A stretch of DNA of 46,147 nucleotides from Erysipelotrichales bacterium (GTDB lineage: Bacteria; Bacillota_I; Bacilli_A; Erysipelotrichales; Erysipelotrichaceae). A program made the translations under genes and the position numbers. Positions 1 through 46,147 of this stretch are shown here, one piece after another. The stretch lies in NCBI GenBank assembly GCA_017532345.1, contig JAFXJJ010000083.1, positions 1 through 46,147 on the forward strand, in the 5' to 3' direction. Within the stretch, counting starts at the first letter, position 1. Every line of letters begins with the position of its first letter. A model generated the notes under the pieces. It did no database searches and was not told where the DNA came from. It was given only the letters and a program-made list of their open reading frames with translations.

Positions 1-37
1 AATTATGAAAATTAATGTTATTGAGGGATTACTATGA
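1..37 (+). CDS. rimM: RimM C-terminal end (partial)
   Basis: Only the last eleven codons of this gene are inside the window. Read from base 2 they give IMKINVIEGLL and a TGA at 35-37. RimM proteins (16S rRNA maturation factors that bind ribosomal protein S19) commonly end in a hydrophobic stretch plus EGL-like residues, and rimM precedes trmD in most bacteria. The TGA overlaps the trmD ATG (ATGA), as expected for translational coupling in one operon. The identification rests on this short tail and on synteny, so it is probable rather than proven. Confidence 0.7.
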   Translation, partial: IMKINVIEGLL

Positions 38-747
38 AGATAACAGTATTAACGTTATTCCCTGAAATGTTTGAAGGCTTTCTTAATACTTCAATTATTA
101 AAAGAGCAATTGATAAAGAAAGTGTTGAAATTGAACTAGTTAATTTTAGAGATTTCACACTAGATAAGCATAATCATGTTGATGATACCCCATGTGGTGG
201 GGGACAAGGAATGGTAATTGCTTGTCAGAGTGTTGTTGATGCCTTAGAAAGTGTTAAGACTGAAAATAGTTATACGATAGTAATGAGTCCTAGAGGTAGA
301 ACTTATAATCAAAAGGTTGCTCATGAGTTTTCGAAGCATGAGCATATTATTATTCTATGTGGTCATTATGAAGGTTTTGATGAACGTATTATGAAATATG
401 TTGATGAAGAAATTTCCATTGGGGATTTCATCTTAACGGGTGGTGAATTAGGTGCTATGGTTGTTTCTGATTCAATCATTCGTCTAATTAATGGTGTAAT
501 ACGTAATGAGAGTCATGAAGATGAATCGTTTGAAAATGGCTTATTAGAATATCCTCAATATACTCGCCCAATTGATTTTAGAGGTGATATAGTACCTGAG
601 GTATTATTAAGCGGTCATCATGAGAATATTCGCAAATGGCGTTTAGAGAAATCTTTAGAATTAACGCTAGAGAGAAGACCTGATTTATTAGAAAATAGAA
701 GTTTTAGTGAAGAAGAAAGAAAAATCTTAGAAAAATTAAAAAAATAA
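34..747 (+). CDS. trmD: tRNA (guanine37-N1)-methyltransferase TrmD
   Basis: TrmD transfers a methyl group from SAM to N1 of G37 in tRNAs read next to the anticodon, preventing +1 frameshifting. It is a SPOUT-class knotted dimer in the cytoplasm. The 237-residue product has the usual length and opens with MKITVLTLFPEMF. It contains the conserved PCGGGQGMV segment, the ILCGHYEGFDERI knot segment, and IGDFILTGGELGAM with the SAM-binding loop. The catalytic-region motif DESFENGLLEYPQYTRP is also intact. It overlaps the rimM stop by four bases, has a GAGGG ribosome-binding site, and lies 102 bases before rplS, the classical rimM-trmD-rplS order. Confidence 0.97.
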   Translation: MKITVLTLFPEMFEGFLNTSIIKRAIDKESVEIELVNFRDFTLDKHNHVDDTPCGGGQGMVIACQSVVDALESVKTENSYTIVMSPRGRTYNQKVAHEFSKHEHIIILCGHYEGFDERIMKYVDEEISIGDFILTGGELGAMVVSDSIIRLINGVIRNESHEDESFENGLLEYPQYTRPIDFRGDIVPEVLLSGHHENIRKWRLEKSLELTLERRPDLLENRSFSEEERKILEKLKK

Positions 748-763
748 TTGATTTCTTACATTA

Positions 764-840
764 GTTATGGTATTATTTACAAGTCCTTATGGGCAAACGG
801 TAGCTCCGCTGGTAATAATACTATGAACTACAAGAAGGAG
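764..840 (+). promoter_or_regulatory. Probable L19 autoregulatory leader RNA
   Basis: The 102 bases between trmD and rplS fold on paper into a long stem. Bases 767-777 (ATGGTATTATT) can pair with 814-824 (AATAATACTAT) over 11 base pairs including one G-T. They enclose about 36 bases with a small AGC/GCT hairpin near 802-810. The rplS ribosome-binding site (AAGGAG, 835-840) lies just outside the stem. Low-GC Gram-positives are known to carry an L19 leader at this position that binds L19 and represses its own gene. The match here is by position and structure, not by a covariance search. Confidence 0.6.
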
Positions 841-849
841 ATTGTTAAT

Positions 850-1197
850 ATGAACATGAATTTAGTTACTAAAGTAACAGAATCACAACTACGTAAAGAC
901 ATCCCTACATTCAAATCAGGGGATACAGTAAAAGTTTACGTAAAGATCAAAGAAGGCGACAAGAGCCGTATCCAATTATTCGAAGGTTTAGTAATCTGCC
1001 GTCAAGGTAGTGGTATTGGTGAAACTTTCACAGTTCGTAAGATTTCTAACCAAATCGGTGTTGAAAGAACATTCCCAGTACATACTCCAATCATCGACAA
1101 AATCGAAGTTGTTCGTCATGGTAAGGTAAGAAGAAACAAATTATACTATCTTCGTGGATTATCTGGTAAAGCAGCTCGTATTAAAGAAATTCGCTAA
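850..1197 (+). CDS. rplS: 50S ribosomal protein L19
   Basis: L19 sits at the 30S-50S interface of the large subunit. The 115-residue product has the family length and motifs: [19 protein letters not shown], then [18 protein letters not shown] with TFTVRKIS, and the C-terminal [21 protein letters not shown]. The start was set at ATG 850, nine bases after AAGGAG. The same frame stays open upstream to 748, but that part is leader RNA. Codon use is skewed to the forms seen in highly expressed genes (ATC, TTC, AAC), unlike trmD. A hairpin terminator follows directly. Confidence 0.97.
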
Positions 1198-1198
1198 T

Positions 1199-1228
1199 TT
1201 AAAAGCACCATTAGGTGCTTTTATTTTA
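1199..1228 (+). terminator. Rho-independent terminator after rplS
   Basis: AAAAGCACC and GGTGCTTTT form a 9-bp stem with a four-base ATTA loop, followed by a T-rich run. It closes the rimM-trmD-rplS unit. Confidence 0.85.
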
Positions 1229-1230
1229 TG

Positions 1231-1259
1231 TTTTCAAGGTATTAATTATTTGGTATAAT
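1231..1259 (+). promoter_or_regulatory. Promoter of lepB, extended -10
   Basis: TGG followed by TATAAT at 1254-1259 is an extended -10 box. A weak -35 (TTTTCA, 1231-1236) lies 17 bases upstream. The predicted transcript begins near 1266, which rules out the ATG at 1258 as the lepB start because it lies inside the -10 box. Confidence 0.7.
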
Positions 1260-1284
1260 GCTAGTGTTAGATAAGAGGTTTAAT

Positions 1285-2043
1285 ATGAACGAAAATGAGA
1301 ATAACACTGTAGAAGTGAAAACTGATACAGTTGATGAGAATATACAAGTTAATGAGAATACAAATGAATTAAATGAAATTATTGATAGAAATACAACAAG
1401 TAATGTTTTCGGAGATTTATCTCCAAATGATTTTGATAAATTAATTGCTGAGTGTGAAGTGAAGAATCGTCGTAAAAAGAATAAACGTATGAAAAGTGAT
1501 ACTAATATATTTATCACAATATTAACTATTGCACGTGATTTATTATGCTGTTATTTTGTAGCTGCATTAATTACTACTTTTTTATTTAGACCAATTAGAA
1601 TTGATGGTAAAAGTATGTATCCAACATTACATGATGGTGATTTAGCTTTTAGTGGTGTAATAGGTTTAAATGTTGATGATATTGATAGATTTGATATAGT
1701 TGTAATATATGATGAAGTAAAAGAAGAATATCTTGTTAAGCGTATTGTAGGAATGCCTAATGAAATGATACAATATGTAGAAGATACTTTATTTATTGAT
1801 GGAGTTAAGATTTCTGAAGATTTTTTAGATGATGAATATCGTTTAAGTGTTTCAATGGCTATAAATGATTATTTTACTGATGATTTTAAACCATTTATGA
1901 TTGGTGAAGGTGAATACTTTGTGGTTGGAGATAATCGACCTTCATCAAGAGATTCACGAGATTTTGGTGTGATTAATGAGTCACAAATTGTTAGTAAAGG
2001 TGTATTTGTGATTTATCCAATTAATAGATTAGGGGTGAAATAA
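1285..2043 (+). CDS. lepB: Signal peptidase I (Ser-Lys type)
   Basis: Type I signal peptidase cleaves signal peptides of secreted proteins outside the membrane. The start is ATG 1285, behind AGAGG and downstream of the promoter, giving 252 residues. The first ~70 residues are acidic and low-complexity and should be cytoplasmic, which is longer than in many homologues. One membrane segment spans about 75-100. The nucleophile Ser110 lies in GKSMYPTLHDGD, the general base Lys152 in YLVKRIVGMP, and the conserved box GDNRPSSRDSRDFG is near the C-terminus. The family usually has exactly this S/K dyad. The stop overlaps the rbgA start (TAATG), so it leads the lepB-rbgA-rnhB unit. Confidence 0.93.
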   Translation: MNENENNTVEVKTDTVDENIQVNENTNELNEIIDRNTTSNVFGDLSPNDFDKLIAECEVKNRRKKNKRMKSDTNIFITILTIARDLLCCYFVAALITTFLFRPIRIDGKSMYPTLHDGDLAFSGVIGLNVDDIDRFDIVVIYDEVKEEYLVKRIVGMPNEMIQYVEDTLFIDGVKISEDFLDDEYRLSVSMAINDYFTDDFKPFMIGEGEYFVVGDNRPSSRDSRDFGVINESQIVSKGVFVIYPINRLGVK

Positions 2044-2885
2044 TGGCTCAAATTCAATGGTTTCCAGGGCACATGACCAAGGCTAAAAGAGAAATAGAAG
2101 AAAAGATAAAGATGGTTGATATGGTAATTGAGTTACGTGATGCACGAATTCCTGCATCAAGTGCTAACCCATTACTACATCAAATAACAAATAATAAGCC
2201 ACGTTTAATTATTCTTACTAAAGAAGATAAAGCTGATGCTAAGATGACTAGTAAATGGATTAGTGAATTATCTAGTGATAATACATTGGTTATTTCAGCT
2301 GACTTAACAAAAGGAGCTCCTATGCAACAAATACTTGCTAAGAGTAAGGAATTATTAAAGGCTAAGTTTGAACGTGAGGCGCGTAAAGGAATACGACCTA
2401 GAGCTATTCGTGCTATGATTATTGGTATTCCTAATGTAGGAAAATCTACATTAATCAATCGTATGGCAAAGCGTAAAGCTACGATTACTGGAGATAGACC
2501 AGGTGTAACAAAAGCTACACAATGGATCAAAGTTAATAACGATTTTGAATTATTAGATACTCCAGGAGTACTATGGCCAAAATTTGAGGATGAACAAATT
2601 GCTCTTCGTCTAGCAGTTACTGGAGCAATTAGAGATCAAATTCTCCCAATTGAAGAAGTAGTACACTATGCACTTTCATATATTCATGAATTTTATCCTG
2701 AGCTTATTATGAGTCGTTATGGTGTAGAAAGTATTGAAAATACAGAAGATATGCTACTAGCTATTGGAGATAAACGTAAGATGTTGAAATCTGGTGGAGA
2801 AGTAGATATTGTACGTGTTAGAGAAATGTTGTTACGTGAAGTACGTGATAATGATTTAGGTCCAATGACTTGGGAGAGATTATAA
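2043..2885 (+). CDS. rbgA: Ribosome biogenesis GTPase RbgA (YlqF)
   Basis: RbgA is a circularly permuted GTPase needed for late 50S subunit assembly in Gram-positives. The 280-residue product begins with AQIQWFPGHMTKAKRE, the family signature. The G motifs occur in permuted order: G4 first (ILTKEDKAD), then G1 (GIPNVGKSTLINRM), G2 (the Thr of RPGVTKATQW) and G3 (DTPGV). The C-terminal ANTAR-like helical domain follows. It overlaps lepB by one base and rnhB by one base (both TAATG), indicating coupled translation. The neighbours lepB and rnhB match the B. subtilis order around rplS. Confidence 0.95.
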   Translation: MAQIQWFPGHMTKAKREIEEKIKMVDMVIELRDARIPASSANPLLHQITNNKPRLIILTKEDKADAKMTSKWISELSSDNTLVISADLTKGAPMQQILAKSKELLKAKFEREARKGIRPRAIRAMIIGIPNVGKSTLINRMAKRKATITGDRPGVTKATQWIKVNNDFELLDTPGVLWPKFEDEQIALRLAVTGAIRDQILPIEEVVHYALSYIHEFYPELIMSRYGVESIENTEDMLLAIGDKRKMLKSGGEVDIVRVREMLLREVRDNDLGPMTWERL

Positions 2886-3502
2886 TGCAAGCAGGTAATG
2901 AAAATGAATTAGTGTTTTGGAATAAAAATCAGCTATGTATTGGTTTAGATGAAGCTGGTAGAGGTCCTATTGCTGGCCCTGTGGTAGTTGCTGGTGTTGT
3001 TTTACCAATTAACTTTTCGTATGATGGAATATATGATTCTAAAAAGATTAGTGAGAAGAAACGTAAAGAATTATATAAAGTAATTATTGAAAATGCATTA
3101 GACTATGTGATTTGTATAGTTGATCGTAGCGAAATTGATAAAGGTAATATTTACCAAGTAGTAAAGAAGGCAATGAAGGATTGTGTACTTACATCATCGA
3201 TTAATATGAGTGGTGTGTTAACTGATGCTATGCCAATGGATATTGATGGTAAGGAAGTTATTTCTTTAATTAAAGGAGATCAGAAGTCTATCAGTATTGC
3301 AGCTGCCTCAATCCTTGCGAAGGTTACAAGGGATCAAATTATGGAAATATATGATGAAATATATCCTGGTTATGAATTTAAAAAGCATAAAGGATATTAT
3401 ACAAAATTACATAAGGAATGTATTGAAAAGAATGGGCCATGTCCAATTCATAGAACTACATTTGAACCAATAAAAAGTATGTTACAACCTACATTATTTT
3501 AA
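2885..3502 (+). CDS. rnhB: Ribonuclease HII
   Basis: RNase HII cuts RNA in RNA-DNA hybrids and starts removal of misincorporated ribonucleotides. ATG 2885 is preferred over the in-frame TTG at 2870 because GGGAGAG (2872-2878) sits at ribosome-binding distance before it and the rbgA stop overlaps it. The product has 205 residues. The first catalytic pair is in CIGLDEAGRGPIAGPVV (Asp and Glu), a further acidic residue lies in SLIKGDQKSISIAAASILAKVTRD, and the last is in the DEIYPGYEFKKHKGY region. It is the last gene of the lepB-rbgA-rnhB unit and is followed by a terminator. Confidence 0.95.
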   Translation: MQAGNENELVFWNKNQLCIGLDEAGRGPIAGPVVVAGVVLPINFSYDGIYDSKKISEKKRKELYKVIIENALDYVICIVDRSEIDKGNIYQVVKKAMKDCVLTSSINMSGVLTDAMPMDIDGKEVISLIKGDQKSISIAAASILAKVTRDQIMEIYDEIYPGYEFKKHKGYYTKLHKECIEKNGPCPIHRTTFEPIKSMLQPTLF

Positions 3503-3529
3503 AAAGATGAAGTAATTTCATCTTTTTTT
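3501..3529 (+). terminator. Terminator after rnhB
   Basis: AAAAAGATGAA pairs with TTTCATCTTTTT around a short GTAA-type loop, ending in a seven-T run. Confidence 0.85.
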
Positions 3530-3575
3530 GTCCTATTTTGATTATTAATACAATAATTAAATAGGAGGTAAGATA

Positions 3576-4358
3576 ATGGAAAAAGTTGATGTGTCTTCAA
3601 AAAGAATCTATTCATTAAATCTAAAGTATCACTACAATTCATTGAAAGTTTTACGAGCATTGCAGACTAATGAAGAAGTAGAAATTATTGATACGAATGA
3701 AACATTCATTACATTCATCAATCCAATGTATCCTCAAAGATTGATGAGATTAGCTAAACCACCTACATGCTTGTTTTATGAAGGTGACATAACTCTAATC
3801 CATAAACCTAGTATTGGGATAATTGGAAGTCGAGAGAATAGTGAATATGGGTATAATGTGATTAAAGAGCTAATAAAACACATTCCTAAAGACTATATTA
3901 TCATTAGTGGTATGGCAAAGGGTATTGATGGATTAGCCCACAAGGAAGCAATTAAATATGGATTACGTACGATTGGTGTTATTGGGAGTGGATTAAAATA
4001 CATATATCCGAAAATAAACGCAGATTTATTTAGAGAAGTTAAGGGAAATCACCTATTGGTTAGTGAATACCGATATGAGGAGCCTATAAGACAGAACCAT
4101 TTTGTTGAAAGAAATCGATTAATTGCAGCTTTAAGTGATATTTTAATAGTGATTGAGTCAACACTAAGAAGTGGAACCTCTATTACTGTCAAAGAAATGC
4201 TGGATTTAGGAAAAGAGGTGTATGTGATACCACATACAATATTTAGTGAAACAGGCAAGGGGAATCTAAAGATGATAGAAGATGGAGCTAATTTGTTATG
4301 GGATTTGGATGAATTTAGTAAAATGCTGAAAAATGATTTGACAAATACAAAAAAATAG
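3576..4358 (+). CDS. dprA: DNA processing protein DprA (Smf)
   Basis: DprA binds incoming single-stranded DNA and loads RecA in natural transformation; it is also kept in many bacteria not known to be competent. The 260-residue product is a short form: a small N-terminal part, then the Rossmann-like domain with IGSRENSEYGY, IISGMAKGIDGLAHKEAI, GSGLKYIYPKIN, FVERNRLIAALSD and RSGTSITVKEML. No C-terminal winged-helix domain is visible. AGGAGG precedes the ATG. dprA followed by topA and trmFO is a conserved order in Bacillota. The ComK-like gene at 28.3 kb makes a transformation role more plausible. Confidence 0.93.
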   Translation: MEKVDVSSKRIYSLNLKYHYNSLKVLRALQTNEEVEIIDTNETFITFINPMYPQRLMRLAKPPTCLFYEGDITLIHKPSIGIIGSRENSEYGYNVIKELIKHIPKDYIIISGMAKGIDGLAHKEAIKYGLRTIGVIGSGLKYIYPKINADLFREVKGNHLLVSEYRYEEPIRQNHFVERNRLIAALSDILIVIESTLRSGTSITVKEMLDLGKEVYVIPHTIFSETGKGNLKMIEDGANLLWDLDEFSKMLKNDLTNTKK

Positions 4359-4393
4359 ATAAGATTAAACAGTAAAGATGTGGAGTGAAGTTA

Positions 4394-6511
4394 ATGACAA
4401 AATTAGTTATTGTTGAGTCGCCTTCGAAGACAAAAACAATTGGTAAATATTTAGGTGATGAATATGAAGTGGTGTTTAGTAAAGGTCATATTCGTGATTT
4501 AGCAACGAAAGGTAAAGAAGGACTAGGTGTTGATATCGAAAATGATTTCAAGCCTACATATACAATTAATAAGGATAAAGCAACATTAGTAAAAGACTTA
4601 AAAGCTAAGGCTAAAAAGGCTGAAGTTGTTTATCTTGCAACCGACCCTGACCGTGAAGGTGAGGCTATTTCTTGGCATTTAGCTGAAGAACTTGATTTAC
4701 CTATTGATGCGAAGAATCGTGTTGAGTTTAATGAAATTACGAAGGATGCAGTTTTGAAAGCTTTCAATGAACCTAGAACGATCGATATGGGACTAGTACA
4801 TTCACAAGAAACTAGACGTATTTTAGATAGAATTATTGGGTTTAAATTATCTAAATTATTAATGCGTAAAATTTCTTCTAAATCTGCTGGTAGAGTTCAA
4901 AGTGTAGCTTTAAAACTTATTGTAGATAGAGAAAGAGAAATTCAAAGTTTCGTTAGTGAAGAGTATCACACAATTCATGCATTAATTAAAAAGGGCAGTA
5001 AGGAATTCGAAGCTACATTAAATAAAGTTGATGGTAAGAAACCTAAATTAAGTACACAAGCAGATTGTGATGCTTTATTATCTACGCTTGATAAAGATTT
5101 TAAAGTTTCTAAAGTTACAAAAACTGAACGTAAGAATGAAGCTAAACCTCCATTCGTTACATCAACTCTACAACAAGATGCTTCAAGAAAATTGAATTTT
5201 ACATCTAAGAAAACGATGCAGGTTGCTCAAGGATTATATGAAGGTATTGATATTGGTACACAAACTGTAGGTTTAATTACATATATGCGTACTGACTCAA
5301 TTCGTTTAAGTAATACTTATTTACATGAAGCTAATGAATATATTGTGAGAACATATGGTAAGGAATATGTTGGTAGAGCTAAGGCAGGCAAGAAGAATGA
5401 TAATGTGCAAGATGCCCATGAAGCAATTCGTCCTACTAGTGTTGAGCGTACCCCTGAATCAATGAAACCTTATCTAACAAATGACCAATATAAAATTTAT
5501 AAATTAATTTATGATCGTGCATTGGCATCAGTAATGGCACCAGCAAAATTTGATGCAACTTCAGTAACATTAGAAAATAAAAATACATTATTTGGTGTTT
5601 CAGGAAGTGTATTAAAGTTTGATGGTTATTTAAAAGTTTACAATGATAAAGAGGACAAAGAAGAAAAGCTTCCTAAGTTAGAAGAAAACGAAGTGTTACC
5701 ATCTGAGAAGATTTACAATAAACAACATTTCACAGAACCAACTCCTAGATATACGGAAGCTCGCTTAATTAAGGAATTTGAAGAAAAGGGTATTGGTAGA
5801 CCTTCTACTTATGCTTCAATTATTGATACTTTATTATCTAGAGATTATTGTAAATTAGAGAAGACTGCAGAAGGCGGAAAGACTAAAGTGTTTATTCCTA
5901 CTGAGCAAGGAATCCTTACAAATGATAAGTTACAAGAATATTTTGCTTCTATCATCAATGTTTCATATACAGCTAATATGGAAACAGAGTTAGATGAAAT
6001 CGCTGAAGAAAAGGTTGATTATATTGAGGCTTTAGATGAATTCTATAAGGCATTTAATCCATTAGTTTTAAAGGCTTATGATGAAATGGAAAAACTACAA
6101 CCTGAGAAAACAGGTGAGATTTGTCCAGATTGTGGTGGCGAATTAGTAATTCGTAAAGGACGTTTTGGTAAGTTTATTTGCTGTATGAATTATCCTGAAT
6201 GTTCATACCATAAGCCATTAGAAGAAAAGAAAGTAGTATTATTAGAAGAACTGTGTCCAGATTGTGGTTCTCCACTAGTTGAACGTAAGAATCGCTTTGG
6301 TCAAACATTCATTGGGTGTAGTAGTTATCCTAAATGTAGATATATTAAATCAGAAAAGAAAGCTGATGTAGAAACTGGTATTAATTGTCCTAACTGTGGC
6401 AAACCAATGGTTGAGAAAACTTCAAGATATGGTAAGAAATTTATTGCTTGTAGTGGATATCCAAAGTGTAAGACAATATTATCAAATAAAAAGAAAAATG
6501 AGGAAGAATAA
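4394..6511 (+). CDS. topA: DNA topoisomerase I (type IA)
   Basis: Topoisomerase I relaxes negative supercoils through a 5' phosphotyrosine intermediate. ATG 4394 is chosen over the in-frame GTG at 4385 because GGAGTG precedes it by six bases; the product has 705 residues. The N-terminal Toprim domain has [18 protein letters not shown] and the acidic DPDREGEAI. The active-site Tyr (about residue 297) lies in [11 protein letters not shown]. Three C-terminal four-cysteine zinc ribbons follow, each CPxCG plus a second C-x6-7-C pair (near residues 578, 624 and 667). The stop overlaps trmFO (TAATG). Confidence 0.97.
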
Positions 6512-7809
6512 TGGAAAAGGTTATTGTTATTGGTGCTGGATTAGCTGGTAGTGAAGCGGCTTGGCAATTAGCTAATCGTGGTATTTCAGTAGATTTATAT
6601 GAAATGCGTCCTAAGAAATCGAGTGCTGCACATCACACTGAGAATTTTGCGGAATTAGTCTGTTCAAATTCACTACGTAGTGATGCGTTATTAAATGCGG
6701 TAGGTGTATTAAAAGAAGAAATGCGCATGTTGAATTCATTAATAATGGAAGCAGCAGATGCAACTAGAGTTCCTGCAGGCAGTGCTTTGGCAGTTGACAG
6801 AATTGGATTTAGTCAATACGTAACTGATAAAATTCGTAATCATCCATTAATAAATGTAATTAATGAAGAAGTAACTGAAATCCCAAATGGTAACGTTTTA
6901 ATTGCAAGTGGTCCGTTAACATCTGATTCATTGTCTGAAAAGATTCAAGCTTTATTAGGTAAAGACTACTTCTATTTTTATGATGCAGCTGCACCAATTA
7001 TTGAAAAAGATAGTATTAATTTTGATAAAGCATATTTTAAAGCACGTTATGATAAAGGTGAAAAAGACTATATTAATTGTCCTATGACAAAGGATGAGTT
7101 TGAAGCTTTTTATAATGCTGTAATTACAGCTGATAAAGTTGTTCTACATGATTTTGAAAAAGAAGTATTCTTTGAAGGCTGTATGCCTTTTGAAGAAATG
7201 GCGAAAAGAGGACAACAAACATTACTATTTGGTCCTATGAAACCAGTAGGATTAGAAACACCTGAGGGCAAAAGACCTTATGCTGTTGTTCAATTACGTC
7301 AAGATAATGCTGTAGGAAGTTTATACAATATTGTAGGATTCCAAACACATCTTACGTTCCCTGAACAAAAACGTGTTTTACGTATGATTCCAGGGTTAGA
7401 AAACTGTGAGATTGTGCGTTATGGTGTAATGCATCGTAATACATATATTAATTCTCCTACATTACTAAATCCTACTTATGAGTTACGTAGTAGAGAAGGA
7501 TTATTTTTTGCTGGTCAAATGACTGGTGTTGAAGGCTATGTAGAAAGTGCTGCTAGTGGACTATTGGCAGGTATAAACATGTCTCGTAGAGTTCGTAACT
7601 TACCATTAATCGAACTTCCTTCAACGACTGTAATGGGGTCACAAGCTCAATATATTAGTAAAGCTGATGGTAATTTCCAACCAATGAATGCTAATTTTGG
7701 TATTATGACACTTGAAAAAGAAGTTAAGCATAAGAAAGACCGTAAAGAAGCATATAGTAAACAAGCTTTAGAAATTATGGGTGAAATGAAAGAAGAATTG
7801 AATAAATGA
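6511..7809 (+). CDS. trmFO: Methylenetetrahydrofolate-tRNA uracil-54 methyltransferase TrmFO
   Basis: TrmFO makes m5U54 in the T-loop of tRNA using methylene-THF and FADH2, the Gram-positive alternative to SAM-dependent TrmA. The 432-residue product starts with the FAD-binding [20 protein letters not shown]. It contains [11 protein letters not shown] and the [12 protein letters not shown] segment with the cysteine involved in catalysis. The C-terminal dinucleotide-binding part includes [19 protein letters not shown]. It overlaps topA by one base and xerC by four bases, fitting the conserved topA-trmFO-xerC cluster. Confidence 0.97.
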
Positions 7810-8729
7810 GTGAAGATGTTTTAAATGAATGGGTGATTAGTTTTGTTGATTACATATACATGAAAAATTCTCATAGTGATCATACAGCTGATTCATATAG
7901 AAGAGATTTAATGCAATTTGTTGATTTTTTAAAGCGTGAAAATATTTCTTCGTTTAATGATGTAACATATCCAATTGTACTTAATTTTATAAGTGAGATA
8001 CGATATGGTAGTAAGATGTTGAATAATCGTAGCATTGCACGAAAATGCTCAGCATTGCGTTCATTCTATAGTTATTTAGAAGAACGTAAGATTGTGATTG
8101 AAAACCCTTTTATTCAAGTTAAATTAGGTAAGAATAAAAGAAAATTGCCAGATTTCTTATTTGTAGATGAGATTGATAACTTATTTGAATCTATTGATAT
8201 TAGTAATGAAATGGGTATGCGTAATCGTGTTTTGTTAGAATTAATTTATGCTAGTGGTCTGCGTGTTAGTGAAGCAGCTAATCTATGTGTTGGTGATATT
8301 GATTTAGATGAATGCTTTGTAAGAGTTTTAGGTAAAGGAAAGAAAGAACGTATTGTACCTTTTTATGAATCAATTAGAGATTTATTAAGAACATACTTAC
8401 AAACGACTAGAACAGAAATAATGTTGAAAAACAATCAACATCACAATTATTTATTTGTTAGTTTAAAAGGTGAACAACTAACTACTAGAGGTATTCAATA
8501 TATCTTGAATGAACAGGTAAAGCGTTCTGGGTTATCTAATTCTGTACATCCACATACACTTAGACATTCATTTGCAACTCACTTATTAGATGGTGGATGT
8601 GACTTACGTATTGTACAGGAATTGTTAGGTCATAGTAGTTTATCTACAACACAGATTTATGTACATACAACTACTCAAAAATTAAAGGATTCATATTTTA
8701 AAACACATCCTCGAGCTAAATTTAAATAA
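7806..8729 (+). CDS. xerC: Tyrosine recombinase XerC
   Basis: XerC acts with XerD at dif to resolve chromosome dimers. The 307-residue product has the N-terminal SAM-like core-binding domain (about 1-100) and the catalytic domain. Arg I is in [11 protein letters not shown], the Lys in [13 protein letters not shown], His-x-x-Arg in [13 protein letters not shown], the second His in [13 protein letters not shown], and the Tyr nucleophile in that last segment. The XerC name follows its place beside trmFO; a second recombinase at 41.3 kb sits in the XerD context. The usual downstream clpQ-clpY-codY genes of Bacillus are absent and a terminator and rpsB follow. Confidence 0.92.
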
Positions 8730-8734
8730 ATAGT

Positions 8735-8762
8735 AAAAAATGCGATTTAATCGCATTTTTTA
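8735..8762 (+). terminator. Terminator after xerC
   Basis: AAAAAATGCGA pairs with TCGCATTTTTT around a TTTAA loop. This closes the dprA-topA-trmFO-xerC unit. Confidence 0.88.
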
Positions 8763-8766
8763 GTTG

Positions 8767-8795
8767 TTTTATTAATGATTTCGTGATAATATAAT
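8767..8795 (+). promoter_or_regulatory. Promoter of rpsB-tsf
   Basis: TATAAT at 8790-8795 with a weak TTTTAT at 8767-8772 (17-base spacer). The transcript would start near 8802 and carry a leader of about 115 bases. Confidence 0.6.
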
Positions 8796-8800
8796 TTACG

Positions 8801-8905
8801 GCACTTTATAAGTGCACTTCACACACCATGAATTCATTATTTCCGTGCTCTTATTCAAGAGTAAGTAATGTTCGAAATGGTGGAGGAAATAACGGAAAGC
8901 GAGGA
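8801..8905 (+). promoter_or_regulatory. Structured 5' leader of rpsB, possible S2 autoregulatory element
   Basis: The leader has three pairings. GCACT (8801-8805) pairs with AGTGC (8811-8815). TTTCCGT (8840-8846) pairs with ACGGAAA (8892-8898), enclosing the hairpin CTCTT/AAGAG (8848-8861). TTATTTCC (8837-8844) can instead pair with GGAAATAA (8885-8892), so two exclusive folds are possible near the ribosome-binding site. Leaders bound by S2 upstream of rpsB are known in several bacterial groups. Assigning this one to that class is inference from position and structure. Confidence 0.5.
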
Positions 8906-8915
8906 AAATTAAATT

Positions 8916-9845
8916 ATGTCAGTTGTTTCAATGAAGAAATTATTAGAAGCTGGTTCTCATTTCGGTCATCAAACACGTCGTTGGGATCCAAAAATGCGTC
9001 CATACATCTACGCAGCTCGTAATGGTGTATATATCATCGACCTTGAAAAGACTCAAGCTAAATTAGATGAAGCTTATGTTGCAATGAAAGAAATTGCTGA
9101 AAAGGGCGGTAAAGTATTATTCGTTGGTACTAAAAAACAAGCTCAAGTTGTTGTAATGGAAGAAGCTTTACGTACAGGTTCTTTCTTCATCAACCAAAGA
9201 TGGTTAGGTGGTACTTTAACAAACTTCCGTACTATCCAAAAACGTATCAAACGTTTAATTGAAATTGAACAAATGGAAGAAACTGGTTTAATGGAAAAAT
9301 ATCCTAAGAAAGAACAAGCTCAACTTCGTAAAGAAGCTGCTCGTTTAGAAAACTTCTTAGGTGGTATCAAAGAAATGAAGAAGCTTCCAAATGCTATCTT
9401 CGTAGTTGATCCAAAAGTTGAACACAATGCAGTTGCAGAAGCTAAGAAATTAGGTATTCCAGTATTCGGTATCGTTGATACTAACTGTAATCCAGAAGAA
9501 GTTGATTACGCTATCCCTGCAAATGATGATGCATTACGTTCAGTAAAATTAATTGTTACTTTAATGGCTGATGCTATTATGGAAGCAAAAGGTGGTTTAT
9601 TAAGCGTTGCTTACACTAAAGATGAAGATGAAAAAGAAGTAACTATGGCTGATGTTATCGCTAATGTTGAAGAAACTGCAGCTGAAAATGAACGTCGTCG
9701 TCGTGCTCGTGCTGAAGAACGTCGTGCTCGTTATAACAATAATGAACGTCGTGGAAACTTCAAAGATCGTCGTCCAGCAAAGGAAGCTGAAGCTACAACT
9801 GAAGCTCCTAAGGCTGAAGAAACTGCTACAGAAAGCGCTGAATAA
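8916..9845 (+). CDS. rpsB: 30S ribosomal protein S2
   Basis: S2 binds the 30S head-body junction. The 309-residue product has the typical [19 protein letters not shown] start, [11 protein letters not shown], the FVGTKKQAQ and [13 protein letters not shown] motifs, and [22 protein letters not shown]2 is usually about 230-260 residues. Here a tail of roughly 60 residues, rich in Arg and then in Ala/Glu, follows position 245. GAGG precedes the ATG. Codon use is that of a highly expressed gene. It forms a unit with tsf, 17 bases downstream. Confidence 0.97.
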
Positions 9846-9862
9846 TCGGAGGAAATTTAACA

Positions 9863-10750
9863 ATGGCACAAATTACTGCAAGTTTAGTTAAAGAATTACG
9901 TGAAAAAAGCGGTGCAGGTATGATGGACTGCAAAAAAGCCCTTGAAGCATGTGAAGGTGATATCTCTGCAGCTATGGACTGGCTAAGAGAAAAAGGTATC
10001 GCTAAAGCTGCTAAGAAAGCTGACCGTATCGCTGCTGAAGGTTTAACTCGTATCGTAGTTGATGGTAACACAGCTGCTATGTTCGAAGTTAACAGTGAAA
10101 CTGACTTCGTTGCTAAGAACCAACAATTCTTAGATTTATTAAGTGAAATCGGTTCAATCTTATTAGCTACTAAACCAGCTACATTAGAAGCTGCTATGGC
10201 TAGTAGCAATGGTGGAGAAACTATTGAAACATTATTAGTTAATGCTACTGCTACAATCGGTGAAAAGATTAGCTTCCGTCGTTTTGAAATCTTCAATAAA
10301 GAAGATGGACAAAGCTTCGGTGCTTATATGCACATGGGTGGAAAGATTAGCTGTGTAACAGTTCTTTCTGCTGACAATGCTGAAGTTGCTAAGGATGTTG
10401 CTATGCATGCAGCAGCTATGGCTCCTCAATTCATTAACCGTTCATATGTTCCTGAAGAATTCATTTCTCATGAACGTGGTATTCAAGTTGAATTAGCTAA
10501 GAATGATCCATCTTTAGCTAACAAACCTGAAAAAGTTTTTACAGGTATTATTGAAGGTCGTATCAGCAAGATGTTAAAAGAAATCTGCTTAGAAGATCAA
10601 CCATTCTTCAAGAATCCTGATGTAACTGTTGGACAATATGTAAAGAATGCTAATGCTAGCATCTTAACATGTGTTCGTTATGCAGTAGGTGAAGGTATCG
10701 AAAAACGTCAAGATAACTTTGCTGAAGAAGTAATGAGTCAAGTTCGTTAA
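9863..10750 (+). CDS. tsf: Translation elongation factor Ts
   Basis: EF-Ts exchanges GDP for GTP on EF-Tu. The 295-residue product has the N-terminal UBA-like helix bundle with LVKELREKSGAGMMDCKKAL, the TDFVAKN motif that contacts EF-Tu (SETDFVAKNQQF), and the dimerization core beyond residue 140. GGAGG precedes the ATG. It is paired with rpsB as in nearly all bacteria. Confidence 0.97.
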   Translation: MAQITASLVKELREKSGAGMMDCKKALEACEGDISAAMDWLREKGIAKAAKKADRIAAEGLTRIVVDGNTAAMFEVNSETDFVAKNQQFLDLLSEIGSILLATKPATLEAAMASSNGGETIETLLVNATATIGEKISFRRFEIFNKEDGQSFGAYMHMGGKISCVTVLSADNAEVAKDVAMHAAAMAPQFINRSYVPEEFISHERGIQVELAKNDPSLANKPEKVFTGIIEGRISKMLKEICLEDQPFFKNPDVTVGQYVKNANASILTCVRYAVGEGIEKRQDNFAEEVMSQVR

Positions 10751-10756
10751 AATTAA

Positions 10757-10785
10757 AGGACACATTTTCATGTGTCCTCTTTTTG
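10757..10785 (+). terminator. Terminator or attenuator between tsf and pyrH
   Basis: AGGACACAT (10757-10765) pairs with ATGTGTCCT (10770-10778) around TTTC, followed by CTTTTT. Only 21 bases separate it from pyrH and no -10 box is evident there, so pyrH-frr probably depend on read-through from rpsB-tsf. This would lower their expression relative to the two upstream genes. Confidence 0.8.
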
Positions 10786-10806
10786 AAATAGGAAGGTGAG
10801 ATCCAT

Positions 10807-11523
10807 ATGTATAAAAGAGTGTTACTTAAGTTAAGCGGTGAAGCGTTAGCTGGTGGTCAAGGTAAAGGCTTTGATCCTGAAACTTTAAAAACATTAGCCA
10901 ATGAATTAAAGACTGTTGCAGAATCAGGTGTTGAACTTGCGATAGTTGTTGGCGGAGGAAACTTTGTTCGTGGTAAATTACTAGAAGATATCGGTATTGA
11001 ACGTTCTCAAGGTGATTATATGGGAATGTTAGCTACTGTTATGAATGCATTAGCTGTTCAAAGTTCTTTAGAACAAGTTGGTGTACCTACTAGAGTACAA
11101 AGTGCTATCGAAATGAATAAAGTAGCTGAACCTTTTGTTGTTAGAAAAGCTAGACGTCATTTAGAAAAAGGAAGAGTAGTTATATTTGCTGCTGGAATTG
11201 GTTCGCCATATTTCTCAACAGATACTACTGCTGCTCTTCGTGCTTCAGAAATTGGAGCAGATGTTATCCTTATGTCTAAGAATGGTGTTGATGGAGTTTA
11301 TGATGCTGATCCAAAAAAGGTTGAAAATGCTAAAAAATATGATAAACTTACTTATATGGATCTAATCCGTAACAATTTACAAGTTATGGATCAAACTGCA
11401 GCAACTTTATGTATGCAAAACGGCATTGATTTAGTTGTTTTCAACATGAATGAAGCTGGAAATATTTTACGAGCAGTCAATGGAGAAAACATTGGAACTG
11501 TAATTACTAAGGAGGAAAAATAA
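10807..11523 (+). CDS. pyrH: UMP kinase
   Basis: PyrH phosphorylates UMP to UDP in pyrimidine nucleotide synthesis and belongs to the amino-acid kinase family, as a cytoplasmic hexamer. The 238-residue product contains [37 protein letters not shown], the [20 protein letters not shown] nucleotide-binding region and [24 protein letters not shown] precedes the ATG. It lies between tsf and frr as in most bacteria. Confidence 0.97.
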
Positions 11524-11525
11524 TT

Positions 11526-12071
11526 ATGCAAACAATTTTAAATTCAGTAAAAGAAAGAATGGATAAAGCTATTGTTAGCTATGAAGAAGAATTAAAACAT
11601 GTTCGTACAGGACGTGCTACAGCTGCTTTATTAGATGGTATTGAAGTAGATTACTATGGAAGTGCTACTCCAGTTAATCAAGTAGCTAGTATTTCTGTTT
11701 CAGAAGGTAAGACATTAGTTATTAAACCATTTGATCGTTCTTTATTAAAAGAATTAGAAGCTGCTATCAACAAAGCAGATTTAGGAATTGCTCCTCAAAA
11801 TGATGGAACAGTAATTCGTTTAACTGTACCTAGCTTAACTGAAGAACGTCGTAAAGAAATGACTAAAGTAGTAGCTAAGAAAGGTGAAGAAGCAAAAGTT
11901 GCTATCCGTAATATTAGACGTGATGGTAATGATGCTGTAAAGAAAAATAAAGAATTACCTGAAGATGTACAAAAAGATGGTCAAGAAAAAATTCAAAAAT
12001 TAACTGACGATTATATTAAGAAAATTGATGTAATCGGTGCTGAAAAAGATAAGGAAATTATGAGCATCTAA
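11526..12071 (+). CDS. frr: Ribosome recycling factor
   Basis: RRF splits post-termination ribosomes together with EF-G. The 181-residue product is close to the family's ~185 residues and has the conserved HVRTGRATAALLDGI, VDYYGSATPVNQVASISV, the PSLTEERRKEM segment and VAIRNIRRDGND. AAGGAGG precedes the start and the gap to pyrH is two bases. It ends the rpsB-tsf-pyrH-frr cluster. Confidence 0.97.
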   Translation: MQTILNSVKERMDKAIVSYEEELKHVRTGRATAALLDGIEVDYYGSATPVNQVASISVSEGKTLVIKPFDRSLLKELEAAINKADLGIAPQNDGTVIRLTVPSLTEERRKEMTKVVAKKGEEAKVAIRNIRRDGNDAVKKNKELPEDVQKDGQEKIQKLTDDYIKKIDVIGAEKDKEIMSI

Positions 12072-12081
12072 TTATTTTCCT

Positions 12082-12112
12082 AAAAAGTGAACTTAGGTTC
12101 ACTTTTTTATTT
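12082..12112 (+). terminator. Terminator after frr
   Basis: AAAAAGTGAAC pairs with GTTCACTTTTTT around a TTAG loop, followed by a T-rich run. Confidence 0.9.
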
Positions 12113-12143
12113 TATTAATTAAATTTCTATTATTATAAATATA

Positions 12144-12170
12144 CTGTTTATGCCTATAATATGGTATAAT
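12144..12170 (+). promoter_or_regulatory. Promoter of uppS-cdsA-dxr-rseP
   Basis: ATGG followed by TATAAT at 12165-12170 is an extended -10 box. CTGTTT at 12144-12149 is a weak -35 with short spacing. This is the only clear promoter before the four overlapping or closely spaced genes. Confidence 0.65.
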
Positions 12171-12202
12171 AATAAGGTATTATAAAAAGGAGCTGATTAT
12201 TT

Positions 12203-12892
12203 ATGACTAATCAGATTAAAAATGTTGCTGTGATTATGGATGGTAATGGTAGATGGGCTAAGAAAAAAGGTTTACCAAGAACTGCCGGTCACTTACAAGG
12301 TACAAAGAACATTCGAAATATTACTATTGCTGCGAATGATTTAGGTATCAAGAGTCTTACTTTATATGCGTTTTCAACAGAAAACTGGAAACGTGAACAA
12401 AGTGAAGTTGAATATATTATGAAACTACCTGCACAATTTTTAGATGATTATTTGGAAGAATTAATTGAAAATAATGTTGTTATTAAGTTAATAGGTGAAC
12501 GTGATAGACTGCCTGAATATACTAGAAAACCAATTGAAGAGGCTGAAGCTAGAACAGCTCATAATAATGGGATTATTTTGAATCTTTGTTTAAATTATGG
12601 TGGTCAACGTGAAATTGTGTTGGCAGTAAAACAAATGATTGCTGATGGGGTTAAAGAAGAGGAAGTAACAGAGGATTTATTTGCTAGTTATTTAATGGCT
12701 GCTAATTGTAATCCAATTGATTTATTAATTCGTACAAGTGGTGAACAACGTATTTCAAATTTCTTACTTTGGCAAATTGCATACAGTGAATTGTATTTCA
12801 CAGATAAATTATGGCCAGATTTTACTGCTGAAGATTTTAAAGAAGCTATTTTAAATTTTGATAAGAGAGAAAGAAGATTTGGAGGTAGATAG
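12203..12892 (+). CDS. uppS: Undecaprenyl diphosphate synthase (cis-prenyltransferase)
   Basis: UppS extends farnesyl diphosphate with isopentenyl diphosphate to the C55 lipid carrier of wall synthesis. The 229-residue product carries the catalytic Asp13 in VIMDGNGRWAKKKG, then GHLQGTKNIR, LTLYAFSTENWKR, LNYGGQREI and the C-terminal DLLIRTSGEQRISNFLLWQ with AYSELYF, which binds the homoallylic substrate. It is slightly shorter than many homologues (about 245). AGGAG precedes the ATG. The stop is two bases before the cdsA start. Confidence 0.96.
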   Translation: MTNQIKNVAVIMDGNGRWAKKKGLPRTAGHLQGTKNIRNITIAANDLGIKSLTLYAFSTENWKREQSEVEYIMKLPAQFLDDYLEELIENNVVIKLIGERDRLPEYTRKPIEEAEARTAHNNGIILNLCLNYGGQREIVLAVKQMIADGVKEEEVTEDLFASYLMAANCNPIDLLIRTSGEQRISNFLLWQIAYSELYFTDKLWPDFTAEDFKEAILNFDKRERRFGGR

Positions 12893-12893
12893 T

Positions 12894-13661
12894 ATGCTTA
12901 CAAGAGCTATTACAGCAATTTTACTTATAGCATTGTTTCTTCCATTGTTTATAATTGGCGGTAATACTGTATATATTATGGTTATTGGTGTTGGCTTATT
13001 GATTCTTTATGAAATTACTTCATTAAGAGCTAAAGAGATTCCAGTTTGGCTTAGAGTTCTATTAATTATAGGTTATTTAGCTGCTGGATTTATGGATCTT
13101 CAATACTTAGCAGTTATGTGCTTTTTGATGTCTTTCTTATTGATGATTTTTGCTATTTGGAATGAGAATATCAAACTTGAAGATGTTTTTATGTTATCTT
13201 ATGTTTGTAGCTTTATTGCTTTTGTTGCTCATGCCTTTTTAGTTGTTGGGCTTACTCATAACATGTATATGTTAATTATCTCTGCTATTACTTATGGTAA
13301 TGATACTGGTGCTTATTTTGCTGGATATTTCTTAGGTAAACATAAATTCAATGAAAGAGTATCACCCAAAAAGACTTGGGAAGGCTCTATTGGTGGCTTT
13401 ATCGCAAGTATATTATTTGCAGTGCTAATGTGGTATATTTTCCCTGAATTACTAGGATCTATGTCTAATGCTTTAATTATTGGTGTTGTGCTTGGTGTTG
13501 CTGGGCAAATGGGGGACTTAATGTTCTCACTTATTAAGCGTCACTACAATATCAAAGATTATGGTAGTTTTTTACCTGGACATGGTGGTGCTTTAGATAG
13601 AGTTGATAGTTTATTAATTAATTTTGCTTTATTCTTTATTCTTATGGAGATTTTACTATGA
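12894..13661 (+). CDS. cdsA: Phosphatidate cytidylyltransferase
   Basis: CdsA makes CDP-diacylglycerol from phosphatidic acid and CTP in the membrane, the branch point of phospholipid synthesis. ATG 12894 follows GGAGG by a standard distance; a longer reading from 12858 lies inside uppS and is rejected. The 255-residue product has about seven hydrophobic segments. It carries the C-terminal CDP-alcohol synthase signature: SPKKTWEGSIGG, then GDLMFSLIKRHYNIKDYG and PGHGGALDRVDS. The stop overlaps the dxr start by four bases. Confidence 0.95.
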   Translation: MLTRAITAILLIALFLPLFIIGGNTVYIMVIGVGLLILYEITSLRAKEIPVWLRVLLIIGYLAAGFMDLQYLAVMCFLMSFLLMIFAIWNENIKLEDVFMLSYVCSFIAFVAHAFLVVGLTHNMYMLIISAITYGNDTGAYFAGYFLGKHKFNERVSPKKTWEGSIGGFIASILFAVLMWYIFPELLGSMSNALIIGVVLGVAGQMGDLMFSLIKRHYNIKDYGSFLPGHGGALDRVDSLLINFALFFILMEILL

Positions 13662-14806
13662 AAAAGTTAGTATTAGTAGGTGGTAGTGGTTCAATTGGTG
13701 AACAAGTAATTGATATTGTTAGAGCTAATCCTAATGAGTTTGAATTAATTGGGATGGCTGTAGGTACTCGCATTGATAGTTTGATTAAAGCTGCTAATGA
13801 GTTTAAAATTCCTAACATTTGTGTACAACGTGAAGAAGATGTTGTAACAGTAAAGAATGCTGTTCCCAATGCGACAGTATATTTTGGTAATGAAGGTTTG
13901 AATACACTTGCGAGAATCAAATGTGATTTATTTGTTAATGCACTTGTAGGATTTGTGGGGATGGAACCTACTATTAATGCGATTGAATGCGGTAATGATA
14001 TTGCTTTAGCTAATAAGGAAACGTTAGTTGTCGCTGGTGAACTTGTTGAGAGAAAACTAAATGAACATAACGTTAAGCTGTATCCTATAGATAGTGAACA
14101 TAGTGCTATTTTCCAATGTTTACAAGGTAACAAGATGGATGATGTAAATTCGTTAATTGTTACTGCTAGTGGAGGCTCATTTAGAGATAAATCACGTGAA
14201 GAATTAAAAGGTGTTACTAAGGCAGATGCATTAAGACATCCAAATTGGAGTATGGGAAATAAAATCACTATTGATAGTGCTACAATGATGAATAAGGGAT
14301 TTGAAGTTATTGAAGCACATTACTTATTTAAGTTGCCTTATGATAAAATTCGTGTTATTCTGCATAGACAATCAATTATTCATTCTATGGTAGAATACAA
14401 GGATCATTCAATAATCGCTCAATTAGGAGTATCTGATATGCGTATTCCAATTCAATATGCATTAACGTATCCTAATCGTATTGACATGAAATACGACAAT
14501 CAATTAGATTTTATGAAGTATTCTAACTTAACATTTGAAGAATTAAGTTTTGAAAGATATCCTTTATTAAAATTAGCTTATGAAGTGGGGGAAGCAAAAG
14601 GAATCTTACCTTGTGTTATGAATGCTGCTAATGAGATTGCAGTTGGTGCATTCTTAAGTGAGAAAATTGGCTTTTTAGATGTTGAAAGAATTGTAATTGA
14701 AACTGTGCATCATTTTGAAAATAGAGAGTATAATTCTATTGATGATTTAAGGAATTATGATAATAAAGCTAGAAATTACGCTTTAGAACTAATAGAAAGG
14801 TGTTAA
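13658..14806 (+). CDS. dxr: 1-deoxy-D-xylulose 5-phosphate reductoisomerase
   Basis: Dxr converts DXP to MEP with NADPH, the committed step of the non-mevalonate isoprenoid pathway. It is the target of fosmidomycin. The 382-residue product starts with LVLVGGSGSIGEQVIDIV (NADPH-binding). It has ALANKETLVVAGELV and the metal-site region LYPIDSEHSAIFQCL, then TASGGSFRD, ATMMNKGFEVIEAH and the C-terminal ANEIAVGAFL. Its place beside uppS fits supply of isoprenoid units for the C55 carrier, so this organism uses the MEP pathway. Confidence 0.97.
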   Translation: MKKLVLVGGSGSIGEQVIDIVRANPNEFELIGMAVGTRIDSLIKAANEFKIPNICVQREEDVVTVKNAVPNATVYFGNEGLNTLARIKCDLFVNALVGFVGMEPTINAIECGNDIALANKETLVVAGELVERKLNEHNVKLYPIDSEHSAIFQCLQGNKMDDVNSLIVTASGGSFRDKSREELKGVTKADALRHPNWSMGNKITIDSATMMNKGFEVIEAHYLFKLPYDKIRVILHRQSIIHSMVEYKDHSIIAQLGVSDMRIPIQYALTYPNRIDMKYDNQLDFMKYSNLTFEELSFERYPLLKLAYEVGEAKGILPCVMNAANEIAVGAFLSEKIGFLDVERIVIETVHHFENREYNSIDDLRNYDNKARNYALELIERC

Positions 14807-14808
14807 TA

Positions 14809-15861
14809 ATGGGAATTATTTATTTTGTAGTATTATTAGGTGTAATAATAACTGTGCATGAATGTGGACACTTTATTGCCGCTAAATCATTTAATGTATA
14901 TGTACCTGAGTTCTCGATCGGTATGGGACCTCAACTATTTCAAAAGGTTAAGGGTGAAACGAAATATTCGCTACGATTATTGCCTATAGGTGGATATGTT
15001 GCAATGGCTGGTGAAGAAGGTGTAGAGGGATTTGAGAACATTCCTTATGAACGTACGATTAAGGGATTACATCCATTAAAACAATTAGTTGTAATGCTTG
15101 CTGGAGTATTTATGAATATGGTGTTAGCGTTGTTAATCTTCTTTATCGTTTATGCTAATATAGGACAAGTATCTAAGCCTGAGCCTATTTTCAACGAAAT
15201 TATGGTAGGATCAGTAGCGGAAGAAGCAGGTATTAAAAGTGGTGATAGATTAATTAAAGCAACTTTTGTTGATGGGTCTTCAATTAAAGTAAATTCTTAT
15301 ATTGATTATATGAATGCAGCGAGCTTTTATGGAGAAGACGATCCAATAACTTTCACAATCTTACGTAACAATGTTGAATATGAAGTAACTTTAACTAAAG
15401 ATTATGTAGAAGGTCAAGAAGGGAAAGTGTTTGGATTTGTATTCCAAAATTCTTTTGAAGAAATAACATTGCTTGAATGTATTCCTTATGCATTCAAAGA
15501 ACTAAAAGATACTATTTCAACTTTAATCTTATCGTTATCAAAACTTATTCGAGGTAGAGGATTAGAAAATCTTTCAGGACCTGTTGGAATATATGAGGTT
15601 GCTAATGAACAAGCATCACTAGGATTCTTAAATTACATTTATTTAATTGGTATTTTAAGTGTTAATGTTGGTGTGATGAATTTATTACCTTTACCAATGT
15701 TAGATGGCGGACAATCAATTATCACAATAGGTGAGATGATTGTTGGTAAGAAATTAGATAATAGAATAAGATCTGTTTTAATACTTGGTAGTATGGCGTT
15801 ATTAGTATTATTAATGTTATTTGTTACTTATCAAGATATAATTCGTTTATTGGCAAGATAG
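14809..15861 (+). CDS. rseP: Site-2 intramembrane metalloprotease RseP (RasP)
   Basis: RseP-type proteases cleave anti-sigma factors and remnant signal peptides within the membrane. ATG 14809 (after AAAGG) is preferred to the in-frame GTG at 14800; the product has 350 residues. The zinc motif HECGH (17-21) lies in the first membrane helix. A PDZ domain covers about 120-220, and NLLPLPMLDGGQ supplies the third metal ligand in a later helix. The last helix is near the C-terminus. Bacillus has proS between this gene and polC; here there is none. Confidence 0.94.
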   Translation: MGIIYFVVLLGVIITVHECGHFIAAKSFNVYVPEFSIGMGPQLFQKVKGETKYSLRLLPIGGYVAMAGEEGVEGFENIPYERTIKGLHPLKQLVVMLAGVFMNMVLALLIFFIVYANIGQVSKPEPIFNEIMVGSVAEEAGIKSGDRLIKATFVDGSSIKVNSYIDYMNAASFYGEDDPITFTILRNNVEYEVTLTKDYVEGQEGKVFGFVFQNSFEEITLLECIPYAFKELKDTISTLILSLSKLIRGRGLENLSGPVGIYEVANEQASLGFLNYIYLIGILSVNVGVMNLLPLPMLDGGQSIITIGEMIVGKKLDNRIRSVLILGSMALLVLLMLFVTYQDIIRLLAR

Positions 15862-15886
15862 CTTAACATATGTTAAGCTATTTTAA
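15859..15886 (+). terminator. Palindromic terminator at the rseP stop
   Basis: A perfect 22-base palindrome (15859-15880, TAGCTTAACAT and its complement) begins in the rseP stop codon and is followed by TTTTAATTTA. The T-run is modest, so it is a fair rather than strong terminator. A palindrome of this kind could also be a protein-binding site. Confidence 0.6.
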
Positions 15887-15893
15887 TTTATTA

Positions 15894-15922
15894 TTTAAAC
15901 TAAGATGATTTTATAGTATAAT
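15894..15922 (+). promoter_or_regulatory. Promoter of polC
   Basis: TTTAAA (15894-15899), a 17-base spacer and TATAAT (15917-15922). Confidence 0.65.
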
Positions 15923-15950
15923 TAATAGGCAGTAAGGTAGGTGTTTCTAT

Positions 15951-18900
15951 ATGAATTATGATGCTTTGATTGAAGCGTTACAATTAAAAAAGTATAGTAA
16001 ATTAATTAGTGAAAGCACAATAACAAGTGTAAAACTAAGAAAAAAGAATAAAACTATTAATGTTTTTTTATGTGTTGATCAAACATGGCCTTATGCTGTT
16101 TATAAGGACTTTAAGGAAGCTTTTGAATCTTTTACTGGATATGAATGTAAACTTCAATTCATGGTTAATAATGTTCATTGTACTGCAGGTGATGTTACTA
16201 GTTTTGTTCAAAACTATATAGAAAAACATCCAAAGTGTAATATTTTTACGAAAACTCTACCTATTATTGAAGATGAAAAAATCATTTGTAAGTTTAATTC
16301 TGAATATATAAATGCTGCATATGGTTGTCAAAATGAAATTAGTAAGTTCTTGTGTGAGGTTGGAATCACATATCCTTTAGTAGTGAAAGAAAATGCAATT
16401 TCGATTACTAATGATGATGTAACTATATCTGTTGAAAGACCAATCGAACGTCGCTCTAATAATCAAACTAATTCATTTGGTTATATGCAAATGAAAAAGC
16501 CTGAAAGTTATACATATCGAAAACTTGTAGATGTAAAGGGAGAGGAACAAGCTATTCAAATTAGAGGTAAGGTCTTTAGTATTGAAGAGAGTGAAAATAA
16601 AAAGCGTGGTACTATCATCATGTCTTATTATGTAACTGATTATACTGATTCTATTATTGTAAAATGTTTTGAGGGTAAAACATTTGATAAGGAAATGTTG
16701 AAGTCTATTAAGATTAATGATGAAGTAATTATTAATGGTAGTACAAAAGATGATCCATTTGCACGTGAATTAGTATTAATGGCTGATGAAATAATAAAGA
16801 AGACATTATTTGAAAAACGTGAGGATACTGCAGAAGAAAAACGTATTGAATTACATGCGCATACAAAAATGAGTGAAATGGATGCTGTATGCGATACTGC
16901 TGAACTTATTAAGCTTGCTCATAAATATGGACATAGGGGTATTGCGATTACTGACCATATGAATGTTCAAGGTTATCCAGCAGCACAAAATGCTTGGAAA
17001 GCTATATCTAAAGAAAATCCTGATTTTAAAGTAATATATGGCATTGAAATGAATATGATTGATCCAGTATTAGATATTGTGGTTAATCCTGATGAGCGTT
17101 TAATTAAAGATGCTGAGTACTGCGTATTCGACTTAGAAACGACAGGGCTAAGTGCTAGATATGATGAGATTATTGAATTTGGTGCGGTTATTATGAAGGA
17201 AGGTCAAGTTATTGATCGTATTGATTTCTTCATTGAGCCTGATCAAGAAATTCCTGCATTTATTCAAGAAAAAACAAATATTACTAATAAAGATGTTAAA
17301 GGTGCTATTAAGATAGCTGATGCACTTCCTAGAATTTTAAAAATTATGGAAGGAAGAGTTTTAGTTGCGCATAATGCGAAGTTTGACGTTGGTTTTATGA
17401 ATGCTAAACTTGCTGAAAATGGATATCCTGAGTTAACTAATCCAGTTATTGATACATTAGACTTAGCTCGAGCTATGCTTGAAAAACGTAGAAGTTATAG
17501 ATTAGGACATATTTGTAGTCATTATAAGATTGATTATGATGAAGAAGTTGCACATAGAGCTGATTATGATGCTGATGTATTGTCACAAGTGTTCTATTTA
17601 ATGATGATTGAATTGCGTAAGAATAATGTAGATACACTTATTGATATGCAAAACTATCAAGATGAGAATTCATTTAAGAAGGTAATGAAGAAACATGTAA
17701 CATTATTAGTTAAGAATAAGCAAGGTTTAAAAGATTTATTTAAACTTGTTTCACTATCAAATGTTACTTACTTATTAACGAGTGGTAATGGTGAAGAAAG
17801 TAGTGCTGAGCCTCGTATTCCAAGAGAAAAGATTAATGAGTTAAGAGCGAATTTATTAGTTGGTTCTTCATGTCAAAATGGTGAGATTTTTGAAATGGCT
17901 TTAAACAAAACTAAAAAGGAATTACAAGAAGCTATGAAATTCTATGATTATATAGAGATTCAACCATTAGAGTGTTATTCCAATTTAGTGGTAGGGCATA
18001 GTGTAAGAGATAAAGAACGTCTACAAGAGGTTGTTGTTAACTTAATTGAAGCAGCTAAAGAAATGGGAAAATTAATTGTTGCTACTGGTGATGTTCATTA
18101 CATTAATCCTGAAGATAAAATGTTTAGAGATGTATACGTAAGTGCTAAGGGGATTGGCGGTACTAGACATCCACTATATTTCTACAACAAGGAGTTACGT
18201 TGGAATAATCCAAATCCTGATCAACACTTTAGAACAACAAATGAAATGCTTGAATGTTTTAGTTTCTTACCAGAAGCTGAAGCTAAAGAATATGTAATTG
18301 ATAATCCAAATAAGATTTTTGACCAAATTGAAGTAGTGAAACCTATGCATGATGATTTATATCCACCTAATATTGATGGAGATAAAGAAAAACTTCGTGA
18401 AATCTGTTATGAGAATGCTTATAAGCAATATGGTAATCCTTTACCAGCTATTGTAGAAGAACGTTTAGAACGTGAATTAAAGAGTATTATTGGTAATGGA
18501 TATGCGGTTATTTATTATGTTGCTCACTTATTAGTAAAGAAATCGAATGATGATGGATATATTGTAGGTAGTCGAGGTAGTGTTGGATCTTCTTTTGTTG
18601 CGACAATGTCTAATATTACGGAGGTTAATCCATTAGCCCCTCACTATTATTGCCCTCATTGTCAACATAGTGAATGGTTCACAGATGGCTCTGTTGCTAG
18701 TGGATATGATTTACCTAACAAGGATTGTCCTAAGTGTGGGCATCCGATGAAAGGTGATGGGCAGGATATCCCATTTGAAACATTCTTAGGATTCAAGGGT
18801 GATAAAGTACCAGATATTGACTTAAACTTCTCTGGTGAATATCAAGAACATGCGCATGCGTATACTAAAGTAATATTCGGTGAAGATAATGTGTTACGTG

Positions 18901-20288
18901 CTGGTACAATTGCAGGTGTAGCAGAAAAAACGGCATATGGTTATGTTAAGGGATATTTTGAGGATATGGGGATTCTTGAACCTAAACGTAATGCTGAATT
19001 AACACGTTTAGCGAAGGGATGTCAGGATGTAAAACGTACAACTGGTCAACATCCAGGTGGTATTATTGTTATTCCACAATATATGGATGTACATGATTTT
19101 ACACCTTTACAATGTCCTGCCAACAATTTAGATAGTGCATGGAAGACTAGTCACTTCGATTTCCATGCTATCCATGATAACGTATTAAAACTAGATATTT
19201 TAGGACACGTAGATCCTACAGCTTTAAAAATGTGTGATGATTTAATGAAGCAAGACCCTGAATTTGATGATAACTTTACATTAAAGGATATTCCAATGAA
19301 TGATCCTGATGTAATTTCGTTATTCTACAGTACCGATTCTCTGTGCCTTGATAATACTAATTATCCTGAGAAGACTGGTGCTGCAGGTTTACCAGAGTTT
19401 GGTACACAATTCGTTCGTGGTATGCTTGAACAAACTCAGCCACATTCATTTGCTGAGTTAGTACAAATTTCTGGTCTGTCACATGGTACCGATGTTTGGT
19501 TGAATAATGCGCAAGAGCTTATTGCCAATGGTACATGTGTATTAAAAGAAGTTATTGGTTGTCGTGATGATATCATGGTTTATTTGATGCATAAAGGATT
19601 AGAACCTATTATGGCTTTCACAATCATGGAATCTGTTCGTAAAGGTAAAGGACTTAAACCAGAAATGAAAGAAGCTATGGAAGCTAATAATGTTCCTCAA
19701 TATTATATAGATTCTTGCTTGAAGATTAAGTATATGTTCCCTAAAGCTCATGCTGTTGCATATGTATTAAGTGCACTTCGTATCGCGTGGTTTAAGGTGC
19801 ATCATCCTCATTATTATTACTCGGTATTCTTTACTACACGTTGCGATGCTTATGATATCGAGATTATGAGTGGAGGACTAGAAACAGTTCGTAATAAAAT
19901 GAATGATATTAAGTATCGATTAAATAATAACGAACTTAAGAAAACTGTAACACAGAAAGAAATTGCCTTATATTCTACACTTGAAGTAGTTCTCGAAATG
20001 TATTTACGAGGTTACTCAATGTCAACAATTGATATGAATCTTTCGCTTGCAACTAAATTTAGATGGCATCCTGACAACAAACATATCATCGTACCGCCAT
20101 TTAGTGCTATTGATGGCTTAGGTGCATCCGTAGCTGAAACTATTGTAGCAGCACGTGAAGAACATGAATTTATTTCGCAAGAAGATATTGTTAATCGTAC
20201 TAGATTATCAGGTACATTATTAAAGAAAATTGAGGATTTAGGAGCTCTAAAAGGGCTACAAAAAGAAAATCAATTATCATTATTTTAG
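15951..20288 (+). CDS. polC: DNA polymerase III alpha subunit, PolC type
   Basis: PolC is the Gram-positive replicative polymerase with built-in 3'-5' proofreading. The 1445-residue product has the usual PolC order: an N-terminal region, an OB fold (about 190-280), and the PHP domain start (IELHAHTKMSEMDAV, near 298). The inserted DnaQ-like exonuclease (VFDLETTGLSARYDEIIEFGAV split across 393-414, ending with HRADYDAD) comes next, followed by the rest of PHP. A four-cysteine zinc site is near 900-930, and the polymerase core has the catalytic PDIDLNFSGEYQ near 953. It ends in a clamp-binding-like QLSLF. The next gene is 12 bases downstream, not rimP-nusA. Confidence 0.98.
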   Translation: MNYDALIEALQLKKYSKLISESTITSVKLRKKNKTINVFLCVDQTWPYAVYKDFKEAFESFTGYECKLQFMVNNVHCTAGDVTSFVQNYIEKHPKCNIFTKTLPIIEDEKIICKFNSEYINAAYGCQNEISKFLCEVGITYPLVVKENAISITNDDVTISVERPIERRSNNQTNSFGYMQMKKPESYTYRKLVDVKGEEQAIQIRGKVFSIEESENKKRGTIIMSYYVTDYTDSIIVKCFEGKTFDKEMLKSIKINDEVIINGSTKDDPFARELVLMADEIIKKTLFEKREDTAEEKRIELHAHTKMSEMDAVCDTAELIKLAHKYGHRGIAITDHMNVQGYPAAQNAWKAISKENPDFKVIYGIEMNMIDPVLDIVVNPDERLIKDAEYCVFDLETTGLSARYDEIIEFGAVIMKEGQVIDRIDFFIEPDQEIPAFIQEKTNITNKDVKGAIKIADALPRILKIMEGRVLVAHNAKFDVGFMNAKLAENGYPELTNPVIDTLDLARAMLEKRRSYRLGHICSHYKIDYDEEVAHRADYDADVLSQVFYLMMIELRKNNVDTLIDMQNYQDENSFKKVMKKHVTLLVKNKQGLKDLFKLVSLSNVTYLLTSGNGEESSAEPRIPREKINELRANLLVGSSCQNGEIFEMALNKTKKELQEAMKFYDYIEIQPLECYSNLVVGHSVRDKERLQEVVVNLIEAAKEMGKLIVATGDVHYINPEDKMFRDVYVSAKGIGGTRHPLYFYNKELRWNNPNPDQHFRTTNEMLECFSFLPEAEAKEYVIDNPNKIFDQIEVVKPMHDDLYPPNIDGDKEKLREICYENAYKQYGNPLPAIVEERLERELKSIIGNGYAVIYYVAHLLVKKSNDDGYIVGSRGSVGSSFVATMSNITEVNPLAPHYYCPHCQHSEWFTDGSVASGYDLPNKDCPKCGHPMKGDGQDIPFETFLGFKGDKVPDIDLNFSGEYQEHAHAYTKVIFGEDNVLRAGTIAGVAEKTAYGYVKGYFEDMGILEPKRNAELTRLAKGCQDVKRTTGQHPGGIIVIPQYMDVHDFTPLQCPANNLDSAWKTSHFDFHAIHDNVLKLDILGHVDPTALKMCDDLMKQDPEFDDNFTLKDIPMNDPDVISLFYSTDSLCLDNTNYPEKTGAAGLPEFGTQFVRGMLEQTQPHSFAELVQISGLSHGTDVWLNNAQELIANGTCVLKEVIGCRDDIMVYLMHKGLEPIMAFTIMESVRKGKGLKPEMKEAMEANNVPQYYIDSCLKIKYMFPKAHAVAYVLSALRIAWFKVHHPHYYYSVFFTTRCDAYDIEIMSGGLETVRNKMNDIKYRLNNNELKKTVTQKEIALYSTLEVVLEMYLRGYSMSTIDMNLSLATKFRWHPDNKHIIVPPFSAIDGLGASVAETIVAAREEHEFISQEDIVNRTRLSGTLLKKIEDLGALKGLQKENQLSLF

Positions 20289-20300
20289 GAGATTTATTGT

Positions 20301-21296
20301 ATGATACAAATTAAAACAGCAGTATTACATGTGCTAGATTTTGCACATGATCATTTAGGTTTATCTGAGCAAATTATGCCTGATGAAGACCTAAGACAAT
20401 TAACATTTGCACGAAAGCAAGTTGAGAAGTTATTAGAAAGTCCTACTCTAAAGAGTGGAGAGTTTTTACCAGAATCACATCGTAAAGCTGATTTCGTAAA
20501 ATATGCTAATGAAGAGATTAATTTATTAGAAATATCTACTATATTAGCTCAAGAATGGTATAGACTAATTAAGATGTCAGATAAAATTGAACCGGCATCT
20601 TTATTATGTGTAGATGTTTATGATAATGCTAAACATTTGCTAGTTTTTATGAAATATAAAACTAAAAATGGATATATGTACGCAACTAAAACTGTTGATG
20701 GCAAGAAGTATGAGGGTATTGTTGAAAATATGTCTATATTACCAAATACAGCTATGTCAGTTGATGAATGTATAGTTGTTGATCTAGATTCATTATCTAT
20801 TAAGTACAAAGATAGTATTAGAGTAATTGAAGGGCAAGAAACATCAATCATCAGTGATAGATTATTATTCTGTACATCTAATTTGTCTCATAAAGAAATT
20901 ATTTCTACAATTCGTAATGCTACTGAAGATATGTGTGAAACTTATGAAATGGATAAATTATCGCATGTAGCGAAAACTAAAGCCTATATTCAAGAAAAGT
21001 TAACAGAAGATGGTTATTTACGTTTAAATGAATTGGCATCAGATGTATTTGAAAATAATGATGCAATGCAAGGTGAATTTGTACAAAACCTAGTTGATTT
21101 GCATGTTCCATCAGATGTATTTATGCATCAAGGATATGCGCAAACAGCTACTAAAACACAAAAGATTAAAACCGATACTGGTATAGAACTAGTCATTCCA
21201 TCAATTTATTTTGATGATCCTGAACATTTTGAAATTATTCAAAATGAAGATACTTCTATCACAATTCAAATTAAGAATATATTATATGTAAAGTAA
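20301..21296 (+). CDS. Nucleoid-associated protein, NA37 (NdpA/YejK) family
   Basis: The 331-residue soluble product resembles the 37-kDa nucleoid-associated family known from E. coli YejK and many clostridia. It shares the start IKTAVLHVLD, a central VDECIVVDLDSLSI, and a C-terminal block KIKTDTGIELVIPSIYFDD followed by TSITIQIKNI, which is the most diagnostic part. The family's role is poorly known; binding to the nucleoid is established only for the E. coli member. The gene is 12 bases behind polC with GGAG before its ATG, so it is likely co-transcribed with the replicative polymerase. Confidence 0.78.
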   Translation: MIQIKTAVLHVLDFAHDHLGLSEQIMPDEDLRQLTFARKQVEKLLESPTLKSGEFLPESHRKADFVKYANEEINLLEISTILAQEWYRLIKMSDKIEPASLLCVDVYDNAKHLLVFMKYKTKNGYMYATKTVDGKKYEGIVENMSILPNTAMSVDECIVVDLDSLSIKYKDSIRVIEGQETSIISDRLLFCTSNLSHKEIISTIRNATEDMCETYEMDKLSHVAKTKAYIQEKLTEDGYLRLNELASDVFENNDAMQGEFVQNLVDLHVPSDVFMHQGYAQTATKTQKIKTDTGIELVIPSIYFDDPEHFEIIQNEDTSITIQIKNILYVK

Positions 21297-21351
21297 CTTA
21301 TCATTGATTTATAGCATCATGTCACTTTAGACTTTTATTCTTTCCTTATTA

Positions 21352-21360
21352 TGGTAGAAT
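21352..21360 (+). promoter_or_regulatory. Promoter of the DUF4349 lipoprotein gene
   Basis: TGG plus TAGAAT (21355-21360) is an extended -10; no good -35 is seen. GGGG precedes the ATG at 21386. Confidence 0.5.
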
Positions 21361-21385
21361 ACAAACAAGAAAAGGGGATGATACT

Positions 21386-22312
21386 ATGAAACGATTCCTA
21401 ATAACTTTATTCATAATGTGTTTTATGCTTTGCGGTTGTTCTGCCAATGGTAGTTCTGCATTTGACAGTCAAATAATGGAGAACGAGAAGACAACTGTAT
21501 CAAATGGTTCTTTTGGATATGATATGGGTGGTAAAGGCGATTATGATAGTTCAAATGATATTTTTGAGGAATATTCAGTTGAAGAAAATCGTAAATTAAT
21601 AAAGAACTACACTTACTCTTTACAAACAAAAGAATTTGATACGTTTATTTCACTTATTAGCTCTGAGGTAAGTTCAGTAGGAGGGTATATTCAATCAAGT
21701 ACGATTAGTGGTAATAGTTATTATCACAGTGGCAATCGTTATGCCTCTTATATTATCAGGATACCTAGCGTAAAAGCTAATGAGTTCATTAATAAAATTA
21801 ATGATTCAGAAATAGCCGTTGTAACTAGATTTAATGAAAATGTTGATGATATCACTACAACATATTTTGATACAGAAGCGCGTATAGTAGCATTAGAAAA
21901 AGAAGAAGCATCTTTACTTAATTTAATGGAAAAGGCTACTACAGTAGAAGATATTATCACAATAGAATCAAAACTAAGTGATGTACGTTATGAATTAGAG
22001 AGTTATTTAAGACAACTAAAAAATTATGATTTATTAGTCTCATATTCTACGTTTACAATTGATATCAATGAAGTTGATCGAGTAACGCATGTAGAAGAAA
22101 AGGGAATGTTTGATCAAATAAAAGAAAGATTCTTAAATAGTATTGAAGATATTTCAGATTTTATCTTTGATTTGATTGTATTTGTAGCTGGTAATATTAT
22201 TTATATAGTAATATATGCTAGTATATTTGCTGGATTTTATACGATTTTTAAAAAGCGTATAAAAACTTTAAAATTTAATAAAAAAGTAGTAGACAAAGAC
22301 AAGAATATGTGA
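21386..22312 (+). CDS. DUF4349 lipoprotein
   Basis: The 308-residue product starts with a lipoprotein signal peptide whose lipobox is LCGC (Cys18). A Gly/Ser-rich stretch follows, then the DUF4349 core (about 70-230) with KNYTYSLQTKEFDTF, VGGYIQSSTISG, YIIRIPSVKANEFI and a coiled-coil region with TYFDTEARIVALEKEEASLL. A membrane helix (about 265-290) and a basic tail end the protein. DUF4349 proteins are surface-anchored in Gram-positives and their function is not established. The infC promoter overlaps the 3' end. Confidence 0.85.
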   Translation: MKRFLITLFIMCFMLCGCSANGSSAFDSQIMENEKTTVSNGSFGYDMGGKGDYDSSNDIFEEYSVEENRKLIKNYTYSLQTKEFDTFISLISSEVSSVGGYIQSSTISGNSYYHSGNRYASYIIRIPSVKANEFINKINDSEIAVVTRFNENVDDITTTYFDTEARIVALEKEEASLLNLMEKATTVEDIITIESKLSDVRYELESYLRQLKNYDLLVSYSTFTIDINEVDRVTHVEEKGMFDQIKERFLNSIEDISDFIFDLIVFVAGNIIYIVIYASIFAGFYTIFKKRIKTLKFNKKVVDKDKNM

Positions 22313-22318
22313 TATTAT
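22290..22318 (+). promoter_or_regulatory. Promoter of infC-rpmI-rplT
   Basis: TAGACA (22290-22295), a 17-base spacer and TATTAT (22313-22318). The -35 box lies within the last codons of the upstream gene. Confidence 0.75.
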
Positions 22319-22325
22319 CTTTGCG

Positions 22326-22463
22326 TAGCGAAAAAAGTGGAAAGAAGAAGCACCCCTTCTCACCTGAAGTATGTTAGTACTTGGGTTGATACACAAATTG
22401 TTTTTGTCAATCAATGGGTGCAGAATGTGTACCCATTTTTATTTGCTAAATGGAGGTGTAATT
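22326..22463 (+). promoter_or_regulatory. L20 leader with terminator/antiterminator, upstream of infC
   Basis: A terminator hairpin is visible: AATGGGT (22413-22419) with ACCCATT (22431-22437), then a T-run. An upstream GCACCC (22350-22355) can pair with GGGTGC (22416-22421), which would break the terminator. A separate AAGTA/TACTT hairpin lies at about 22366-22381. Bacillus and relatives regulate infC-rpmI-rplT by L20 binding to such a leader and promoting termination. The two exclusive pairings are seen here; the L20 role is from the family. Confidence 0.75.
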
Positions 22464-22988
22464 ATTAGCAAACGTATTTCGACAGATGAACTTGTCAATG
22501 AAAACATCAGATTCAAAGAAGTATTAGTAATTGGTCCTGAAGGGGAACAATTAGGTATTAAGTTACGTCGTGAAGCTTTAGAATTAGCTTATGATCAAAA
22601 TCTTGATTTATTGTGTGTAGCACCAGGTGCTACTCCACCAGTATGTAAGATTCTTGATTATGGTAAGTATCGCTTTGAACAACAAAAGAAAGCGAAAGAA
22701 GCTAAGAAGAATCAACATGTTACAGAAGTTAAACCAATTCGTTTATCACCTGTAATTGACAAAAATGACTTTGATACTAAAGTTCGTCAAGCAAGTGGCT
22801 GGTTAAAAGATGGTATTAAAGTTAAAATTGATATGCGTTTCCGTGGTCGTATGATGACTCGTCAAGAAGTTGGTAAGAAAATCATGGATGACTTTATCGA
22901 AGCATTAACTGAAATTAGCACTGTAGAAAAGAAACCTTTATTAGAAGGTAATACTATGTCTGCTGTAATTTCACCAAAGAAAAAATAG
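22464..22988 (+). CDS. infC: Translation initiation factor IF-3 (AUU start)
   Basis: IF-3 prevents premature subunit joining and checks the start codon. The conserved N-terminus SKRISTDELVNENIRFKEV is preceded by ATT ATT and GGAGG at 22452-22456. No ATG, GTG or TTG is at a usable distance. The ATT at 22464, seven bases after GGAGG, is the likely start, giving 174 residues, the normal length. An ATG at 22371 lies in the leader hairpins and is rejected. In other bacteria infC begins with AUU or a similar rare codon so that IF-3 represses itself. The domains are the N-domain (1-75), a basic linker (KKAKEAKKN) and the C-domain. Confidence 0.93.
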   Translation: MSKRISTDELVNENIRFKEVLVIGPEGEQLGIKLRREALELAYDQNLDLLCVAPGATPPVCKILDYGKYRFEQQKKAKEAKKNQHVTEVKPIRLSPVIDKNDFDTKVRQASGWLKDGIKVKIDMRFRGRMMTRQEVGKKIMDDFIEALTEISTVEKKPLLEGNTMSAVISPKKK

Positions 22989-23010
22989 TTAAATTTAGGA
23001 GGACAAAATT

Positions 23011-23205
23011 ATGCCAAAAATGAAAACTCGCAGAGCTTTAGCTAAGCGCGTAAAGAAAACTGGTTCAGGAAAGTGGAAACGTTCACATGCTTATACAAGC
23101 CATTTCTTCTCACACAAATCACAAAAACAAAAACGTCATTTACGTAAGGGAGCATTAGTTCATAATACTGACTACAAACGTATTAAACTAATGATCGTAG
23201 ACTAA
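23011..23205 (+). CDS. rpmI: 50S ribosomal protein L35
   Basis: The 64-residue basic protein begins [21 protein letters not shown] and has the [16 protein letters not shown] core typical of L35. AGGAGG precedes it, and it lies between infC and rplT as in most bacteria. Confidence 0.97.
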
Positions 23206-23220
23206 TAGGAGGAAAAGAAA

Positions 23221-23580
23221 ATGCCAAGAGTTAAAGGTGGAACAGTTTCACGTGCAAGAAGAAAGCGCGTATTAAAACTAGCTAAAGGTTACTTTGGTTC
23301 AAAACATTTATTATATAGAACAGCTCATGAACAAGTAATGCGTTCATTACGTTATGCTTACAGAGATCGCAAACAAACTAAACGTCAAATGCGTCGTTTA
23401 TGGATTGCACGTATCAATGCTGCAGCTCGTATGAATGAAATCAGCTATTCTCAATTAATGCATGGTTTAAAATTAGCTAACATCACAATCAACCGTAAGA
23501 TGTTATCTGAAATGGCTATCCATGATCCAAAAGGATTCGCTGATGTAGTTGTAAAAGCTAAAAACGCTTTAGCAAAATAG
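23221..23580 (+). CDS. rplT: 50S ribosomal protein L20
   Basis: L20 is a primary 23S rRNA binder needed early in 50S assembly and, in Gram-positives, the repressor of its own operon through the leader upstream of infC. The 119-residue product has [50 protein letters not shown] and the C-terminal globular part with [21 protein letters not shown] precedes the ATG. A strong terminator follows. Confidence 0.97.
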
Positions 23581-23591
23581 TTTTAACTAAT

Positions 23592-23626
23592 AAACAGGTA
23601 GAAATAATATTCTACCTGTTTTTCTT
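23592..23626 (+). terminator. Terminator after rplT
   Basis: AAACAGGTAGAA pairs with TTCTACCTGTTT (12 bp), then TTTCTTATTT. Confidence 0.92.
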
Positions 23627-23653
23627 ATTTAGACTATGATTTAAGATACTTTT

Positions 23654-23663
23654 TTGGTACAAT
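23654..23663 (+). promoter_or_regulatory. Promoter of the radical SAM-rdgB-traX-trmL unit
   Basis: TTGG plus TACAAT (23658-23663) forms an extended -10; the -35 is not obvious. It is the only promoter candidate before five closely packed genes. Confidence 0.5.
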
Positions 23664-23688
23664 TATAAGGTAGTATTGAGGTGATTAG

Positions 23689-25344
23689 ATGAATGTTTTA
23701 CTAACAACATTGAATGCGAAATTTATACATAAGAATTTAGCATTAAGATATTTATACCAAACTGCTCCTAAGGATATTAATGTTTCTATTAAAGAGTATA
23801 CAATTAAAGATGATATTAATAATATTATAACTAATATACTAAGTTATTCTCCAGATGTAGTAGGATTCAGTACATATATTTGGAATGTTGATTATATTAA
23901 GGATATTTGTAAGAATATTAAAGAAATTAACCCATCGGTAAAGATTGTATTAGGTGGACCTGAAGTTTCTTTTGAACCAGAATTCTTTCTAGACAACTTT
24001 GCAATTGATGCAGTTAGTTGTGGTGAAGGAGAATTTACAATTTGGGAATATGTACAAAATTGTAATAAGATAAATATAGATATACCTGGTATTTTTACAA
24101 GAGCATCTAAACCTACAATTGGTTATTCAATTGTAGATTTAAATGAATTAGAAAAATATGATAATCCATATTTCTTAGATTTTGATGAAAAGGATATGAA
24201 GAATCGTTATTTATATGTTGAAACTAGTAGAGGGTGTCCTTATCGCTGTTCTTATTGTTTAAGCAGTGTATTAGGAAAGGTAAGATTATTTTCTACCGAT
24301 TATATTAAACGTGTGCTAGATCAAATATTTGAAAGTGATGCGAAACAAATCAAATTCTTAGATAGAACATTTAATGTTGATAAGAATAGAGCATTAGAAC
24401 TTGCTCGATACATTGATGAACATGCTAGGGAAGATCAAGTTTTCCAATTCGAAATTATGGCTGAGCATTTAAGTGATGAATTAATTGAATATTTATCTAA
24501 TCGTAAAGAATTACCTAGATTTAGATTTGAGATTGGAATTCAAACAACTAATGTTAATGCGCTTAAAGAAATTAGTCGTTACCAAAACTTTGATAAGCTG
24601 AGTGAAGTTATTCAAAAACTAAGGAAGAATAATAATTGTGAGATGCATGTAGATTTAATTGCAGGATTACCATTAGAAGATTTAGATAGCTTTAAAAATA
24701 GCTTTGATGAAGTATTCCACTTACATGCTCATGAGTTACAATTGGGCTTCTTGAAGCTACTACGTGGAACTTTAATGAAGAAAAATAGTTTAGATTATGG
24801 AATGACTTATGATGAACATGCTCCATATGAAATATTTGAAACTAAATGGATGAGTAAACAAGATATTCATGAGATTCATACAGCATGTTATGCATTAGAT
24901 ATTTTATATAATAAACCTAGATTAAGAAAAACAATTGATACAATTATAAATGTATATAGTATAAGTCCATTTGAACTTTTTTATAAGCTAGGTCAAGATT
25001 TATATTTGAATAAGTATAATCAAATTGATTTAATTTTTAAATCAGTATTAAATACGCTTGATAATGCTTATAAGATTTCTAATGTTGTAGGAATGTTGAA
25101 TGAAGAATATTACCAATTGTTTAAACAAAAAACTAAACGTATTATTGATTTTAAAATTGATGATGAATATCGTAATAGTTTATTAAATAGATTATTTGAT
25201 AGTGGCATTGCATCAAAAAATGATTTAATAAACTATGGTGTATTTGCTGAAGGGGATAACTGTATGTTATTTGTTTTATATAATAAACTACAAAGTTATC
25301 CAAAATTATATAGAATTTATGAAGATAAGATAGAGGAGATTTAA
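23689..25344 (+). CDS. B12-binding-fold radical SAM protein (DUF4080 type)
   Basis: The 551-residue product has an N-terminal cobalamin-binding-like domain (1-130; INPSVKIVLGGPEVSFEPEF). A radical SAM domain follows, with the [4Fe-4S] cysteines C183, C187 and C190 in SRGCPYRCSYC. I do not see the DxHxxG cobalamin motif in the N-domain, so B12 may bind base-off without His or not at all. The C-terminal ~170 residues resemble DUF4080. Substrate and product are unknown for this subfamily. It heads an operon with a house-cleaning pyrophosphatase and a tRNA methyltransferase, but that does not identify its reaction. Confidence 0.83.
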   Translation: MNVLLTTLNAKFIHKNLALRYLYQTAPKDINVSIKEYTIKDDINNIITNILSYSPDVVGFSTYIWNVDYIKDICKNIKEINPSVKIVLGGPEVSFEPEFFLDNFAIDAVSCGEGEFTIWEYVQNCNKINIDIPGIFTRASKPTIGYSIVDLNELEKYDNPYFLDFDEKDMKNRYLYVETSRGCPYRCSYCLSSVLGKVRLFSTDYIKRVLDQIFESDAKQIKFLDRTFNVDKNRALELARYIDEHAREDQVFQFEIMAEHLSDELIEYLSNRKELPRFRFEIGIQTTNVNALKEISRYQNFDKLSEVIQKLRKNNNCEMHVDLIAGLPLEDLDSFKNSFDEVFHLHAHELQLGFLKLLRGTLMKKNSLDYGMTYDEHAPYEIFETKWMSKQDIHEIHTACYALDILYNKPRLRKTIDTIINVYSISPFELFYKLGQDLYLNKYNQIDLIFKSVLNTLDNAYKISNVVGMLNEEYYQLFKQKTKRIIDFKIDDEYRNSLLNRLFDSGIASKNDLINYGVFAEGDNCMLFVLYNKLQSYPKLYRIYEDKIEEI

Positions 25345-25345
25345 G

Positions 25346-25939
25346 ATGAGATTAGTAATTGCTACGACAAATGAACATAAGCTAATTGAGATGCGTCAAT
25401 TATTGAAGGATTTACCATTTGAAGTGGTTGGTCAAAATGAAATAGTTGATAATATTGATATTGATGAAAATGGAACTACTTTTAGTGAAAATGCTAGAAT
25501 CAAAGCCACTGCGATTTCAGCATTATGTAGTGATTTAGTGCTTGCAGATGATTCTGGATTAGAAATTGATGCCTTAAATAAGGAACCAGGGATTTATTCT
25601 GCTAGATATTTAGGGCATGATACACCATATTCTGAGAAAAATCAGATTATTTTGAAAAGATTAGAAAATGAATCAAATCGTTCTGCACGATTTGTATGTG
25701 CAATGTCGTTATGTTTAAATGGAGAGGAAGTATATAATGCTTGCGAAACCATTGAAGGTGAAATTGCTCATGAAGTATTAGGAACTAATGGATTCGGATA
25801 TGATCCAATATTCTATTATCCACCAATGCAAATGGGAACTGCAGAAATGGATATGGATACCAAAAATCAAGTTAGTCATAGGGGAAAAGCTATACGTAAA
25901 ATAATTGCACACTTAAGAGAAAAGTATGTTGAAGCTTAA
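25346..25939 (+). CDS. rdgB: XTP/dITP diphosphatase (RdgB/HAM1)
   Basis: This enzyme hydrolyses XTP, dITP and ITP to monophosphates so that deaminated purines are not built into DNA or RNA. The 197-residue product starts LVIATTNEHKLIEMRQLL and has the ENARIKA motif, LADDSGLEIDAL, GIYSARYLG, and the C-terminal GFGYDPIFYYP with VSHRGKAIRK. GGAG precedes the ATG one base after the radical SAM stop. The next gene starts inside its last codons. Confidence 0.95.
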   Translation: MRLVIATTNEHKLIEMRQLLKDLPFEVVGQNEIVDNIDIDENGTTFSENARIKATAISALCSDLVLADDSGLEIDALNKEPGIYSARYLGHDTPYSEKNQIILKRLENESNRSARFVCAMSLCLNGEEVYNACETIEGEIAHEVLGTNGFGYDPIFYYPPMQMGTAEMDMDTKNQVSHRGKAIRKIIAHLREKYVEA

Positions 25940-26642
25940 TTCTAATCAATTAAAGAATATCGCATTAGTTACTATGACTATTGATCATATTGGATATATT
26001 TTATATCCAGATGTATTATTTTTAAGAGTGATTGGTAGATTAGCATTCCCAATCTATGCTTATTTTATTGCTCAAGGAATTAGAAATACTAGTAATGAAT
26101 CTAAGTATTTATTAAGAATGGTGAGTTTTGCGGTTATTACTCAAATAGCATTCTTTCTATTCCAAATAGATTTTATTAATGTATTATTTACATTCTCTTT
26201 GGCTATTATTGGATTGATGGGAATAAGAAGGGAACAGTACTGGATTGCGCCATTTGTATTATTAGTTGCGTATTTCTTGAATTCTGATTACTCATATTTT
26301 GGAATATTAGTAGTTTATATATTTTATTTCTTAGAAAATAAAAAGATATTACGATTTATCTTATTATTTTTCTCAATCACTTTTTTTATTCTTGAAGCTA
26401 ATTTAAATTTTGATATGAATATTGTTTATCAGTTGTATATCTATAGGGCTTATAATTATGATTTAATAGCTCGTATTTTAGTTGAATTCTTTGCGTTATT
26501 AGCTCTACCATTATTAGATTTATACGACCATAAAAGAATTCAGTATACGGATTTAAAAGAAAAGCTAGTTAATCAATATTTCTTTTATATTTATTATCCA
26601 TTACATTTAGTTATTTTAAAATTATTAGAAGGAGTAATTTAA
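25926..26642 (+). CDS. TraX-family membrane protein
   Basis: The 238-residue product has about seven to eight hydrophobic segments and the TraX-type opening LKNIALVTMTIDHIGYILYP followed by LRVIGRLAFPIYAYFIAQG. F-plasmid TraX acetylates pilin, but chromosomal Bacillota TraX-like proteins are widespread, unlinked to conjugation and of unknown role; an acyltransferase activity is possible. It overlaps the upstream rdgB by 14 bases and is followed two bases later by trmL, so it belongs to the same transcript. No conjugation genes are nearby. Confidence 0.78.
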   Translation: MLKLNSNQLKNIALVTMTIDHIGYILYPDVLFLRVIGRLAFPIYAYFIAQGIRNTSNESKYLLRMVSFAVITQIAFFLFQIDFINVLFTFSLAIIGLMGIRREQYWIAPFVLLVAYFLNSDYSYFGILVVYIFYFLENKKILRFILLFFSITFFILEANLNFDMNIVYQLYIYRAYNYDLIARILVEFFALLALPLLDLYDHKRIQYTDLKEKLVNQYFFYIYYPLHLVILKLLEGVI

Positions 26643-26644
26643 TT

Positions 26645-27160
26645 ATGTTACATTTAGTTGTTTACCAACCAGAAATTCCTCAAAATACTGGCAATATGAT
26701 GCGTACTTGTGTTGCTACAGGAACAGTCCTACATTTGATTGAACCATTAGGTTTTAAGGTTGATGATAAGAGTTTAAAGCGTGCCGGTATGGATTATATT
26801 GACCGCTTAACTTGGTATGTTCATAAAGATTGGAATGAATTCATGGAGAAAAATAATAATCCAAAGAATATTTATTTTCTAACTCGTTATGGTGAAGTAC
26901 CACCATCACACTTTGATTATAGTAATATTGAGGAAGACTATTATTTTGTGGTAGGAAAAGAAAGTACTGGAATTGATAAAGATATATTAAAAGATCATTT
27001 GGACCATTGTATGAGACTTCCAATGACTAAGGAAAGCCGTAGTTTAAATGTATCAAATACTGCAGCTATTATTATCTATGAAGCATTACGTCAACAAAAT
27101 TATGCATCTTTGGCATTTGAAGAATATTTAAAAGGACCTAATGTATTAAAGGGTGAATAA
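26645..27160 (+). CDS. trmL: tRNA (cytidine34/cmnm5U34-2'-O)-methyltransferase TrmL
   Basis: TrmL is a SPOUT methyltransferase acting on the wobble base of tRNA-Leu isoacceptors. The 171-residue product has LVVYQPEIPQNTGNMMRTC, LIEPLGFKVDDKSLKRAGMDY, the FVVGKESTGIDKDI SAM-knot segment and the C-terminal MRLPMTKESRSLNVSNTAA. AAGGAG precedes the ATG. Confidence 0.94.
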   Translation: MLHLVVYQPEIPQNTGNMMRTCVATGTVLHLIEPLGFKVDDKSLKRAGMDYIDRLTWYVHKDWNEFMEKNNNPKNIYFLTRYGEVPPSHFDYSNIEEDYYFVVGKESTGIDKDILKDHLDHCMRLPMTKESRSLNVSNTAAIIIYEALRQQNYASLAFEEYLKGPNVLKGE

Positions 27161-27162
27161 TA

Positions 27163-27750
27163 ATGAATATCATTGAATTTTTAATTGATACAAAACATAA
27201 AAGAGTTGCTTTGATGGCATTAATCTTTAGTATCATGTTATTGAAAGAAGCAATTTGTAATATATTCTTTGTATTACCAGTTTTATCTTTTACTACTTTA
27301 GAAAGTTTATATTCGCTTATTCCTTATGCTGAATATAGCTTTGTTGGTAGACTTTTGTATTCTTTATATAGCATGACTTCTATTAATGTTCCTTATATCT
27401 TGATGACAATATTTAAATCATTTTCATTATCAATGATAATTTCCTTTATTCTTTCAATTTACTATGTGATAGTAGGTTATCAAGATTATATATTTAAAGT
27501 TACAAGACGTTTAAGTTTTGTCTCAATGATTTTAATTGTATTTATATATATTGGTGCATTAATTATGATACTAAGTAATCTAACAATACTTACTACATAT
27601 CATACGATTTTGGATGCTGTACATTTAGTGTCGTTATGGCTATTAGTAAGCCATGGTGTATATGCTGTAATAGTATTATGTTTTATGTATTTTGTTGTCA
27701 GGGAGTATATTGAAGCGTTAGAGTATAAAGCGATTGAGCTTGAACAATAA
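27163..27750 (+). CDS. Unknown membrane protein
   Basis: I do not recognise this 195-residue protein. It has four or five hydrophobic segments (about 14-36, 80-107, 117-141, 150-180, with a weaker one near 38-70) and a short acidic C-terminus (EYIEALEYKAIELEQ). It follows trmL by two bases with GGGTG before the ATG and is the last gene before a terminator, so it is co-transcribed with the radical SAM-trmL unit. No catalytic motif is visible. Confidence 0.75.
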   Translation: MNIIEFLIDTKHKRVALMALIFSIMLLKEAICNIFFVLPVLSFTTLESLYSLIPYAEYSFVGRLLYSLYSMTSINVPYILMTIFKSFSLSMIISFILSIYYVIVGYQDYIFKVTRRLSFVSMILIVFIYIGALIMILSNLTILTTYHTILDAVHLVSLWLLVSHGVYAVIVLCFMYFVVREYIEALEYKAIELEQ

Positions 27751-27776
27751 AAAGCTGCCGATAAAGCAGCTTTTTA
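27749..27776. terminator. Terminator, usable from both sides
   Basis: AAAAAGCTGC pairs with GCAGCTTTTT around CGATAAA. It ends the + strand operon, and its complement also gives a T-run for the convergent DUF3892 gene. Confidence 0.9.
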
Positions 27777-27778
27777 TT

Positions 27779-28015
27779 TTAGAATTCTTTTAAGTTGTCT
27801 AAGTTGTTTGATGGATCATCGTCACGTACTGTACGAATCTTTTGTTTGCCATCTCTACCAGTAAATAACATACAACCTTCAATTTTTCCTTGTTCTACAG
27901 CTTCTACAGCCATTTCATAGTCATAGACTTTACCTGAAGAACTTTTGAATTCTACAATGTTACCATCGCTGTTCTTACGAACTGCAACAAAACTTTCTTT
28001 TTTTGAAGTTGCCAT
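27779..28015 (-). CDS. DUF3892 protein
   Basis: This 78-residue acidic soluble protein resembles the DUF3892 family: FVAVRKNSDGNIVEFKSSSG, a Tyr-rich helix start, VEQGKIEGCMLFTGRDGK and a tail with RTVRDDDPSNNLDNL. DUF3892 proteins are small, common in Bacillota and of unknown function. A strong AGGAGG lies nine bases before the ATG. It is monocistronic, diverges from the ComK-like operon and shares a bidirectional terminator with the upstream + strand operon. Confidence 0.72.
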   Translation of the reverse strand: MATSKKESFVAVRKNSDGNIVEFKSSSGKVYDYEMAVEAVEQGKIEGCMLFTGRDGKQKIRTVRDDDPSNNLDNLKEF

Positions 28016-28090
28016 ATTTTCTTACCTCCTGATAATACTATGTGTATAATTAAGGAAAATATTAAAGGTAAAAAATGGTATCATTTTAGC

Positions 28091-28119
28091 TTAAAGGTGA
28101 AGTAGATATATGTTATAAT
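28091..28119 (+). promoter_or_regulatory. Promoter of the tiny membrane protein/ComK-like/rmuC operon
   Basis: TGT plus TATAAT (28114-28119) is an extended -10; TTAAAG (28091-28096) lies 17 bases upstream. GCGAGGTGG precedes the ATG at 28139. Confidence 0.65.
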
Positions 28120-28138
28120 GGTATAGCGAGGTGGTTTT

Positions 28139-28300
28139 ATGGCAATGGAAAGTGTAAATGACATTTTGTCTTTATTAACTATATCACTGTTTATTATTAT
28201 TCCTTTATACTATTTAGGTCAAAGAGCTTATTTATGGGTACAAAAGGTGAATAATAAACGATATGAAAGATTAATGAAGGAAGACGATTGGCATATGTAA
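28139..28300 (+). CDS. Tiny single-pass membrane protein
   Basis: The 53-residue reading frame MAMESVNDILSLLTISLF... has one hydrophobic helix (about 10-28) and a basic then acidic tail ending DDWHM. It has a good GAGGTGG ribosome-binding site and its own promoter. Its stop is one base from the next ATG. I do not recognise the family. Being first in an operon with a ComK-like regulator and RmuC, it might be involved in their control or in membrane docking, which is speculation. Confidence 0.65.
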   Translation: MAMESVNDILSLLTISLFIIIPLYYLGQRAYLWVQKVNNKRYERLMKEDDWHM

Positions 28301-28301
28301 T

Positions 28302-28784
28302 ATGAATAGAAATATTGTTTATTTATGTAGAGGTTATTCGTATTATCAAACGAAAGTAATGTTTGATAGTGGTGAATATATTATTGTTGATGATGATATT
28401 GAAAGTGTATTAGATGCGTATTTGAAATGTTATGGTACATCGCTTTCTGTTAGTAAGAGAATATGTAATGATGTTTTTAATTATACGAGAATACTACCTG
28501 TAATAGTATCTGTAAAGCATGATAAGTATTTTGCTGTGAATGGGAAGCTAGACGATGAAAATATCATTCTATTTGATGTTGATAAGGTTATAGACACAAA
28601 GGTTAATGGTAATATGATTAGCTTGGTGTTTCGTAATTCTACCTTAGAAATGTCATGTAGCAGAAGTACATTTAATCTACAATACCAAAGAATTGAAGAA
28701 ATGCGTAGGTATTATGATAAAAGTAATAAATTTACAACATTATTTATGAGTAAATTAGAGGAAGGAAAGATACCAAATGAGTAA
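28302..28784 (+). CDS. ComK-like competence regulator (divergent)
   Basis: ComK is the master activator of competence genes in Bacillus, and the only transcription-factor family this protein resembles. Over 160 residues the pattern of conserved positions can be followed by eye. KCYGTSLSVSK corresponds to ComK CRFFGSSYAGRK, ILPVIVS to KPPIMVD, and a phenylalanine segment is followed by DVDKVI. ISLVFRNSTLEMSCSRSTFNLQYQR corresponds to the ComK VTFSNGKTMELPISYNSFENQ region. Identity is low. No good ribosome-binding site precedes its ATG, so it is probably coupled to the 53-residue gene. It overlaps rmuC by eight bases. It could be a ComK paralogue with another role. Confidence 0.55.
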   Translation: MNRNIVYLCRGYSYYQTKVMFDSGEYIIVDDDIESVLDAYLKCYGTSLSVSKRICNDVFNYTRILPVIVSVKHDKYFAVNGKLDDENIILFDVDKVIDTKVNGNMISLVFRNSTLEMSCSRSTFNLQYQRIEEMRRYYDKSNKFTTLFMSKLEEGKIPNE

Positions 28785-29886
28785 TGAAACTATATTAATT
28801 TTAGTTGTTTTACTTATTGTAGTATTACTTATATTCTTTATGATGTTTCGTTTTCAAAAATCAATACTACTTCAAATGAACGAAAATGAAAAGAATAGAA
28901 TAAAAGAAACAACAGAATTAAGAGATAAAGTAAATTCAGATTTGATTAATTTCCAAAATACTATTAATTCATCAATGAAAGAAGACTTTAATCGTCTTAA
29001 TGATACTACAGTAAATAGATTAGTAACGATTGAAGAAAAGGTTAATACATCAATGCAAAAGGGGTTCAATGCAACATATGAATCTTTTAGTAAGATTATG
29101 GAGCAGATGGCTAGAATTGATACGACACAAAAGAATTTAGAGAATCTATCTACATCAATTAATTCACTTCAAAGTGTCTTAACAGATAAAAAAAATAGAG
29201 GTACCTTTGGTGAAGTAGAATTATATAGTATTTTAGAACATCAATTTGGATTAAATACAAATCGTTATGAAAAGCAATTTAAACTATCTAATGATAAGAT
29301 TGTAGATGCTGTAATTCATGCACCAGAACCATTAGGGTTAATTTGTATTGATTCTAAGTTTCCACTAGAGAACTATAATCGTATGTATAATGATGAATTA
29401 ACAAAAGAAGAGCGTGAGAAGGCTAAAAATGCCTTTAGAAGCGATGTTTTATATAAAATCAAGAATATAGCTTCTAAATATATAATTCCTGGAGAAACGG
29501 CTGAATTTGCGTATATGTTTATTCCTGCTGAGGCGGTGTTCTCTGAAATATATGGTAGATTTAATGATATTATTAATGTTTCATATAACTATCATGTGTA
29601 TTTAGTATCACCAACGAACTTAATGGCATACTTAACAGCAATGCGAGCTATATATCTTGGGCAAGAGAAGAATGAACGTGTAGAAGAAATCCAACAAGAA
29701 TTCATACGTTTAGGTAAAGAATTTAATCGCTTTGAAAGTAGATTTGAGAAAGTTCATTCTGATTTCAAAAAGACTTATAATGATATGCAAGATGTATCAA
29801 TCACAACAAATAAGATTATTCAAAGATTTAAAGATATTGAAGAAGTTAAACTTGATAATTCTTCATCTTTCAAAATTGAGGAATAA
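28777..29886 (+). CDS. rmuC: DNA recombination protein RmuC
   Basis: RmuC-family proteins are membrane-anchored, coiled-coil proteins with a PD-(D/E)xK-like nuclease fold; in E. coli loss raises inversion frequency. The 369-residue product has one N-terminal membrane helix (6-24) and a long coiled coil (about 30-130). The RmuC domain has NRGTFGEVELYSILEHQFG, VDAVIHAPEPLGLICIDSKF and GETAEFAYMFIPAEAVF, including the conserved D...DSKFP-type acidic residues. GAGGAAGG precedes the ATG inside the ComK-like gene. A hairpin that doubles as the next gene's translation signal follows the stop. Confidence 0.93.
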   Translation: MSNETILILVVLLIVVLLIFFMMFRFQKSILLQMNENEKNRIKETTELRDKVNSDLINFQNTINSSMKEDFNRLNDTTVNRLVTIEEKVNTSMQKGFNATYESFSKIMEQMARIDTTQKNLENLSTSINSLQSVLTDKKNRGTFGEVELYSILEHQFGLNTNRYEKQFKLSNDKIVDAVIHAPEPLGLICIDSKFPLENYNRMYNDELTKEEREKAKNAFRSDVLYKIKNIASKYIIPGETAEFAYMFIPAEAVFSEIYGRFNDIINVSYNYHVYLVSPTNLMAYLTAMRAIYLGQEKNERVEEIQQEFIRLGKEFNRFESRFEKVHSDFKKTYNDMQDVSITTNKIIQRFKDIEEVKLDNSSSFKIEE

Positions 29887-29892
29887 ATCTAG

Positions 29893-29928
29893 ACCTCCTT
29901 TATTAAAGTATATAGAGGAGGTTTTTTT
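29893..29928 (+). promoter_or_regulatory. Terminator-like hairpin containing the asnB ribosome-binding site
   Basis: ACCTCCTTTAT (29893-29903) pairs with ATAGAGGAGGT (29912-29922), 11 bp with one G-T, around an eight-base loop. Seven T follow (29922-29928) directly before the ATG at 29929. The 3' arm contains AGGAGG, the only ribosome-binding site for the AsnB-like gene. The same element therefore ends the rmuC transcript and, if read through, hides the start signal. Confidence 0.8.
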
Positions 29929-31671
29929 ATGGCAGATATCATTGTTAGATTTAATTCGTTTAGAAAAATAGAGAAAAATACTAATAAACCAAATATGAGT
30001 TATTTATCTCCTAATCCATTTTCTTATATTTATTTTTCAAAAAAAGTTCATCAATCTACATTAGTACGTAATAATACTACTTATTATGTGTTTATGAAGG
30101 GGTATTTAAGTAATTATAAGGATTTAATTGTTGAACTACAAACGCGTGGTTATAGTGAGATAAACAATATTGCTGATTGTGTGTTATGCAGCTATTTTGA
30201 ATGGAATGAGCAATGTGTACATCATTTGGAGGGTGCTTTTAGTTTTGTTGTATTATATGAAAATCAATTATATGTAGCCAGAGATTCATTTGGTCAAGTA
30301 CCTTTATATGTTTATCGTAAACACGATGGGGAGTGGATATTCAGTGATGAAATATCTGAAATCTTAAATGAAGGTGTTAGACCTATCTTTTCAGAGCATC
30401 AATTTATGGATTTAATGGTATTTGGTCCATCATTAATAGATGAGAATACACTATTTAAAAATATTCAACTATTAGAAGCAGGAACATACTTAAAAATTAA
30501 TAATCATTATTCATATAAACGAAAGTATTATAGTTTAGAAGCTCATGACTTTAATAAATCGTATGACGAAACTAAACATGAGATTCAAAATATATTTACT
30601 AAGTATATGAATGATAATTTTGATAATGAATCAGCGATTCTTTTGTCGGGTGGACTTGATTCAAGTATTGTTGCAGGCGTAGCATCTAATTGCGGATTCA
30701 ATTATAAAACATATTCAGTTACTTATGAAAATGCGCAAGCCGATTTTAATACTAACAACATCTTCCAGCCTTCATTAGATAATGATTTTATTAAAGAAGT
30801 AGCTGATTATTTACATGTTGATAATCAGTTTATAACACTGTCACAAGAATTACTTGCAGATGCATTAGATGATGCCATGATACTAAGAGAACATCCAGGA
30901 ATGGCTGATATTGATAGTTCATTATTACTATTATTAAAAGGAGTAAATGGAAAGTGTAGCAAAATATTTACAGGTGAATGCGCAGATGAGATATTTGGTG
31001 GATATCCATGGTTTACTAGAAAACAACTGCAATTAAGAAATACATTCCCGTGGCTCAATCACTTGAATTATAAAATAGGATTACTAAATGAAAGATTTCA
31101 AAAACTCGATTACTACAAATATCGAGAGAATACTTACAATAATATATTATCAAATATTAATACATTGGAAACAGATATTAATGAAATGCGAATAAAACGA
31201 AAAATGATGTATTTAAGCATTAATCACTTTATGCCAACATTAGTTAACAGAATGGCTATGATGAATAAGCATTTCATAGCAGATGTATATTTACCTTTCG
31301 CCAATAAGAAATTAGTAGAACTTGCATATAATATGCCTTGTGAATACTATCGATATGGTGGTCATGAGAAGGGGATATTGAGAGATGCGTTTACTGATGT
31401 ATTACCATATAGCGTTAAGATAAGAAAAAAATCACCATATCCTAAAACATATAGTGACATTTATAATCAAAAAGTAAATAAGTTGTTAGAAAATGAAATT
31501 AAGAATAATCAACTATTAACTTATTACTTTAATGAAGAGCAGCTACGTAAATTAATGGATGATGATTTAGATATTCCATTCTATGGACAGCTAATGTGTG
31601 GTCCTCAGCTTAAAGGATATTTATATCAATTTAGTAAATGGTTAGAATATTATAATGTGATAATAGAATAA
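29929..31671 (+). CDS. asnB: AsnB-family asparagine synthetase with altered glutaminase domain
   Basis: Asparagine synthetase B makes Asn from Asp, ATP and an ammonia donor. The 580-residue product has the synthetase domain intact: the ATP PP-loop LLSGGLDSSIVAG (238-250), GECADEIFGGYPWF (349-362) and a C-terminal helical part with VDVYLPFANKKLVE-like DVYLPF and RKKSPYPKT. The N-terminal class-II glutaminase fold remains (RDSFGQVPLY, GAFSFVV). It lacks the nucleophile Cys after Met (MAD instead of MCG), the RGPD motif and NGEIYN (here MKGYLSNYKDL). It probably uses free ammonia, or has another acceptor. The start is fixed by the AGGAGG in the hairpin. Confidence 0.8.
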   Translation: MADIIVRFNSFRKIEKNTNKPNMSYLSPNPFSYIYFSKKVHQSTLVRNNTTYYVFMKGYLSNYKDLIVELQTRGYSEINNIADCVLCSYFEWNEQCVHHLEGAFSFVVLYENQLYVARDSFGQVPLYVYRKHDGEWIFSDEISEILNEGVRPIFSEHQFMDLMVFGPSLIDENTLFKNIQLLEAGTYLKINNHYSYKRKYYSLEAHDFNKSYDETKHEIQNIFTKYMNDNFDNESAILLSGGLDSSIVAGVASNCGFNYKTYSVTYENAQADFNTNNIFQPSLDNDFIKEVADYLHVDNQFITLSQELLADALDDAMILREHPGMADIDSSLLLLLKGVNGKCSKIFTGECADEIFGGYPWFTRKQLQLRNTFPWLNHLNYKIGLLNERFQKLDYYKYRENTYNNILSNINTLETDINEMRIKRKMMYLSINHFMPTLVNRMAMMNKHFIADVYLPFANKKLVELAYNMPCEYYRYGGHEKGILRDAFTDVLPYSVKIRKKSPYPKTYSDIYNQKVNKLLENEIKNNQLLTYYFNEEQLRKLMDDDLDIPFYGQLMCGPQLKGYLYQFSKWLEYYNVIIE

Positions 31672-31697
31672 AAAGCGCTTGATAAGCGCTTTATTCT
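31672..31697. terminator. Bidirectional terminator between asnB and sipW
   Basis: AAAGCGCTT and AAGCGCTTT form a 9-bp stem around GAT. T-rich runs lie on both sides for the two converging genes; the sipW stop is inside it. Confidence 0.88.
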
Positions 31698-32206
31698 TTT
31701 GAAGTATTAGTTTCATTCTTTTTCTTTACGTAGCTTAGAACTTCTAATGCAGCAAATATTGCGATTAGAACAGCATAGAAATATACATTTTTAAACAGTT
31801 TAACGAGATACCCTAAATAAGGAATTCTAAATAAATACTTAAATTCTATTTGGTTACGTTCAACAGGCATATAGTCAGCTATATCGTTGTTGTCGCCTTT
31901 AAATGTATAAGTTCCATCTTCGTTTTCTTCAATAATTCTATGAATTATTTTTAAGCCACTCAAATTTTCATAAATATAAACATCTCCAACAGTGATTTCG
32001 TCTTCAGGTAAAACTTTTTTACCAATAGCTACATCATCAGTCATAATGGTTTCTTCCATTGATGGTGAGATAACGTGCATAAACGAATATCCTAGAAAAG
32101 AGGGGATTTCATTGTTGGCTTTAGCGTGTATACCTGTTACTAATAAAATAGCCATTAATACGTAGAAGACAATATTTCCAAGCTTTGACTTAATGTCATT
32201 ATTCAT
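31691..32206 (-). CDS. sipW: Signal peptidase I, SipW (ER-like) type
   Basis: SipW-type peptidases process a small set of secreted proteins, such as TasA-like fibre proteins in Bacillus. The 171-residue product has an N-terminal membrane helix (10-28), catalytic Ser49 in VISPSMEE, and His89 in KIIHRI in place of the Lys of the bacterial type. GDNN is at 104-107, and a C-terminal helix spans about 139-160. This Ser-His pairing separates it from the LepB at 1.3 kb. GAGGAAA precedes its ATG. It starts 28 bases after trpS with no terminator between, so both are probably on one transcript. No TasA-like partner is in the window. Confidence 0.88.
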   Translation of the reverse strand: MNNDIKSKLGNIVFYVLMAILLVTGIHAKANNEIPSFLGYSFMHVISPSMEETIMTDDVAIGKKVLPEDEITVGDVYIYENLSGLKIIHRIIEENEDGTYTFKGDNNDIADYMPVERNQIEFKYLFRIPYLGYLVKLFKNVYFYAVLIAIFAALEVLSYVKKKNETNTSKE

Positions 32207-32234
32207 AAATGTTTCCTCTGATTTCTGTATTTAA

Positions 32235-33227
32235 TTATTTTCTAAAAATATCAAGACCTAATTTACGTTGTACTTTGTTTAACTTCTTACGTGCAATTCT
32301 TTGAGCTTTATTAGCACCATCTTCTAGTACTTTTTCGATAATACCTGATTCAATTACGCGTTTATATTCATCTTGAAGTTTTTGAATTTCAGTACATACG
32401 ACTTCAGCAACTTCTTTTTTGAATTCGCCATATCCTTTGCCTTCATATCGTGCAACGATACTATCAATACTTTCTCCACTAATAGCACTATGGATTGTTA
32501 GAAGGTTAGAGATGCCAGGTTGATTTTCAGGATCGAAACGAACATAAGCTAATGAGTCTGTTACTGCAGACATAATCTTCTTACGAGTGATTGCGATATC
32601 TTCTAATAAAATAATACAACCTTTATCATCATTTTCTGATTTAGACATTTTCTTAGTCGGATCGCTTAAAGACATGATTTTCGCACCAACTTCAGCTACT
32701 ACAGGTTCAGGAACTACAAAAGTATCTCCTAATCTATTGTTGAAGCGTTCAGCTACATCTCTAGCTAATTCAACGTGTTGTTTTTGGTCTGCACCAACAG
32801 GTACATAATCTGCATCATACATTAAGATATCTGCAGCCATTAAGCATGGATAAGTATATAACCCAGCTGTTAAATTAGTTTCACCTTTAGCTTTTTTATC
32901 TTTAAATTGAGTTTGACGATTTAATTCACCTAAATAAGTATTACAATCGATAATCCATCCAAGTTGCGCATGTTCTAAGACATCTGATTGTAAGAATAAT
33001 GTACATTTCTCAGGATCTAATCCACATGCTAGATAAATTGCGATACAATCTTTTAAATTCTTTTTTAATTGTGCAGGGTCTTGAGGAACAGTAATGCAAT
33101 GTAAGTTCGCAACAAAAACGAATAACTCATAATCATCTTGATACTTTACAAAATTTCTTAATGCTCCAATGTAGTTACCTAATGTAAGTTGACCACTTGG
33201 TTTAATTCCACTTAACATACGCTTCAT
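32235..33227 (-). CDS. trpS: Tryptophanyl-tRNA synthetase
   Basis: TrpS charges tRNA-Trp. The 330-residue class I enzyme has LSGIKPSGQLTLGNYIGAL (the first part of the HIGH region is PSGQLTLGN, as usual in TrpS), the DADYVPVGADQKQHVELARD specificity region, and KMSKS (KKMSKSEND) for ATP activation. It starts at ATG 33227 behind GGAGAG. A T-box leader lies upstream, so expression should rise when tRNA-Trp is uncharged. Confidence 0.96.
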   Translation of the reverse strand: MKRMLSGIKPSGQLTLGNYIGALRNFVKYQDDYELFVFVANLHCITVPQDPAQLKKNLKDCIAIYLACGLDPEKCTLFLQSDVLEHAQLGWIIDCNTYLGELNRQTQFKDKKAKGETNLTAGLYTYPCLMAADILMYDADYVPVGADQKQHVELARDVAERFNNRLGDTFVVPEPVVAEVGAKIMSLSDPTKKMSKSENDDKGCIILLEDIAITRKKIMSAVTDSLAYVRFDPENQPGISNLLTIHSAISGESIDSIVARYEGKGYGEFKKEVAEVVCTEIQKLQDEYKRVIESGIIEKVLEDGANKAQRIARKKLNKVQRKLGLDIFRK

Positions 33228-33245
33228 AGTTTATCTCTCCATTCT

Positions 33246-33463
33246 ATAATAAAAAAACAACATCCAAAGGGACGTTGTTAGCGCGGTACCACCCAATTTG
33301 TTTCTAATTGTAGAAACCTCTCATCATTATAACGTTATGAACGTCTTTGACTAGTGCCAAAGAATGCTCCAAGAACCCAATTTCATAATTCTATATGCTT
33401 TTTCACACCTAACAAAAGCTCTCTGAAAGATAAATAAAATTACTACTTATTTCTTTTCATTGC
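33246..33463 (-). promoter_or_regulatory. Tryptophan T-box leader
   Basis: On the - strand GGGTGGTACCGCG (33294 to 33282) is the T-box proper. It is followed by a terminator stem AACAAC...GTTGTT and a T-run at about 33280-33250. Stem I elements are seen upstream: AGAGAGC near 33422-33416 and GGTGTGAAAAAGC near 33408-33396. TGG triplets at 33379-33377 and 33371-33369 are candidate Trp specifiers. T-boxes sense uncharged tRNA and antiterminate. This leader and the flanking promoters fill the 365-base gap between trpS and spx. Confidence 0.93.
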
Positions 33464-33469
33464 ATATAT

Positions 33470-33498
33470 ATAATAAGTCATATTTCAGTAATTTTCAA
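33470..33498 (-). promoter_or_regulatory. Promoter of the trpS leader
   Basis: On the - strand, TTGAAA (33498 to 33493), a 17-base spacer and TATTAT (33475 to 33470). Confidence 0.8.
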
Positions 33499-33518
33499 GT
33501 TTTTTTTCAAATCATGAA

Positions 33519-33554
33519 AATTTGTTAACAAATTATAAAATATTATGATATAAT
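33519..33554 (+). promoter_or_regulatory. Promoter of spx with overlapping palindrome
   Basis: TTAACA (33525-33530), an 18-base spacer and an extended -10 TGATATAAT (-10 hexamer 33549-33554). A perfect 16-base palindrome AATTTGTTAACAAATT (33519-33534) covers the -35 box, suggesting an operator. AGGAG precedes the ATG. Confidence 0.65.
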
Positions 33555-33592
33555 GAATTCAAATAATGGTTACATAGGGTAGGAGACTTATA

Positions 33593-34048
33593 ATGATTAC
33601 AATGTATACTTCACCTGGATGTGCATCATGTCGTAAAGCTAAGCAGTGGTTAACTGAGCAAGGAATTTCATTTAGGGAAAGAAATATCTTTGCTGCAATT
33701 CTCAAAGATGAGGAGATTAAATCGTTACTTATGAGGAGTGAGAACGGCACAGATGATATAATATCCAGACGGTCAAAGATTATTATTGATAATGACATTA
33801 ATGTTGAAGAAATGACAATGGTAGAGCTTGTCGATTTTATTAGAGAAAATCCGTCTATTTTAAAGCGTCCTATTATTGTTGATGAAAATCATTTTGTAGT
33901 TGGTTATGATGATGATGAAATAACTACATTTATACCGTCTGAACTTCGCCGAATAACTATGTCTCATTGTAATGGTACATGTGCATCATTCAAGCGTTGT
34001 GGTGAAACGCGAGAAATCAAAGAAGCATTTGCGATTACTGTAGAATAA
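33593..34048 (+). CDS. spx: Spx-family redox transcription regulator with extended tail
   Basis: Spx binds the RNA polymerase alpha C-terminal domain and redirects transcription under thiol stress. The product has the ArsC-like fold with the CxxC switch Cys10/Cys13 (SPGCASCRKA), RERNIF, Gly52 in ENGTDD (needed for alpha contact in B. subtilis) and KRPIIVDE with Arg92. Bacillus Spx is 131 residues; this one has 151. The extra tail has three more cysteines: Cys126 and Cys130 (SHCNGTCAS) and Cys136 (FKRCGE). It is monocistronic and diverges from trpS. Confidence 0.92.
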   Translation: MITMYTSPGCASCRKAKQWLTEQGISFRERNIFAAILKDEEIKSLLMRSENGTDDIISRRSKIIIDNDINVEEMTMVELVDFIRENPSILKRPIIVDENHFVVGYDDDEITTFIPSELRRITMSHCNGTCASFKRCGETREIKEAFAITVE

Positions 34049-34073
34049 GTATGTTTATACATACTTTTTCTTT
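34047..34073 (+). terminator. Terminator after spx
   Basis: AAGTATG pairs with CATACTT around TTTATA, followed by TTTCTTTT. Confidence 0.75.
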
Positions 34074-34091
34074 TATCTAATAATAGTAAAT

Positions 34092-34126
34092 AAAAGAAGA
34101 AATAAGTTTGATTATTTCTTCTTTTT
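34092..34126. terminator. Strong bidirectional hairpin between spx and the CYTH gene
   Basis: AAAAGAAGAAATAA pairs perfectly with TTATTTCTTCTTTT (14 bp) around GTTTGA. It lies three bases beyond the CYTH stop and serves as its terminator on the - strand. Confidence 0.85.
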
Positions 34127-34128
34127 AA

Positions 34129-34683
34129 TTATTCAAAATTAATAGCAGTACGAACTCTTTTTGTCTTTCCAGGAGCAGGTTTAGGATTTTCTATACCATT
34201 GGCATACATAAATGCCTTAAACATTTGTAGTGAATCATGTTCTTTTTTTACTTCATATTCAATCTCGAAATCGTGAACATCAGCATAGAAATTCTCATCA
34301 AGACAGATAGTAGCTAGCTCAGTATCGAATACTGCACGATAAGTTGTTAATGAACCAAATTCTACTAAATCCTTAGGATTAACATCTTTAAGTGCCAATA
34401 AAATATCATCAGGTAATTTAATTTTATTGAAATCAAATGACTGTACTTCACATTCATATTCATTTACACCGATTTTATTAGGTGTTTTTAAAGTGAAAAT
34501 TAGTTTATTATCAACTTCTCTAATACGCAACGGCGATCTACGTTTACTTAAGTCTCTGTTCTTTGTATCAAAGTAATGATTTACTTGTTTAAAAGGTTCA
34601 TTGAAAGGATAATTAGTTTTAATTCGGTTAAATTCTTCTTCTGTTAATAATGTTTTATATTCTAATTCAATATTTTTACTCAT
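34129..34683 (-). CDS. CYTH-domain phosphohydrolase (YjbK-like)
   Basis: CYTH proteins bind triphosphate groups in a beta tunnel and act as triphosphatases or, in some cases, adenylate cyclases. ATG 34683 gives 184 residues and is supported by the promoter, whose transcript would begin near 34699, so longer readings starting at 34701 or 34734 are rejected. The ExExK signature is ELEYK (6-10), followed by the RSPLRIREVDNKLIFTLKTP strand pair, a central YRAVFD, and LDENFYADVHDFEIEYEV with metal-ligand acidic residues. It resembles the B. subtilis YjbK group, found near nadK and relA-like genes. nadK is the divergent neighbour here. Confidence 0.87.
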   Translation of the reverse strand: MSKNIELEYKTLLTEEEFNRIKTNYPFNEPFKQVNHYFDTKNRDLSKRRSPLRIREVDNKLIFTLKTPNKIGVNEYECEVQSFDFNKIKLPDDILLALKDVNPKDLVEFGSLTTYRAVFDTELATICLDENFYADVHDFEIEYEVKKEHDSLQMFKAFMYANGIENPKPAPGKTKRVRTAINFE

Positions 34684-34705
34684 ATGAACACATCCTCTCA
34701 TATGT

Positions 34706-34734
34706 ATTATAATGTAAATAGGAAAAATCTTCAA
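34706..34734 (-). promoter_or_regulatory. Promoter of the CYTH gene
   Basis: On the - strand, TTGAAG (34734 to 34729), a 17-base spacer and TATAAT (34711 to 34706). Confidence 0.8.
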
Positions 34735-34752
34735 ATAATTAGTTCTCTATTG

Positions 34753-34761
34753 TGATATAAT
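34753..34761 (+). promoter_or_regulatory. Promoter of nadK
   Basis: TGA plus TATAAT (34756-34761) is an extended -10 box; its -35 region would overlap the -35 of the divergent CYTH promoter. AAGGAGG precedes the ATG at 34780. Confidence 0.65.
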
Positions 34762-34779
34762 AATAAAGGAGGATTACTT

Positions 34780-35559
34780 ATGAAATTTTATATTGTTAGT
34801 AAATTAGATGATGTTTCAGTCAAAATTTCTAATGAATTAAGAACAAAGCTAATTAATGGTGGTGCAATTGAAGATGAAGTTTCTCCTAATATTGTTGTAT
34901 CAATAGGGGGAGATGGTACAATGTTGCGTGCTGTTCACGAATATATTGAGAAGGTTGATGATGTTTGTTTTGTGGGACTTCATACTGGTACACTTGGGTT
35001 TTATACTAATTATACTTTAGATGATGTAGATTTATTATGTGATAACTTATTGAATAAGAATCCGAGTATTGATGAATATTCATTAATAGAAGTAAGATAT
35101 AATAATAAGACACAGTTAGCTTTAAATGAGATAAGAGTAGAGAATAATTATCATACCCAAGAGATTGATATTTATTTAAATGAACAATATCTTCAAACAT
35201 TTAAAGGTAATGGTATTTGTCTAGCAACTGCAATTGGCTCTACTGGATATAATCGTTCTTTAAAAGGTCCGATTATTCATCCATCATTAGATGTTATGAT
35301 TATGAGTGAAATAGCTGCGATACATCATCGCTATTTCTCGACATTATCTTCGCCATTAGTTATGGGGAGAAATACGATATTTAAAATGGTTATTAAACCT
35401 AGTAAGCATATTTTATTAGGAATCGACCATGAAATTTATGATGATTTGGAATTAACAGAAATTGAGTGTAAATTATCAGACAAGAAGTTTAAAATGTTGA
35501 ACTATAATGAATTTTCGTATGTGCAAAGATTACGTAAAGCATTCCTAGAAAAAGATTAA
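34780..35559 (+). CDS. nadK: NAD kinase
   Basis: NadK phosphorylates NAD to NADP. The 259-residue product has the GGDGT motif with Asp45 (VSIGGDGTMLRAVHEY), the HTGTLGFYTNY loop, the NE pair in LALNEIRVE, and ICLATAIGSTGYN with the conserved AxGSTxYxxS-like segment. It has the length of the short Gram-positive form. It is divergently arranged with the CYTH gene. Confidence 0.95.
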   Translation: MKFYIVSKLDDVSVKISNELRTKLINGGAIEDEVSPNIVVSIGGDGTMLRAVHEYIEKVDDVCFVGLHTGTLGFYTNYTLDDVDLLCDNLLNKNPSIDEYSLIEVRYNNKTQLALNEIRVENNYHTQEIDIYLNEQYLQTFKGNGICLATAIGSTGYNRSLKGPIIHPSLDVMIMSEIAAIHHRYFSTLSSPLVMGRNTIFKMVIKPSKHILLGIDHEIYDDLELTEIECKLSDKKFKMLNYNEFSYVQRLRKAFLEKD

Positions 35560-35590
35560 AGGACAGAGATTAACTCTGTCCTAGTTTTTT
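35560..35590. terminator. Bidirectional terminator between nadK and the RodA/FtsW gene
   Basis: AGGACAGAG pairs with CTCTGTCCT around ATTAA, followed on the + strand by AGTTTTTT. The converging genes end at its two sides. Confidence 0.85.
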
Positions 35591-36798
35591 ACGCGTGTAG
35601 CATTAACTTCTGTAACTTCAGCTTTTTGTTCGAATTCATTATACATTTGGAAGACAAATGCCAAGATAACCATATAGGAAAGCATAGATGAACCACCAGC
35701 CGAAATTAGTGGTAATGTGATACCAGTGATAGGGAAAAGACCAGTAATCATTCCCATATTCTCAATTTGTTGGAAAGCAAGAATTCCAACAAGTCCTGCG
35801 ATGATATATTTATTACGACTTTTCTTTGTACGATAACCAATATAAAGTAAGCGTAAATCCAAACAGAAGCATAGGAAGACTACAAATATCGATCCTATAA
35901 CACCGAATGATGAGCCAATTACCGCAAAGATAAAGTCAGTTTGAGCTTCAGCTATGGACAATGGTACATTTTGAAGTCCATGACCAAATTTTCCTGCTGA
36001 ACCAATGGCAAGTAAAGATGTATATAGTTGATTACCATAGGAAAGAATGTATTCTTCAGGCTTAAGCCATCCCATTATTCTTAGTATCTTATAGTCACCA
36101 CCAATAATATAATCAATTACAAATTCAGGGTTACTTAAGTACAATATTCCAACTAATAGTAAAATAATTCCGACAAAACAAGCGCCAATAATAAACCATT
36201 CTGTCTTGATTCCACTAGCAAGTAACATGAATGCAATCGAGAATAGAATGATTAATGTAACTCCACTATCTGGTTCATAATAAATAAGTAATGCAGGTGG
36301 AATAACATATTTCATAATATCAATAATTAATTTAAAATCTGTTGCATAGGTATTCTTTGGGAATAACTTATGATGCTTTTCAATGACGTTAGCAACAATA
36401 ATAATTAATACTACTTTCATAAATTCACTTGGCTGTATTGTACCGATACCAGGTATCGTATACCAAGCATATGAACCGTTCGTCATTCTAATGATTTTAC
36501 TTAATATTGGTAATTCAAAGTATCGTTGAACTACTAATAATAAGAGTGCAAATAGTAATATATAATAAGAAATATAAATCAATAATTCAAAACGCTCCGT
36601 TCCTATATAGAACATGAATAACATTATGCCAAATCCTAATAAAATCCAAACGATTTGTTTACCTAAAATAAAAGCAGGAGTATAGTTTGAATTAATTAAA
36701 GGAATAGCACTATATATAGCAACTAACGATGTCAAAGACATTGCGATTAGAATGAGCATTAAGATAGGATCTATTTTCTTACGATTAGCTTCATTCAT
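35581..36798 (-). CDS. rodA: SEDS peptidoglycan polymerase, RodA/FtsW family
   Basis: SEDS proteins polymerise glycan strands from lipid II with a partner class B PBP. ATG 36798 follows GGAGGA and is preferred to the in-frame ATG at 36813; the product has 405 residues. About ten membrane helices are evident. Conserved features include PGIGTIQPSEFMKVVLI (the segment with the essential Glu), the YEPDSGVTLII loop with the catalytic-type Asp, and the C-terminal GITLPLISAGGSSML signature. RodA (elongation) is preferred over FtsW by length and lack of a long tail, but I cannot separate them firmly. Confidence 0.87.
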   Translation of the reverse strand: MNEANRKKIDPILMLILIAMSLTSLVAIYSAIPLINSNYTPAFILGKQIVWILLGFGIMLFMFYIGTERFELLIYISYYILLFALLLLVVQRYFELPILSKIIRMTNGSYAWYTIPGIGTIQPSEFMKVVLIIIVANVIEKHHKLFPKNTYATDFKLIIDIMKYVIPPALLIYYEPDSGVTLIILFSIAFMLLASGIKTEWFIIGACFVGIILLLVGILYLSNPEFVIDYIIGGDYKILRIMGWLKPEEYILSYGNQLYTSLLAIGSAGKFGHGLQNVPLSIAEAQTDFIFAVIGSSFGVIGSIFVVFLCFCLDLRLLYIGYRTKKSRNKYIIAGLVGILAFQQIENMGMITGLFPITGITLPLISAGGSSMLSYMVILAFVFQMYNEFEQKAEVTEVNATRVKN

Positions 36799-36822
36799 AA
36801 TAAAATCCTCCATTACTTAATA

Positions 36823-36851
36823 AGTATATATTATTTTTAGCTATAAAGCAA
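36823..36851 (-). promoter_or_regulatory. Promoter of the RodA/FtsW gene
   Basis: On the - strand, TTGCTT (36851 to 36846), a 17-base spacer and TATACT (36828 to 36823). Confidence 0.7.
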
Positions 36852-36872
36852 AGCTCAATCATAAAAATTGAA

Positions 36873-36901
36873 TTGAACGTTTTATTTAAAAATGATATTA
36901 T
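36873..36901 (+). promoter_or_regulatory. Promoter of the EIIC-EIIB-like gene
   Basis: TTGAAC (36873-36878), a 17-base spacer and TATTAT (36896-36901). GAGGTGAG precedes the ATG. Confidence 0.8.
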
Positions 36902-36919
36902 TAAAAGTGAGGTGAGTTT

Positions 36920-38473
36920 ATGCAAAAAAGATTTGATTATTTTTTGGAAATGGGTCAATTTCCTTTAATTATATTATTTTGTGCATCTATAATGTTGGGG
37001 ACTGGGAATTTATTAGTTAATAGTGAATTGGCTGTGTTTTGGGATGTCTCAAGTAACTTAATTATTCAAGCTAGTATTTTACTTAAAGCTCTAGGTTCAT
37101 TTATTATTTCATTGTTTCCATTATTGTTGCTTGTATTTATTTTATCTAAAAAGTATGATGATTCTCATGCTGGTATGATAGGGTTAGCTTCGTATGCTAC
37201 ACTATTAGTTACAACAATGATATTTGCATCTGAAAAGCTTAATCCAGTTGCCTATAATTCGGTTTTAGGATTAAGCATTAACAATGTTGATTATCCTTCA
37301 TTAGCAATTGCTATTCGTAATCCTCTGCATTTGGGATTATTAGCTACATTTGTTTGTTATAGAATTGTAAAGCATTGCTATTTGAAAACTAGAAATCGAA
37401 GAAGCTATGGTGCTTTCTCATTTATTGATAAAAACGTATTATCTTTACTTTATGCAATTTTCTACAGTTTAATTTTAGGGCTTATAATTTCATTTATTTG
37501 GCCATATATTATAAATTTCTTATTTATTATATTTGATTTTATTGCTGATGATATTACTAATCCATTTAACTTATTCTTGTATGGTGCACTCGAAAAATTA
37601 TTTGGAGTTGCTAATATGATTTCAATTCCACGAAATGTATTCTGGTTCTCAGAATATGGTGGAAGCTGGTTAGATAGTTTAGGAAGAAAATATGTGGGGG
37701 ATGTTGCTATTTGGACTGCACAAAATGCTTCTTCAATGGTTACTGGTGGTATCGGTAGATTTATTACACCACTATATGTAATCCAAATCTTTGCAATTCC
37801 TGGCTATATTCTTGCTTTATTTACTATTTATACAAATCGATTTGAAAAACGCAAATATGTATTATTTGCAATAATTGCGATGATTGTTTCGATGTTTATG
37901 GGGAATTCATTCCCATTTGACTTATTTATGTTTGCGACAACTCCTTTATTGTTCTTCTTACATGTATTTGCAAGCGGAGTAATATATGCATTCTTACAAT
38001 GGTTAAAGCTTTACATTGGTTATTCATTCAGTGGTAACATTTCTCTAGCTGCTGCAGGAAGCTTAGCTGATTTATTTGTATATTTCCGTAGTACTTCAAT
38101 GATGGCATCAATTCAAAACTTATTCATTGTTGGACTAGTGGTATTTGTAATTTACTTCTTAATGACACGTATTTACTATAAGTATTTAGCGTTAGATATG
38201 TTCCAATCTGGCTTACAAAGAGGTATCGTAGTTACTTTAATAGATGGCTTAGGTGGAGTTGATAATATTAAGATTATCGATAGTAATCCATTTAAATTAT
38301 TAATTCAAGTTCACGATGAATCTAAAGTTAATATCGCAATTTTACGTGCATTATGTAATTCTAAAGTGTTTGAAAGTAAAACAGGTTATGTCCTTTATTT
38401 CTATAAAGCTTCTTATACTATTTATGCTGATGTTATGGCTGAAATAAAGGCTTATAAACAACAAGTTAGTTAG
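36920..38473 (+). CDS. PTS glucose-family EIIC-EIIB-like membrane protein lacking the EIIB cysteine
   Basis: PTS EIICB proteins import a sugar and phosphorylate it through a cysteine in EIIB. This 517-residue protein has the EIIC layout: about ten hydrophobic segments, NVFWFSEYGG near 239, and GNSFPFDLFMFATTPLLFFLH near 328 where EIIC proteins have a TEPIEF motif. The C-terminal 440-512 is EIIB-like (VVTLIDGLGGVDNIKII, then DESKVNIAILRAL). The canonical DACxTRLR is replaced by DSNPFKLL, so the phospho-Cys is Asn456, the Thr is Phe and the Arg is Lys. It cannot phosphorylate sugar by the known route and may be a sensor, a facilitator, or part of a complex. A small membrane protein gene follows. 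Confidence 0.75.
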   Translation: MQKRFDYFLEMGQFPLIILFCASIMLGTGNLLVNSELAVFWDVSSNLIIQASILLKALGSFIISLFPLLLLVFILSKKYDDSHAGMIGLASYATLLVTTMIFASEKLNPVAYNSVLGLSINNVDYPSLAIAIRNPLHLGLLATFVCYRIVKHCYLKTRNRRSYGAFSFIDKNVLSLLYAIFYSLILGLIISFIWPYIINFLFIIFDFIADDITNPFNLFLYGALEKLFGVANMISIPRNVFWFSEYGGSWLDSLGRKYVGDVAIWTAQNASSMVTGGIGRFITPLYVIQIFAIPGYILALFTIYTNRFEKRKYVLFAIIAMIVSMFMGNSFPFDLFMFATTPLLFFLHVFASGVIYAFLQWLKLYIGYSFSGNISLAAAGSLADLFVYFRSTSMMASIQNLFIVGLVVFVIYFLMTRIYYKYLALDMFQSGLQRGIVVTLIDGLGGVDNIKIIDSNPFKLLIQVHDESKVNIAILRALCNSKVFESKTGYVLYFYKASYTIYADVMAEIKAYKQQVS

Positions 38474-38483
38474 GAGTGAATTT

Positions 38484-38978
38484 ATGTATATTTATGCTGC
38501 GATAATGTGGGTGATGACTGTTTTCTTAGCATATTCTGATTATGTAATTATTAAGAAAACACTTGATATGAAGAAAACAACTGATTTGTCTAATTATGAA
38601 GTTTATGATTATTCTAAATCTCAAAAAATAATGTTTGGAGTTATATTAGTATTTGCTTTGGTAACAGTTATTGTTACTAAAGTAAGTATTGAATATATTC
38701 TAATTAATGTTGCGATTCTTGTAATTGCGATTGTAGAATTAATTGCTGGTATTATGGTAATGAAGCTTTACTACAATACGAAATCAATTATTTATGAGGG
38801 TGAACTTATTAAATTAAAGAGTATTAAGTCAATTGAAAAAGTAAAAAGATTTGGTAAATCATGTGAGATAGTTACATATGATGGTAATCATTATATGATT
38901 AATCAAAGACTTGCTGATTTAATTCAATCTTTAATTGATCAAGCAAAAGAAGAAAAAATTAATAGAAAGAAGAAATAA
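38484..38978 (+). CDS. Unknown small membrane protein
   Basis: This 164-residue protein is not recognised. It has three hydrophobic segments (about 3-22, 50-68, 72-95), then a cytoplasmic C-terminal part with NTKSIIYEGELIKLKSIKSI and a PH-like strand pattern (GKSCEIVTYDGNHYMI), ending in a basic tail. It starts ten bases after the EIIC-EIIB-like gene with AGGAG before the ATG, so the two form an operon. The pairing suggests a partner for the altered PTS protein, which is inference only. Confidence 0.7.
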   Translation: MYIYAAIMWVMTVFLAYSDYVIIKKTLDMKKTTDLSNYEVYDYSKSQKIMFGVILVFALVTVIVTKVSIEYILINVAILVIAIVELIAGIMVMKLYYNTKSIIYEGELIKLKSIKSIEKVKRFGKSCEIVTYDGNHYMINQRLADLIQSLIDQAKEEKINRKKK

Positions 38979-39004
38979 TGGCATAATATGTCATTATTTT
39001 CTTT
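38974..39004 (+). terminator. Weak terminator
   Basis: AATAATG pairs with CATTATT around a GCATAATATGT loop, followed by TTTCTTTTT. The stem is AT-only apart from one pair. Confidence 0.5.
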
Positions 39005-39038
39005 TTAAGCGTGTTATTGTTGTAACGGTGATAATGAT

Positions 39039-39206
39039 ATGATTCAAGTTAAAACGTTTGAGGAAACAAGCCTAGAGGAGTTAGAAGACGAAATTAATAA
39101 TGTGTTAGATGATTCGGTAGAGTACATTAATGCTTTATATGCAACTAGTGTAGTAGAAGATGAAATTTATTACAGTGCGATATTATTTTATAGGGTAATT
39201 GAATAA
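39039..39206 (+). CDS. Cse60-like small acidic protein
   Basis: The 55-residue frame MIQVKTFEETSLEELEDEIN... ends with DEIYYSAILFYRVIE. It resembles the B. subtilis sporulation protein Cse60 family: MxxVKxF, a LEDEIN helix, and a final YYSAxIxY strand. Cse60 is a sigma-E-dependent protein of unknown function. GGTG lies eight bases upstream of the ATG. It is preceded by a weak terminator and has no clear sigma-A promoter, so control by another sigma factor is possible. Confidence 0.65.
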   Translation: MIQVKTFEETSLEELEDEINNVLDDSVEYINALYATSVVEDEIYYSAILFYRVIE

Positions 39207-39238
39207 TCTGGTTATACTAGTAATAGGAGGTGAATGCT

Positions 39239-39397
39239 ATGGAGAAAAAGCATCCTATTTTCTGTACTGTGAAATCATGTTTATATAACGTTGAATGTGG
39301 TTGTTCAGCAAACGAAGTAACAGTAGGGCTAGATAATGCGGTACATGCTGACCGTGATAGTGAAACTAGTTGTAAGACATTTAAAGTGAAGAAGTAA
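39239..39397 (+). CDS. DUF1540 cysteine-rich small protein
   Basis: The 52-residue frame starts MEKKHPIFCTVKSCLYNVEC and continues GCSANEVTVG, ending ETSCKTFKVKK. The cysteine spacing (C9, C14, C20, C22 and C45) matches DUF1540, a small family with a possible metal-binding or disulphide role, common in clostridia and often linked to sporulation expression. AGGAGGTG precedes the ATG. A terminator follows. Confidence 0.75.
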   Translation: MEKKHPIFCTVKSCLYNVECGCSANEVTVGLDNAVHADRDSETSCKTFKVKK

Positions 39398-39402
39398 TCA
39401 GT

Positions 39403-39431
39403 GCATGAACTTAGTTCATGCCTTTATTTTT
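39403..39431 (+). terminator. Terminator after the DUF1540 gene
   Basis: GCATGAAC pairs with GTTCATGC around TTA, then CTTTATTTTTAT. Confidence 0.82.
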
Positions 39432-39434
39432 ATA

Positions 39435-39463
39435 TTTAAATAAATCTTATTTTAAAGTATAAT
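39435..39463 (+). promoter_or_regulatory. Promoter of dinB
   Basis: TTTAAA (39435-39440), a 17-base spacer and TATAAT (39458-39463). No LexA/SOS box is evident next to it. Confidence 0.7.
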
Positions 39464-39488
39464 TATAATAGTAGATTGGAGATTAATG

Positions 39489-40652
39489 ATGGCTAGAGTT
39501 ATATTTCATATTGATTTGAATGCTTTTTTCGCAACAGCAGAAGTCCTTCGTAATCCAGAGTTAGCGAATAAACCATTAGCTGTTGGAGGGCATGGAAGAA
39601 AAGGTGTTGTAAGTACTGCAAGCTATGAAGCACGAAAGTATGGGGTTCACTCAGCAATGCCATTATTTGAAGCTAAGGAACTATGTCCTGAATTAATTGT
39701 TGTTTCAGGTGACCATGCATGGTATGAGAAGTTATCAGAACGCTTCATTCGTTTAATTACTGAATATACTTCAACAATTGAGCAGGCTAGTATCGATGAA
39801 TGTTATGCAGACATGACCGAAGCAATTAAGCAATATAAACATCCATTAGATTTAGCTTATGATATTCAAAAATCACTGAAGGAAAAAATCGGGTTAACGT
39901 GTAGTATTGGAATTGGACCTAATAAATTCTTAGCGAAGATCGGTAGTGATTATAAGAAACCGAATGGAATCACAATCATTCGAAAGCGTGAAATACAAAC
40001 AAAATTATGGCCATTACCAATTGAAGCAATGGGTGGTATTGGTAATAAAACAGCACCTTTATTGAAGGCTAGAAACATAAAAACAATTGGAGATTTTGCA
40101 AAGATTGAAAATCATGAGATTATTCGACAAATTATAGGAAAAAATGCAAGTGTTTATATAGGATATGCAAATGGAGAAGATCAAAGTCCAATATCTAACT
40201 ATCGTGAAATGAAATCAATATCTCAATCAACAACGTTAGATGATACAATAACAGATTTTGTACAAGTAAAAACAACGTTTAATGGTTTAGTAAAACAAAT
40301 TGCAAGTCGCTTAGCCGCAGAGCAAGTAAGTGGCAATAATGTTGGTATTACTATTAGATATTATGATTTTCATACTATTACTCGTTCAGTAACATTAGAT
40401 AAGTATGTATCTAGTTATGAAGAAATTATGACTAACTGTGTTTCACTATTTGAATTAAATGATAAAGAAAAACCAATACGTTTACTTGGTGTATCGGTGA
40501 ATAATTTAAAGAGTAATTCAGAAATTGATGATATTGATTTATTTAACTACTTTAAAAATATTAATGATACTGACGAATTAATCAGTTCTTTAAATAATGA
40601 AATGACTAATAATTATTTGTTTAGAATGAGTGATTTAATTCAAAATAAATAA
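39489..40652 (+). CDS. dinB: DNA polymerase IV (Y-family)
   Basis: DinB performs error-prone translesion synthesis. ATG 39489 is seven bases after GGAG and is preferred to the adjacent ATG at 39486 (four bases); the product has 387 residues. Palm residues are in FHIDLNAFFATAEVLRNP (first Asp) and QASIDECYADMTEA (Asp-Glu). GIGPNKFLAKIGSDYKKPNG and the HhH MGGIGNKTAPLL follow, then the little-finger domain. No SOS box is visible. It is followed by spoIIM after 13 bases. Confidence 0.93.
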   Translation: MARVIFHIDLNAFFATAEVLRNPELANKPLAVGGHGRKGVVSTASYEARKYGVHSAMPLFEAKELCPELIVVSGDHAWYEKLSERFIRLITEYTSTIEQASIDECYADMTEAIKQYKHPLDLAYDIQKSLKEKIGLTCSIGIGPNKFLAKIGSDYKKPNGITIIRKREIQTKLWPLPIEAMGGIGNKTAPLLKARNIKTIGDFAKIENHEIIRQIIGKNASVYIGYANGEDQSPISNYREMKSISQSTTLDDTITDFVQVKTTFNGLVKQIASRLAAEQVSGNNVGITIRYYDFHTITRSVTLDKYVSSYEEIMTNCVSLFELNDKEKPIRLLGVSVNNLKSNSEIDDIDLFNYFKNINDTDELISSLNNEMTNNYLFRMSDLIQNK

Positions 40653-40665
40653 CAAGGTATATTCT

Positions 40666-41307
40666 GTGTTTAAACAACATATGTATAAGCATAGGAGAAT
40701 AATCTATGCAATATATAAGAGATATGTTATAGCACATCAGAATTCAATTATTTATTTATTAATCTTATTTTGTGGTGGTATTTTATGTGGTACATTATTA
40801 ATTAATTATTTTTCAAGTGATGAAATAGTAAACTTAAATTCATATTTAGTTAGTATACCTAATGATATTGAGAATATGCGTAATTATTTTACACAGCAAG
40901 TTTTTATCAATTCTTTAATCATTACTTTATTAATGATATGTGGATATTCGTTGTTTGCTATTCCATTGATTTCTTTTATTATATTTACTAAGGGATTACA
41001 AATTGGATTTAGTTGTTGCGTATATTTATCGGTATATGATGTTAGAGGAATAATTGCGATTATTATATTATTAATACCTCAAGTTGTATTTGAACTTTTG
41101 GCGTATTTAGTGATAGGTATTTGTTCGGTAGAAACATCGATAGTTGTACTGAAATCAGTTAATAGTAGTTCGATGATATCATTAACGAGCTTAATGCGTA
41201 GTAGTTTGAACTATTTATTATTTACATTTATCTTAATAGTAATTTCGTTTTTTATTAAATGTAATTATTATTATATTACAAGTTTAGTATTAGATTTATT
41301 AGCATGA
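40666..41307 (+). CDS. spoIIM: Stage II sporulation protein M-like
   Basis: SpoIIM is part of the SpoIID-M-P machine that thins septal peptidoglycan during engulfment. This 213-residue protein has a basic N-terminus, then about five membrane helices with LLILFCGGILCGTLLINYF, an external NYFTQQVFINSL segment, and IIILLIPQVVFELLAYLVIG, features of the SpoIIM family. GTG 40666 is taken as start because AAGG lies eight bases upstream. spoIIM followed by xerD and deoB recalls the B. subtilis order spoIIM-fur-xerD-drm. Only this one member of the machine is in the window. Confidence 0.78.
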   Translation: MFKQHMYKHRRIIYAIYKRYVIAHQNSIIYLLILFCGGILCGTLLINYFSSDEIVNLNSYLVSIPNDIENMRNYFTQQVFINSLIITLLMICGYSLFAIPLISFIIFTKGLQIGFSCCVYLSVYDVRGIIAIIILLIPQVVFELLAYLVIGICSVETSIVVLKSVNSSSMISLTSLMRSSLNYLLFTFILIVISFFIKCNYYYITSLVLDLLA

Positions 41308-41322
41308 AAGTGAAGTGATGTT

Positions 41323-42219
41323 ATGGATTGGATTAGTGCGATTAATGATTTTGAGAAGCGTCAGAAAGAAGTGTTGCAGCATTCTATAAAAACAGTTGAA
41401 GCATATCATAAGAATTTAATGCTTTTTGCTGATGCTATGCAAAGTAAGAATATTAATGATCCATCTAATGTTACAGTAAAAGATATTGAAGAATTTATGG
41501 TGCAACGTTCTGCAGTCTACGCTAATACTTCACAAAATCAAATGGTAACAACACTTAGACAGTTTTATAAAGATTATCAGAATTTTCATCACGGAACTAC
41601 TAATCCCACATTATTTTTAAAGTCCAATAAGACTGTTAAGCAATTACCAATATTCTTAACTGAGTTAGAAATTCAAAAATTTCTTGATATAGACTGTAAT
41701 GAATATAATGATTATTTATATAAAGCTATTTTTGAAATTTTATATTGTGGAGGTCTAAGAGTTAGTGAATGTGTGAAATTACAATTCAATAATTTACATT
41801 TAAATCAAAATTTAATTAGATTTATTGGAAAAGGTGGTAAAGAAAGATTTGTAGTAATTCATGAGAATGCTGTTAAAGCCATTAATGATTATTTAACGCT
41901 TGCACGTTCGCAAAATAAGAATGGCAGAAGTAGTAATGTTGTATTCATTAATGAAAAGGGTAAGCAAGTAACTAGATATGATATTTATGTAAATGTAAGG
42001 AATAGGGCGCAAAGTGTTGGGATTACTAAAGATATATCGCCACATAGTTTACGACATTCATATGCAACTCATATGCTTGAAGGAGGAGCTGATTTAGTTA
42101 CTATTCAAGAATTACTTGGCCATAGTGATATTAAGACTACTGAGATATATACGCATGTGGAAGTTAATCGTATGAAGAATGTATATAAAGCAGCACTGCC
42201 AAGAGCTAATAAAAAATAA
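41323..42219 (+). CDS. xerD: Tyrosine recombinase XerD-like
   Basis: The 298-residue product is a second Xer-type recombinase. Catalytic residues are in CGGLRVSECVKL (Arg I), RFIGKGGKERFVVIH (Lys), PHSLRHSYATHML (His-x-x-Arg), LLGHSDIKTTEIYTHV (His and Tyr nucleophile). The N-terminal core-binding domain covers about 1-105. The XerD name is based on its place next to spoIIM and deoB. GAAGTGATG precedes the ATG. No phage or integrative-element genes are nearby, which supports a housekeeping role. Confidence 0.85.
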   Translation: MDWISAINDFEKRQKEVLQHSIKTVEAYHKNLMLFADAMQSKNINDPSNVTVKDIEEFMVQRSAVYANTSQNQMVTTLRQFYKDYQNFHHGTTNPTLFLKSNKTVKQLPIFLTELEIQKFLDIDCNEYNDYLYKAIFEILYCGGLRVSECVKLQFNNLHLNQNLIRFIGKGGKERFVVIHENAVKAINDYLTLARSQNKNGRSSNVVFINEKGKQVTRYDIYVNVRNRAQSVGITKDISPHSLRHSYATHMLEGGADLVTIQELLGHSDIKTTEIYTHVEVNRMKNVYKAALPRANKK

Positions 42220-42248
42220 AATAGATACTATACTAAATAGTAAATTAA

Positions 42249-42257
42249 TGGTATAAT
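42249..42257 (+). promoter_or_regulatory. Promoter of deoB
   Basis: TGG plus TATAAT (42252-42257) is an extended -10 box. AAAGGA lies before the ATG at 42285. Confidence 0.62.
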
Positions 42258-42284
42258 TAAATACTCGAGAAAGGAACTAAGAAA

Positions 42285-43469
42285 ATGAAATATAGAAGAA
42301 TTTTTACAATAGTTATGGATTCAGTTGGTGTAGGTGCTGTGCCAGATAGTGAAAAGTTTGGAGATGTTAATGTAGATACATTAGGGCATATTGCTAAGGA
42401 ATACCCAAATTTACAAATTCCAACATTAACTAAGCTTGGAATCGCTAATTTACATAATTTACATAATATTTCACCGATTGCAAATCCACTTGCTTATTAT
42501 ACAAAAATGCAAGAAAAGAGTAACGGTAAAGATACTATGACTGGACATTGGGAAATGATGGGATTATATATTGATACTCCATTCCAAACATTTACTGACA
42601 ATGGTTTCCCACAAGAGCTAATTGATGAATTAGAACGTCTAACAGGTCATAAAGTTGTTGGTAACAAGTCAGCTAGTGGAACTGAAATTATTGATGAATT
42701 AGGAGAACATCATATTAATACTGGTGATATGATTGTTTATACATCTGCTGACTCAGTTCTACAAATTGCAGCTAGTGAAGAAACTTTTGGTTTAGATGAA
42801 TTATATCGTTGCTGTGAGATTTCACGTGAATTAACTATGAAGCCTGAATGGAAGGTGGGTAGGGTAATCGCACGTCCATTTGTAGGTAAGCGTGTAGGTG
42901 AATTCAAACGTACAAGTAATAGACATGACTATGCTTTAAAACCTTATGGAAGAACTGTTTTAAATGCTTTAGAAGATGCTAAGTATGATGTGATTTCGGT
43001 AGGAAAGATTCGTGATATTTTTGATGGTGAAGGAGTTACTGAAGCATTCAAATCTAAATCAAATGAAGATGGTATGAATATCACAATTGATATTTGTAAG
43101 AATAAAGATTTTACAGGACATTGTTTCGTTAATTTAGTGGATTTTGATGCATTATGGGGTCATAGAAGAAATGTTGAAGGTTATGCGAAGGAATTAGAAC
43201 TATTTGATAGACAATTAGCAGAATTTATAGAATCAATGAGAGAAGATGATTTATTGATTATTACTGCAGACCATGGTAATGATCCAACTTATATTGGAAG
43301 TGATCATACTCGTGAAATGGTACCATTATTAATGTATGCGAAGAATCATAATGGTTCTGGAAATATTCCTGTGTCAAAGACATTTGCAGATATTGGTGCT
43401 ACAATTGCTGATAACTTTAGTGTTGAAGCCCCTAAATATGGAAATTCATTATTAAAATATTTACAATAA
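42285..43469 (+). CDS. deoB: Phosphopentomutase
   Basis: DeoB interconverts ribose 1- and 5-phosphate (and deoxyribose forms) in nucleoside salvage. The 394-residue product belongs to the alkaline phosphatase superfamily: metal-binding [17 protein letters not shown], the phosphothreonine loop [29 protein letters not shown], and the C-terminal metal sites in [22 protein letters not shown]. It has its own promoter and terminator. B. subtilis also places this gene after xerD. Confidence 0.96.
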
Positions 43470-43480
43470 TTACTAAAACT

Positions 43481-43506
43481 GTGGCTTAAATGCCACTTTT
43501 TTATTT
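43481..43506 (+). terminator. Terminator after deoB
   Basis: GTGGC pairs with GCCAC around TTAAAT, then TTTTTTATTT. Confidence 0.78.
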
Positions 43507-43523
43507 ATTTTTTGTATATACTA

Positions 43524-43577
43524 TTGACAATATCGAATATCGATATTAATATATAAATGAAGATATCGATACTCGAT
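43524..43577 (+). promoter_or_regulatory. Promoter and probable PadR operator of the DUF2812-padR operon
   Basis: The promoter is near-consensus: TTGACA (43524-43529), a 17-base spacer, TAATAT (43547-43552). The spacer holds a perfect 12-base palindrome AATATCGATATT (43536-43547), and ATATCGA occurs at 43530-43536, 43537-43543 and 43563-43569. PadR regulators usually bind AT-rich dyads in their own promoter, so these repeats are good candidates for repression by the operon's padR product. Confidence 0.78.
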
Positions 43578-43595
43578 AATAGAGGAGGTGTTGAT

Positions 43596-44849
43596 ATGAA
43601 AAATACTAAAACTGTACTCAAACGAGTGGATTACATGAGATGTGATGATCTTGCTAGTTATTTAAACGCGATGGCTTTAAAAGGGTGGCATTTTAAAGAG
43701 TGGAAATTAGGCCTAGTTTTTGAAAAAGGGGAGTCAGAGGAGGCTATTTATGCTGTAGAGGTATTTACAGAAGCTAGTGAGAATGATACTAGACCATCAC
43801 CGACTACTAAGGAATTCGCTGAGTATTGTGAAGCGGCAGGTTGGAAATTAATTGATGGTAAACAAAAGTACTGTATTTTCAAAAAGATACAAGCTGATGC
43901 TGTTGATATTTTAACTCCAGAGGAACGTGTGAATAATGCATATAAAGCGACAATTTCTGGTTCAAACATATCTTTGTTAGTTTTATATGGTATAAATGCT
44001 TGTTTGCAATGGCTTAACTTTTTATCGTTTTTTAATAATAATATTTTCTCTAAATCATCAATTTATTCATTAGTTGTTTGGAATTTATTATTTATTTCAT
44101 CATTAAGTAAAATAATTACTACTTACTTAAAAAGAAATAATTTATTGAAGCTTGTAAGTAACGGCGAAGCTATATATATTGGTACAAATAGAAAGTTTCC
44201 TATTAATGGTACTGATATTATTCTAGCATTATTGATTTGTTTACTTTTATATGATTTTGTGGAGATTGGTGGAATCAATTCAATTATCGTTACTCTTGTG
44301 ATTATACTATCATCGTTTATTCTGTCATGGGCTATTGGGAAATTTAGACCTGATAGTGATACACATCAAATAATTCAATTATTTTATGGTTTTGCAATAT
44401 TCATTTTTTTAATTGGATTTGCTGGATTTAATATTATTTCTGCACCTGATGAAGAACCATCAGTAGAAAGTGTTCCTCTATTAGCTTCTGATTATAAGGA
44501 TAGTACAGAGAGTATTGAAGATATAAATATATATCATAATGAAAGCATGTTTGGTGGTTATAATACTTACTTTATTTGGTCAGAAAATGATACGATTTCT
44601 TATACTATTTATAGAAGTGATTATAAATGGATTTTAAATAGGATTTGGGAAGATGAATTAGATAAAAAAGTTAATGAAAATGTTTCATATTGTAGTGCAG
44701 ATTGGGGAGCAATTACAGCATTCAAAAATAATGCAAATGAATATCTTGTACGATACGATAATACTATTCTAATTTTTAGAGGATACGATGATGAGGATTT
44801 AACGGTAGATCAAATCAATGTTATTCGCAATAAGTTGGACTTGAGGTAA
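43596..44849 (+). CDS. DUF2812 membrane protein
   Basis: The 417-residue product starts at ATG 43596 behind GAGGAGG; the open frame upstream to 43557 is promoter. The N-terminal DUF2812 domain (about 1-105) has LKRVDYMRCDDLASYLNAMAL, KGWHFKEWKLGLVFEKG and EYCEAAGWKLIDGKQKYCIF. Four or five membrane helices follow (about 125-275), then a soluble outer or inner domain (about 290-417). DUF2812 genes are commonly coupled to padR and are of unknown role. They are often suspected to respond to envelope stress or antimicrobial compounds. padR starts three bases after its stop. Confidence 0.82.
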   Translation: MKNTKTVLKRVDYMRCDDLASYLNAMALKGWHFKEWKLGLVFEKGESEEAIYAVEVFTEASENDTRPSPTTKEFAEYCEAAGWKLIDGKQKYCIFKKIQADAVDILTPEERVNNAYKATISGSNISLLVLYGINACLQWLNFLSFFNNNIFSKSSIYSLVVWNLLFISSLSKIITTYLKRNNLLKLVSNGEAIYIGTNRKFPINGTDIILALLICLLLYDFVEIGGINSIIVTLVIILSSFILSWAIGKFRPDSDTHQIIQLFYGFAIFIFLIGFAGFNIISAPDEEPSVESVPLLASDYKDSTESIEDINIYHNESMFGGYNTYFIWSENDTISYTIYRSDYKWILNRIWEDELDKKVNENVSYCSADWGAITAFKNNANEYLVRYDNTILIFRGYDDEDLTVDQINVIRNKLDLR

Positions 44850-44852
44850 TAT

Positions 44853-45173
44853 ATGGCAAGAGAACAGTTACAAACATTAACAGAGCCAATGTATTATATA
44901 TTATTAGCACTTACAAATGAGTGTTGTGGTGTTGATATAATGGCTAGAGTAAAAGAATTATCAAAAGGTAGAGTTACAGTTGGTCCAGGGACACTTTATG
45001 CTATGTTAGCAAGATTTGATGATATGGGATTAATTAAATTAACCGTTTCTGAAGGTCGCAAAAAATCATATATTATTACTGATAAAGGTTTTGAAGAATT
45101 ACATAAAGAATATAATAGACTTAAGACAATGGTTGATGATGGATTGTTGTTAATTAATCAAAAAGAACTATAA
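44853..45173 (+). CDS. PadR-family transcriptional repressor
   Basis: The 106-residue product is a short (PadR-s1-like) winged-helix regulator: MYYILLALTNECCGVDIMARVKEL, then VGPGTLYAMLARFDDMGLIKL (recognition helix and wing) and RKKSYIITDKGFEELHKEY. The C-terminal dimer helix is short. GAGGTAAT precedes the ATG. It most likely represses the DUF2812-padR promoter and is released by an unknown ligand. Confidence 0.92.
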   Translation: MAREQLQTLTEPMYYILLALTNECCGVDIMARVKELSKGRVTVGPGTLYAMLARFDDMGLIKLTVSEGRKKSYIITDKGFEELHKEYNRLKTMVDDGLLLINQKEL

Positions 45174-45350
45174 ATATTTAAATTTGATGTGTTATTGCCT
45201 ATTATATCACAATATTATTAACATAATATATATTATGCGAAGTGATATATTATAAAATTTATAGAATATAAAAAAGTAAAAAATTTTTTTTACAAAAATA
45301 AAGCACTTTTCAAAATAAGTGCTTTATTTTCATATTCTATCATACCCTAT
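45174..45350. terminator. AT-rich gap with a bidirectional terminator
   Basis: The 177-base gap holds no gene. The clearest element is the hairpin ATAAAGCACTT (45298-45308) with AAGTGCTTTAT (45317-45327), with T-runs on both sides. A second run, GTAAAAAATTTTTTTTAC near 45276, can also fold. They separate padR from the - strand genes. Confidence 0.7.
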
Positions 45351-45545
45351 TTAGTAATGATTTTTCTTTATAGTTCGACCATTACAGTATGGACATATAT
45401 TTATATTACGTCTAAAATTGAGAACTTTATCTCTAATTTTATATCTATAATTCTTATGACATATAGGACATTTCCACCATTTGTTCTTTTCTTTGTTTTT
45501 ACAAATTTCATCATTATAAAAGACTACAAACACTAGAATCCACAA
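45351..45545 (-). CDS. Small zinc-ribbon protein or fragment
   Basis: The 64-codon frame ends KKNHY and has a zinc-ribbon-like core: WWKCPICHKNY and NICPYCNGRTI, two CPxC knuckles 27 residues apart. The WWKCPI...INICPYC pattern resembles the probable zinc-ribbon (DUF4379-type) repeats found in larger nuclease-like proteins. The start is doubtful: the reading begins at TTG 45545 (possibly GTG near 45533) and no strong ribosome-binding site is seen. It could be a short stand-alone protein or the remnant of a larger gene. Confidence 0.4.
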   Translation of the reverse strand: MWILVFVVFYNDEICKNKEKNKWWKCPICHKNYRYKIRDKVLNFRRNINICPYCNGRTIKKNHY

Positions 45546-45566
45546 CCTGTTTAATTCGTTAATTAT

Positions 45567-46147
45567 TTATTTAATATTCAAATCAATAATTTCTTTAGCA
45601 AATTCAATCATCTCTGTTGGGAATTCGATATCATCAGTCACACTTACATCGACGGGTTTACGAATTAAAATAACAGCTTTGTTAGCATCATCTACCCAAA
45701 AAATTTCATGGGAATAGCTAACAATCTCATTATTATTTTCAAAGTCATAAAATACTTCAGTTGTAATCTGTAAGTTTATATCGCGGTACATTTCTGTAAG
45801 ATATTGATTTAAAGGGTCATTATCTAAAATATATGTATCATTTTCATCCAAATGGAATACATATTTATATAATTCATTTTCCGTACTTCCAAAAAGGATT
45901 TGATATTTATCATACACGACTGAATATTCTGAATAGCCTGTTCCTGTTTCATCTGAAATATCTTCACGTACTACATCCTCAATACCATAATTAACTTCAT
46001 ACCATGGATATAAAGGATTCGAAATAGCTTCTAAATAGGTAGTCCCTTCAGGTGCTACATGGACAGTTAACATTTGATAAAACGGGCTATCATCTAAACT
46101 ATATGGTAGAGTAATTCCCACTTTCTCTGCCTTCTTTTCTACATCAC
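45567..46147 (-). CDS. Unknown protein, 5' end outside the window
   Basis: The frame is open from the right edge (reading DVEKKAEKVGITLPYSLDDSP and on) to a stop at 45567, so the beginning is missing; a GTG at 46121 is just an internal codon. The visible ~193 residues are acidic and soluble, with no membrane segment or known motif. The Tyr-rich, strand-like pattern (YSEYSVVYDKYQILFGS, EVFYDFENNNEIVSYSHEIFW) suggests a beta-sheet domain such as those of secreted or lipoproteins. I do not recognise the family. Confidence 0.6.
   Translation of the reverse strand, partial: DVEKKAEKVGITLPYSLDDSPFYQMLTVHVAPEGTTYLEAISNPLYPWYEVNYGIEDVVREDISDETGTGYSEYSVVYDKYQILFGSTENELYKYVFHLDENDTYILDNDPLNQYLTEMYRDINLQITTEVFYDFENNNEIVSYSHEIFWVDDANKAVILIRKPVDVSVTDDIEFPTEMIEFAKEIIDLNIK

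Follow-up and report, generated by a model that had tools for sequence, protein, structure and literature searches.

The stretch of DNA analysed here (the window, 46,147 nucleotides) contains a plus-strand gene for a 517-residue protein in which an EIIC membrane part is followed by an EIIB domain without the phospho-cysteine; we refer to this protein and its full-length orthologues as the long form. All five neighbours that were compared between genomes (trpS, spx, CYTH, nadK and the rodA-type gene), whose names were assigned from sequence by eye, precede the window gene. The features of the locus are as follows.

32235..33227, minus strand: tryptophanyl-tRNA synthetase gene (trpS), a conserved neighbour, with the same order in the presumed M. 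genitalium genome
33593..34048, plus strand: Spx/ArsC-type gene (spx), a conserved neighbour
34129..34734, minus strand: CYTH-domain protein gene, a conserved neighbour
34780..35559, plus strand: NAD kinase gene (nadK), a neighbour conserved from Erysipelotrichales to mollicutes
35581..36813, minus strand: rodA/ftsW-type gene, divergent, a neighbour conserved in part of the clade and in the sister family
36920..38473, plus strand: the long form, a Cys-less EIIC-EIIB protein of 517 aa; intact frame with 102 orthologues
36920..38191, plus strand: EIIC membrane part, residues 1-424, the model matching residues 8-450 of MalT 5iws
37904..37927, plus strand: altered TEPIEF site, NSFPFDLF, residues 329-336
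38210..38455, plus strand: predicted EIIB fold, about residues 431-512, from comparison of the model with the EIIB of 3bp3 and 3bp8
38279..38302, plus strand: former phospho-cysteine loop, DSNPFKLL, residues 454-461
38484..38978, plus strand: 164-aa membrane protein with no family match above cut-off, outside the conserved system

The window protein matched the glucose and GlcNAc EIICB models of NCBIfam over its full length (TIGR02002, 2.6e-25; TIGR01998, 2.6e-20), with a TIGR02002 score of 89.1 bits that lies far under the equivalog cut-off of 591.8. Its sole Pfam match was a sub-threshold one to EIIB (PF00367, 15.7 bits, cut-off 27), and the EIIC model PF02378 scored above its cut-off in the relative L052 and below it in the window protein. 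An AlphaFold2 model of the window protein built with 33 orthologues (mean pLDDT 87, pTM 0.86) matched the EIIC of MalT (5iws; Z 25.6, 3.5 A over 395 residues) and the EIIB of E. coli (3bp3; Z 13.5, 1.8 A over 81 residues). These model matches indicate that the protein has a genuine EIIC-EIIB fold, of the glucose type by profile and by predicted structure. An earlier, sequence-only reading of this DNA had described an intact, EIICB-like frame, and this agrees with the full-length glucose EIICB match and with the finding that both frames (517 and 164 aa) are intact. The strong promoter that it had also assigned to the gene did not hold up, as its match (9/12) was no better than in shuffled DNA, with 18 sites found against 18.6 expected. 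Nor did its pairing of the window gene with the 164-residue membrane protein, whose presence downstream across the clade it had proposed as a check: no homologue of that protein lay beside clade members at any other locus examined, and we rejected a functional pair because this neighbour is not conserved. Further downstream, a 55-residue frame that bears a Cys (39230-39397 of the window) is also found in the sister genome G001, where it precedes the same polymerase-type gene.

The phospho-cysteine is the defining feature of EIIB domains. In an alignment with E. coli PtsG, the position of C421 was occupied by N456 of the window protein, T297/E298 by S330/F331 (NSFPFDLF opposite ITEPIEF), and H211/H212 by I234/S235. 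We compared 102 distinct orthologues, all from Erysipelotrichaceae as far as they are named and all found by searches within this phylum, and none of them has a Cys at the C421 position (S in 67, T in 14, G in 14, N in 4 and A in 3), compared with 14 of 14 canonical EIICB paralogues; the loss of the cysteine is therefore not due to chance. The second Arg of CxTRLR is also gone in 102/102 orthologues, and the first R/K is retained in 75. At the EIIC site, the TEP Glu (PtsG E298) is gone in every orthologue, with L in 89, and the second Glu of TEPxE is kept in 94, the window protein having D334 there. Replacement of DACxTRLR by DSNPFKLL and alteration of TEPIEF to SFPFDLF had both been read from the window, and they hold for the whole clade as regards the cysteine, the second Arg and the TEP Glu, but not as regards the first R/K and the second Glu, which most members retain; homologues of the clade that keep the cysteine were not found. 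Other parts of the EIIB motif (GG-DNI, LGASGIVE, IFG) are retained in the family.

At the sugar contacts of PtsG (taken from PMC11393339), H211 is kept in only 1 and H212 in 3 of the 102 orthologues. The R203 position is kept in 93, the window protein having K226 where these have R; D or E stands at the E202 position in 97, the N215 position is R in 95 and the K257 position is N in 99. Because the R203 and E202 positions are kept and the changes of N215 to R and K257 to N are nearly clade-wide, the pocket has not been randomly eroded but holds a conserved polar set of its own (the D/E225, R226, R238 and N289 positions). By its D334 and K226, the window protein is slightly more derived than most of its orthologues. 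The clade is thus like the E. coli PtsG (IICB-Glc)/TIGR02002 family in domain order, EIIC and EIIB folds, R203 (as R/K) and the acidic E202 position, but lacks the phospho-cysteine, the TEP Glu, the HH pair, N215 and K257.

Of the 58 family genomes in the initial search, 33 carried a member of the long-form clade, counting the genome of the window, and the match scores of this search showed a clear gap (E < 1e-60 vs E > 1e-17). Named records with the long form include Holdemania, Dielma, Anaerorhabdus, Solobacterium-type and other Erysipelotrichaceae. In a 392-genome sample of the phylum, all strong full-length matches were in Erysipelotrichaceae save canonical ones in Turicibacter; the latter (E ~1e-62) were considered as distant members and rejected, since they keep the Cys and adjoin HPr/EI genes. 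The window's own genome encodes Enzyme I, as well as four glucose-family EIIBs of the canonical kind with the Cys, and these four normal EIIBs serve as internal controls. As nearly all genomes of the window's family have Enzyme I, its absence is uninformative there as a test of dependence on the PTS; this test gave an answer only for genomes with the short form (see below).

The dN/dS ratio was 0.017-0.158 over the 37 orthologue pairs with dS < 1.5 (all < 0.16), and its median over 53 orthologue pairs was 0.077 for the whole protein, 0.079 for EIIC and 0.05 for EIIB; the dead EIIB is the more tightly constrained part of the long form. None of the 33 family matches contains an internal stop, and 18 columns are invariant among these 33 divergent sequences. 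This strong purifying selection (median ~0.08) rules out a pseudogene for the clade, as the sequence-only reading had held in calling the gene intact and not decayed. It also makes it very improbable that an EIICB which lost its function in an ancestor is now in slow decay, lingering in a conserved locus through inertia, an explanation against which the absence of internal stops and the invariant columns count as well. What such decay could account for is the clean loss between rodA and mutS in several family members, and the broken reading frame of one Erysipelothrix-type genome. With regard to the former, rodA directly adjoins mutS in family genomes without the long form at 6 of the 17 loci examined (those where the stretch reaches both genes); several Erysipelotrichaceae have lost the long form cleanly, and the gene is therefore dispensable there. 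With regard to the latter, the long form is broken up there into two frames, of 267 and 269 aa, that overlap (L171:4208-5801, genome G429) and is intact in the near-identical relative L168, so that the split represents either a recent inactivation or a sequencing error.

The main rival explanation for the long form is a PTS-independent transporter with a new substrate, in which EIIC would move a non-sugar or unphosphorylated compound through the remodelled pocket by elevator movement, and the dead EIIB would be a regulatory or structural remnant. The strong purifying selection on EIIC, the new conserved polar set in the pocket and the intact MalT-like fold are all consistent with such a protein. 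It would not be expected, however, that EIIB should be more constrained than EIIC, or that in other families the same gene block should hold a protein without EIIC, having only a transmembrane helix and EIIB (see below); moreover, no member retains the PtsG sugar-binding Glu, and hardly any the His pair. We regard this transporter as a minority possibility, though one with a real chance. The sequence-only reading had proposed that a catalytically dead EIICB might be a sensor, a facilitator or a non-sugar transporter, and the dead EIICB in a conserved clade was confirmed; a sugar facilitator is disfavoured because of these same losses at the sugar site and because the short form lacks EIIC.

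The position of the gene connects the long form to a second set of proteins. In other Erysipelotrichaceae the long form usually lies after nadK, often also after rodA, and many have mutS-mutL downstream of it; 66 of 73 long-form loci lie no more than 8 genes from trpS, spx, CYTH, nadK or rodA. Cys-less short forms lie no more than 6 genes from the same set in 41 of 49 cases, compared with 0 of 12 canonical loci. The window genus retains the full trpS-spx-CYTH-nadK order of the mollicutes and the sister family (window:32235-35559); spx and trpS are still nearby in only 2 of the 73 long-form loci of the family. These neighbours are housekeeping genes, and conservation of their order need not imply a functional link to the EIIB gene. 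We considered rodA as a universal partner and rejected it as impossible in the wall-less mycoplasmas, which retain the short form.

The short form, found from the sister family of the order to the mollicutes, is mostly 105-130 aa long and consists of one transmembrane helix and a Cys-less EIIB domain. In the sister family it occupies the same slot, divergent from rodA, as a protein of 108-117 aa with one transmembrane helix and EIIB, in which SSPSKL or a similar sequence stands in place of CxTRLR; one of these proteins matched positions 379-500 of the 502-position glcB model, that is, the last helix and EIIB. Most of the phylum's genomes contained EIIB-like genes detected with a joint profile of both forms, a count that includes canonical EIIBs. 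We read 52 stand-alone EIIB loci, sampled by profile score so that the counts are not a share of all genomes, and 49 of them were Cys-less. The three others (L200, L218 and L223) are canonical stand-alone EIIBs, which resemble the short form as short EIIB-fold proteins but keep C-x-[TS]-R-[LI]-R and lie outside the trpS-nadK block. At 18 loci the short form directly follows nadK on the same strand, with a gap of no more than 20 bp in 12 of these and overlap in some. The presumed M. genitalium genome has the order trpS-spx-nadK-EIIB-RNase Y, with nadK overlapping the EIIB gene by one base; we take this EIIB gene, whose product has the loop TTPTQL, to be MG_129.

Some Cys-less EIIBs depart from this arrangement. 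A variant of 219-226 aa (L208:3995-4654 and L209:3992-4672) lies outside the trpS-nadK block and has more than 100 extra N-terminal residues, largely hydrophobic, before the EIIB domain. In one mycoplasma family (L211, L214, L216, L217, L220, L227 and L232), the Cys-less EIIB gene is divergent from trpS and directly precedes a very large gene, of at least 1,029-1,334 aa.

The Enzyme I N-domain was absent from 23 of 39 short-form genomes, and 17 of these 23 also lack HPr. Among the 17 are four single-contig genomes with an estimated completeness of 98-99%; every one of the 17 yielded just one EIIB-like match, which lies in the gene block in 13. A fold prediction for the short form from one of the 17 gave EIIB (matches to 3bp3, 1.1e-7, and to the Mlc/EIIB complex 3bp8, 2.0e-7). 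Because the short form is Cys-less and many of its hosts lack both EI and HPr, its job cannot be phosphotransfer. This persistence in 23 genomes without Enzyme I also bears on a PTS-linked sensor, in which the dead EIIB would compete for EIIA/HPr or report their phosphorylation, and so regulate sugar uptake or transcription. Such sensing could apply only to the long form, and not as a shared function, since the short form survives without Enzyme I or HPr. Although the family retains the EIIB fold and a good deal of its motif, Enzyme I and four canonical EIIBs occur in the window genome, and an AlphaFold3 screen also put PtsH on FtsY together with MG_129 (PMC13047044), we judge the sensor to be improbable.

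The relationship between the two forms was less sharply defined by phylogeny than by position. In a tree of the EIIB domain, short at 82 columns, the long-form clade had support of 100/99, and monophyly of long and short forms together was neither supported nor rejected (p-AU 0.119); profile scores placed the long-form EIIB slightly nearer to canonical EIIBs (40 bits vs 36-38) without separating the groups. These results would suit a coincidence of address, in which the long form would be a distinct EIICB, inactivated in its own right, that took the place of the short form and shares no function with it. The same locus, the same loss of the Cys, the same divergent rodA neighbour in the sister family, and the match of the sister-family short form to the last helix and EIIB of glcB all argue against such a coincidence, which we think unlikely. 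Given their common position, the loss of the Cys in both and a last helix like that of glcB, we infer that the long and short forms are orthologous, and further that they have one shared job. The anchor of the window protein is a full EIIC rather than the single helix of the typical 105-130 aa form, and the window gene is thus a candidate long variant, not a typical member, of the Cys-less membrane-anchored EIIB family to which MG_129 belongs.

Every form holds at the membrane an EIIB surface whose usual residue cannot be phosphorylated. On balance, we consider that the product of the window gene is probably the long form of a docking module derived from the PTS, a non-phosphorylatable EIIB tethered to the membrane that works independently of the PTS. 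The decisive evidence for such a role lies outside the window, and it was for this reason invisible to the sequence-only reading. In E. coli, unphosphorylated EIIB-Glc holds the repressor Mlc at the membrane (complex 3bp8). By analogy, the EIIB domain would serve as a docking surface that is locked in the 'unphosphorylated' state and keeps a cytoplasmic partner at the membrane, and in Erysipelotrichaceae EIIC would remain as the anchor, perhaps with its remodelled pocket (D/E225, R226, R238, N289) binding a ligand. The likeness is that an unphosphorylated, membrane-tethered EIIB docks a soluble protein; the difference is that docking in E. coli is reversible via the Cys, whereas the window family has none.

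A candidate for the partner is FtsY, the SRP receptor, although this is a lead from a mycoplasma prediction and not proof. The M. genitalium protein MG_129 and its M. pneumoniae counterpart MPN_268 have been called an 'orphan PTS EIIB', and a pooled 2026 AlphaFold3 screen of M. genitalium gave MG_129-FtsY a size-corrected ipTM of 0.496, with one in-cell crosslink in mycoplasma; the missing cysteine is not mentioned by the authors (PMC13047044). In the open literature we found nothing on MG_129/MPN_268 beyond this report. These proteins resemble the window protein in their Cys-less EIIB, their location near nadK-spx-trpS and their hydrophobic N-terminal anchor; they differ in having one helix in place of a full EIIC, and the FtsY interaction is predicted for the mycoplasma protein only. 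It is conceivable, though as a complete scenario we hold it to be doubtful, that the Erysipelotrichia-mollicute lineage co-opted a glucose-type EIICB at an early stage, turning it into a docking factor at the membrane that needs no PTS and serves some basic cell process, possibly the co-translational targeting of proteins via FtsY. Most families, minimal-genome mycoplasmas included, would then have trimmed it to one helix and EIIB, with Erysipelotrichaceae keeping the ancestral long form.

A conserved Cys-less lineage, and a short form that survives without the PTS, in closed mycoplasma genomes among others, suggest that the EIIB fold has been reused for a different task at the membrane. The notion of a 'moonlighting PTS enzyme' is replaced by that of a family incapable of phosphotransfer, in which the long form may represent an evolutionary intermediate, and MG_129/MPN_268, an unexplained orphan of near-minimal cells, gains an evolutionary context.
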